Assembly (NCBI RefSeq): GCF_041146795.1
Contig: NC_135180.1
Span: forward strand, 38,236,794 to 38,300,793
Direction of reading: 5' to 3'
Length of the DNA stretch: 64,000 bases
Source of the DNA: Maylandia zebra
Lineage: Eukaryota > Chordata > Actinopteri > Cichliformes > Cichlidae
The translations under genes were made by a program, and so were the position numbers. Below, piece by piece: positions 1 through 64,000 of this stretch; the first letter of the stretch is position 1; each line of letters begins with the position of its first letter. A model generated the notes under the pieces. That model did no database searches. It worked only from the letters and a program-made list of their open reading frames with translations, and was not told the DNA's origin.

Positions 1-16
1 AAAGTAACCTCTGACA

Positions 17-60
17 GGTGTTCCACAGGGTTCTGTCCTCAGCCCACTTCTGCTTGTTAT
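17..60 (+). mobile_element. LINE reverse-transcriptase fragment
   Basis: The frame reads GVPQGSVLSPLLL, the conserved motif of non-LTR reverse transcriptases. It runs off into non-coding DNA; only this remnant is visible at the window edge. Confidence 0.5.
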
Positions 61-144
61 AAGCAGTTATAAATATAAATGGACTACAGCCACGTCCTGG
101 TGCAGGTTTACAGAGGGGACACCCAGCATTTAGAAAACAGACTT

Positions 145-970
145 TAAGCAGCTTGGAAAGAAAAGTGACTGGATTTCTTAAAGTTTCTTGAAGTTGATCT
201 TTGCTCAGCGACGGCCTTCTTTTCTTGTATCGTGAGGTTAGATGGAGGAACTTTTGTAGTGGAGAGGGTGGGTGAAACCTTCACCCTGATTCGCTGCTTC
301 GGGTTGTTACTTTATTAATCCTTATGGCGGTTTCCGTGGCTGTGATGTCATCCACTACGGGCAGCTGTTGTGGAGAAATGGCAAAAACTGAGTCGTTTGG
401 CTGGCATCTCCTGTTCAGCTTCAGTGAGAGTCCTGCCTGAAAAGTTCGTCACCCATTTTTCCTGACTGTCCTCGGCTGTGACGTCTTCCTGTTCTTGTTT
501 GTATTGTCTAGACTGGGAAATATAAGTTTGTGTTAGGGAAGTATGGAATTTTTGGAGTTGTCTTACTTTTCCTTAAATGTGAGCTTAGCCTTGTCCACAA
601 ACCCAAAAATGTCTTCTAACATAGGAGAGAGTATGGGTTTGAGTTCCTGCAGAATCTGATCTTGTTGTGGAGTGCATCTATAGTGACCCGTCCCATCCTT
701 TCACCTAGAAGTTGGTTTTGTGCTCTCCACAGAAACAACGCCATTCTGTGTCGCCTCACCGTGGATCCAAGGTGCAAACTCTTGGAAATAAGTCTGCTTT
801 GTGTGCATCTTAGGTGGAAACGGAGATGGTTTCTATAATCTGCTAGTTTCCTTGATTCTTGATTTTCATACTCCAGTCGAAGGGTGTTCCTCCCTAAGTG
901 CAAGGCACGGTACTCTAAAGAGCCTCGAAAGAAAAGCGACTGGACTTCTTAACGTTTTGTGAAACTTTGC
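145..970 (-). mobile_element. Degenerate Penelope-like element remnant
   Basis: Two diverged copies of the same sequence (about 149-193 and 920-966, sharing GAAAGAAAAG, GACTGGA and TTCTTAA) flank a minus-strand frame at 616-903. That frame (HLRFHLRCTQSRLISKSLHL) resembles the conserved N-terminal region of fish Penelope-like ORFs. The same terminal sequence, better preserved, occurs beside the GIY-YIG domain at 26.6 kb. Flanking direct copies fit Penelope pseudo-LTRs, but the element is heavily decayed. Confidence 0.4.
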
Positions 971-2179
971 TTTTCTCCGTCCTTAAAACAGGCAAATAAG
1001 TTAAAGATTCACGTGTGAGCCACAGCACAAGTTACAGAGTTACAATATCTGATTTATGTTAGTTTCAGGAAGCACACAAAGAAGGTGCCCAGGCTGCAAA
1101 AGTACATTTATAAAGATATAAGAGACTCTGTCAGCTCACATTTGTTTTTCCCATTTACATTATGATGCGGTGTCACGGTCACCTGCAGCAGTTAATCCTC
1201 CTGTAATGGTTTACAGTCAGGAAACTTTGAATACTGTTGGGTTGCACATTTGCAATTTTATAGCTTTGTTCAATAAAAGGCGGAGCTTCTATTGAAAACT
1301 GCACGGCTGCTTAGACCCTGACTGGGTTAAAGGGAACCAGTTTGTGAATCAGTCGTTAATATCTGCTGCCTCCTGTTTTAGGTACTTTATTATGCTGCAC
1401 GCTCTGGGTGTGTTGTTTGTGTCTACAGTGAAGTTTATCTGATTTTGTGCATGAATGCATTCTGTAAGCAGATTACACAGATTACCAAAAGAGAACTGTT
1501 TGTTTTTAATGAGGGAAAGAGATTCAGTTCATCTATTGGTCAATTACAGCTAAAGTTTCATCAGCAGCAGCGAAATTCAGCAGTAACCCCCCAAAAAAAG
1601 GTTCCTTCTGCTCAACAATTTATCCTAATTTACTACAGACATGAAGCACCTGTCCCACCTGTCCCCAGGTGTTGCTCCTCTGGTGTTTCAGGAAACTGAA
1701 ATGGAGCCAGTCTGAGTTTAAGAGCGCCGTGACTCTTGAGCCTGGCTCTGGAGATCAGATGCAGGGTTAGTGTTCTCCTCTCATGTCCACACAGGAAGCA
1801 GAATTATCAAACTGCAGATCGTGTCCTTGCACCACGTAGTGTATCATCTCCTGTAAATGCGCTCGGTCACTCTGGGTTTGTGTGGAAATGTTCACGGCGG
1901 TTGTGAGACTACAGCAGCTCAGCACCTTTAGAAATGCTGATTATTACAGTGTGGAAAACTTTTAGAATTTGACACAAATAAAACTAGAAAAAGGGAAAAC
2001 AACAAAACAGGATTTAGGCACATAAATAAAATTGAGCTCTGGGCCTAAATCTGCGTGTGCTCGAGTCACCAGTGGAAAGCAGCTTTTGTGTGCAGCAAAC
2101 AGGAACACCCACCAGAAAGACTCCCGACTGATGAGAAGCTCCTCGCACTGCTCAAACCTGTCCTTTCTCCCTCTGGGTT
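971..2179. other. Intergenic, 3' of the Myb/SANT-like gene
   Basis: No coding sequence or clear repeat recognised. Probably includes the 3' UTR. The nearest minus-strand AATAAA I noticed is near 1386-1391. Confidence 0.4.
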
Positions 2180-5100
2180 TCAGAAGTGCGAGGCGGGATG
2201 ATGTCGGTGGTGATGGTGGGCCAGCTGCCCGCTGCTGGCCTTGTCTCTCAGCATGGTTAGTGCAGTGTTGGAGAAATCCCTCAGGATGTCCACGGTCTCC
2301 CGCTGGAGCTGCAGGGACTCCTGCACGAACTCATGCTGGCTCTCCACGAGCAGCTGGACCGATTGAGCCAACGTCTCCAGAGACTGAGACACCGAGGTCA
2401 GGAGCATCCTGCTGGCCCGCTGCTGCTGCAGGCTTTGAGACGCCACCTGGGCGACCTGCTCGTGTGCCCTGCGTGAGGACGCTCCAGCTGGGAGAGGGTC
2501 CGATAGGCTTGAGCCTGAGGTGGGAGCACTGCGTGGAAAGATGGAGGAGGAGGGAGGAGGCTGGCTTCGAGAAGAAGAGGAAATAGTGGCAGAGGTGACT
2601 GTTGAGAACGCAGAGGAAGCTTCAGGTGGTGGAATTGAGGTAGAAGGTCGAGGGTGAGAGGAAGCACCATTGGCTGCAGCAGGTGCAGAGGAAGATGATG
2701 GAGGAGGGAATGAAGAGGGAGCAGGGAGGGCGGAGCCAGGTCTGTTGGAGGTGCTGGGGGACCGTGATGGTGGGGGGACAGCAGAGGATGAAGCAGCTTC
2801 TGAATCAGAAGCCAAAGGAAAGCCAGAGGACGTGGAAGCCACTGAGGAGGAGGAAGGTCCGGGTGGAGGTCTGCTGGAGGAGGAGGAGTTCTGGATGGTT
2901 TGGCTCTGGCCGTTGCTGCTTCGGGAGTACGTGTAGACGGGCTTCACCCTCATCAGGGCGTTATCGGGCAGAGGATCGAGGGAGGTGGGGGGTGGCCGGA
3001 CGGAGGAAGGGTAGGAGAACATGGAGTCGTCGTTTTCATCAAAATCCATCATTTGTTCTGTGAAGGACAAACGCCACAGGAGGATCAGTTTATTCTTTAA
3101 AGGAGCAGCACTGAAACATGCAGGGTGATGCAAACTCTCATTACTGTCATTGATGCTGTCACCAGATTAAAACGAGGACAGAAGAAACCGCACCGTTGAG
3201 ATGTTTACATCGTGTTTCTACACGCAGTAAACCATCTTTGTTTCTCCACATTTTACAGGAATTTCTAAGAAACGCACAAATCTAGAAGATGAATGTTCAG
3301 GGTTTTCATTTCTTATTCCTCACTTCACTGCCTCCATCAGATTATGGCCGAGGCTCAGGTATGACATTCATGCTTGTGCCAAATGAAAGCAGGAAGTTTA
3401 CAGGACCTCACAACATTTTCAAACGCCCACGTCATGCCTGATTCATATTCATTTAATGCACATTATGTATGATTTTTAACACTTGCAGCCAAACGTTGGA
3501 CTGCATGGTTTAAAAAATAAGTATCAACAGTGTCCTTACCTCCATCGTCACCCAGGTCAAAGTCAGACGAGGAGTGGAAAGGATCTCCTGCAAAAACATG
3601 AGAACGTCATGAAAATGTCCAAGAAGGCCTCAAGAAGGCTTTGACATCTGAACTGGATATAAGAACTTTTTTTTCTCTTCTTAAACAATCGATTTGTACG
3701 TCGGTGACGATGGGAGATCAGTCTCACAACCAACCGTTTCATATTTATATTAAATGGAAAACAGGACCCTGAAGCTCCATGGTTTACACCTCAGAGTCTG
3801 GTCCAAATAACCCTCGATCGAGCTGCCAGAGCTTTTTCTTTACTCACCACCAAGTTCTTTTTCAGGTGAGGAGAGAGGTGAAATTTCAAAAGAGGGTCCT
3901 CCTGATAAAGTGTGAGTGCCGTCTGTCAGACTGAGGTAGGAGTAGGGGGAACTGCTGGAGGGTAGCCCTTTACTGCACATCTTTGAGAAGTCGTCGTCTT
4001 CTCCCAGGTCCAGGTCGCTGTCGCCGTCTGAAAACCAACACATGAAATCTGAGTAAATTCTGATACTCTGACTGGACGGATCCTCATAGATATATCTGAT
4101 GCCTTTTTTTAAATATCACTGTAACCTCCTCTCTCAGTTTTACACTGACCACGCTAACAATGCAGCACCATCCTGCAAAGTGAAATGCCTTTGAGAGGCA
4201 GCGGACAGAGCGCATCTGCTGATTGGCTGCCAGTAATGTGATCAGCTTCCAGCTGCAGCAGCAAAGAATACATCAGACAGATTACTTAGTTCAGGAAGTC
4301 AGTTTGTGCATGCAGTGTTTTCCTTAGCCTCTAGGGGCAGTGCTGAGCACAACGCTTCTCTAGACTTTCAGCACTTGACCCAGGAAGTACACAGCCCCCA
4401 GCAGGCTGATAAAAACACTTTCTAACCACAGTTTGTGTACACAGCACATTAAATCTGTAATAAAATAAACAACAGAACACACACACTGAAGCCACAGCAA
4501 TATGAAATATACACCAGTGTCAGTGATGCACGACGCTGTAACTCGAGTTAGTTGTAAAATCAGCTGTACGAATTTAGACCAGTTTTTACAGCCACCTAGC
4601 AGGATGCAGAGCATCTCTGCTGCCAGAAGGTGGCGTTAATGCGCCGTGAAGCTGTCGAACAACAGATCACCTCACTAGCAGGTGCTGGGTCACTGACAGC
4701 TGAGTGGCACAGTGAGAAAAACCAGGAGAAACCTGTGAAGTCGAGACAAACGTCTGAAAAACAAACAAAAATGAGGTCTGGTTGAAACGCCAACGCGTGC
4801 AGTGACATGACGGCAGCTTGGGGTGAGACTAATCTCTGAAGAACATCAGCCTTTTATGAGGTAAAAAGGACTATTACATTAAAGAATTTATAAAGCAGTG
4901 AAGTGAAACTAAACTAACACGTGTTTTCATCACGGGCTGGATGGCATCATCTTGTTTCCTTTCCTAAAGGATGGATTTTAGTGCATCCTTTGCGAAAGGA
5001 GGCAGCAGTGAAGCGCCTTTCCTTCGGATTTGGAGAGTTGAACAGCTGTTATTGTGGCTGAAACTCTGATACTTCTGGGTCACTTCACTCACTTAGAAAC

Positions 5101-6629
5101 CTTCCCAAGAAAGAAAATGGACAATCTGAAAAAACCCTGTGTTGCTCTATGCCTCGCCTCACCTCCTCTAGGACTCATCATCAGTATCTTATGGACCATC
5201 CTCTCCACGGGGCCCAGTTTCTTCTTCCTCAGGGTTGTGCCGTTGGGACCCCGCAGCGCTGCAATGCGTCGCTTCCCATCACATTTGAGGTCTGCCCATT
5301 TCTTCATGATCTGACGCACCTGAGTGGAAACAAAACCTTTGAGGAGTGCTGAGTGACATATCGCATCCATCACACTGCCTGCAACTGCTGCAAGTTCTTA
5401 AACTACTGTCGACAATCCGCCGGTCGTTTATGAAGCACAAACGATAAAAAAAATAAATCTATCGCATCCTGAAGTGAAGACTTTCAGCTTATGTGATTGT
5501 TAAGTTTGGTATGAGTATAACTGCAAAGGTTTTATACAGCCTTTGTGTTCAAACAGCAGAGGGCAGCATGGTGTGGCAGGACTGAATGGCCTTATCTATT
5601 AATTCGCTCATCTGGGAGAACTGATTCTTTTTACATGACTTTGAATAAATTAATAACGTAATGCAGAAAAACAAAACGTTGAAGGACAGATCAGGGCTTC
5701 TCTGAACTGTGCCAACTTCACAAATCATCTTTCGAAGGACTTTCTGGAGCTGAGAATGATGTAAAACAAACCTCTCTGTGATTCTCTCCCAGACCGTTGA
5801 TCTGATTGGTGATCTCGACCCACGTCTGTTTCTTCGTTTCAGCCGACACACCTTGGTTAAACTTCCCTACAGAGAGAACGAATCAGTCTCAAGTATTAAA
5901 TCACAGCAGTGCTGTAAAAGGTGACCCACGTGCTCCCTCTGCTGGTAAGGATCTTTAAAAGCACAGTGCACTAAAAACAGAGAGAGGGCAGACTGACCAG
6001 TAAAACATCCTGTAACTTCACAATAAAATCAAATGTTATGTCTGACATCTGACTGATTGTATCAGTGGTGTCAGGGGTTCCTGAACTAAACAATATTAAA
6101 AAATGTCCCTCTGTGTTTTAACTGCCCAAACGCCGTGATGACAAAAACAAAAGGATGGAGGGATTCTGACTGCAGCCTCTCTGAGCAGGATGACAGAGCA
6201 GCATCAGAAGCAGCTCTCCACCTGCTGCCAGTCGGCTGGAGTGCATTTTGCAGCAGAATACAGATCACTGTCACCAAATGCAGCCCAAGGTGGCGAAGCT
6301 GGCATCCATCAGCCTATGTGATGAGAGATTTGAGGAGCTCAACACTCGCATGATAAACACGACCAACAGGACGGTCAGTAGGTCTTACCAGAATGGCCTC
6401 AACGGCACACGTTTTATTACGAACAGCTCCTCAAAGACTTTCCTCCTAAATAGAAAAGAACTAATCTACTTTTTTATTCCTACTCACTGAGGATGATGTA
6501 TCTGTTCCTCTTCACCGCCTCCAGCAGCAGCTTGACCTCAGTGAAGGAGAACCTCGTTTTGGCTTTCAATGCTCCTTTTACTCCTCCCACCCTCAGTTCC
6601 TCATCGTCCTCACGCCACGTGGCTGACAT
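2180..6629 (-). CDS. Myb/SANT-like DNA-binding domain protein, 6 coding exons, 499 aa
   Basis: Coding exons in transcript order are 6629-6488, 5866-5772, 5319-5163, 4027-3848, 3587-3540 and 3057-2180. All have GT donors and AG acceptors, phases join, and the total is 1500 bp. The start ATG (6629) lies in an exon whose acceptor is at about 6758, so 6630-6757 is 5' UTR. Residues about 27-110 form a Myb/SANT-like trihelix domain: an aromatic-basic first helix (FSFTEVKLLLEAV), then KFNQGVSAETKKQTWVEIT, then RQIMKKWADLKCDGKRRIA. This is the pattern of NAIF1, TSNARE1 and other Harbinger-transposon-derived proteins. An acidic stretch follows (DGDSDLDLGEDDDF), then a long Ser/Pro-rich, probably disordered region, then a Gln/Leu-rich helical segment at about 402-480 and a His-rich tail. 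Likely a nuclear DNA-binding regulator. I cannot name the orthologue. The exon model is firm; function is inferred from the domain. Confidence 0.8.
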
Positions 6630-6757
6630 GGCTCCACCGCTGCCTCGGACGGCCCACTAAAACAGAGACCGAGTCCAAATTCACCGCCCTCCACGACTAG
6701 CTGATCCTGATCCAGCTGCCAGTCGGGACTAGACACGCCTGGCTGACTGCACAGGAC
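6488..6757 (-). other. First coding exon plus 5' UTR of the Myb/SANT-like gene
   Basis: On the minus strand a T-rich tract and CAG acceptor end at 6758, followed by 128 bases of UTR, the ATG at 6629-6627 and a GTGAGT donor after 6488. An acceptor upstream of the ATG means at least one non-coding exon lies further 5'. The CpG-rich DNA at 9.8-10.6 kb is the best candidate for it. Confidence 0.6.
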
Positions 6758-7931
6758 CTGCAGAAAAAACACAAAGGAAAAAACGATGAAAGAAAAGAAA
6801 TATGGAGGATAAAATGAATTATAAGCAGGCAGAAATAGCATCTCTGCTTCATAAGCATACAAAATATTTCCCTCCGTTTAAAAACTATTCCTTATTATTG
6901 CTCTAAATAAGCTCCTTAATAAGCTTTTGTGCAGATCAAAGTTTATCTTTTCATTTTATACAAAATAACTTTAAATTTCAGCATAAACAGATGAGTACAT
7001 TTTGACTAATGTGAGATTTAATCCATGTAAGATAATAACATCATTGAGTTACACTCAACAGTCTCCTAACCCTCGCTCTTATTCTGAAAATTCAGTCATT
7101 GCTAATCAGCTAGTTGTGCTGCTTCCTGTCTCATATTTTCCCATGCTGTGATGCAGGCCTGGGTCGGATGGACTCCATGACTCGATTTGACTGATCAGAT
7201 TTACACTGCAAACGAGCACCACCTAAATGTGCATGTGGTCATCAAAGTAACGTGGCTGAAAGTCTTGTGATGTCATGTTTATATGACACAAACACAAAAA
7301 GAGGATTTCGAGGTGATGCTACACCTGCTGCTCAGTCTCTGGCTTTCTGTCAGACTCGGGGACCAGAGTGTTGGATGTTGTGTGGCTATTTGTGGCCGAG
7401 ATTCAAAAACAGCAGTTTTGATTTCTTTGAAGGAGACAATCTCATGACTCAGCGAGCAACGCCACAGCCTGGCCAGTCACCAGCATGCAGTCTGTCGACG
7501 TCACATTTTTGCAACTAGGGCTGGTTATCGTCAAGGTGTGAGCAGATGCCTTTGTGTCAAAGTAACTGAGGATAAAACACAAAAACATGAAGCAGATTTT
7601 CCTGTCCTGGCTTTTTATAGCAGAAAACCTTAAAATATTCTGCAGTAGAAAAAAAAACTGAAGAAAACCATGAATCAACATCTGAACATGACCTGATGCT
7701 GCTGAAGTGAAGCAGAGCAAAGTTACAGAGGTTTGATGAGAGACACAACTGAGGGTTTTGCAATTTGACATCATTTGTAAAAGTTTACATTTCTTTAGGA
7801 TCGAACACAAACGAGGCTTCTTGTCGGAGGTCACGTGTGGCAGACAGCGCTGTACACAACGGTAGACTGGTGTGTAGTAAGCTAGCGAATAATCCAGAAA
7901 ACAGATTTTTGATGCTAAACTGGTCTCTGAG

Positions 7932-7934
<3 letters not shown>

Positions 7935-8016
<82 letters not shown>
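7935..8016. repeat. (AG)n microsatellite, 82 bp
   Basis: Uninterrupted AG dinucleotides, ending in GCGAGAG. Intergenic. Confidence 0.97.
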
Positions 8017-8022
<6 letters not shown>

Positions 8023-8579
8023 CTGTGCAGGAAGTGTAATTTTATCGTGGTGGAAGCAAAACTGCCAAAACAAGAGTGTATCCATGACGATGTTTCTAAA
8101 CGTGAAGCGGTTTTGATCTTCCTTTGTTGCTGGTTCAGTGAATTGTGCGTGCCGTCGGGTTCACATCTTTATCGGATTACCTGCTTTTTAATCGTTTGCG
8201 GTTTTAGCTGTTGGTGGTTGTTGAAATAGTTTCGTTAGCTTTAACCTGAGATTCTGGCATTTCTGGAAAAATACATTTATATTTAAGTCGACTCAGGATT
8301 TAATGAATCCATATCGCATTATTCAAACTGAAATCGATTTGAATCGGAAAATCTATTTTTTAAACCCAACCCTACTTGCAACCCCCACTGAACAGGTACT
8401 AAAAAAGTAACCAGTACCAGGTACTACTACCTAATAGAAAAACCTAACAACAGAGTTAAGACGAGTAGATACCAGCGGAAAAGAGGCGTAACTACTGTCT
8501 TGGAACACGGGAAGTGATAGCAGTCCCATTCCTCCAAGCTTTGTATGTTAATGGCCAGCCAAGTATATCTGCCCACTCA

Positions 8580-8780
8580 AGTTTATAATAATAATAATAA
8601 TGGAGTGGATTTATATAGCGCTTTTCAAGGCACCCAAAGCGCTTTACAATACCACTATTCATTCACTCTCACATTCATACACTGGTGGAGGCAGCTACAG
8701 TTGTAGCCACAGCTGCCCTGGGGCAGACTGACAGAAGCGAGGCTGCCATATCGCGCCATCGGCTCACTCTAGTGAGCATT
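8580..8780. repeat. Dispersed fish repeat with (ATA)n head
   Basis: Contains TATATAGCGCTTTTCAAGGC and AAAGCGCTTTACAATACC, then CATTCACTCTCACATTCATAC. These phrases recur across fish genomes as an interspersed repeat tail. No coding content. Confidence 0.5.
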
Positions 8781-9839
8781 TAGAGCACTGGTACACCTAA
8801 TACGTTCATATTACAAGCTACCAAGCTGTGGAGTGAGTAGTTTCTGTAGGAATCTGAGCAATATTGTTTTTTTCCCCTATTGTGAGCTGTTGTTTCTTCT
8901 AAGTCTGTGAAGCCATTAGATTTCTTCAGACAAAAGAAAAAAAAATCAAAAATTTTTATTCACTGGACCAATTTTCTGGTCCCAGCGGCACTAACTGATC
9001 CACTGAAACAAATATATTTGAAGTGATGAATATAGAATTTGGCATTTTCTTTTTACAAGTTGTGAGACAAAACTTTCTTCATACAGTTTCATAAATATTT
9101 CATGCATGTTTCAAGTATGTTCCCAATTTTAAAAATGACTGCAGAAGCAGGTAGTCCAGTCATCCACTGGCACTTTTAAATGTACCCGCAGCTCACAATT
9201 TAAAGGTTACAAAATTATGTTCTCAAAAATCCTTCTACATACTTTCAAAAAAAAAAATACAAATTTAGCGACTGCGACGAATTCATATAAAACTGGACTT
9301 CACAGATGTTATCACCTGAGCCACAGCTGTGCAGCTGAACCGAACCTACGTCTCCTCCTTTGACACACAAGACTTCTGAGAAATGGATTTTATGTTGTGA
9401 AAACTTAATTTTAATTAGCAACACAGACAAAAAGTGCTGCATGCGTAGCAGACTGTGGACTGTTTTCAGGGTGACTGAACCATAAACAGCCAGTGCAGAT
9501 TTCAGGAAAACCACCTGCAGTGTTGGACAGGGGCCGCTTTCATGGCTGTGGACGAGAACATCTCGTTTTTCCTTCAGCTCGTGTCCCCATACTGCCCCCT
9601 CCTGGCTGGACTTTAACATACACGAACACTGATAGATGACTGTTTTCCTGTCTTTCAGAAATTATTCTTTTTCTACTTTCTGAGGAAACCTAAAGACACC
9701 CACACGTGTGTGTAGGAAATTCCTCTACATACACATGTATGTGTGTATCCATATATCAAGCAGTTACAAAGTAAGTAACCATGTCAGTGCAGCTTTTATT
9801 AGTTACTTTGTTTCTTTTAGTTAATCTGTTGAATTCTGT

Positions 9840-10610
9840 TTACGTCACGGAGTTCGGACCGGCGCTGATTGGCTGGCTGTAAACATCCACGAGAGCGTAC
9901 TAATGTTCCAGATCTCATTAAATACCTGATAAACATTGCGTTCTACCAGGCCACGTGACCCACGCGAACCAATCAGCTGCGACCGTGCTGTGTCTTTGTT
10001 GAGCTCGTGCCTGATGGTTCACACGGGGAGCTGCCCACCAGACTCCTCCGCGTCTGTTAGCTACGCGGGGCTGAACCGGTGCTGCGTGAAAACGACGAAA
10101 CGTGCGAATCCTGCGAATTTCCGTAACCACGAGCCGGATTATCGCGAACATTACAAGCGGAGCTGTGCAGTGTCTTTGCGCTCCAACTGTCGGTGTCAGA
10201 GCTGGAGGAGACGCCTGCTAGCTCGGCGATACGCTTTTATTTCGCACTGTAGCACGTTCGTACGCTTTGCGCGAAAACGCCGCCCGTGCGGGCTGCTATT
10301 GCGGATTCCGCGTGACGTGCAGTGTTTTTTAAAAGGCCGCATATGCTGTAAATAATTACCAGGCAAATGGCGTTGTTCTCCCCTCCTTCCTTCGTGGTTC
10401 TCCCGAAAGTTCGGAGTGACGCGAACAAGCGAATTGCGCAGACTCTATTCACGCAGCGCGTGTGGTTTTTTTCCTTCTTCCTCGAACGCGCAACATTTTC
10501 AGGCCGCTGCGCGCCCCCATGTGCCGCAGAAGCGTATGCACCAGTCACTCCCATTCCCAACACACCAGTCACCAAACTCACGAAGTCTGCACGTTCAGCC
10601 ACACGGTGAA
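9840..10610. promoter_or_regulatory. CpG-rich segment, candidate promoter and first exon of the Myb/SANT-like gene
   Basis: About 770 bp stands out from AT-rich surroundings by its density of CG dinucleotides (many CGCG, GCGC and CGAAA-type words). It lies about 3.1 kb upstream, in minus-strand sense, of an exon that must be joined to a 5' non-coding exon. No spliced protein-coding content was recognised in it. No TATA box or transcription start can be assigned. It could alternatively be a CpG-rich repeat. Confidence 0.4.
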
Positions 10611-10706
10611 TATTTAATGACCACCATCACCCTCACAGCCCCTCCTCCCGCCTCACATAATTAATTAGTCCCAAAATCACGTACGCTATATTCCTGCGCA
10701 CATTTT

Positions 10707-10712
10707 TTTATT
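10707..10712 (-). terminator. Candidate poly(A) signal of the SNAP gene
   Basis: AATAAA on the minus strand (TTTATT on plus), about 1.2 kb downstream of the SNAP stop codon. No other coding sequence lies between. If used, 10.7-11.9 kb is 3' UTR and the transcript ends just before the CpG-rich segment upstream of the next minus-strand gene. Confidence 0.35.
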
Positions 10713-11892
10713 CATTACGTTCACATTTCAACATTTCATCGTAGCAAACACACACAAGTGAGCCTCAGCTGTAGTAGTTACCTTGTAGTTACGCACATGA
10801 AGGCCTTTTTAGGTCAACATAGGTCAGCATCATCTACACTTCTATGATTTGTACTATATTACTCATCAGTACATAATTAAACAAAAAACAGCTTCTACCC
10901 AATGGACGATTTCAAACCTAGCAGCTAATAAAAAGACAGCATAGTTTACTTAAGGATCTCCCTGATTGGCTAACATTACAAACACAGACATCAAGTACAA
11001 ATCATTTAGGATATGGTGACTTTTGGCATTGTCAGCAAACCTTTGATGTGCACGACTGAGAGACAGGGTCGTAAAATCAGCAACAACGTCACTTGGTGTC
11101 ACCACCATTTTCTATCAACATGGAGACAGAAGGAAGATGGGAGAGGCCAGGAAGAATGCATGTTCCGCTTGCGTCCGCTTGGTGTCGCCAGAGATCCTCC
11201 ATTGTGGGGAAATACGTATTTCCTTCTTCTGGGCAATACCCGACTGGGCCGACAGAGGGCGCCGTCACATACGTGTTTCATCCACAGTGGCAGATTTTGG
11301 AGAAAGTGGAATTACAGGGTTGTGTAATTTGGGACTGGACTGGTTGCTTTTCAGAACATTTTGCTGCACAGATGCCGTTATTCTCCTGTCCGTCCGGCAG
11401 ATGGAAAAGGCGATGTATGGGCTCATGTTTCATAACACCACAGCAGGGACAGCCGCTCTTCACACAAATTGACGTATTTGTGTGATTGTGCTCTCTACTG
11501 CTACTGCTGGCAGTGATGGTGCTGCTGGAGTGACCCATTTTTTTCCCCACAGGGACCATTAAAGGTTCCCAAGAGCTAAAGGAGGCCACGCTGAGGGGTA
11601 AAACAGAGCGTACATTGCACTGCAAACTGACTTATAATAATCATAGGTCACATTTTATACAAATAAACAAAACTACGACTTTCTATTATGATATTTGGGG
11701 AACAAACAGGTATGTTAAAATACGGGTTACGGAATAAAGAGCTCCACTTTAAACCCCTTACGGCCTCTAGATGAGTTTTACAGCACATTTCACTGTCAAA
11801 AGTGAGAAATGGGAGGTTTAAAATAACAGGGTCAGCATATTGGCACGGCACGCAAAAGCACAGTTTAATAGAAAAAGATTGGAAGAGCACTT

Positions 11893-13702
11893 CTATCGTT
11901 TCATGAGGTTGGTAGCCTTCTGGTTGGCAGCGCTGATTCGGGTAACGTTGAGATTAGCCTGCAGAGGATGGGAAAAAAGAAAGAACAAGGAAGTGTTAAC
12001 AAGAATGTGGTAGGCAGGCACAAACAGCTGTGCTCTCCATCTATCTTTCACTTTCAGGTTTGCTTAATTGCACTGGTTAATCAAAGGAAGGCTGTAGAGC
12101 TCGGCAAGCTCTACAGTCCAACAACACACAGTAGGGTGAATATAATCAAACACCTCCTGCTCAGAAGGAACTGTTCATAGATAAGAATTCTTAGCTTTAG
12201 TGCTGTTAGCACAAGTTCCTGTGCTGCTTTCATCTCTGACTCAAAGGGAAGAGCACAAACTGCTTCTGTCAGGTAAGAAGCCACATTATTGATTTCATTC
12301 ATCTCCCTCTCTGGGCACAAGCCTGAGATGAACTGCCATAATTCCTCATTTCTCTCCTCACTAAGATCCCAGATGGATCCGTGTGAAACTCACGGAACTC
12401 CGTCTGACTAAAGGATCTGGAAACAGCTCTCCCCCCCTTACCTACCTCTCAGCTGGTCTACTGCAACTCTGTCTATAAGATTGCCTAATTCCACTCTCAC
12501 TCTCTATTTCACATAGTTCAGTGTACAGCAGCTTGACTTTTAACTGGTACAAAGAAAAGACAGCACGTCACTCCTGTTTATGGCTGCTCAGGTCTGTTAA
12601 CTGCTTATTTTGCCTCCATCATTATCCCAACAACTTCTGGGAATTCTCTCCTAACGGTGACCAGGCCACGCTCTCATTGCTTCCAGACTCTGGAATAGTC
12701 GGCCCTCCTACATAAGAACCTGTGAAATCAACTTTGAAGATGAACCTATTTTCAGTTGCTTTTATTCAGGTATAGTCTTGAGAAGCTATTGCTCTTTTGT
12801 TTGACTGTTTACCATTGTTAGTGCTTCTTCTCTTTATAACGCTGTCTTTTACATGAGCTCCATGCTATTTTTTTAACTGGGTTCTTGGAGAACTGGATGC
12901 AAAACCAGATACAGGAGTCTGAGGTTTGCTGGCATGTTCTAGGTGTGGCTGTTTTCACAGAGTTTCACCGGTCTAGAACATGTCAAAGGAAAAGCTTTTA
13001 TGTAAAGTCCTCCAGTTTTGTAAAATGTGTGTATTCATCATGTGGCTAAAACAAAATCCAACTCTAACCCTGACCTGGTGGGAGTTAAGCGCTTAATGTC
13101 TTCCTTGGCCTCCTACTCTTCCGAATCCCTACCTGAGTTTACTACAAGGTGCTTTGAGAATCTTGTAAAAGTAATCATCGACTATTTACTCTTTATCTGG
13201 CTTTATTTGAGCGATATATCAAAGAGTGACATGAAAGCAGAGGGGAAGGCATGCGGCAAAGGCTACAGGTCGGATTCAAACCCGGCATATGGTTGCACGT
13301 TCATCCCAGCGAGCTAAACCAGCACCCTTAAATTGTTACATTTAACAGAGTCTGGTGAAATGAATTTTATTTGATTAGTACACACTGAGGTGTACATGCA
13401 GAACAGGACGGCGGTACCTTTCCCTGTATGCGGTCGATTTGGGAATTCTGTGTTTCCAGCTCGTTGCCAATGTCCAGGGCCATGCTCTTCAGATTTCCGA
13501 CGATGCTGCCCACATGTGCCAGGTTCTCCTCCATCTCGTCCTCGCGGGCGTCGCCGGTCGCCCTGACACGGGCAGGAATAAAGCAGGAAAACATTAATGC
13601 TGCAAAGATGTGTGCAAGTTTTTGTGTTTGTGTTTGACCAGCTGCCTGTGTGCGATGGCTTAAGTATTAGATGTCAGTTTGCTGTAAAGAAGAGCAAACA
13701 CA

Positions 13703-13773
<71 letters not shown>

Positions 13774-16700
13774 CGTGTATGCAGCTGCCGTCTCTCAGCT
13801 CACACAATAACACACTCCACTAAACTCTGTGTGTCACTCTCTCCCTACCTTCGTATGTATCCTCCACTCATAATCATCTGTTCTCTCTCATCCACGACCC
13901 GAGATGACGGCGGCTGATTGGCTACAACGCCATCCTGGCTTGAGGCTCTGCCCCAAACTGCCTTGTATGCCCCACTCTCCTCAAAAGCCTTTAGTCTGGA
14001 AGAGAAAGAGTGATGACCCCATGGATGTCAATTTAATAAGTCTGTTAAACGTGAAACGTGAGAACCACAGCGTACCCATACTGCTCCTGCAGCTACAGTA
14101 CGGGTACACCAAGGGTCCATTTATACCATAAAACACGACAAACATGGCGCTGGACGACTTCAGAGCAAATCAGAGCAGCAAAGCAAGCCGACAGCAAAAG
14201 CTAAAAGCAACTAATGAACCAAATCTGAAGAGTTTTCTCATGTTTAAATCTCACGAGGCTATTTGCTCCTTGTCAGCATCGCACTGTATGTTAAAGCACC
14301 TTACTGGAAACATCTATTTTACCTCCAGTGCTCACTGGTATCACTGGGATCATCCTGATCAGTGCGTTTGGGGAAGAACAAGAACTATATCACATTTAGA
14401 TCTGCACTTCAGAGTGGTTTCTTTAAGAAGAACACTCAGTTTAGCTTTCCTGCTATGTTTGGTTTTCTGTCTTTGTGAGTAACGTCTGGGCATAGAAGTG
14501 CCAAAAACTACAAATATGGTCACTTCCAACACGGCAGCAGCCATAACACCAACGCCGAGCCCTGAAAGTGTGAAATCGCCAGAAAAAACTGGTGAATAAG
14601 ATGGCTGCTCATTGTGATGGTGTTTGAATGTTGCAGCCTGACCTTACAGGACCAATTCAACTCTATTAACATTATAATAACAGGACCGAGCTGACAGATC
14701 GCTTTGATATGGTGGAAAAGTGCCTTTTGTATAAATCTGAGGTTTGTGGTGAAGCCGCTGCAGTAAACATGGCCCAGGGCTGTGAATCAGGTATAATTTA
14801 GGTTTTTACAAATAGATTCTTATGACTACATCTCACATACTTACCTCTGGATAATGTTTACAGACAAACACACACTCACACACACGCCACACACATCTCC
14901 ACCTACTTATCACAGGAGCAGAGACCACAGCACTTGCCCAGGTCAGTCAGGTTTTTCTCTGCCTCCTTCATATCAGAGTTGATCTGATCCAAGCCCTCCT
15001 CTATTCGCTCCAACTGCTCTATGAGAGGATGCAGCGGAGCAGGATGAAGGAAGAGCAAAGGTGAAAGAAAGCAGGAACGTAACGAGAAGAATGGAGGCAG
15101 AAAGAGGAGGAGGGAGGTGGAATAAAAGAAAAAAATCACAAAGTATTTCCACGCGGCTGCACTATGAACTGAAAAACCAGCCACCAGAAACGTGAAACAG
15201 AACACCACCACGCTGCACTAAATGCTAACAGCACACTGGACCAAACGGTGCAGAGCCAACGACCTTTGACCTCGGTGCCCACTTCCATTCTGTTTTCTTC
15301 TCTCGGGCTATGTACGAAGGATGTTTCTGCATCTGTGCTTCTTTTAAAGAAGATTTTAAGGAACATTTATACAAATATGTCTTCTAAATCCAAATTTAGG
15401 TATTTTTAGTCACATGCAGTTAGAAAACTCTTCATTGTCACCGTTCTGCTATAAACAGACATCAGATGCAAGAGATGCAGAGCTTATCTGTTATATCGAG
15501 TTCATTTTTACAGGCCTTTGTCTATAAATTAGATTTTTCTGATCCTTCAAGCCAAAAAATCTCTACTTCAGAAACAGCAAACGTGTAGTTATTCACATCC
15601 TGAAGGCTTTTACCAAATAGTTTGTTCATATATATCATTCAGATCTTGATTCACTGAACATCTACTAGTAAAAACATGCATTCTTTGTATTTTGGGATTA
15701 TTTTATTCTTAATGGATCAATTAAAACTAATTATTAAATTAAAAAAAACTTTGAGTTTAATACTTGGGCAAAAGGAAACGAGCAGAGAGTGACATCATTC
15801 AGTCAGGATGGCTTATCGAGTAATTTAAGCCCCTGATTATTATGATGATGACGACTGATTACGATTATCGTTGCTGAAGGAGTCTGATAATCTAATCACA
15901 TTTGATAAACACTGCAACACATTTAATGGAACTGGGCACCAGTACGGGGCTTTTTAGGGCCTGTTTGGATAAAGACGCAGGTTCCTGGACCTACTTCCTG
16001 AGTGGCCAGATACAAAGGCCACAGCACTGGGCCATGTCTGTCAGATTCTTCTCTGCCTCTCTCATGTCCCTGTTGATGGAGTCCATACCCTCCTCAATAC
16101 GCTCCAACTGCTCTGTTTGAACGGGAGTTTTATGGTGTTGCCACAGCAGGAGCAGAGATCAATACAGAGATGGGCATGTTTACACAATGTGTACTGGCAA
16201 GGCTTCCAAACCAAAAGCTCAAATCAGAGATATTTACACAAAAAGGCTAAATTATGAGAAAAAAACTTGATACAATGAGAAATTTAAGAATAAACACAAA
16301 TTTCTGAGGAACAAAAAAACCCAGCAAATTTCAAATTTCATGGTCAAGACAAGTCTTTACATTTAAGCCAAGAAAAACCTGTTTACCTCCTTGTTCATCC
16401 AACATCACCACAGTCCTGATCCCAACATCTTTACTCTGGAGGATGGAACACATAACAACCCGTTACTGACAGGAGCCCCAGCGACGTTTCCAAACAGGTT
16501 CTTATTGCACATATGGAAATCGATTTAAAGACGTTTGCTGCAGACGCCACGTGGCGATCCACTGAGCTCATGCTCACTTCTTTAAATTCTTTCTATTTTA
16601 GATTTATGGTAAAAAGCCAACAAGGTAAGACTGCCTGAACTGTTTATCTGCAGTAAGATCACATGACCTCGATCCTGATCACAGTGACTAAAAGTAAACA

Positions 16701-17014
16701 AATGGCTGTTATGGATAAAGGACGTATGAGCACTTGACATGAATGCTGTGCATTATGGAGTAATGAAAAAACATCCTTTCCTGCTTTCCTCACTGTTCTG
16801 CTCTCCCGGCCGTCATTTGTCCAAAATCATTTTCCAGGAGCTTAAACTTAATCATAACACTGCATCCGTCTTTGTTAGAGTCATCCTGACATGGATCTCT
16901 GGCCATTTCCTCATGTGGAAACACAGCAGGCTAATTTACAGATGATGATGACAAAGTTCACAGTGAGGTTTGTGCTTTATCACTCCATCACTGTGGGGGT
17001 CTTCGTTAGATTAT

Positions 17015-17061
<47 letters not shown>

Positions 17062-18290
17062 CTCCTCAACCAACTGAACCATCCGCCGCGTGCTCTCCAG
17101 TGACTGAAAGACACAAAATCACTGCTTCAATATTTAACATTCAACACATTACATGAGCTTGTGAACTGCGTGCCCATTAAGTCATTTTTGTAGCTTTAAT
17201 TTTGTTCTTAGTTATACAAACAGTTAAAGTTTAGTACAACCTACAGTGAAGTCTTTAAATTCCCCTCTGCAGCTACACATAAGTTAAAGAAATACATTAA
17301 ATGCATCCAACCAACATAAGAAACGGTGCGACAGTAACAGAAGTGCAAGAGTGACTCTGAGTCTTGGAGGTCTTTCAGTCTGATTTAGCAGTGTGATGGT
17401 GTGAGGTCAGAAGCTGCTCCTCATTCAGCAGACGATGCAGGTGAATCATTTCATGTAGCTGTCCTGCAAAGTGGGGAGGGTGGTCTTAATGGTCCTGTCA
17501 GTGGTGTGGATCACCACCTTAAACACACACTACACAGGAAGCTCAAGCTTCCAGGCCTCTGGTAGGGCAGTGGTCCCCAACCCCTGGGCCACAGACCGGT
17601 ACCGGTCCATGAGTCGTTTGGTACCAGGTTTTTATCGTTAACTCGTTTCTCTGGGTCTTTTCCCGTGTGTTATGACTAAATCTTATTTCTTTTTGGTACC
17701 AGCACTGGTTTTATTTTGTTGTATTTATCCGGGACACCTTAAAGGCCAGTCCGTGAAAATACTGTCGGACCTAAACCGGTCCGTGCGCACCCGTGGCCGC
17801 CTACAGGGGTGAGATAGACCTCGTCCTCCATTATACCAGATATTGATGCAATTTCTTATCATCATCTGAACAATGACAGCAGCTGGTAGTAAGTTAATAT
17901 TCTACATTTTAATATTAAGCTTGAGGGTGTAAAAACACATTTAAGCTCTGTCAAAAATGCAGTCAAACTCATTTTACACTCGCACCAAGTGTGAAAATCT
18001 AAAACTACAACTTGTTCTCGCTCCTCACTATTGTTCAGTAACCATCTCTGAGCATCAGTATTGTGGAATGTGTTATAGTTTCAGCTCCAAATGTAAAGGG
18101 TGACACATGGGAGCAGGAACAAGTAAGATATCTGATGTGTTTAGAAAGTCATTTCTAGTTAAAAGAACTTTTAACTTTCCATCAAAATCGTCTTTGTGTC
18201 ATTAAGGAGTTATTATAGGTTATAGTAGGAGGATACAGTCTACATCAGTTATGTGCAGAAACTGCTAGCTGCCTGTTTATCTACCCCTAG

Positions 18291-18365
<75 letters not shown>

Positions 18366-18459
18366 GTGTAAATATCATATCAGTCCTCTGGGATTTCCCC
18401 ACTGATGGGATGATGGGGTGACACATGTCTCTGACCTGCAGTAGCCTTTAAACACCAGG

Positions 18460-18546
<87 letters not shown>

Positions 18547-21500
18547 TGTGTGTGTGTGTGTCTGTGTGTGTTGTGAGCTCATCTGTGCCAGACAGTTGCA
18601 CATGGAGACCAGCTGTCTCCAAGGCAACCAGGTGAGCCAGGTGCCCTTGAAGAGGCCCTCCCCTCAGGCAGGGCTGTGTCCTCTGTGGCTCAGCAGGTTG
18701 TGTAGTAGTTTGCGTCACTCTTCTTGCCAGTTTGTTTATTATGAATTCTTGGTTTTATTGCTGAGATGCTCTAATTATAATTATCCTCATTAGGTTTCTC
18801 TGACTGACACACAGAGTGTGACACGCTCTCCGGGGTATAAGCTGAGGATGCTGCTGTGACTCGCTCCCGTCCATATCACCACTGTTAGATTGTATTTTTC
18901 TCTGCTCCTTGCCAGCCTCAAAAATGTGTTGGCAAAGGAAATACCCGACTACACTGTTCTGGTCTGACACTTTCACAATCCGTTCTTTAGGCCGAGTTAG
19001 CTGAAGGGTAACGCACATGTAAAACCATGTTCATATGAAACATGGCAAAAGTGTCAAAGGAGAAGATGAATCCGCGTAATTCCCATGTGCCGAACATTCA
19101 GGCTTGGCTTAGTTTCACATCATTTTTCTACTGCAGACGGGGGATAAGTGGATATGGCCCAATATCCTCCTCCCGTTTTCTGTTTACAGGAGCAGCCAGT
19201 CAGAAGAAAGGGAAGATGGCCTTAAAGGGGAGGAGCTATAACATCTGGAACTGGGAATTCAGAGTCTGTTACTTGTAGTCATGATGATATAGTGTAGGAT
19301 TGGAAGGTCGTGCAACAAAATGCTCCGTGAGGTAACTGTTGAAAACTATCTCTGCTTTTAAGATTAGACAGACCGTTTTCACTCCCGAAGCGTAACATGC
19401 CGACGTTTTGTCACATCCTGCGGTGTTCCTGAGGAACGCAAAAGGAGACCTTCCGCGTTCTAATGCTACGTGCCGGGTTATGGATGAAATCCATAAATCT
19501 AACCTTCTCCCTAACCTTAACCAGTAGTTTAATGACGTGAAAAGCGTTTTTAAGAAAATGAACAAACATGTGTAGATTGTGTCCAAACAGTTCTCATATT
19601 TCCTCATTTTGCTAATGTCGTCATTTAGGAACGCGTTGGGTGGCCGAAAACGTAATATGTTGACGATTTGTCACCTAGCGTAAAATGTTACGCTTTGGGA
19701 TGAGAACGTGTTGGATTAGACCTAAAACTTTCCTTTTTGCTAAAGCATATAGTTAGGGCTGAATCAGGTGACCCTGAATCCTCCCTTAGTTATGCTGCAA
19801 TCCAGTTGTTCAGTCTGACGTCACTAGCCGTGTCTGGACCTAAACTCCGCTGCAGCTCCATATATCAAACGATCACTATGGCATTACTGAGTTGAAAAAC
19901 TGTCTAAAGTCTTTCATCTTTAATAAAATGATCAGCGTTCTGCTCTACCAGGTGTAACAATTGAGTTTAACATCCAGGCATCCATGAAAACGGAATTTAT
20001 GACATTTAACGGAGTTAGAAGTTAGCAGGGAGTTAGCTCGCTAGCTTCTATCTAAATACAATATAGCATGTCCTGACTGCGGGGTTTTGGAAACAAATTA
20101 AAACGTACAGCTCTGTTATCACTTCCAACATAAATGAAGACAGAAACTAAACAGCAGTGACGTTTGTAGGGTTACTGAAGTTGGGCTAGCTGCTATATAA
20201 TGATGTGCTACGTGACCGCTAGCGACACAGCTATGTTAGCATAATATAAACAAGCTAATTTTTTTTCCACTCGATAAAAGTTAACGTGAGTGTTCTCGGT
20301 GGTCAGGAACAAATGTAATCGCATGGCAGGATGCTGTAAAAGGACCAAACTTCAGCCAGGAGAACAACTGAGATAATCCATCCACAATACGAGGTTAGTC
20401 ATTCATATACTGCTGCATGGGCTGGGCTGTAGCTACATCCTAAGGTTTTAAAAACTGATCTTAAATAAATGATTAGCGGTAATAAAAGCCGAGGGAGGTC
20501 AACAGGGATCACTGACTGTTTTAGGAGCTTTTTGAGATCAAATAGAAGAAAATACATAACATTAAACATGTTAACAACACAAAAGCCATATTAAACGCAG
20601 ACTACTTTAGACCCGGAAGTAGGATTCGTCACGTCATCACTGAACAACCGGATAGGTGTAGGCTGCTGGGGAATTTCCCATGATGCACTGGGTGTTTGCT
20701 CTTCACTCACTATGTGCTAACAGACCTCTCTGCATTGAATCATACTTGTTATTAATCTCAGGCTCTCTTCCACAGCATGTCTTTATCCATGTCTTTTTAT
20801 GGCCTGAGCCTGGTTCTGCTGGACGTTTCTTCCTGTTAAAAGGGAGTTTTTCCTTCCCACTGTCGCCAAAGTGCTTGCTCACAGGGTTCATATGATTGTT
20901 GGGTTTTTCTCTGTATGTATTATTCAAACTTTTTCTTTTTCTGAAGCCAGCCTAGAGCCCAAAGACAGCCCAGGCTCAGTATGGAGCTCCATACTCCATA
21001 ACTGGTCATGGTATGCAGTCTGATTCATTATTAATGACTTGCAACATAATGTTTCCTTAAGCAAAATACAGTGTAAAGTGTATTATAGCCCCTCTTTATT
21101 CGCAGTTTTTGCTCTCCCTATGGTGGGCTGCACTGAAAGGAAATATTTGGCATCCCTGATAAAATTCACTATATAAAAAAGAAATAATACGTTTTTATTT
21201 TTAAGTAGAATCACTTAAATCCCCCTGCTGATTCAAGGCAGTCTATGAAATACTCCAAACATCCAATTTATTCATTTGTGATTCTGGAAATGAATTTCAT
21301 GTCCTTGAACCTGATGTTTCAGATGTGCCGTCTCATACGAACTAATCTGTGTCCACATTTAGAGGTTAGTGGAGCTGAGGAAGTCCTTTCGCCTCCACAG
21401 AGAGACCACAGCTCGAGTTATACACTTCACAGATATGGTTGTGTTTTAGCCATATGCTACACAGACACAACTAGAACAACTTTGTTTGGTCCTTTAGTTC

Positions 21501-22164
21501 TTATACAACAACTTTTTACGTTGGGACAAAAGAGGTTAAAAGATATCAAGAAATTATTTCACTTTTTATAAACAACAAAATTCCAGAATTCCAAACGCTT
21601 CCATTTTCCTCCAAACCTTCATTTATGTTGTCACGTTTGTTGACTTCCTGCTCCTGGATTTACAGCCGGGTCGTGAGATATATTGTTTATTTGTTCATGC
21701 TCATGGACATGAATTGTGAAATTTTTTTGAGATGGCACAAATTTGTAAGTAACGTTTACAAGAGGGAAGTATATTTCATGTCTGCAGCACATGTTTTGTC
21801 CAGTCAAAGGAAACTAAGGACGTGGTGAGATGACCAAAAATCTTCTTTCAGTCAGGGAGAAAAGGCTTAAGACTGAAAATGGTGAAGGACCGTCGTTGAC
21901 GGTTTAAATCACAGGAGGGTTTTAGGCATGAGAAAAGTAGGTAAATTACACAAACAGGTGAGTCAACGGCTGTTATCAGGTTAATGTGCACTGGATACAA
22001 GGGTAACAAGTAAACGGCCATTTCTATGTGTGGTTGTTAATAATTGATAAAACACTTATTTACCATCATAATCCTCTTACCTCATCTGTGACCTGATTGG
22101 CTCTTCTCTGTAACTCCTCCTGCTCTGTGAGGATGGGCGGGTCTGAACGTGCGTTAGCAGCCAT
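11893..22164 (-). CDS. snap23: SNAP-23/SNAP-25 family t-SNARE, 7 coding exons with a duplicated alternative exon
   Basis: Exons in transcript order are 22164-22081, 17103-17062, 16435-16387, then either 16112-15995 or 15018-14907, then 13995-13849, 13562-13418 and 11958-11893. The product is 216 or 214 aa. It is a Qb,Qc SNARE that pairs with syntaxin and VAMP in exocytic membrane fusion at the plasma membrane. The first SNARE helix covers about residues 15-80, with the ionic-layer Gln at 57 (VMLDEQGEQL). A cysteine cluster for palmitoylation follows at 88-94, then a linker ([25 protein letters not shown]). The second SNARE helix starts at [11 protein letters not shown], with its ionic-layer Gln in [13 protein letters not shown] (about 183 in the shorter form). 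The linker resembles SNAP-25, [11 protein letters not shown] resembles SNAP-23, and proximity to TMEM87A matches the human SNAP23 region. I favour snap23; a snap25-like paralogue is possible. Family assignment is near certain. Confidence 0.88.
12440..12720 (+). mobile_element. L2/CR1-type LINE fragment
   Basis: Broken plus-strand frames read YCNSVYKIA, then [17 protein letters not shown]. These are typical of the C-terminal reverse-transcriptase region of L2-like LINEs. Several stops and frameshifts; an old fragment. Confidence 0.6.
13235..13325 (-). mobile_element. tRNA-derived SINE fragment
   Basis: On the minus strand, GGTGCTGGTTTAGCTCGCTGG (A-box-like) is followed by GGGTTTGAATCC (B box). 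The polymerase III promoter spacing fits a tRNA head and a non-tRNA body follows. It does not fold as a complete tRNA gene. Confidence 0.55.
13704..13770. repeat. (CA)n microsatellite
   Basis: Pure CA run in the SNAP intron between exons 13849-13995 and 13418-13562. Confidence 0.97.
14907..15018 (-). CDS. snap23: SNAP gene alternative exon, downstream copy (112 bp)
   Basis: The exon is bounded by a CTCATAG acceptor and the same AA|GTAGGT donor as its twin. It encodes [37 protein letters not shown]. Four cysteines are present (residues 88, 89, 92 and 94). It is two codons shorter than the other copy. It joins in frame to [11 protein letters not shown] in the next exon. Confidence 0.87.
15995..16112 (-). 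CDS. snap23: SNAP gene alternative exon, upstream copy (118 bp)
   Basis: The exon is bounded by an AAACAG acceptor and an AA|GTAGGT donor. It encodes [17 protein letters not shown], then [16 protein letters not shown] and a tail IWPLRK. It has three cysteines and lacks the last one of the canonical cluster. Its 118-bp length matches the classical exon 5 of SNAP-25. It shares its boundaries and phase with the exon at 14907-15018, so it is a tandem duplicate. One copy, and only one, keeps the reading frame. Confidence 0.85.
17017..17059. repeat. (GT)n microsatellite at a SNAP donor site
   Basis: The run begins two bases after the start of the intron that follows exon 17062-17103. In the transcript it reads (CA)n directly after GTA. 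Confidence 0.95.
17568..17805. mobile_element. Non-autonomous hAT-like fragment
   Basis: Begins CAGTGGTCCCCAACCCCTGG, the classic hAT terminal sequence, with repeated CCGGTCC words inside and near the far end. A matching right end and target duplication were not found. Confidence 0.5.
18294..18571. repeat. Two (GT)n tracts about 97 bp apart
   Basis: Runs at 18294-18364 and 18462-18571, the second with a few CG and CT interruptions. In the large SNAP intron. Confidence 0.95.
20755..20935 (-). repeat. Dispersed repeat, family copy 1
   Basis: Contains AAAAGGGAGTTTTTCCTTCC, CACTGTCGCC and TATGATTGTTGGGTTTTTCT. It is the reverse complement of the copy at 61915-62100. Confidence 0.6.
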
Positions 22165-23610
22165 GTTTGTTTGTGTGTGTGTTCAATCCCAGGTGAGCGG
22201 ATCAGACTGCAGCATCAGGTGTCTTTAACAGCTGGAGAGGGTGAGAGCGAGGCCATGATTATTTTTCATGACTGACAATAGACGCCAGGCAGGCAGACAC
22301 GCAGCACAGGCTCTTACACAAACACGCTTCAGGATAACCACATTTATTTTTTAAGAAGCAGTTACTTTTATATCCAACAGACTGTTTCGTTTTAATGGCA
22401 GTTACTGTAACTGTCAACGGTCATCCAGTTAGCACTCAAAACATCAGCTGCAGCAGCCTTTTGCACACATGAATGTGATACTTCAAGGTCAAGGGGACCC
22501 ATAATACTCATTTCCTATCAAAAGAATAGTTCTGAAACATCCACAGTTCAGAATAATCCTTCTTTGTCTAGCACGGGCTTTGATACAGCGTCTCTTGTCT
22601 AAAACAAGCTCTCTTAGCTCCTTCCTCCAGCCTTAAAGGCTAGCTTATTTGTGATTCACTGCTCTTCATAAACACCTAACACACTAAATTACACTAAAAT
22701 CATCTTCAGCTAAAACCACAAGCAATTCAAATGGCCAAACAGGAAGAAGGATGAACTCTCAGGTTAGCTTAGTCTGAATAAGTCATTTAATGTGTGCCAG
22801 TAAAAAGCACTGAAGCACACTGTCGGGTTCCTTCTTGTCCCTGTCGTCATTCTTCTTAAATTCATCCATAGTTTCTGCTGCTGATCCAGGTCCAAGTCAC
22901 GCAGGTCTGAGCAGAGACACCCAGACCGCCACCATCTCCGATTAATCCGGGGGTTAATCAGAGTCATTACTCACTTATATATCCACAGATACAGGCCCTT
23001 ATAGGGCAGGGGTGGGTGTGAAACTGGCTGCTTTCTAGTTATATTTTCAGCCTTTGGAGCTCTTCTAACTTTTGAAGAAGAGGAGATATATTCACACAAC
23101 ATTTTCAGGTTTAAGTGCTCAGTTTTACACCCACTCTGAATCTGCTTTTCTTAAGCACGACTTAGTTTGAGCATTAATATCAAGTCAAAATTATTTTCAT
23201 CTAAAACAAAGCTCATATGAGTGAATCTCTGTTTTTTACCTCCAGTTTCAGTTTGCCCTGCAGAGTGATGACATCACACACATATTCTTTTTAACCTGCT
23301 TTCCCGTTGTTTCCTGCTCAGATCGTTCTCTCTGCATATATCATTCAAATATGAAATGGTAGGAATTTTCGTCCTCTTTCACTGGATGTTATTCTTGTGA
23401 TGGCAAGACACACGGTCTTCGTACAACTCCCACAAAGGCTCTTTAGAAAAGACCACAATTCAGTTATAAAGTGTTACAGTATCTGCATGAATGCAGTGCG
23501 GCCGTCGGCTCTCACAAGCGCCTAAAACGAATCCCTCCTCACTCTTACAACAACTGCCTCCTCTGTAATTAGGAGTCCACACAATGTCAGCTTCTAACCA
23601 GGTGTTGAGT

Positions 23611-23612
<2 letters not shown>

Positions 23613-23692
<80 letters not shown>
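23613..23692. repeat. (CA)n microsatellite, 80 bp
   Basis: Pure CA run upstream of the first SNAP coding exon. Confidence 0.97.
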
Positions 23693-23694
<2 letters not shown>

Positions 23695-25789
23695 CTCTTT
23701 GTGTGATCAGGCTGCAGCATCATAATTAGCCCCAACCACTAATCACCACCTGTTGGAATAAAGAAGAGGAACAACAAGAAAGAAGAAAAGAACAAATGAG
23801 CCACGATGTTCTTGATATTAAAAAAATCAGTTTTAAATATTATGCACCATAAACTGATAAATCTTTTAGTCTACAAAATGAAACTGCTAAAATAGACAGA
23901 GGTATTCAGTCTGGGACACAACACAGAGAAGAAAACGACTGTGTTCGGCTTTTAAAGGCCGATGTTCATCAGGTTGACTGTAAACTAGATTTTCTGTAAC
24001 ACTTCTGTAACAGACCAGACTGTATAGAAAAGAGTCACCTCCTTTAGCTTGACATCATCACCAGTATCTCCTCCAGCTGTCACGTTAAAGTGATGCACGC
24101 TTAGCTAAGAGTGACCAGAGACAAATAACCAACACACACAAACATGCAGGCTTTGGCACTGCTTCCTAATCACAGGCATAATAATGAGCATTCATGTTCA
24201 GGAGTGCCCAAAAGTGGGCGGGGCATCACATGGCACATCCCCCAAAATATGATGTATTAATGTACTACACAGTACTACTATAGATAGATACCTGCACTAT
24301 ACAAGTCATTAAAATCTTCTCCAGCTCAAATCCACAACTATGATCCATATTTTCATATTACAACTTTTTACTATTATTTAAAGGGGGATTGTGAATTTTA
24401 CTAAAGAGTCTAAATATTTGTTTTACCACTTTGGAAAACTGAAATTTAGCACAGATCTTTTTTCATGTGGTAAATCTGTTTTTGTCCTGGGCTCCAGATG
24501 AATCTGAAAATCTGTTTTCGACACTAAACTAATTATTCCTCCTTAAATATTGGCTCTTCAGTGCTGCCCACCTCACCCCGTCACAATCAGCTTTAACATG
24601 TTTAATGAAGCCATGAAAGACTTTACCTTCATAATTTCTGCATTAACAGCCTTCAGAGGACAGAGGCGGGCTGAAATTTAATGTTTTTTAATTATTATTC
24701 CCAACATTTTTGACCATTTACAACTTTTTAAGTAGATGAGATAGTCGTGTGACAGTTTCAGGATCTGTAGAAAACTTGAAATCTGTTTTACACCCACTCC
24801 AAGTGTCACAAAGCCAAATCTTCTTTTCTTCATTACGACTGTTTGTTCTGGTCAGTTTAGAGCATTAATATCAATTCAAAATCTTTTTCACGACTACGTT
24901 AGAAAATTATTTTAGAAGATGAGCCTGGGATCAAATTTAGGTAAAAGGAGACTTTTCATATGGTACAACCTGTTCTGAGCAGCTACTTCCGTCGTATAGT
25001 GACATCACTCTTGTAAGTTTACCACAAAAATGCTCTTTGGATATTTTTTTTTTAAAATCAAACATCCGGGTACCATGCTGTCTTTTGTTCCTCTACTGTT
25101 TTTTGACCGCATTGTGATTTCTTGGCTACCTCTGGTTCTGTAGTGACAGCAGGTGCAGGTGTGCGTCACAGGCTCACCTGGTCACAGGCTATGGCAGTTC
25201 ATTTACGTGTACACGAGTGAAACTGCAGCCTCAGCTGTGAGGCTGACACGGAGTGATGGGGATGATAACGAAGACAGGATTCTCCTCATCGTGCTGCCCT
25301 GTGAATCGGCGTGGTGACGTATATTTGTTTGCCGTTTTCGCGGTCAACTCGTGCGTGAGAATATCACCAGGTACACTCGCGACAGTTTTTAGTATTTGAT
25401 TGTTCAAGAGCAAAAAGACGGAGTCTCACAGATGAAATATTTGTTTTTTTATTGCCTGTTTGACCGTCACCAGTTAACCTGTGACACCAGTTAATCTGGA
25501 ACACCGGCCCTGTTTAACACCGAGCACACACAATATGAATGAACTTAAAGTAACGGGTCTGTTTTAAAACGTAAAGAGTAAAAGTAGAGATATTTGTTTA
25601 AAAATGTGGGGAGTAAAAGTAAAAAGTAACAAGAAAAATAAACGCTCGAGTTAAATAGAGATACCTGGTAATTCTACTTCGTTACTTCCCACCTCTGGGT
25701 CACTCTGATGACCAACTTTTACATTTGAAATAAAAACAGTTTTTTTGAAGCTGCCTCTTTTCAGAGATGACGTCCATACGAACCTGTGT

Positions 25790-26110
25790 TCCGTACCTTT
25801 CATCCGGTCCTCTTCATACGCTCGTGCTCTGTCCTCGTGAACCCATCAGCACACTGAAACCTGTTGCTCTTCCTCGGTTACTCCTCCTCAGCATCACCGC
25901 TCCCCTCCTCCGCACAGGCCCCGCCCCCCAACAAACAGCAACCCAAACTTTCTTCCTGAGCGTGACGTCAGAGAGCAGCGGCTTTGAACGCCTCTCTCCA
26001 CCCAAGGACGCAGCTGAAGGTGGAGGAACCAGCGACATGTTTAAGGGTAAACGATGGGCGTGTTTTCAGCGCTGGTCAGCAGGAAGCTCTGCTCGCATCC
26101 TGACAGTTTA
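25790..26110. promoter_or_regulatory. GC-rich segment with CRE and GC box, candidate SNAP promoter
   Basis: A GC-rich stretch contains a perfect palindromic CRE (TGACGTCA, 25963-25970) and a CCGCCCCCC GC box (25921-25929). It lies about 3.7 kb upstream of the first SNAP coding exon, whose own upstream DNA is not promoter-like. The link to the SNAP gene is inference. Confidence 0.35.
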
Positions 26111-26574
26111 GCAAACTTTACAAAAAAATATTTTCATAATTAACAGTTTGAATCCTGCTTTGATTGTTTTGAAGCTGCCGCCATGAAATCTGCATCTTTC
26201 CTGCGTTTGTCAAACACATGTGTTAATGCTCTCTTAGTGACGTCATAGTGATGGTGTTTTTCTCATTTATCCGTTTATCCGCTGAACAAAGCATTAGAAA
26301 CCCTGTCCAAAGGTGTCTAAATGGCACACTGGACATGACTGAAGCCTAAAACTGGGATGAAGTTGGTTTAGAAGGTGAAAGTTTAGCAGACACGTATATC
26401 ACGTTCAGTGGTTTGAGCGGTGTGTCAAACATTTGACTTTTTTTAAATGACATGTTTGTAAAATAGTTGTGATCAAACAGCCACACAGGCGCTCATCATT
26501 TTTTAAACATGACCGAAAAAGTCTTTATACTTGTCTAAATGTCAGTCACATGGTGTCTGTGAAGGTTCTCAGTC

Positions 26575-27320
26575 ATCCAGGTCATCGTAGTCAAAGGAGC
26601 TTGCAAAGAAAAGCGTCTGGACTTCTTTAAGTTGCTTGAAGACGTTTCACCTCTCATCCGAGAAGCTTCTTCAGTTCTAAGGGCCAAATGGTGGAGAGTC
26701 CCAGATATAAACCCAGTGGGAGTAACCCCCCACAGAGGGACAAAAGGACCCCCGATGATCCTCTAATCGCCTGAGCCAAGGTGGGAAACTGGGTGTGGGT
26801 CCCAATCAGCCAGAGTTTCGGGTGAGCTCATTGTGAAACCTGGCCCCACCTTATCATGCGAATTCCTGAGGTCAGATGGCCCAGGATGTGAGTGGGCGTT
26901 AAGGCGTCTGGGAAGGATCTCAAAACTGGATTATAGATGGCAGAGAGTTGGTGTCGTAAACCACCGCCTCTGTTCAAAGATGGTCGCTCACAGTGGACAT
27001 AGATGGCTTCTTTCACTCCTCTTTCAAACCATCTGTCCTCTCTGTCCAAAATGTGAACATTGTCATCCTCGAAAGAGTGTCCTTTATCCTTAAGATGCAG
27101 ATGGACTGCTGAGTCTTGTCCTGTGGAGGTGGCTCTTCTGTGTTGTGCCATGCGCTTGTGAAGTGGCTGTTTGGTCTCTCCAATGTAGAGGTCTGAGCAT
27201 TCCTCGCTGCACTGTACAGCATACACCACATTGTTAAGTCTGTGTTTTGGCGTTTTGCCTTTTGGGTGAACCAGTTTTTGTCTGGTTCACATGGTGTTTC
27301 TTTGAACATCAAATTCATCG
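26575..27320 (-). mobile_element. Penelope-like element 3' part with GIY-YIG endonuclease
   Basis: The minus-strand frame 27229-26828 reads VYAVQCSEECSDLYIGETKQ followed by HKRMAQHRR. This is the GIY-YIG endonuclease signature of Penelope-like retroelements, with the zinc-binding Cys pair ahead of it. The upstream part is shifted to another frame (27318-27013). Beyond the ORF, 26575-26690 holds the element's terminal sequence (TCATCCGAGAAGCTTCTTC region). The reverse transcriptase is missing, so this is a 5'-truncated copy. Confidence 0.75.
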
Positions 27321-28113
27321 TTTCCTAACGAGGTGTGCGGACCTCAGGTGTCGAGGACAGAGACGACCCTCCACTTTTAACCAAATTCAAACTGAAGTTG
27401 AAGACTGTGTAAAAACAGTTTTCATTAAGCTTTTGTTTTTCAGACATCTGCCAGAGGCGCTCTCAGCCGCTCATGCCTGGTGTGACCGCTTATGAACTGA
27501 AGCCCCCTGGTGGGCTCTGACGGTACTGCACTGAGTAACAAATAAGCTGAAGAGAAAATGTCAAACCTTTTGAATGTTTTGCATCTCACAGGTTAAACTT
27601 GCAGGATAAGTTACACCATTAGGATCCAGAAGCCGATCATCCTTTTGGTTTCTGTACAATAAAATCTTTTAGGATTCGTCAACACATTTTCTGAAGGACA
27701 TTTCAACTCAGGTTTTGTAACTTCGCTTAAAATTTCCAAAAAATCTTCACAGTTTAAGGGAAAGAATAAAACAGCCATGATTTTAAGCCTGTCTCATGTC
27801 TCACATTCAGATAAAAGAATCAAGCTCAACAAGTAAGGTGTTGTAAAGTGTCTTTAAAAGTCAAAATGAATGAATGAAAACGTAAAAGCAATATTTCATC
27901 TTTCACTTGCGAGACGAGCAGAGCTGCCACTAAAGGTTCGGGGCTGCAGAAGAACCTCGGCAGGCTGAAGTTGAGCTTTGAAATTTGATGCAGTAAAAAA
28001 TATTCCTGATCAGACGAATGAGTGTAACATCACATGTGGTCACGTGCATGAACAAGGACAAAGCGTGCATGAAAACTCAGAGAAAAGGACAACTGTAGCA
28101 TCAGCTGTGTCAG

Positions 28114-28119
28114 TTTATT
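28114..28119 (-). terminator. Candidate poly(A) signal of capns1
   Basis: AATAAA on the minus strand, about 260 bp beyond the TGA at 28378-28380. This implies a short 3' UTR. Confidence 0.55.
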
Positions 28120-28377
28120 CTTTCAAACATTCAGAGTCATCAAACTTTCAGCCTAATAAAATTCATTTAGAGACAAAAGAACAGAAATCTTTAACACAGA
28201 GATGCCGCAGCGCCGGAGAGTGCAACGGCAGCACGAGCTTTCCCTTCGTGTCTGCTCAGTGCCGGCGTTTTGGTCCCGTTACAGAGATGAAGACGATAAC
28301 TGCGCATCGCGGGTTCAGTGAGAGGAAGGAGAAGGTGTGAGAAGTGAGAAGCTGTGGAGAGGCTTCCCTCCGTCGCC

Positions 28378-29196
28378 TCACGAATACATCGTGAGCTGAA
28401 GCCACTGTGAGGAAGAAAGAGACCGTCAGTGTTTACATGTGACCACAAGCCGTCCTCTGTCCTCCTCGGTTTTATAGTTTCAGTTTGATTGTCACCCCAG
28501 GAGCTGACCGATGTTTTCCTACAGACTTCTGTGCGATTCAAGTTCATTTCCAACCAGACCAGACTGTATAGAAAAGAACGATGTGGCCATTACTGCTCGC
28601 TGAGCCTCGAGCTGAGCATTTCTGACTGAGGGAGACTGTGCACTCATCATCAGGCCAGAATTACGAAATCAAAGGATGCTTTGCTCAAAAAGACTTGAAA
28701 CTAGGGATTGAGACCATAACGCAGTCAATGAAGAAGAAGAAATGTTGCCCCCTAGTGGATATTAGAAAAAATACAGATTTAAGGCACTAGTTGTTTTTTT
28801 CCTGTGGTTCACAGTCAGTAAATCCGTCTCCACCTCATGTTTTTTCTGCTCCATATCATTGCAAAATATTAATCATGTTTTCTTTTCCTACTTCAGACTG
28901 TTTCCGTGCATTTCTAATCTCGTTCTCGTCTTTGGCCTTTGACCCGACCCCCACCCATTTTGCTTGCCTGCCCCTTGATGAATTTGATGCACCCTCGTCT
29001 CCTGTGTTTGGATCTTTTCCCCTGTGAGCTGACACACACGTTCCTACTTTTACCACACTCGTCCACTCAGTGTCTAAACTTCAGAATCGAGAGAATTAGA
29101 AAACATTCTGAAGTGAACCAGTCTGGGTTTTACCTCCTTGACGTCCAGATCGATGGTGCCGCTGTTGTCCTTATCCAGCGTCTTGAACGCTCCTGC

Positions 29197-29260
<64 letters not shown>

Positions 29261-30027
29261 GTGCATTTTAAATTGATATAAAAAAAATTTTCTTCTGTGC
29301 TTTTTGTTTCTTGGGTGGATGAGGAGGGAGGAGGAGTTTGGTGTAGGTTAGAGATGAACTAGGTGCTTCAGGCTGGTCCCTTGTTTCCCAGGGGATTGCC
29401 ACAGTGGACGGATCCACATGTTTTGGTGTAGCACAGATTTGAACTTTAACACAGCCCTCCTGTTTATCTGGGCTTGGGATTGGTCCACTAGCTACAATAG
29501 CTTTGACCCCCTGAGGCTGGGTTTGTCTCTCCTCTGAGAATAGACTCGTGCAAATGGGTTCACCACACCCCACGCGGCAACACACTGGAGATACACTAAC
29601 TACTTCTATTATGCATAAGAGAGACAAAGAAGTAGGGACAACACGTCATGTACAGCATGTACAGCTGTTCACAGGTGAGGAAAGTTAAACACATCATTAT
29701 ACAAACTTTACGTGTTCAGAAACGTAAAGCTGAAAATAAGACGGTCGGACAGCCGAGTGCACGCATATCTGAAATCACAGGGTGAAGAGAGACTCACTGC
29801 ACATGGCGTCCAGTCGCACCAGGCAGCCAATGAAATTGTCAAAGTCCATATCGCCGTTCTCATCACTATAGCGACGGATAATCATCTTGTAGAGCTGGTC
29901 ATTCAGCGGGAAGCCTGCAAAACACACACACACACACACACACTTAGTATGAAACTACACACACTCAAACGTCTTTGGTTCCCACAAGTACAGTGAACGT
30001 CCAGGTTTTGGTCCCAACAAATGTATG

Positions 30028-30068
<41 letters not shown>

Positions 30069-30724
30069 CAGCATTTCTTACCTGCAGCCTTGAAGGCACC
30101 AGGCACCTCGCTAGCGCTGATCACACCTGAGTTATCGGTGTCATAGTTAATGTAGATGCCCTGAAAACAAGACAACAAATAATAAACAACACAAACATAA
30201 AACCAGCGTGGAAACCGTCAGAGTGCGTCTGCACGGCTGCTCCCGACCGACCTGCCATCTCTTGATGTTATTCCAGAGGTACTTGAACTCGTGGAAGCCC
30301 AGTTTTCCTGTGCTGTCACTCTGATGGGAGCCAGGTCAAAGGTCAAACTCAGCAACACAAGCAGAACTCACTGAGAACCGTGACGGTTGATTTTCTGATC
30401 TGCTGCTACTAATTCTGCAACCACTGAGATTACTGTGTTCAGTCTGCACTATGTTTTGTGGAAGGATACGTCCATCACAGCAACCATACTCCTGCAGGAC
30501 TCACTGCTGAAGCCGTCGGTCTTCAGCTTCCCATCTGAACGACAGATCCACAACTTCAGTTCAGCTTAGTTAAAATACAAATTTACTGCAAACACACAAA
30601 ACACTGAAACTAGAAAATAACAATAAGAATGATTTAATGAGCTGCAGAAGGAAACCGGACTCACGTTTGCAGACCACTTTATTCAAGATGTTCATCAGTT
30701 CATTGGGACTCACCTCCATGTCCT

Positions 30725-30768
<44 letters not shown>

Positions 30769-33700
30769 CGTATTAGTTCTCCACACAGGAAGTCCCCTGA
30801 GTTAGTCACAGCCTCACAGAATGACTCAAACCAAAGCCTTCGATCGAGCGTCTGACTCACTGCAGTCACTGTTGCCAACAACACGCAACCAAAACACAGA
30901 AGCAGCGCTAAAAGTTCCGGACGCGGCTTCCTCAAAAACTCTTTTTTTTCTTCACGCGATGAAAGCCTGTAGCTGTGAGCTGGGCTCCAAGGCCACGGGG
31001 TGAGCGGGAAAGATTTATTTTCACATGCTGGCCGATCGGCTCACAAACCTCGACTTCGAATCAAATGTTCATCCGGCAGTGAGCTGGGATGTTTCCCGAG
31101 CTTTCTCTGAAGCTCTAAACTCTTAGTCACGGCCACTTGAGTCACTTCAATCTCTTTTCCTTCTTCTTTTTACTTCATTTTTCCACTATTTACATCTAAC
31201 TGTAAAAAAGTACGAAGAAGCCACACGTGACAAACACTGTACTGAATAAGGAGCATTTATGGCACTAAAAACTGTTCTGTGAGCCAAAGATAACTAGGTG
31301 GGCCCAGTATGTGTTACAGCAAGTATACTGGGCCTTATAAGGTGGCCCTGCAGACCTAACAAAGCTGCAGGTGTTCATCACATCTGGGCCCAACGTTAAG
31401 CTTCAGAACAGAAATCCTTTCTTCCGTTTCCTTTCTGAGTCGAGGTCTTCCTCCTCTTCAGATACAACCAGGCCTGTTCTCAAAGTTTTCATGCTTTGCA
31501 AACTCATCGACAGCATCAGCCCCGGTCACCTGACGGGCTCCCCTTAGTGATGTTAAGGGTAAACTAAACTCCTGGAAATTTCCACAAAGTACTCACCTTT
31601 CACAGCCTCCTGACTCCACCCGCCTGAAGCAAATGGGAGGAGCATACTTTACTACAAGCCTCTGTCACAGCAGTTATCACTGCTGTTGGTTTAGCCGAGA
31701 ACCGGCTGTGTTCTGGTCTAACTGGTGCGCACGCCCATCAGATGAGTAGAAGAAACACACACACACAGCATGACTGCGGCTGTGCCAGACAATGGCAGGA
31801 ATGCAGAGAGGGAGTTCTCTGTGTAACACGCCCTGCAGCGAACTGCAGTTTCCACATGTTTGTCAGAGGATTCACCGAACGAGTTCACTGTTTATGTCTG
31901 CGACAGAACCGCACGCTATAATTAAAAAGCAGGAAAAAGCTGCTCCTTTATTCACCAGGCCTTCCACAGAGTGCGGCTCCATGTTTGATTTGGCTGAATT
32001 TTACACCGGTGGCATTTCCTGATCCAGTCCCAGAGGGAGCTTTCACTCCACTGTGATTAAAATATAATACAGCAAAATTATGATAACCAAAGAAAGCACA
32101 TCTCAGAGTGGAAGTGTAGACTGTACAGCAGGGCCAGGAAGAAGCGCATTAAAGACAATCACTAGTGCACAATAAGAACAGCTCTGGAGCTTTCTCTGCT
32201 CTCACTAACTTCATTTACAAACCTCCAAATCATATTTAAGGCTCTCTGACATGGATACGGTGAGGTCAGTGGCTGGAAACACACCAACACACACATTCGC
32301 TTCGATAAAAAAGTAGGAAACACTCTTCACCTCATCACGTTGAAGTCACTGATGTTAAGGGTAATTCAGTTTCCTCCAGCTCTCTTTATTTTTTCAGTCA
32401 TCTTTGATTCTTTGGTTTGGAAGTTTTGGTCTCCACAGATAATTTCCCCCTCAGGTACAGGGGCTGAATGTATTTAGAGTTCACCCATTTAAACTGTATT
32501 AAGGCTTAAAGTGTGCATTATTAGGGGCGTGGCCTCTGACAGGTGGATGGCGGCACAGGTAGCTGCTGTCTGTCTGCTAGTTGGAGTCCCTGAGCTGCAC
32601 TGTGTTTGTGCTGTTGGAGCATTTTTAATGACATTATCTGACCAATAACGATCTTTCCCGGTTGGCTGTAATGGTGCGAGGACGTCTCAGTGCTGCACTC
32701 TGTGGCTCAGGGCTTCAACCTGCAGCTGTAACATCCAAGCACATCTGCGCCTGGTTTACAGTCAGGGGCCCACATGACTCGGGGACTCACACACAACCAA
32801 CCGCACAGAGTCGGCTTCCCCTTGTGCTCCTGAGACGACCAAATTGCGACTCTTTAAAGCTCCTGATTTCCAGCTCTGTGTTTTTATCTTTGGACTCTGT
32901 GACTGCAGATTTACACGACACACAATTGATTCCTGATATTGTAGTTTTCCTGCTTCTATACTGCACCCTCTAGTCAGCAATACAGATGGAAGCACTGTAA
33001 GTGCATTTAGTATTTTCTAGTGTAAATGCACAGATAAAGCATGCACCCATCTACACACATCCTTCTATTGTATACGACCTGCAGAGCACACAGAAACCAT
33101 GTCTGTCCTTATTGTGAGGGATGATACTTGAGCGTACAGCCGCGCCCTGCTACAGGAGTTTCTCGTTTCACGGGTCAAAAACAGGCGGTTGAAGTTTAGA
33201 AGTGCAAACTGACAGTTAGTTCACTGCTGTGGAAACTCCAGAGCTGCTGAGCTGGTTCGAGCTCGTTGCGCACAGTTTTTATTTTTCTGTTAAAGGTCCG
33301 ATATCCAGAAAAGGCCTTTCTACAATGTTATGAGATATTTATGAACAGAACAAGCTCTGAAAGTCACACTTTTTCTCACACCGCTGTCAACAAGGCTGCT
33401 TCACAGCTTTACAAGCCAGTAAAAATACACAGGAGCTCTTCCTGGTTCACAGCAAGCAGCGCATCGTACTGTAGCATGCTGCTAGCACAGATGCTAAACA
33501 TACAGCTGTGCACAGTCGGCAGCTGTAGGCCCTCTCTCTCTCTCTCAGTCAGTGTCTGTGCTTCACCTGAGCCATCACACCTCACCACACCTGTCTGCCT
33601 GCTTTTCATACTCCAACCCTCATCCCGTCTGTCCGGTCCCCTGTCCATTTTCTCACCTTGACTACTTATACTTCACCCTTCAGGTTTTCTACGCCTTCTA

Positions 33701-34671
33701 TGAGGGGTCACCACAGCAGAGCATCTGCTCCATCTTTACCGTCCTCCTCTGTCACGCCAACCCTCTGCAGGTCCTCCTTCACCGTTTCTACTAAAAATGC
33801 TCCAAACAGGCACCAGAGCACAAACACAGAGTGCACAGGTGTTACCCAGTCTATGCAGATGAGCCTAAATACACTTTCTACCCACCAGAACAAGCTGATT
33901 TAAGGGGCCGCTGATCTTTCTGCAGACACCCCAGTGACTTTAAAAGTTTAGTGAAAGAGGCCACGCCCCCAATAATGCTTTAAGCCTGGTTTAAAGAGAA
34001 GAGCATCAGGACACAGGTGCACTCACATCTCCAGCCAGCTGTTTGAAAACCCTCCGAAACTGTTTCTCCTCTTCGCTCTCATTGGCCTCAGCGAACTGCA
34101 GAGGTCTGCGGGGAGGAGGCTGCACACAGAAGAAGCTTCTGTTAGGTCACACACTCACACACATCCTCCCTCCAACTGTGTTTGGACAGTTTGTGTGTTT
34201 GTTTGCACATAAAATCTTCCACTGAGAGGGCGTCGCTTCAGTCACACAGTTCAAGGTTCAAGCGATGCACATAAGCTCAGAGTTATCCACTGTGTGTCAT
34301 CAGTTGTTAACAGGAACAAGACAAAAAATCTTTCTGTTTCTGCTACATTAAATATTAAAACTTGTTCATCGACATTCAGGTGCTGCACACAAGCAGAAAT
34401 TTGATCTGGGATCTATTTTTCCCGTTTCTCATTGACGCAAATCTACCTGTGCTTTCATTAGAAATGTTGGAGGCTGCATTAGGACAGACTTTACAGAGTA
34501 CTTACAGGGTCTGACGGCATGAACTGAGACGGGTCGATGTCGCTGTGGGGAAGAAATCACAGGCTCGGTTAGCCTAGCTCAGCATAAACACTCGAGTAGA
34601 AACTGATAGAAAAAGTGTGCTCACGTCACAGATTTGATGACGCTCCCGATCACTCCTTTTAACAGAAACAT
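28378..34671 (-). CDS. capns1: Calpain small regulatory subunit 1 (penta-EF-hand), 10 coding exons, 216 aa
   Basis: Coding exons in transcript order are 34671-34625, 34542-34506, 34119-34027, 30722-30665, 30534-30470, 30320-30252, 30160-30082, 29914-29798, 29192-29134 and 28404-28378. Phases are consistent and the total is 651 bp. The protein is the Ca-binding regulatory partner of the calpain-1 and -2 protease heterodimers. It has five EF-hands: AGDDMEVSPNELMNIL (about 57-72), SDSTGKLGFHEF (about 101-112), DTDNSGVISASE (about 130-141), SDENGDMDF, and DKDNSGTIDLDVKE (about 195-208). It ends WLQLTMYS, the typical subunit C-terminus that docks in the heterodimer. The N-terminus (MFLLKGVIGSVIKSV) is short; the glycine-rich domain V of mammals is absent. 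Teleosts commonly carry a and b paralogues; I cannot tell which this is. Confidence 0.93.
29198..29257. repeat. (CA)n microsatellite at a capns1 acceptor
   Basis: Reads (TG)n on the transcript strand, ending directly before the TTGCAG acceptor of exon 29134-29192. Confidence 0.95.
30029..30067. repeat. (CA)n microsatellite near a capns1 donor
   Basis: Reads (TG)n on the transcript strand, 14 bases inside the intron after exon 30082-30160. Confidence 0.95.
30723..34026 (-). other. capns1 intron 3
   Basis: 3.3 kb between the linker exon and the first EF-hand exon. Apart from the (CA)n tract at one end I saw no repeat of known type or extra exon. Confidence 0.6.
30727..30767. repeat. (CA)n microsatellite at a capns1 acceptor
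   Basis: Reads (TG)n TCCAG on the transcript strand, replacing the pyrimidine tract of exon 30665-30722. Confidence 0.95.
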
Positions 34672-35739
34672 TTTGGCGTCGATCTGAAAAAGACCGAAGA
34701 TTTAATCGACACTGATACGTGAAATCTGCGGGAGGTTTTTCACCATACTGGCTGTAAATGACCTGAACACCAAGGCCGAGACAGAAACCGCCGACTGCAG
34801 ACAAACTCACGCAGAAGTTTAACGAACGTTTCATTAAAGTTAACGTTTTTATACTCTTTGATCAGTATGATGTCATAGATAATAACTATTATAATAATAA
34901 TAATATGATAATATGATTATATACTTCTGATAATAGCCCGTTTTCATATTAATAACATCATCATGGAGAAATAATCATATAAAGAGAACAAACACTGATT
35001 CATTAAACTACATGCTTTAAATATTTTCAACTAACTCATCAGGCTCCAAACTGCATTCAGAGGCAGGGCCGTGTCCAGAGAGGGGACACGTGGTGGCACC
35101 ACCCCTCCTGAAATATGAATATGAACTCAACATGAAACGCTACTGTCAGTCTTACGAATACGACCTGTGCTGGAATCTAACCAAGTACATGTACTCAAGC
35201 ATTTTACTGATCTAATATTTTAGTGTACTTCACTCAAGTATTTCTATGTTATTCTACTTTAAAGCTTCTGTTACTTCTTATTTTGCTGACTCTTGCAAAG
35301 ACACAGTGCTTATTATTATTATACGTGAAGCTGGAGCAGTTCATGAGTAAATGTAGTTTATCCACTGAGCTCATTTTGGCTCTCAGAGATTATTAAAACA
35401 ACAAACTCAACGATTATTATTCAAATGAAATGATTGTGTCTGGAACAGTTCTCAGGTTCCATTCAGCCCAGCATCCCTCCCACCGCTGGATTCGCTTTAT
35501 TCAGCTTTCTCAGACGAATTAAACTCACAGCTCATTGATCAAATGTAAAAGACATTTTTCTTCTTTTTAAAGGGAACTCACAATTTTCCAGTCTGAGTAA
35601 TCTGACCAAATTAACCGATAATCAAATATGAATGAATCAGTAATTCATGTAGTAACTTTTATGTAGTAGTAACGATTATACTTGTACTTTAAGTGTATTT
35701 GGATTCATTCAAACAAGAGTATTAAACATATTAGTAACG

Positions 35740-35741
<2 letters not shown>

Positions 35742-35810
<69 letters not shown>
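35742..35810. repeat. (CA)n microsatellite
   Basis: Pure CA run in the probable 5' UTR intron of capns1. Confidence 0.97.
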
Positions 35811-35813
<3 letters not shown>

Positions 35814-36084
35814 TCCATTTTGTGCCATGTTTTCTTAAATAAAGCGCAGCGTCAGCGGCGGGAGGAGGCTCCGTCGGTACTGAAGGCTCACAGCTCCTGT
35901 CTTATCCCACCCTCGGTAATCTTTCCATGCCTCCGTGTTCTGGCCGCGCTGGGTTGTTTTCTCCACTTTAACCTTGTTTTGTAAATTTCCACCGGGTGGG
36001 TGGGACAGCATGCACAATTCTGCACTTTTACACAGCTGAGGCAAAGCCAGCACACAGGACACAGAGGAGCTTTGTGGTACTTAC

Positions 36085-36200
36085 AGAAGCTTCAGCTGAG
36101 GACAGACGGAGGCAGAGACCGCGGAGCCGGCGACAGAGACGATCACGGACTGCGGGGAACACGGACACGGAGGAACTGCAGGGCGAGCCCACTGACAGCG
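36085..36200 (-). other. capns1: Probable non-coding first exon of capns1
   Basis: The coding start at 34671 lies in an exon with its own acceptor (CAG before 34683), so a 5' exon is needed. A good donor (CTTCT|GTAAGTACC) follows 36085 and sits below a CG-rich stretch at about 36090-36180. The 5' edge is a guess. Confidence 0.5.
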
Positions 36201-38159
36201 TTCTTTTTCAATGCGTCATCAACCCCTCCCCAAACACACGCACATATGCACGGGCAGGCCGCCAGATCATAGCGCCCTCTAGAGTTCAAATACGTGGTGC
36301 GTTCAGGGGCCCACAGGTCAAATGACTCATCACCAACAGAGGAGACCTCACCTCATATTAGCTGTTCTGATGAGTTTCAACGATCAGAGTTTGGAAGCGT
36401 GGATTCAGCCTGTCTGTAAACGCACGTCAGGCTGCTGGTGGTGTGGTGGTGTGGGGGATATTATCCTGACACACTTTGGGTCCAACTGAGCATCGTCCAC
36501 AGCTTACCTGAGTGTTGCTGTGGACATGGTCAGCCTTTCCTGCCCGGGGCAGATGAACACGTTAATGTTTTTATATTCGACGTGATGTGAAATGATGTGG
36601 GTGGTTTATTATCCTCTGATAACCTGGTAAATTTTGTCTGCGTTTCTTTTGACTCACAGACTTCAGACCTGGAACTTTTCAGATTTCAGGAAAAAGATCA
36701 TGTTGGACAAGGTGGGACGTAAAAGGAACATTCTAGCCACTGATCCATCAGCTGATTACTGCCAGAAATATTTCAGATATGTTCCATCTTTCCTGTTTCA
36801 GTGGGTGTGTCTGTTAAAGAGCTGGCTGACCTGTTTTACGTCTCCCACCTTTAAACGCCTCCTCTGACAGCTCCAGCCTCTCTGTGGAGCTCAGCTTGTG
36901 TCTCAGCTTCGAGAACTGAAGATCACATCATTACTGATGTTACTACAGCTGACATCGTGACAAAGACTTCCTCATAAACACACGTTTACAGAGACATTAT
37001 TAAAGGCATCACTATCATTATTTACTCTGAAGCAGAGAAGTGTGGATTGGAATAACTTGCACTGAATTATTCTACAGTTCTTTAGATGAATCCTCTGCTG
37101 TTTATGTATTTTATAAGGTTTTATGATTTGATTTATTTTTGTTCTTTTCATTTGACTTTAGTTATTAAATTTTAATGCATTTATAATTTAATTATTTTGT
37201 ATTATTTTACTTTGTGTTTGTATTTTATAAATATTTATTTTATATTATTGTATTGTTGATAGTTGATTGCATTTGTTTTATTTTATCTAAGTTTGTGGTT
37301 TTTAAGGAGGAAGTTTAGCAGAAAATAGCATTTTATTTATTTAATTGTATTTTCTGTTTAATTAATAAATTGATTATGTTTTATCACATTTATTTTCTTC
37401 ATTTTTATGATTGTGCGTTTAAAACTATGTCTGTATCCTTTGGCGGTGATAACATGAAGTGTAAACCTCGCATAAATGATTTCTTCATGCGGTATAACCG
37501 GATGTTTCTCGCTTCTCCAGAGCCGGTGCAGCTCCAGCCTCTTGTCACTGGGAGGCCTGGTTGCCATCAGTTACTGGTTGTTGTTGGTACTGCTGTTCAG
37601 GGTGCAGCCGCACCGACAGCTAACGTGTCGTTAATTTGACACATTTTACTGCATCTATTTTTAGTTTCTTTGTATTGTTTGCTCTTAGCTTTCAGCTCCA
37701 CCTTCTCACAACTTTTTCCACACCAAACTTTGTCTACAAGTTGCTGAGCGCACAGCGAATTATAGAGATCTGATTGGGCAATCCAGTGTCTGTAAGGGAA
37801 ATGAACCAATCGGCTGTTTAACAAAACGGTAATGAAAGAGCTTTCACTGCCCTCCAGTGGTGAAAGTAAAGAACTGCACGTGTAAGACAGCAACAGCAAC
37901 AATGCCTGAGGCTGCCCTGTAGTGCTCGTCGCTACCAGTTAGTTGGGATGTTTTACGTTCTCTTGTAGTCATTTCTCTTAATTTCTAACTTTTAATTAAT
38001 TAATTTTATTACGATTTCATAAATAATGTTCTCGGATAAGTAAAAAAAATATCTCTCCCTGTCCTAAACAACAACGCGTTCTTGAAAAGAAACAATGCAA
38101 ATGTATTTTATTTTATTTTATTTTATTTAAGTTTATTTTATTACGTCTCCCCTGAAGAG
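36201..38159. other. Divergent intergenic region, capns1 and TMEM87A
   Basis: About 2 kb. The centre (37.1-37.4 kb) is very AT-rich; both ends are richer in CG. No coding sequence recognised. Confidence 0.5.
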
Positions 38160-38266
38160 TCATTGCGCTACGTGTACGTCACCCGGAAGCAGGAAGTGTT
38201 CAGGAGCTTGTGAGTTGTCGTGGAGGCTTTGCTGCTGTTGTCGGTCTCGTCTTCCTGTTGGCTCAA
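38160..38266 (+). promoter_or_regulatory. tmem87a: TMEM87A core promoter and 5' UTR
   Basis: Just upstream of the ATG lie an ACGTCA half-CRE, a consensus ETS site (CCGGAAG, 38183-38189) and a second ETS-like AGGAAGTG (38191-38198), in a CpG-containing stretch without a TATA box. This is a common pattern for housekeeping promoters. Confidence 0.5.
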
Positions 38267-41200
38267 ATGGCGAGCTTCACGGGTCCGGGACTCTGGTGCT
38301 GGGCTCTGGTCCTGCTGATGCTGGCGGAAGCGAGCTGGCCGGTGGCGGCCGTGTCGGAACCGGGGAAGTGGGACCTGGACATCAATAACGTGAGTTTCCT
38401 GCTCGTACCTCCCGCTGTGATTCTGTGATGGTTCGTTTAGGTTCTGTGATGGACGGGTTGGAGCGGAGAGGAGCTTTGAGCAGATAAAACGTGTTTCAGC
38501 TGCGAAGCAGCCGCTAAAATACCGCTCTGTTTGCCCTGCGCCATAATCGTTACGCCGCTAACGGCTAACGTTAGCTAAAGTGAAAGTATTCAAGTGGCGC
38601 GTCACTCAACACGAACGATCCTGTGATAACCAGCTGCGCCATGAAGACGTTTGATATCAATAAAATCACCAGTTACTCGCGTATATGTGAAACAGGCCGA
38701 TACCAGCCGCTCGTCTGGTGCTGAAGCCTTGTTTAAAGATTCTGCTGAGAAATCCGTTGGGCATCTTTCTTTGCCTTTAGACAATAATTCTGATGGCAAA
38801 AGAGCCAAACGGGACAGGCAAAAAAAATACTGCTGAGAGGACAGAAGGAGTACTTTGAGTTATCGTGAATGAAGAGAGACTGGAGGACAGTTGGTGAATC
38901 AGGAAGAGGATTGGTAAGAAAGACAGTGACGGCAGCTTTGAAGACTGCAAGTGGACGCTTCAGATGACACACGTGGAGGCCAGCAGGCTTTTTAACCGGA
39001 CTGTTCAACACAGTCCTGTAGGATGAGAAGATGCCTGAGCAATGCAGAAGCGGTGCTGGTACTTTTCAAGGACAAGCGCGATGTACAGAGCTGCAGTAAC
39101 TACAGTGGAATACAGCTGATGAGCAAACCAATAAAAAGTGTGGGAAAGAGTCGTGAGCAGGTTAAAGAGAGGTGATAATCAGCGAGCAGCAGTATGGCTT
39201 CATGCTGAGAAACAGCTCCACACATGTGATGTTTGAGTCTGTGGAGCCAGAAAAGCAGATGCAGAAGACCTGAATGAGGAGGTGAGAGAAGTATGAGAGG
39301 GTGTTGGACATGTCTGAGGAGACGAAGTTTTGTGTGTCTTAAAGGAAACAATATCTGCTGATAGATCAGATTTTTAATCGCTGTGGGTCTGAGATCCTGC
39401 ATTGGTTGGGCTGTAAGCACAGTCTGTCCACCTGTTACATGCATTAGTCTGCAGAAGACTGTAAAGCTGTGACTGTGCACTGGAAACCCAGACTTACAGT
39501 ATGAAGGTTAATGATAAACCAGAGTCATCAATGCTGCGGGTTAAATATCAAAGCTGATGCACAAAGACAGCACTGTCAGGGCTCGCAAAATCGCTAGCCC
39601 GACGTCCCGGCCTATCATAGGAAAATGTCAGTGCTTTTGCATTCTTTGGAAAATGTATCTGAGTAATTATGTCATTGGCATGGGTGAGCCACTGTCACTA
39701 TGTGACATATTGAAATCGCGTTTGAATTTGCGCTTGTTTTTTGCTTTCACTTTGCGATTGCGCGAACGGCGTGTAGAGAGCGACAGCACTGATCTGTGAG
39801 TGACGATTAATTGTGCACCAATTCCTCTGACATCGTCTTATCACTCATTAGCTTACTACGCAAACATGACAAGTGAAATCTCCCGCAGCTTAAACATGTG
39901 AGAGGTTGATCGCGCAGAGAATCGCTGAGCTTATGTGAGTACGTGTGTAAAAGCATCAGGATATTAATTGTAGTTCTGCTGAGCCAAATAAGACAGGTCA
40001 GGGTGAAGAAGTGACAGCCAAAGAAAAGCTTACCACAAAACGGAAAAGTTATGACAAATCAGACTATAAGGCAAAAAGAAAGTGCAGCTTTATGGTTTCA
40101 TGGACAAAATAATTTCTGTGGCTGGAACATGACGAGCTAAATAACATGATGTTCTGCAGGTGTGTTGTGAGTCGACAAGCGCCTTTGTTACTGGGACCAG
40201 TAATTTTAAGAAAGACCCCATTAGAACCCATGACAAATGCATTATTGCCCAGTCTGCAGTATCTTTCCCAGAACGAACAGCAATTGCAAAAAACATTCTA
40301 AAAATGAACCGAGCACAAGAAGAAGTCCTGACAAAGCTGTTTAGAGCCGCGTGCTGTGTAGCAAAGAGTGACCTACCACTGGCCAGATTTAGCAAACTTC
40401 AAAAAGCAAACGTCCTAGATGTTGGTTCCACTTGCCTCTTACCAGTGACTCCAGTGGAAATGTCAGATTCATGTCCTACGCAGTTCTTACAAGTTCATAG
40501 AAATTTCTGTTCAATGAGAGCCAAGTATTTGAGTTGATGATTGTCATTTTTATACAGTTGTTGTGATTTATATTGTAACAATTTTTTGATTAATTTTTGT
40601 TTCTGTTACAACGGAAACAAAACATAAAAAAATGCTCTTTTTTTATTCGGGCTACTTGAATTTATTTTTACCAAAAACTGCAGAGTGCCGGCCCAAAGGG
40701 CTGCCAGGGATTTAGAAATTTTGCGAGCCTTGACACTGTACCACTGTTTTTAATCTGCACAACCAGCAGTGGTGTGGAATTAAATACACAAAGTTCCCGA
40801 ACACTGTAAGCCACCTTTCCAAAAACAGGAACATGAACCACTGATGTTGTTATCAACTGCCAAAGCGAAGGCCTCAGATCATCGGTTAACACAGAGTAAC
40901 ACGATAACAGGCATCTCCCAGCTCAGGGGCTGAAATTTGTATTTCCTTTAATGCTTCACACACGGGGCTGCAAATGAGTGTTTTTAGGAGTATAGCGAAA
41001 TAGTTTTATCACAGTCCTGGTGATTTTCCTTTGGTGGAACTTGTATGCAGAAAAACCCTGAATTTATTCACTTTCGGGAGGGACCACGGCTAGATGGAGG
41101 GCACTGTGTTTGTGTGGGCAGCTGGAAATATCGGACTGGGACCGCTTACAAACAATAAGCCTGCAGGTTACAGGCTTTAGTCTCCCAGGAGATGAGTAAA

Positions 41201-44200
41201 GATCATAATTAATCAACACATTTTACAAGTCATGTAAAAACAAAGCCCACCTTGTGTTAGCTGTGAGGTTTTTCACATCAGAACAGAATGAAACAGATAT
41301 CTGGTCCTGACCAAGTGATCAAAGTGTTTAAAAGCCACAGAATATAAAAATGCATGAATGATTGCTGGTCAGGGTCTCTACATGTTAGTATTTATGAAGG
41401 GTATGTTGTGACTTATCTTCACAGTTACAGCAGTCGCTCGCTATAACGCGGTTCACCTTTCGCGGTCTCGCTGATTTTATTTTAGTGCAGTTTTGCATGC
41501 TTGTTTTTTTTTTAAAGCGCATTGTGTTGTGCGTCCCGATCGGCTGTAGATCGTTGTCGATCTCCTCCGTGCCGTCTCTCCTGTACAGTACATCAATCAC
41601 CAGCAGTGTGACTCTGTAGTGCTGTACTGTAAGTTTGTAAGTTTTCTCCCCGACAAACACGACAACGTCCACGAAACACACGGAGACGTCTGTTAGCCAC
41701 CAGCTCGTAGCTAGCTCAGGTTCAAGCCTCACTAGAGCCGGCGAGAACAGCGACATCCCGGCACATGGTTTTCAGATCTGTGCCTACTCAAACATGATAT
41801 AGAAGTCACTTAGATAACTTAAAAATATTATTGTTTGGCTGAGATTAAAGTTCTAATTTTCACACAGCTGAATAAACGTCAAACAGAAAACTGATTAAAC
41901 AGAAGTGTGAGACGGTCGAGAGTTTACTCCTGTGTCCTGTTATATTTAGATAGAAAGAACAGACGGACAAATTTATTAAACTCCACCGAGACAATCTGCA
42001 AATGTCATTAAAAGTTTAATAAACCATCATCTTGTCTTTATTGTTAGTTAGCACAGACCTTAAACACTTAAAGCTGTAAGCTAATGATAGTTATATAAGA
42101 CCAGATGCTGCTGGTGCAATAAGCTGTACGTCCAATGGATGATGATCTGACTAGTCGACTATCAGAATAATCGTTTGTGGCAGCCCTAGTTGTGACTTAA
42201 TTAACTGTCAGAGAATAAAAATGGATTTTCTTTGTTTGTTTCAGGCTGTCCTGAAGGACCACACGTACTTCTTCTACAGTAAAACTCTGTTCAATAACAG
42301 CTTTATCAGTATCAAATGTAAGCAGATGTTTCTTCTTTCTTAAATCTTTATTTTACAGAGTTGGATAATAACGTTTGGGTTTGTCCAAAAAGTCCAGTTT
42401 ATGTTTGCTGTGCAGGCAGAAGCAGAAACTAATGTCTCACATTCTGAAAGAAAAAGCTTACTTAAAGTGGACTTATTAAACTTTATTTTACAGAACATAT
42501 CACGTGTTCATATTAAATGTAGGCAGACACTTTCAGGTTTACCTGTGTGTCTGTCTGAGAGGACAGAAGCTCCACCCACCCACTCTTCAAACGTTTTGTT
42601 AATGAAGGATAGCCAATCAGAAGAAAGCTGACTTTGAGCATTGGTTTAGAAACACTGGGTCAGGTTAAAATTATGAAGTGAAATAAAGAAAATAACAAGT
42701 GGAACAGCATTGCGGCCTAGAAGTGAGTTAATTTGGTTTGTTTGTGTGTGCAGTTGTATCAAAAGACTGCACCACCTCTCACCCGATCCTGAACATTTCC
42801 TGGTATCTGAGGAGCTCGCGCTGCAGCGACGAAGTCTTCAACCTGAACGTAAGACGCTCTGCTTTCTTCTCTGGAAACTGCTTATTTGGAGTATTCACTA
42901 CTTCCATGTTTTGGACTTCTGCAAACTTCTACAGATGATCTGAGTATTTTCTTTTAACCTGTAACTTTGTCGCACACAGACGCTCAAAAACACAGAGTCC
43001 GAACATCATTACTGATTAACAGTTAGGGTTGGAAGTTTGTGGACAGTTTTGCCTTTGTGCACTAGCCCGAGTCAGACAGTCACGTGAAGTGCAGACGTTC
43101 AGCTTTAAGGGTTTAACAGATGTATTAACTCCAACCATTATTCATTGAATAATACAAATAACGGGACAGGATCAGTAAGGAGGTGATGTATAACTTGACT
43201 TTTAAAAAAAAAGGATCTTCAATGCACATTTTTTGTGCTTTATTTACGGCTCTGACCACACAGGCTCCAGTTTCTTAACAGCAACACTGATAACACAACA
43301 TCAGCAGTGAGGATGATGTTGTCATATAGCACCAAATCACAACAACAGTCGCCTCAAGGCGCTTTATATTTTAAGGTCGACCCTACAGTAATATGTACAG
43401 AGAAAAACCCACCAATTATATGACCTCCTATCAGCAAGCAGGTTAATGTGGAGTCTGTCCACACACACAGGAACACAGCGAGGAAGCAGAGGTGATCCAA
43501 GCGAGCGGTGCTTGTTCCTCTAGTCACCTTTAAAGCAAAGCACCTGATCCACAAGCTTCAGCGTGAAGGAAGGAGAACTCTGTAGATGCTTCATCCACAC
43601 AGAGAAAAAAGAAGCTGCATTAAAATATGCAGATGAGCTGTAAACTTCTTCTGATATGATAAACTGTCTACGGCAGTGATACCTGCAAGAAGCAGGGGTG
43701 AATCTAAAGGTGGGCATGGGGTGCATAAGACCATATTTCTTTCCAGGATGTCATAACATTCTGACTTAAAGTGAAATTATATATTCTATTAGTTAATTTG
43801 CATTAATATTTTAAAATACAAACACAATGCTTTTTTTGAAGGGCAGTAAAACTTTGGCTCTGCTGCAGACGAGTTGATGCAACACTTCTCCAACAGGAAG
43901 TGTTGCAAACCTCAGAGAATGTTGATATGCTTGAGTTGACACACACACCCCACATATACGTGTAATCTGATGGTCTGCGGGTAAAGACTACAAAGATGGC
44001 GGCCCTTCCCCAAACCTTTGGGCCTCGCTGCGTCTGTCCTCCTTCTGTTTACACTCCACACAGGAGCGTTCCCAAACAATCAGGATTCAGTTTTCACGTT
44101 TCATTTTCTTTTTTCTGTCATCTAGTTGCTTTCCCACTGAATGCAATAACAACAATCACAGTTTTAATTGTTTTTTTAAATTCATAATCCTCGGACTGCT

Positions 44201-47200
44201 ATAAGTGTGACAACACTGAGTCTCGTCTCAGGATCCAACATGTCAAATGATCACATGTGTGCCATCTGCAGGAAGATCTGGCAAAAGGGTACTCCATGTC
44301 CGAGAGCGTCGAGAGAGAAGGAGGAACTGGGTCCTATTCTTCACACACGTATGATACAATCCACTGTGACCATCAGAACCCCAAGGTGAACACACACACG
44401 CACATACAGTGCAAATACTGAATGAAGTGTCTGTGTGGTGATTGAACGCTAAGACGGGCGTGTTTGTTTTATGACTCAGTTCAACCTGAATCAATCGGAG
44501 GCGATACATCCACTGAAACCACTGCAGCAGGCACAGGTGAGCTTTTTCCTTCTGTTCTTCACAATCAAAAAAGCCAAACACCCGAAGCACTACGGCCCTT
44601 TGTCTCGGCAGCTAGCTTCAGCTCTGTGTACTGACTGTACTCCCGGTTTGACCCTTAGAGGTGTGTCTCAGACTGCGCGTGTTTTACATGCTCTGCGTGT
44701 CTGATGAGAATCATCATGGCCGCTTTGCTCACACACCTTTTCTGGTTTGTCCGGTTGGTTTAAGCTGCTGTTTGTATTTCAGCCAAGCACAGGAAACGCT
44801 TCAGGGAGACGAAAGAGAGAGGCTCCAAAGCCACAGGTGAGCACATCATGCACACGCGTTGGGTATTCATATCTTGTGGGGACAAGGATTTTGGTCCCCA
44901 CAAAGATATGAATGCGCATTCACTGAGCATAAAGGGGAGCATGCAGAAAATGTAATTGCATGCCTGCATAAATACACAGTGTCAGACCAACAGTTGAATT
45001 TCAGGGCGTTAATGTGTAAAATAACGAACAGCAGAAGCTGAGATAAGCTCTTTCCACGCTCGTAAAAACAGCTGCTGCTCTCAGCTTCACCCTCCACAGA
45101 TTGTGCACCCTACCTCACGCCCTTTATAACCCCACGCTCCTGTTCCTCATCTAGGATCAGTATGAGAGCTACACTAGTTTGTGCCCCTCTGAGCCTGGGC
45201 TTCTGTCTCCGCCCGGTCTGGAACCAGGGCTCCTTAACATTTAAGGAAATTATGTTGATAATAAATTTAAATAATTGTGGGAGCAGCTGAAAGTACCTTT
45301 ACTTTCTCTGCTGTGGCAGCAAACAAAGCTTTGTGATGTTCTGATTTGTGTGTTTGCTTATCTGTTGTCTTCAGTTAATGGAAGAATAGGAAATGATGTC
45401 ATTGTTGTGCATGTTTTGGACCAAATTACGAAACGCTTCATGGGACGAAGTCGAGTGTTTGAGTCAGTTTAACTAATGTTGTTCTTCTTTGTCTCACAGT
45501 CAGCAAAGACGAACGACACCGTCAAAGATCAAAAACAGGTCAGCTGCTATTCCTGAAAGATTATCTTGTGATCCCAGGACATCCAGGTGGAGGCTTCTTT
45601 AAATTGATGTAAAAGCTGCTGTCTCTCCGCTGTTGCTCAGGCTGGGAATCCTGGTTTCGATGCGGTGGCTCAGAGCTGGGATGACGGACCCTACATGTTC
45701 ATCCTCAAAATCGAAGACAAGAACCAGCAGTCTAGTGCCAAAAATCCATGGAACCTGAAGCGTCAGTGCACGCGCATACATAAAACACAAACACAGACAG
45801 CTGTCTGCATTAGTCTCAGGATTAGTTAACAATCAATGAGATTTACAATTGTAATTAAAATATGTTAAGTCTGTGTCTCATAATGAAATCATTCAAAATC
45901 ACAATAACAGGCTTTTTAAATAAAACATTTCAACCAGCGTGTCAGTGAAGTCTAATCAGAGCGAATTTGAGAAACATCAACTGCAGTTCACCTGGTGTTG
46001 CTGCAGGGGGCGCTCGAGAGCTGGTCCTCAATCAAAGGCGTAAATCAGGGGTGTCCAACTCCAGGCCTCAAGGGCCGGTGTCCTGCAAGTTTTAGATCTC
46101 ACCCTGGGTCAACACTCCTGAATCACATCTAAATCCACATCCTGGATCAAGGACGCATCTAAACCCAGCAGGACACCGGCCCTCGAGGCCTGGAGTTGGA
46201 CACCCCTGGTGTAAATGAAACTAAACTGGTGGAAAACAACCATTTAAACCTGCTTCTGTACAACAAAAGAACATCTTTGATTTGGTTTTTCTCAAATCCA
46301 GCATCCATAACACGTCCAAACTGAAATAAAATGACTTTCATGTCCTTCAGTTTGTTTTAGAGTGAGGCTGATTCTGCCTGTTTTTTTGGGGTTTTGTTTG
46401 TTTGTTTGTTTGTGTTTAAAGCTAGCATTTGCTAAAGGAGGCTGATTGGTCGAGTAGAGGACTATAACATGGAGCTATGTTGAGAGGAGTTGGATGGTCT
46501 GCTCTGATGTTCAGTGAGCAGAGGCTACTTTATATAATGCTTTTAGTCACCGTCTGATACCCACTCTGTTTGCATTTGCAGTCGAGATCAGTATGAAGGG
46601 TCCACATGGCTTTATATCGGCGTCCGAATGGCCTCTAATGATGGTAAGAGCAAACACGTGCACGCAGAGAAATTAAAATGATATTTATTTGCTCTGGTAT
46701 TTAAAATGCAGCAATAAGTCATTTACTTCCTGTCGCTCCTTTCTTCCAGTTCTACATGGTGATGTGCATCGTGTACGTGCTGCTCGCCGTGCTCTGGTTG
46801 GTTCTGTCCGCGTGTTACTGGAGGGACCTGCTCCGGATTCAGTTCTGGATCGGAGGTGTCATCTTCCTGGGCATGTTGGAGAAAGCCGTTTACTATGCCG
46901 AGTTCCAGAGCCTCAGATATGAAGGCGTGTCAGGTAGACAAAGACGCACACAGGTGGTGGCCCACGTGGTTCGTGACAGAGCTGTGATGAATATCCTGTG
47001 TCACGTGTCCTCCTGCAGTCACCGGGGCGGTGGTGTTTGCTGAGGTGCTCTCTGCAGTGAAGAGAACTCTGGCCAGAGTGCTGGTCATCATCGCCAGTCT
47101 GGGATACGGCATCGTCAAGTGAGTTTCACAGCTGTTACTGACGGCTGGCAGGTGCTTTATATGTTTCCACTGTGAGAACCTCCTCTGTAGTAGAAGGAAG

Positions 47201-50200
47201 GACCGACTCTGAGGCTGATGTGTCTGAAAACCTCCAGCTGTGCAGTTAAAAACCCAGCAGCTTAGCTGAAGCCAGTTAGCAGATTTACGAGCCTAGTGCC
47301 GGTAATGTTATGCACCCGTTTGCCACCAGATGGAGCTGTAGCCCAGCATCATCGTAGAAAAATACCATAAATGTTAATTTAGGCCTGGAAATTGTTTTGT
47401 TGTTGTTGCAAAAAAGGTGTACTGGGAAACAAAAATGCTTTTTGTGACATTTTTGTCTGGTGGTGTCCTATGTGATTTTACTAATGTGAAATATGTGCTG
47501 TGGCCAGTGTTGGGTAAGTTACTTTAAAATAGTAACTTAGTTACATTACTAGTTCTCTCAAAAGTAACTCAGTTCAAGTTACTCGTTACTTTCAAAGTAA
47601 CTAGTTACTAGGGAAAGTAACTTTGGTTTTACTCAGACTTCTCCCTTGTTAATGTGTTGCTTCCATAACTTTGCCAGTCTTCTAGCTTGCTTACTTGCCA
47701 CAGTGCACTGTGCCACCTACCAATAGACAGGAAAAGATAATGTGCACATTTCCACGAGAGAAATCCCACGCCTGGACCGTCATTGACTGCTGCCATGATT
47801 CTAGCCTACGTCACAGCGTCATGTGCGCCTTTTACATCCAACACAAAAACTGCAGTCGTGGTGCTTTCGATTGTACTCAGAACTCGGAAATTCTGCCTTC
47901 TGAATAGGAAGATGTAGGCAACACCAGACTGCAGATGAGCTGCATACAGGGCTGGACTGGGACAGAAAATCGTCCCGGGCATTTTGACTAGAGAGCGGCC
48001 CACCAATATAGGAAAAATCATAAAGCCTTTGAATGATAATAAACACTGCTATGACAGTGATGTTCACTGTTCTGATGGTATATATGCATCAATCTATCAA
48101 TCGTTTGTTGTAAGATTCAGATAATTATTTTTTAAAAGCTAGACATTTTAAATGAGAATAAGAAAGAAAAAAGTATTTCTTTGTGCCCACCTTTCCCTGT
48201 TAATGCCCTACCTGGACCCCTGGCAACACTTTGCTAGATCCGCCCCTGCACAGTTACCAGCTGTCAGCTACTTAGAAAAGGATCCTGGTGTTATTTGTCT
48301 CTCAGAAACAGTTCATAACTTCCCTTCAACTCATTCATGTCACCTAAAAGGTAAACCTGTTTCTCCATCACCTGCTCAGCTCTGATGATTCAGTAAGGAC
48401 ATCTCCTGGTTTCATCCTCATGTTTCCCTCTCACCACATATCCAAACCGACATCATGACCAGCAGCTTTACAGCTGTGGCTCCAGCAAACATCAGCTGAT
48501 ACTAGAAATTAATATTAAATAAATTCTAACAACAGCTGATCAAGCTTAAACGTGCTGCTGTTGTTTAGCGCTGGTTTCCTCTTTCGGCGCAAAGTGGGCG
48601 ATAAACAAACAAGAGAGCCGATCAGCTGATCATCGATCAGTTTCATGATTGAAGTAGAAACGGGAGAGGGAGGGGGAGAGGATGAGAGAAGAAGAGGCAG
48701 CTGTGCAGCAAAGACACAGAATAACTCCAGCTTTGTGTCTTTTTCATTGTAGCTGAATTACGGGACAAACTGTTCCTTTTCACCTCAATAAGAAACGCGT
48801 AATATTTTCTCTGAATACCAGACGGGACGGTTGGCAACTCTAATAACTTATGAACAAAATAAAGTTCAACATCAGTAACATCATAGCACCACCCAGCTGT
48901 ATAGAAACTCCGTCATGCTAGCTAGCACGCAGTATGGAAAAAGTCAGAATAACGAAAATAAACTCCACCTAAGCTTGGTTCATATCTGACCCAGAGAGAC
49001 TGCAGGTCATAACTTCTTACCTGAAGTTCAGTTCACACTTGGACCAGCGGCCGCCTCGGGTCTCTTTTCCTTCTGCGTCCCCTTTCCATCATCCACCTGC
49101 TGCCTCCACCACTTGCTAATGTTACTGAATCTGTGGAAGCTCTGCGATGCCACCACACGAAGTAACGAGTAACGAGCCTATCTAAATCCCAGTAACGACT
49201 AACGCGTTCCTGATTTTGGCATAATAACTAGTTACCGTGCTCGTTACCACAATAATAACGTAGTTACTGTAACGCGTTACTTAATAACGCGTTAGTCCCA
49301 ACACTGGCTGTGGCTCCAAAACGTTGGGAAACGCTGTTCTATGTAATCAGAAGTCTTTGGAACCAGAGGAGCCCCCTGCTGGTCTTTAGGGGTGTCACTT
49401 TTCAGCCCTGAAACTACATCTATGAAGTCCTGGATGGGTCCAGAGTGCTTCGTATTATTTTGAATCCTCGACATAAAGGAGAAAGTCTTACCTTTAGTTA
49501 CATAATAATAGGATATAAAAATTGCTTGTGTCGAGTCTCCAGTCAAGTCTCATAAAATAATCAAAACATTTTGCTGACTTTGCTCAAAAATACGATTTCC
49601 TCCCTTTTCTGTTCTGTGCAGCGTCACATGACATTACTTTTAAATGCAGACCGCTGATGCTATCGTCAGTTCTGCTGATCCAACCAGAGGACTGAACGGA
49701 CTCCATTAAAATTTATATCATTCATCAAGGAAAGTTAGAAAACCCAAAAAGAAATGGCGCACAACTCCATCCTCAGATCAGTGCGGCTACCTGATTGGGT
49801 TACAGGTTTTTGTTTGTTTACCTGGCTCAGAATCGATGTCATGTCAAAAGCATACTCTTTGCATTTTTTAAATTTCATTCACTAAACAAAAAAAGTTTGA
49901 TTCCAGCTTTAAACAAGGAGGAAGATAAGAGTCTCTGTAGCAGATCCCAGAACTTGCTTGTGTTTCGCGGTTTAAGGGATAACCGCCATGTTTGCAGATG
50001 GGGAATCCTCCCATAGATTTCTATTAATATCACCACTGTGGAAATGCAGTCAAGCGGCGAACTGAAAGAACTTTGAGATCCACTGAAAGTGTTTCTGATT
50101 CCATCCATCCATCTTCTTCTGCTTATCCGGGACGGGGTCGAGGGCACAGCAGCCTAAGCAGAGAAGCCCAGACCTCCCCTTCCCCAGCCACCTCCTCCAG

Positions 50201-51579
50201 CTTGTGTGGGGGAAGACCAAGGCGTTCCCAGGCCAGCCAAGAGATATAATCTCTCCAGTGTGTCCTGGGTCTGCCTCGGGGCCTCATCCCGGTGGGACAT
50301 GCACGGAACGAGGCACCCAGGAGGCATCTCTGTCAGATGCTCGAAACACCTCAACTGGCTCCTTTTGATGTGAAGGGGCAGTGGCTCTACTCTGAGCCCC
50401 TCCTGGATGGCCGTACTCACCCTATCTCTAAGGGAGAGGCCAGCCACCCTTCAGAGGAAGCTCATTTGCCACTTGTATCGGCAACCTCGTTCTTTCGGTC
50501 ACTGCCCACAGCTCGTGACAATAGTTGAGGGTAGGGACGTAGATCAACCGGGAAATTGAGCATCTGCATCACTGCGGCCGCTGCCCAGTCCGTCTGTCGA
50601 TCTCCCGATCAAGTCTGACTTATTGCCGATATGTGGACCAATCTCTTGCAATAGTTGTATAGGGACTGAATGGCCGTAGCAATGGGCCAGACACCCCATA
50701 CTCCCTGAGCACCCCCCACAGGACCCCCCGAGGGACACGGTCGAATGCCTTCTCCAAGTCCATAAAACACATGTAGATTGGTGGGCAAACTCCCATGCAC
50801 CCGCAAGTATCCTTGTGAGGGTAAAGGGCTGGTCCAGTGATCTATGACCAGGATGAAAACCGCATTGTTCCTCCTGTATCCGAGGTTCGACTAATGGACT
50901 AACTCTCCTTTCCAGCACCCTGGCATAGACTTTCCCAGGGAGGCCGAGGAGTGTGATTCCCCCTGTAGTTGGAATACAACTGGGGTAGCTCAGGAGGTAG
51001 AGCAGGTCATCTGTTGATCGGTTGGTGGTTCGATTCCTGGCTCCTGTCTGCATGCCGAATACACTTGCTCCCCACTTGCTCTCCGATGCATTCATACTCC
51101 TATCAGAGCTTGGTGGCTCCTTCACATCTGGTGTCCACCATTTGGTGCGGGGGTTACCACCACGACAGGCACCAACCACCTTGCGGCCGCAGCTCAGTGC
51201 AGCGGCTTCGACAGTGGAGATGCTGAACATGGTCCATCCGGACTCAATGTCCCCAGTCTCCCTCAGAATGCTGTTGAAGCTGAAGATCTCGCGGACTGGG
51301 CCTCTGCTAGGCGTTACCAACACACCCTCACTATACATTTTAGCGTGACAGGTCTGTCCAGCGCCATCCCTTGCCACCTGATCCAACTCATTTTATATAG
51401 CGGTCATTATCTCCAGGTACAGTTCACACACACAGAGTGACGTTTCTCGTTTCTCTCCCGCAGGCCGAGACTCGGCGCTCTGCTGCACAGAGTCGTTGGC
51501 GTTGGTCTGCTCTACCTGATCTTCTCCATCATCGAGGGACTCTTAAGAGTCAACGCTGTGAGTCCCAAGAGCGCTGCAG

Positions 51580-51654
<75 letters not shown>

Positions 51655-54600
51655 TGACATGTTTTTCTCTGCAGGATCGAGGGGACACCAGCAGTAGAGT
51701 TTTGTGTGACATAGTGCTGGCCTTCACTGATTCCTGTATTGTCTGGTGGATATCCTTTAACATGTATTAAGAGAATCATCCTCTCACGCTTAATTAATCT
51801 TTTGAAAACTAAATAAAATCCGTCACACATAAGTGCACATAAATCACTGAAGAATGTATTAATGACCACACTGTCAGGATTTAATAAAGAGGCATCGGCG
51901 TGGGGAGGCATCTTTTTGTGTTTGTAGGGGTTTTCCTCTCAGAGTCATCGTTTTGGGAGGAGAGTATTGAAATGAATCATACCGAGGGTTTTTCTTAATT
52001 TAATGCAGACAAGAGTCTCTTTTGCACCTGTTGTGGCTGTGTTAGCTTCCATTAGGGGCGTTAATTTATTTGAAATGCCAGAGCGAGGTGTCCGTGCATA
52101 ATTGGTTTGAGTGGACGGCTCAAAGCTGCGAGCTCCGTGCCAAAGGTTTGGTTCGGTCCTGTAAATCTCTGCAGGCTTAAAGCTGAGCCCCAAATGTTTC
52201 TGCTCTGCACATTTGAGCTACACGGACCTAAACTAGGTGTCAAATGCATCCAGGGAGCATCGGCAGTGAAGGTTTCTTTTTCCCGTTTCATGCCTTTTCT
52301 TGGACAAACACATTGCTTACAAGATTTTATTTTATTTAGAAGCCTGAGCCCTCGTCAGTGGCAGGTCACCAAAAGTCTTCGACTGTGGGGGGGAAAGTTA
52401 CAGCAGTCAAAATGAAGTAAAACACACCGGATGTATAAGAAATAGCTGAAACGAGTCCAATCAGATAAAAATAACAATAAGCAAAATGAAAACATCAATG
52501 AGGTAAAAATGGACCATCCAATAAACTAAAATAAGCATAAATTAAAGTAAAAACTGAATTTATAATAAAAAATTCAGCAAAGCAAAAAAACCACAGAATT
52601 CAACTGACTTAATATTTTATGACACATTTAAGTCTAAATTTAAAGTCCAAACGAAGCGGCTGTTTCAGCTGCAGCCACCAGAGGGCGATACATCTCTGAA
52701 CACACCGGGTCCTCTTGTTTGTCTCTTCCTGTTTGTTTTTCCCTGCTGGGGGATGTAAATGCGTCCGACCCACTAAAATATCCAATGATGGAGCGACATG
52801 AGGGATGCTGAATAAACTCCACCCACCTGCTGCACCCTGATGAGCAAAACAAACCTTTTAGACTGAACAGAAGCTGTTCGCTGTGCTGCGTGTGGGTGGG
52901 CTGTGTGTGCATTTCTCTTCTTCCTCTCACCCTTCTCTTTTCTGTTTACTTCCTCCGTTCTTTTCCTTCCCTTCCTGCTTTCTTGCGTCCCTCCTCTTCC
53001 TCTTCATTTTGTCTCCTTCGCCTCATCCTCCGTGTCTTCTCCTGTCTTTCCGTCTCCAGGCTGAAGATGATGTAGTGCTCCTGGCTGCTATTCCTCTGGC
53101 TGTGCTCGACTCTACCCTCTGCTGGTGGATATCCGCCGCTGCACCTTCCCCCCTTTCTAGTGAAAGTTTGGCTTTCTCTCCCTTTCTTTTTCACTTGTTT
53201 CTACCTTGCTGCTTTGTTACATATTTAGCCAGAGCTAACTGATACATGGACCCTTGAATCAGAGGTGTCCTTAAACATCAGAGGGTCCGTTTTGAGAGTT
53301 ACCCTGAAGCACCAGGAGAACTCAAAGCATGATCGGCACAGAGAAAATCCGACAGGTGCGTCTGCTGTTGGGTTGTTCCTACCTGTGCAGTGGCAGGGAG
53401 GGAGTGGATGTTAGCTGAGTGGGACAGAGTTAAAGTATTAAATTGTCCTGCGTGTGAAGTGAATGTTGCATGACAAGTTTCAGCCTTCCTCTTGGTGAAG
53501 TTCCTTGACCGTGTCGTCACATCTTTGTGAGCCTGATTCAGACGATGAAGCTGCTGCGCCTCAGGAGGAACGTGGTGAAGCTCTTGCTCTACAGACACTT
53601 CACCAACACGCTCATCTTTGCTGTCATAGGTATTCAAAGTTCTCTTTGTGTTTAACATTTTATTTTCATGTCCTTGTTTTAAGGATGTTTGTGTGCTTTT
53701 CAGCGTCGGTCATCTTCATCATCTGGACCACGAAGACCTTCAGGATGTCCAAATGTCAGTCTGTAAGTGCTTCAGCGCTTGGATTCAGTTAAAGCTGCTC
53801 TCCAGCTTCTCTCTCTTTCATTTCTTGCTTTCATTTGGTTGGTAAATTTCATTGGAGAATATTTAAGTGCAAAAATGAGAAGAATTACGATTAATTCGAT
53901 TTATTCTCTGAACCGAGTTTGTTTTTTCTACCTCACTGCTGAATCTCTCTCTCTCTGCAGGACTGGAGGGAGCTGTGGATAGATGACGCTTTCTGGCGTT
54001 TCTTGTTCTCCATCATCCTATTGGTCATTATGTTTCTATGGCGACCGTCAGCCAATAACCAGAGGTGGGATGTTGTTTTGGGGTTTTTTAATCCCCAGTC
54101 TCCAGTTTGTGTCTGTAAAGTAAAGCCGTGTCCTCTGTGTCTGTAACAGGTACGCCTTCAGTCCTCTGGTGGATGAAGAGAGCGATGAAGAGGAGAAGGA
54201 GCCCATGATGAACGAGGCTTTTGGTCAGAATGCACACCCGCCTCACTTCTCTCCTCTTTCTGTTTAGCCTGAGATGAAATGAATCCATTAAAGTGGATTC
54301 GTTCGGTTTATTCTTCAGCTCCATGATTCACTCTTCATAATAATCCGTTATCTGATACTCAGTCCATCCTCCGTCTAGGGCGAGCCGTTTTAGCTTTTAG
54401 CCCTTTAAACCAGCCTTCTTCTGATTGGATGCCCCTCATTAACAAGAGCTTTGAGGAGCAGCTGTGACCTCATTATTAGAAACTCATTTTTAACACGTTA
54501 ACGATGTTAAATACGTTTCCATCATTGAAACAGGAGCCATGCTGCACATGTGTGAGGTACCTCTGGTAAACGATCATCTACGTTTTATTATTTTTCTCAC

Positions 54601-57600
54601 GGTTTGTTTGTTTTTCACTCCTTTGTGTCTCCAGAGGGGATGAAGATGAGGGGCGTGAAGAATGAGGCCAACGGCTCAGCCAAAGCTAACAAAGTGGTGA
54701 GTCAGAGGAATCTGAACACCGCCAGACATCAGCCCGTGTTAGTGGTTTGTACAGGAACCTCGCAGCAGCCGTGTTACTGGTCAGATTGTGGCATTAAAAT
54801 GGTCCTAAAGGCACCAACAGCACAAACACAGTCCAGAAAAGTTGCTCAATAAGATAAGATAAGACTTTATTGATCCCACAACGGGGAAATTTTTGCGTCA
54901 CCTCAGCTCAGGTACAGATATATGAAGGAAATACAAAAATAAAATAATAAAATGTGAACTAATGATTTATTTAAAAAAATTACAGTAATAAAGGAGGAAA
55001 TTAGCTGCGGAGACAAAAGCGTATTTCTTTGTATCAGGCTGTAAACGTGCTTCATTTGTGCTGTAACGTTTTAACATGACTGTCAGCAGCTGGAGCCTCC
55101 GGTGGACGTCAGAGGAACTGCAGCTTTTGGTGCTCCAGCGTTATCTTAATTTTTTTGGATCCGTTGAATGGATTAGAAACTAAAACTTATTTTTCTTTTT
55201 TTATATCCTTTTTTAAACTTTACTCACTAAAGTTTTTACTAAACTGATTATTGTTCAGTCGTGGTAGCTGCTTATTTTACTGCATTCAGTCACAGTTTCT
55301 GTAACAGCTGATGAACCCATGTTTAGTGTTCAAAGGAAAATCTTCTATTTGCATCATGCAGCATGATCCCTCATGTTTAATCTCCTTAGGATGAGGACCT
55401 GAAGTGGGTTGAGGAGAACATCCCGTCATCTATTGCAGATGTGTAAGTCGTGACGAGCGTTAATCAGTGTGAATCTGCTGATTATTGTAAATCACAAACG
55501 TGACACTGAACGTGTTTTCCCTTCCTCGCAGCGCCCTGCCGCCCCTGCTGGACTCTGACGAGGTAAACTTTCACTTCACTGGAAAAAATTGACATCACTT
55601 CAAACGTAAAATGAAACTTTGAAACACTGTGGAGAATTTAGAGCACAAAGGCACAAATGGTACCCGGAGTAGACTCAGTGGGATCTGACCAGCTGATGGT
55701 TTAGTTATTAAAGTTTAAACTTTATCACAGTTTGAAAATTGTGTTTGAGGCCGCTAACAGATAAATAATAAATGAGATCGTCATCGTTACTGACAATAAC
55801 CTGCAGGTAACAACAACAAAATCAAGCAGCACGCAGCTTTATCACCTGAGTCTGTTTATCTGCGTTAAAGAGAAATGCAGGAAGTGTCTCTGGACATGAG
55901 AAGTCCCGAAAGGTCCCCAGAGAGTGTGGGGTCCCCTCATGGGCTGCGAGGTATCGCATTTGAGCCATCAGAGCTCATTTAATGTCAATAAACTGTTTCT
56001 TTTCCAGTTAATTGAAATTCTGAAGTCTGTAAAACTTTGAAATCCACAGGAATATATCATTTTTAAAGGTCACATCTTTTATGCTTTAGAGGACAAGGTG
56101 CCCAACTCCTCTGGGATCAGGTGCAAAGTCAAGCAGATGTTTCTATTATAAACTATGTTTCTGTTATAGAGGGCTGAAAAAATCAACTTTAACATATTAA
56201 ATATATTTGCATTTAAAAGAGAAACTGAACCAGTGGAACGAAGCTGCAGGGTTTAAATAGTGTTTTCATTTCTGTGATTCACCCTGAAACTCCACGTTAT
56301 CATCATTATCACTTTATATTCATTTGTGAAGTAAAGCTGTGGTGGTTTGGATGGATCTCCCTCTGGAGACCACAGAGCGTCAAACTGTTCGCACCTGCAG
56401 TCTTACTGAGTTTACTCGGAGAGCTCAGTGAACGAACTCGAACTTATTGAGAAACACACACACACATTCTCGTTTTCATGTTTTGTTTGTGAGGACATCT
56501 AATTTACATAATGCTTTCCCTAGCTGCTAACCCTAACCATCAGCCTGAACCATAGCTATAACCTAACTGTAACCATGACTCTAAAACCACATTTTGAGTC
56601 TCAAAAATGCCCTCAGTCTCGTGAGGACGGCCACTTTTGTGTAGTATGTAGTATTTATTTATTTATTGTCGTTGTCAAGAACAATGAAATTGCGTTTGGG
56701 GCTTCCATACAACCCAAAAAAAGAAGAAAATAATAAATACCCCTTAAAACCCAAGTGTACATATTTAACCCAGTGTGACTCCAATGCAATAAGACAATCC
56801 TTAGCAATAATGTTCGTAGAAATTCAGACAAAGACCTGAGAAACATGACAAAATACAACAATGCAACCCATTCAATATTATTGTACTGTGAGATATGATA
56901 TCAGATATGATAGTTATCTATTTAAGAAAGAGGTGGGGGGGGGGCAGGAGGGGGAAGAGAATAAAGATATGATGCACCAATGCAGACCAGTTCATTGCTA
57001 TTAAGAAGTTGGATATGGTTATTGTCCGTGAGAGGGGGGCAGAGAGTTCAGGAGCCTCACAGCCTGTGGATACAGGCTGTTGGCCAGTCTGGATGTTCTG
57101 GCCTGTATAGACCTGTACCTTCTCCCTGAGGGCAGCAGATGGAAAAGGTGGCGCGCAGGGTGATGTTGGTCCCGCAGGATACTGTGCACCCTCCTCAGAC
57201 AGCGAGTGGGGAAGATATTACTGATCTCTGGCAGACTTGTTCCAATAATTCTGCCAGCTTCTTTCACCACCCGCTGGAGTGCTTGCTGATCGGCCTTGGT
57301 GCAGCTGGGGAACCACACTAGAAATCCATACGTCAGAACGCTGCTGATGGCACAGTTGTAGAAGTTCAACATCAGAGATCTGGGAATGTGTGCGCTCCGC
57401 AGTCTCCTCAGGTAGTAGAGGCGCTGTTGGGCCTTCCGTACAACTGAGGTGATATGGTTGCCCCAGGACAGGTCCTCGGTCACAGTTACCCCCAAGAATT
57501 TAAAACTGCTCACCCTCTCCACCGCCTCACTGCCAATGAAGAGAGGCAGATGGTTGTTATGACCCCTCTTCCGGAAATCTACAATGATCTCCTTGGTCTT

Positions 57601-58191
57601 TTTGGTGTTTAAGACCAAGTTATTGTCGTGGCACCATGACTCTAGTTGTTGCACCTCTGTCCTATAGTTTGTCTCATCATTGTTGGATATAAGTCCGAGC
57701 ACTGTAGTGTCATCTGCAAACTTAACAATGAGATTGGACGCGCAGGAGGAAATACAGTCATGGGTGAAGAGAGTGTATAGCAGAGGGCTCAGAACACACC
57801 CCTGAGGGGCACCGGTGTTGACCACAAGGGTGGAAGAGGTGTTCTTACCCACTCTGACACTCTGTCTACGGTTAGTGAGGAAGTCCACAATCCAGTTGCA
57901 CAGAGAGGAGTTAAGTCCCAGTTGGTGGAGTTTGGGACGGAGTTTGTATGGCCGGATGGTATTAAAAGCCGAGCTGTAGTCTACAAAGAGGAACCGTGCA
58001 TAGGTGTTCCTGTGTTCCAAGTGCTTCAGTAATGTGTGCAGCACTGTGGCGATCGCATCCTCGGTTGACCGGTTCTCCCTGTATGCAAACTGGTGCGAGT
58101 CCAGGGATGGTGGAAAAGCAGCTCTGATGTGTTTAATGACCACTTTTGTCCTCATAAGTCACTGTTGGTCCCCACAAAGATCTCTACACAG

Positions 58192-58285
<94 letters not shown>

Positions 58286-58404
58286 CTTACGAGCAGCAGG
58301 GGGCAGCAGATCCACAGTAGACACCCTGTGCTGCTGGTTACGTCATACTGTTGTTTATCGTCCTCTGTGTTGTCATGGTGAGCAGAAAGATGTGACGCGA
58401 CAGA

Positions 58405-58445
<41 letters not shown>

Positions 58446-59798
58446 CAGCTGTTAATGATCCTCTGAATAAAAACAAATTTGTATTTTTTCTCATCATTGT
58501 TTGTGTGATCAGTAAAAATGCTCCCGTGGCCTCAGACTGACGTCCAGCAGACGCCGCGCTCGTTTTAATATCCGTCTGTGTTTTTCCTCGTGTCCTCTGT
58601 TGGCTGTTCATTCAAACCATTTTCCAAATTATTTACTCTCTCGTCTCCAAACCGAGCCTCTTTAAGGCGTCCGGCAATCAACAAAGTGCCTCTTATGTAA
58701 AATCAATTTCTTACATAAGCGGCCATATGAACGCAGAGGGGTATTAAAACCCACAGAAGATATGAAGTGTGCACACGCTCTGTTCCCCGCAGGGCGAGCG
58801 GGCTTCGTTCTGCCAGCGAGGATAATGGACGTGTACGTAACGAAGCCGGCTCATCAAAGGGTTAAATTAAGGGGAAATAATGCCTTTAACTCCCTGCTCG
58901 TCACCTCCTTTTGGTAGATTATGTAACGCGTTCTTGTTATTTAAGAGATAAACGAGGGCTGAATCTGAACCCAACCTGCCTGTTATGGTAAATTCATCAC
59001 GATCGAGGAGGAAATTCTGCCTCACCTGCCGTCACCCCGACGCTTTGTGTTGTTTTGCTACCTGAATAAATCCTGTTAACCTGGATTCTGGCAGCTGAGC
59101 CGGCGTGTGAAGATTCCTGCTTTGTTTGAAACGCTCCTCAGTGTCTCTCATGAAAACACGGAGGTGAAGACAGAAGCTGCTCTCTGACCTTCCTTAATCC
59201 CCGAGCCTGAAATAACCTGATGTAAAAGAGCTTTTTAATATTTGTAAATGGTGCTGACCTCTGCAGGTTGTCGCTCAGAGAGTGCACCGAGCTGTCAGAA
59301 AGGCCGGTTCTGAGCAGAAGGTTTAGGCTGTAGATCCACTCAGGACCATCGCTGTTTACGTCCACGCTGAGCTCCACTGTCCTGCTGTGGAAACATTTTG
59401 ACTGCTTGAGAATGTAAAGCAGGGGTCACGTGGGACCAGAACCACCAGAGGGTCCAGTTCAGCTCGCCGGGCTGAGTCTGCAAAAGGTGCAATTTCAGTG
59501 AGGTCAACTCCAGTAATTTTAACAAAAACACAAAATTCCCCGTGTGGCCGTGCAGGAGTGGAACAGCCTGCAGACGATATTCCAGCGTCGAGTCAAAAGG
59601 ATGTAAATCCTTCCTAAATCTGTCTTTCTGTAAGATATGATATAGATGATTTTCAGGAGCTCTGAGGCCGTGCGTCTGCTCTAAGGTGGACGCTTCAACA
59701 GTCTGTGGGTTAAAGCTCCTGAAACTATAAACGTGCTGCTGTGTTTTCTGTTGCAGGAAACGATGACGACCAAGTTTGAGATGTCCAAGATGGAGTGA
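38267..59798 (+). CDS. tmem87a: TMEM87A, Golgi seven-transmembrane GOLD-domain protein, 20 constant coding exons plus one of two alternatives
   Basis: Exons: 38267-38389, 42245-42317, 42754-42848, 44272-44385, 44480-44536, 44783-44836, 45500-45538, 45641-45761, 46582-46643, 46750-46933, 47019-47118, 51464-51557, then 51675-51749 or 53060-53128, then 53521-53629, 53704-53762, 53961-54064, 54150-54223, 54635-54696, 55390-55442, 55532-55562 and 59757-59798. Total 1725 or 1719 bp, 574 or 572 aa; human TMEM87A is about 555. A signal peptide (about 1-30) and a lumenal domain to about 245 precede seven membrane helices starting at [16 protein letters not shown]. Family hallmarks are [57 protein letters not shown] and [14 protein letters not shown]. 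The C-terminal KFEMSKME favours TMEM87A over TMEM87B. The family acts at the Golgi, with proposed roles in trafficking and as a pH-sensitive cation channel. An in-frame GTG 57 bp upstream is not credible as a start. Confidence 0.93.
39040..39330 (+). mobile_element. Decayed LINE reverse-transcriptase fragment
   Basis: Broken frames read [19 protein letters not shown] and then a degraded SEQQYGF-type segment. These resemble the RT domain of RTE-like fish LINEs. Lies in TMEM87A intron 1. Confidence 0.5.
39577..40732 (+). mobile_element. Truncated hAT-type element with TTF zinc-finger remnant
   Basis: Ends are inverted: CAGGGCTCGCAAAAT on the left and ATTTTGCGAGCCTTG on the right. Similar sequence (gCACTGT / aCACTGT) flanks both sides. 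The internal frame 40160-40537 reads [20 protein letters not shown] with a following H and C, as in the TTF-type zinc finger of hAT transposases and ZNF862-like proteins. The catalytic domain is missing. Confidence 0.65.
41431..41757 (+). mobile_element. Pogo/Tigger-like DNA transposon fragment
   Basis: Begins CAGTCGCTCGCTATAACGCG and continues with TTCGCGGTCTCGCTGATTTT, the terminal pattern of fish pogo/Tigger elements. No transposase frame; right end uncertain. Confidence 0.4.
43320..43450 (+). repeat. Dispersed repeat, family copy 2
   Basis: CAAATCACAACAACAGTCGC, CTCAAGGCG and AAGGTCGACCCTACAGTAAT match the copy at 61915. Lies in a TMEM87A intron. Confidence 0.6.
44865..44913. repeat. Near-perfect hairpin in a TMEM87A intron
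   Basis: Arms ATTCATATCTTGTGGGGA and TCCCCACAAAGATATGAAT pair with one bulged base around a 12-base loop. It starts 28 bases after the donor of exon 44783-44836. Confidence 0.8.
46046..46208. mobile_element. 163-bp hAT MITE (TMEM87A intron)
   Basis: Almost the whole element is an inverted repeat: CAGGGGTGTCCAACTCCAGG on the left and its complement on the right, continuing through GGGCCGGTGTCCTGC. It is flanked by 8-bp target duplications with one mismatch (GCGTAAAT at 46038-46045 and GTGTAAAT at 46209-46216), as expected for hAT. Confidence 0.85.
47505..49306. mobile_element. 1.8-kb non-autonomous hAT element (TMEM87A intron 11)
   Basis: Termini CAGTGTTGGG and CCCAACACTG are perfect inverted repeats. 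They are flanked by identical 8-bp target duplications GCTGTGGC (47497-47504 and 49307-49314). Subterminal DNA on both sides is packed with AGTAACT/GTAACG repeats, likely transposase-binding sites. Internal frames are short and encode no recognisable transposase. Confidence 0.88.
50095..51400 (-). mobile_element. Decayed Rex/Babar-like LINE
   Basis: Minus-strand frames read [40 protein letters not shown] and a following RT region with frameshifts. The 3' end at 50095-50130 has CCATCCATCC and GCTTATCCGGGACGG, typical of this fish family. Internal deletions bring distant parts together. Clade name is tentative. Confidence 0.65.
50978..51100 (+). mobile_element. tRNA-derived SINE inserted in the LINE
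   Basis: GGGGTAGCTCAGGAGGTAGA (A box) and GGTTCGATTCC (B box) form a tRNA-like head, followed by a CATGCCGAA and CCGATGCATTC body. LINE sequence resumes on both sides. The target duplication is not clear. Confidence 0.65.
51583..51653. repeat. (GT)n microsatellite in TMEM87A intron 12
   Basis: 71 of the 117 intron bases between exon 12 and alternative exon A are this run. Confidence 0.97.
51675..51749 (+). CDS. tmem87a: TMEM87A alternative exon A (25 codons, TM helix 5)
   Basis: Acceptor TTTTTCTCTGCAG; reads [20 protein letters not shown] then CIVWW; phase 0 at both ends. The donor is ATATCCTTT, a full match to the U12 AT-AC consensus, not GT. The helix sequence ([10 protein letters not shown]) recalls the TMEM87B version of this region. 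It lies only 117 bp after exon 12, in an intron mostly made of (GT)n. Confidence 0.8.
53060..53128 (+). CDS. tmem87a: TMEM87A alternative exon B (23 codons, TM helix 5)
   Basis: Acceptor TTCCGTCTCCAG after a pyrimidine-rich tract; reads [18 protein letters not shown] then TLCWW; phase 0 at both ends. The donor is ATATCC followed by GCC, so the first six bases fit the U12 AT-AC consensus and the rest does not. The sequence is the closer match to mammalian TMEM87A in this region, suggesting it is the ancestral exon. Confidence 0.82.
53501..53520 (+). promoter_or_regulatory. U12-type branch site and AC acceptor before TMEM87A exon 14
   Basis: TTCCTTGAC (53501-53509) matches the U12 branch-point consensus. 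It is followed about 12 nt later by CAC and then the exon ATCTTTGTGAGCC ([10 protein letters not shown]). No AG acceptor exists at this point and reading continuity requires this junction. The pairing with ATATCC donors defines an AT-AC minor-class intron. Confidence 0.82.
54850..54960 (-). repeat. LINE 3'-tail-like repeat
   Basis: Short tandem AAGATAAGATAAG followed by ACTTTATTGATCCCACAACG and GGGGAAATTTTT, the common 3' terminus of fish L2-like LINEs read backwards. Lies in a TMEM87A intron. Confidence 0.45.
56455..58200. repeat. GAGGAC...GGTCCCCACA repeat split by the LINE
   Basis: The left part (56455-56640) has TTTGTGAGGACATCTAATTT, CTAACCCTAACC and CTCGTGAGGACGGCC. The right part (58140-58200) has GTCCTCATAAGTC and GGTCCCCACAAAGA and leads into (CA)n. 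Together they resemble a known fish intronic repeat flanked by CA tracts. Confidence 0.55.
56641..58139 (-). mobile_element. 5'-truncated L2-like LINE with intact RT C-terminal half
   Basis: An uninterrupted frame of about 370 codons (ending 57019) holds [37 protein letters not shown], the catalytic FADDTTV and [14 protein letters not shown], followed by the thumb and C-terminal region. A 10-bp target duplication CCACTTTTGT (56631-56640 and 58140-58149) defines the insertion precisely. The first apparent Met of the frame lies in flanking DNA. The lack of stops suggests a recent insertion. Confidence 0.88.
58194..58442. repeat. (CA)n and (GT)n tracts
   Basis: CA run 58194-58284 and an oppositely oriented GT run 58408-58442, in the last TMEM87A intron next to the LINE. 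The two could pair in a transcript. Confidence 0.95.
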
Positions 59799-60740
59799 AG
59801 CACAAAAGAGAAGCTTTTTAAAAAAAACAAGAGACTGGCATCACCGAGAGGTACGCCCACGTGACGAGGAGGAGGGAGAGATGAAGGAGGGAACCGATGG
59901 GAGCGAGAGCTCACTGTCGCCGTGTGATTTCATCCCTGAACTTATGAGCTTTGTAAGCCTTGACCTGTACATACGCTGGGAGCAGAGTTGATGCTCAGAT
60001 CCTTTTATTTCCTGTTTGTACTTATACGCCTCTCTGTATACTCTGCATACACAAACAGTATATTTTGACAGATTTAACGTTAAATGTTTTGTGTTTGTTG
60101 GATTTTTCACGTTTACACGCGCAGGTGTCTGTCTCCTCACCGCAGTGGGTTTTGGGGGCTTTTTTGGTTTGTTTGGTTTTTTAAGCTGAATGAAAAAATT
60201 GTGTTTTGATTTCTTCAACCTGCAGAGACTTAAATTGTGAATCATAAAAGTAAAATGTGAGTAAACATGGAGTATTTCTGATGAAGCTGAAGTTTGTCTT
60301 TCATGCCAGTTTTGTGTTTTCGTGGAGCTCGTTTAATTCTCATTATTAATTCATAACTTAACGTCCTTCCTGTGCTGAGACGGCTTGTTTGAGTTTGACG
60401 CCTTCTGCAGGCTCCGGTTCAGATGCCGTAAAACGTGCGACGAGGCCCCGACGCACAGGGTTTCATTACTGCACAGAAAGGAGCAGGAAAACAAAACGGC
60501 GCGGTCTGTCTTTGGTGATAATTTAGGTCTATTATTCGATCATAACGCCAAAAATCAGACCTCAGAGTCTGGCTGGGGGTAAAATCATAGACTGTATATA
60601 AAAGATGCTTTCCTAAATGTTGGCGCTTTGGCGCCAGCGGGGACTGTATTTGGATGAGAGCTGAGGTGCCGCATTATTAGCTAACATGGCTAACACGCTC
60701 ACATCACAGATACCTGCTAATTAGCGCTGAGTCACATCCA
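59799..60740 (+). other. tmem87a: Probable TMEM87A 3' UTR
   Basis: Follows the TGA directly. No coding frames of note and no clear repeat; the 3' end depends on the poly(A) site used. Confidence 0.45.
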
Positions 60741-60746
60741 AATAAA
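60741..60746 (+). terminator. Candidate poly(A) signal of TMEM87A
   Basis: The first plus-strand AATAAA I found after the stop at 59796-59798, 943 bp downstream. Other less canonical signals could be used earlier. Confidence 0.33.
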
Positions 60747-61914
60747 GTCCTCGACTTTCACTCAGACTTCATGGTTACTACAGTAACCTCACAGAAGCCA
60801 TATAATTGGTCAGATGATGTCATTAAAAAGGCTCCAACGGTACAAACAAGGTCCAGTTCAGGGACTGGAATTACCCGAGGTGCCAGGCTGGAGCTGCCTG
60901 TGGCAGTTTTTAACTTGTCGATTTACTTGTTTCGGCTCCTTCCAGTGTTTTCTGTCAGACTGTGAGAAGTTTAAAGCTAGTTCTGCTGATCCTCTGCCAT
61001 AAAAGGTTTCACAGCAGGTGGTTTGATTTTGCAGATTTACGCTGGATTCCCTTCCTGATGCAACCTCACAGGGGAATTGTGGCTCTGGCTTGACCCAGCG
61101 ACCTTTCTCCTGCCAACTGAATGTATGAATCACAGCCCCGCGGAGCCCCTGTCCGATTTTTTACAAGTCTAAAAGAACCTGGCAAACACTCAGACACACC
61201 AAAGTAGCAAATACTTCAAACTCGGGTTGTATCGACAAATTTATGGTCATCTACCTGGAAGGTTGATAGTCTGGATGCCAGAGTATTCCTCTGAAAGGCA
61301 CCGAACCCCAAAGTGCTCTCAGATGCATCCACGGCAGTGTGAATGTTAGAAACTGTGCTCGTGTCAGTGAGACGCTGGATGAAGCCCTTTGAGTGTGCAG
61401 TTAAGAACCAGTCCAGTCGCCACACTTGGTTCACTGTCACGACTTGTTAGATCCATTCTTGCCCGATCAGCGTTTCAGCCTGTTGGTCGCTTTGTCGGCT
61501 TCTCCTCGTCCAACCACCGACCAAAGATTCTGGGTCAGATTACGATACGGGAATTTTCCTGCCCATGAATCCAAAGTTTCAAGATTTCTGCAAACTTCAG
61601 ATCATGTTTGTCTTGTGACATGGAGCTCCATCATGCTGGAAGGTGCACAGATTGTCAGCAGATTGTTCCTGGATAGTTGCAGGAAGTCGGTCTCTGAGGA
61701 TTCTTTCAGTATATTTCAAATTGATTTGTTTGCCGGTAAAATTACCTCTGGTTACTCTTCACTGCATAAGAGAATTTTTTTTTTTTAAAGGCAAAGTGTT
61801 TGAAACAAAACTGCCGCTGACTCACTTATGGAGCCTCGAGTGGACCCTGGAGGAACTGCAGCTTTTGGAGGACTTGGTTAATGATGTCACAATGGCTGCA
61901 TCCATCTTTTATAT

Positions 61915-62100
61915 TCAATTCAGTTTTATTTATACCGCGCCAAATCACAACAACAGTCACCTCAAGGTGGTTTATATTGAAAGGTCGACCCTACAATAAT
62001 ACATAAATAGATAAACCCAACAATCATATGACCCCCTATGAGCAGCACTTTGGCGACAGTGGGAAGGAAAAACTCCCTTTTAACAGGAAGAAACCCTGGA
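61915..62100 (+). repeat. Dispersed repeat, family copy 3 (longest)
   Basis: Holds both halves seen separately in copies 1 and 2: CAAATCACAACAACAGTCAC and AAGGTCGACCCTACAATAAT, then GGGAAGGAAAAACTCCCTTT. No coding capacity. Confidence 0.65.
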
Positions 62101-62241
62101 GGCTTCTTCCTGTTTCCAGATATCCAGTCTGTGCTTCAGCCCCGGGAAAACGTCTCCTATTCAAACTTTGCACCATCTTTTTATCTGTCTGTTCGGCCGC
62201 CTGCAGTGTCTTCTCTCTCAGCCACACACACTTTACACAGC

Positions 62242-62243
<2 letters not shown>

Positions 62244-62312
<69 letters not shown>
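62244..62312. repeat. (GT)n microsatellite
   Basis: Pure GT run downstream of TMEM87A. Confidence 0.97.
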
Positions 62313-62314
<2 letters not shown>

Positions 62315-63289
62315 CAGTCTAAGTGTTGACGCTGACTTGTCTGGATGGACTAAATGCTCCATGAATCGCCCGGATCAGCTGCAGGAAAACTCTCCCTGTG
62401 TGCTGCCCGCTCCCATCAGCCTGCAGCGCTCGCTCGCTTTCACAGAAATCAGCTCCACTTTCATCTTTTTCTCAGTGAGGTTTGAGGCTGGACTTTTATT
62501 TTGGAGGGCTGCTGATCCCGAGTCATATTCAGTGTTTTGTGTTTGCTTACATAATGCAGCTGCTCTCATAAAGTGGACCTACAGCAAATCCCGAGCAGAT
62601 AAGACGGGTCTGACAGCGAGCATTGTCTCATTTTAAATCCAGCGAGCAGCAGCTGTTACAGATGAAAAGTGCGTCACATAAATAAAATCCATGTAATGCA
62701 GGCTTTGAGCTTTACACTGGAGTATGTGCGCAGCGTTCGCGCAGCAGTGTGTGATTACGGGGCCGTTAAATTTAGATGAAAAGTAAAAACCAAACATCTG
62801 TTCCTGCTGAACTGTGGACGCAGGAGTCGCTCAGTCGTCTGCGGCGATGACCGTTTGTCTCTGTGAAAAGTGTGTTTTTGTATCAGCTGTGATGTTGGGG
62901 AGAAACTTTGTTTTCCACTTCAGTCTGTAAAATTATTTTGCCGTTTGCTTTTTAAAAAAATCAGAAGTTGTTAATAAAAAGTAAGTTATGAGCTTTGCCC
63001 CTAAATTCTGATTTTACTCACATATTTCAATTCTTATGTGTTTGATATTTGCATCTTATGACATTTATTGTTTATTGGCTTTATTGGTTGTTCTGATTGG
63101 TTGTCTAATGACTTTTACACAGAATAGACTACCCGTCTACCCCCCTCCCTCGAGGGGGATAACCGGGTAGTCCTCCATGGAGGATGCCACCACCACCACC
63201 ATCTGCTCCTGGATCTTCCAAACAAACCGGCCTCAATCAGCCCGACTCGGCCCGCACCTCCCGGACCCCTGCAGAGCTGCGTTCTCTGC

Positions 63290-63460
63290 CCCCTCTGAGA
63301 TGAGACGGCGTACAGGGTGGAGGTAGAGAACTTGTCCCGCTGCTGCAAAGAGAATAACCTGAAGCTGACGTCTCATAATGGGTGTCAGCAGGCTCAGACA
63401 GGTCCACTCAACTCTCACTGTAAATGGAGAACAGGTGGAATATGACCTCACCTGGTGTAG
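63290..63460 (+). mobile_element. Degraded LINE RT fragment
   Basis: Broken frame VENLSRCCKENNLKLTS followed by a TLTVNGEQVEYD-like segment. It parallels the [12 protein letters not shown] and [10 protein letters not shown] region of the LINE at 57 kb. Confidence 0.4.
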
Positions 63461-63858
63461 GGCTGGGCCATATCATACCGTTCACGGTATAATGTTGGGC
63501 AACGATAAGAAAATGAAATATGGCGATAGAATTTGGGTAAAACGCGCATGCGCTGTGCCTTTGTTTTCATACGCACATGGCGGAGAAAGCGGATCGTTGA
63601 ATGAAACCATGAACCTTTGATTTTTCTGAAAGTCGGCAGAGCCCCTTATAATCCCGTGTGCCTTATGTATGAACTCTGGTTGTGTTTACTGACCTCGAAA
63701 CGATTTTATGTGCACGGCGCTCGAAAATCTGTCAGATGTTTCAGTACGACTTTGCTGAGCTACGAAGCCGCACCGCTTGATGGATTGTCGGAGCGTTACG
63801 GCATCGTAGGCGGAGCCTCGCGGAGTGATACGTGCTGTGCTTCAACATAATGTTACCG
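63455..63858. mobile_element. DNA-transposon-like fragment, left part
   Basis: AGGGCTGGGCCATATCATAC, CGTTCACGGTATAATG and ACGCGCATGCGCTGTG form a recognisable repeat start in fish. It is interrupted by another element at 63859. Confidence 0.35.
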
Positions 63859-64000
63859 CAGGGGTCGGCAACCTTTCTGATGACGAGTGCATCTAAAATT
63901 TGCTCAGCAGTCAGTGTGCCATATGATTGCTTTAGCAATAAATTTAATAATGCTCTATATTAACAGTTACACATTATATAGAACAACTTTATAGAATTAT
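63859..64000. mobile_element. hAT-like element, left end, cut by window edge
   Basis: Starts CAGGGGTCGGCAACCTTTCT, a typical hAT terminus. The rest lies outside the window. Confidence 0.5.

Follow-up and report, generated by a model that had tools for sequence, protein, structure and literature searches.

A predicted pair of interlocked U2/U12 mutually exclusive TM5 exons in the TMEM87A gene of Maylandia zebra

Exons that are kept apart by incompatible U2- and U12-type splice sites are known from the JNK genes. In MAPK8/9 the exons 6a/6b (7a/7b) have interlocked U2 acceptors and U12 donors, and the stretch between them is a hybrid intron, as described for the JNK genes (PMC3584512). Among human clusters of mutually exclusive exons, 5 of 629 show U2/U12 incompatibility (Hatje 2017, PMC5740500), the same class of enforcement as that proposed here; the five genes are unnamed in the parts of the text seen, and the main text does not mention 'TMEM87'. 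A MAPK8/9-like interlocked arrangement has also been ascribed to TMEM87a and TMEM87b (Akinyi & Frilander 2021, PMC8329584), and an editorial counts both among the genes with U2/U12 competition (PMC10565666). In the mouse, exons 11 and 11a of Tmem87b, both 72 bp long, are mutually exclusive by RNA-seq and RT-PCR, with no joining reads, and Tmem87a is listed among the genes that skip the exon upstream of a minor intron; specific splicing events around single minor introns seem to be unconserved between mouse and human (Olthof 2019, PMC6717393). An initial annotation of the DNA studied here had known of no report for TMEM87A, which these papers contradict, one covering TMEM87a/b and the other the mouse Tmem87b pair with Tmem87a in its list. 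No title on fish TMEM87 exons was found among the matches listed in our literature searches, which were not aimed at fish.

The window, i.e. the whole stretch of 64,000 nucleotides that was analysed, carries at 51465-53629 the portion of a TMEM87A gene that runs from TM4 to TM6 (Table 1). The arrangement is confirmed to be real and to have been read correctly in the initial annotation, and it is the one that mammals are already known to have; the TMEM87 switch reported for the mouse is thereby extended to another vertebrate genome. Judging from the sequence, we consider the pair to be this genome's TMEM87A version of the known interlocked U2/U12 mutually exclusive exons, with a probability of about 0.86.

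Table 1. Features of the TM4 to TM6 part of the TMEM87A gene, in positions of the window
Feature	Positions	Strand	Remarks
Upstream exon (TM4), with U2 donor GTGAGT	51465..51557	+	aligned to human TMEM87A 324-354
Perfect (TG)35.5 tract	51583..51653	+	takes up most of the 117-nt intron upstream of exon A
Exon A, alternative TM5	51675..51749	+	75 nt, phase 0, 25 residues
U12-type 5' splice site of exon A	51750..51758	+	ATATCCTTT, 9/9
Exon B, alternative TM5	53060..53128	+	69 nt, phase 0, 23 residues; same type as in the human TMEM87A structure
U12-type 5' splice site of exon B	53129..53137	+	ATATCCGCC, 6/9
Shared U12 branch site and AC 3' splice site	53501..53520	+	branch site TTCCTTGAC
Shared downstream exon	53521..53629	+	end of TM5 to TM6

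The genome yielded three TMEM87 genes, in the window and on contigs C13 and C19, and their partial joined exon peptides matched human TMEM87A with 422.6 (window), 397.1 (C19) and 371.2 bits (C13). By its predicted protein, whose best match among solved structures is human TMEM87A, the window gene is TMEM87A, a Golgi membrane protein of the GOST seven-TM family for which a cation current has been reported. The naming as TMEM87A or TMEM87B also draws on C-terminal motifs that we take to tell the two apart, and on these the C13 gene is presumably TMEM87B-like. The motif EGMKMR is found in the C19 gene as in the window gene. When the joined isoforms of the window gene were compared to Pfam PF06814 (GOST_TM), the one with exon A gave 269.0 bits and the one with exon B 266.9 bits, which means that the two fit the family equally well.

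Re-reading of the sequence bore out the coordinates and frames proposed for exons A, B and the shared exon, and likewise their splice sites: both alternative exons have U2-type CAG acceptors and end in TGGTGG (Trp-Trp) followed by the U12-type ATATCC, and ahead of the shared exon come a U12 branch site and the acceptor AC. The donor consensus of U12 AT-AC introns is ATATCCTTT-like, the branch site TTCCTTRAC lies about 10–16 nt before the acceptor, and the intron ends in AC. The intron after exon A agrees with this at every point, since its donor, ATATCCTTTAAC, scores 9/9, and a 9/9 branch site at 53501-53509 has its A 12 nt before the AC end. The donor of exon B, ATATCCGCCGCT, is a less certain U12 site, as it scores 6/9, keeping the ATATCC core and differing at +7 to +9. 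Every stretch in the 60 nt before acceptor A stays below a 6/9 match to the U12 branch site, and in the 60 nt upstream of acceptor B the best match is just 6/9, as is to be expected if the stretch between the exons is a hybrid. The locus is thus built like a JNK locus, with two homologous exons, each having a U2 acceptor and a U12-type donor, and one shared U12 acceptor.

The motif TGGTGGATATCC occurs exactly twice in the window, at donors A and B, with a mean of 0.00 in 100 shuffles. The single motifs are not rare, with three RTATCCTTT found as compared to 1.05 expected and one branch site followed by AC as compared to 0.84, so the evidence lies in the combination of the sites together with the homology. 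The peptides of A and B share 8 of their last 17 residues when anchored at the donor, and their alignment score of 43 was reached by 1 in 20000 shuffles. A reading of the sites as chance motifs was rejected on the combined sites, the frame and the homology. Genome-wide (962 Mb, 63 contigs), TGGTGGATATCCTTT occurs five times, three of them in TMEM87 genes, and the reversed control gave 0; exon B of the window is absent from this set because its donor differs. The two remaining occurrences, on C4, were read as chance, as the 4001 bases around each gave no significant TMEM87 match (best E 0.21).

On this reading the U2 donor at 51557 can be joined to the U2 acceptor of either exon A or exon B, and the exon chosen then requires the minor spliceosome to be connected to the shared exon at 53521. 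The A-to-B stretch, having a U12 donor and a U2 acceptor, would be a hybrid intron that neither spliceosome should be able to remove, and skipping of both exons would require a U2 donor to be joined to a U12 acceptor. The outcome would be exactly one TM5 version per mRNA. The incompatibility of donor A with acceptor B that was put forward earlier finds support in the sequence, in a paralogue that shares the design and in the JNK loci of the same genome, and we infer from these how the exons are spliced, and kept exclusive, in this organism.

The likeness to the JNK family, also noted earlier, was seen throughout the positive control, which looked at donors and branch sites: all 3 loci fetched, which were the three best JNK-like ones, have a pair of homologous exons, each followed by a GTATCCTT donor, and a single shared exon. 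The shared exons sit behind 8/9 branch-site matches (TTTCTTAAC, TCCCTTAAC and TCCCTTAAT), and at the C7 locus the branch A and the acceptor are about 19 nt apart, an unusually long distance. The JNK donors are GTATCC, whereas the TMEM87 introns run from ATATCC to AC and are of the AT-AC subtype. The searches also gave many weak kinase matches with similar scores in open frames on C3, C4, C12, C22 and C25, the frames often being 788–804 aa long and the matches in places coming as two about 1.2 kb apart on the same strand; one possibility is a single-exon family that has been amplified and has two kinase-like stretches.

Mouse Tmem87b and Tmem87a resemble the window gene in having an upstream U2 intron, two alternative exons and a U12 intron into a shared exon, a likeness drawn from the published descriptions. 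The 72-nt exons of mouse Tmem87b match in size those of the TMEM87B-type gene of this genome, the one on C13. The exclusivity in mouse Tmem87b was shown with RNA, whereas for the 75- and 69-nt exons of the window TMEM87A it is predicted from the DNA.

The C13 gene has the same design. Exon A' (GRDNGRALITAIVLAMFDSCAIWF, donor ATATCCTTC) comes before exon B' (AKDSDLALLANIPLALLDSSLCWW, donor ATATCCTTT), each of 72 nt with starts placed by eye; both donors are of the ATATCC type, and the shared exon is behind one branch site, TACCTTGAC, and an AAC acceptor. The two donors of the window had been predicted to differ in strength, and their matches to the consensus do differ; in C13 the order is slightly reversed, and a shared rule of a strong first and a weak second donor was rejected for this reason. 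Exon A of the window scores 47, with 8/17 identities, against both A' and B', and overall similarity does not show a common descent of the first exons. The pairing of A with A' relies on exon order, phase and donor class, and on what stands at residues 366, 373 and 375, criteria that were picked post hoc. That both types of gene, TMEM87A and TMEM87B, have the design here, as they do in the reports on mammals, suggests an origin before the two split, the first exons being too diverged for proof.

In the C19 gene one TM5 exon was found, of 72 nt with donor ATATCCTTT, at reverse-complement positions 5017-5088 of the stretch fetched, followed by a U12 intron of 139 nt with branch site TTCCTTAAT; a tblastn search with E up to 50 gave no convincing second TM5 exon in this gene. 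It appears that the either-or switch has been lost in this TMEM87A-type copy, so some copies can do without it. Over the last 17 residues the C19 exon scores 58 against B' (9 identities), 52 against A of the window (6), 47 against B of the window (7) and 44 against A' (6). Like the first exons, it carries Cys373 but neither Pro366 nor Cys375. What is new in detail is that in this genome the design is present in one gene of the TMEM87A type and one of the TMEM87B type, that a TMEM87A-type duplicate was found with a single TM5 exon, and that the donors rank oppositely in the window and C13 genes. At least one further GOST gene is found on C6 (C6:13564000-13570000); in the 6001 bases taken there no U12 donor was seen, RTATCC occurring twice on the strand of the gene, both times upstream of the TM5-region match.

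Exclusivity could have other causes, and steric crowding, a frameshift leading to NMD, and competing RNA structures are mechanisms that have been named for mutually exclusive exons (PMC5740500). We regard enforcement of this kind as very unlikely. The combined length of the two exons is 144 nt in the window gene as well as in C13, so that joint inclusion would keep the frame, and in the window gene the frame is open to 53629 in all four combinations tried (A, B, A+B and neither). The exons lie 1310 nt apart in the window and 270 nt in C13, where the starts were placed by eye. Since joint inclusion and skipping of both are in frame and the window exons are so far apart, the evidence goes against NMD and steric enforcement and for splice-site incompatibility. 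Even less probable is a cryptic U2 donor in TGGTGG (TG^GTGGAT), paired with an AG acceptor inside the shared exon so that the introns would be of the U2 type. Both exons do have TG^GTGGAT, and after the AC acceptor comes GTGAG, but GTGGAT is a poor donor by consensus, the splice would remove the WWIF residues that are seen in human TMEM87A, and the perfect U12 branch site would be left unexplained. The NMD, steric and cryptic U2 readings were rejected on these grounds, i.e. frame, spacing, WWIF loss and branch site.

An explanation with somewhat more in its favour, albeit still an unlikely one, is that exon B is decaying, its weakened donor rarely used and exon A in effect constitutive. Donor B, at 6/9 as compared to 9/9 for donor A, departs from the consensus where noted above and may work poorly, and the C19 sister copy was found with just one TM5 exon. 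The protein of B is nevertheless well kept: of its last 17 residues, B' shares 14 and human TMEM87A 12, as compared to 8 of 17 between A and A'. The acceptor and frame of B are intact. The interlocked, mutually exclusive pair is the reading we prefer.

The consequences of the swap were considered on the solved human TMEM87A chain, to which the residues were aligned and numbered; the numbering agrees with Y340, E347, D371, C375, W376, I378 and F379 in the description of the structure (PMC11239671). In that structure D371 of TM5 contacts a bound phosphatidylethanolamine, and W376 is a lipid contact too (PMC11239671). Both residues are present in the A as well as the B version. The solved protein is of the B type, with Pro366 and Cys375; Val366 and Cys373 are common to exon A of the window gene and A' of C13, with Val or Ile at 375. 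This pattern of no proline, a cysteine and no cysteine at 366, 373 and 375 was read off the alignments and chosen after the fact. The initial annotation had called the two helices sharply different; the versions do differ, but in part only locally, as the acid at human 364 is missing from A'. The swap probably tunes the shape, kink and packing of TM5 near the TM5/TM6 opening rather than abolishing function, as far as the residues can tell. Three human TMEM87A isoforms are named in the parts of the structural paper seen, none of them described there as a TM5 swap (PMC11239671). For structural work on TMEM87A this means that the solved human protein shows only one version of TM5, a helix in contact with the bound lipid, out of two.

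The (TG)35.5 tract ends 21 nt before exon A and is also new in detail, as a lead only. It is not unusual in itself, the window having 14 dinucleotide runs of TG or CA type with at least 10 units; in the stretches of 9501 bases taken for C13 and C19 there is no TG or CA run of 6 units or more. With such runs common in the window and none in the other two stretches, the tract cannot be given more weight than that. TDP-43 binds UG-rich sequence upstream of the acceptor of CFTR exon 9 (PMC12171016), and by analogy it is possible that binders of UG repeats control exon A through the tract. A wider scenario, which we find improbable, is that the switch has been retuned locally: the tract, through TDP-43-like binders, would lower the use of A and the weak donor of B would oppose this, the C19 duplicate would have fixed a single TM5 exon having the A-type residues at 366, 373 and 375 (no proline, cysteine and no cysteine), and the choice of isoform would be divided between the duplicates.
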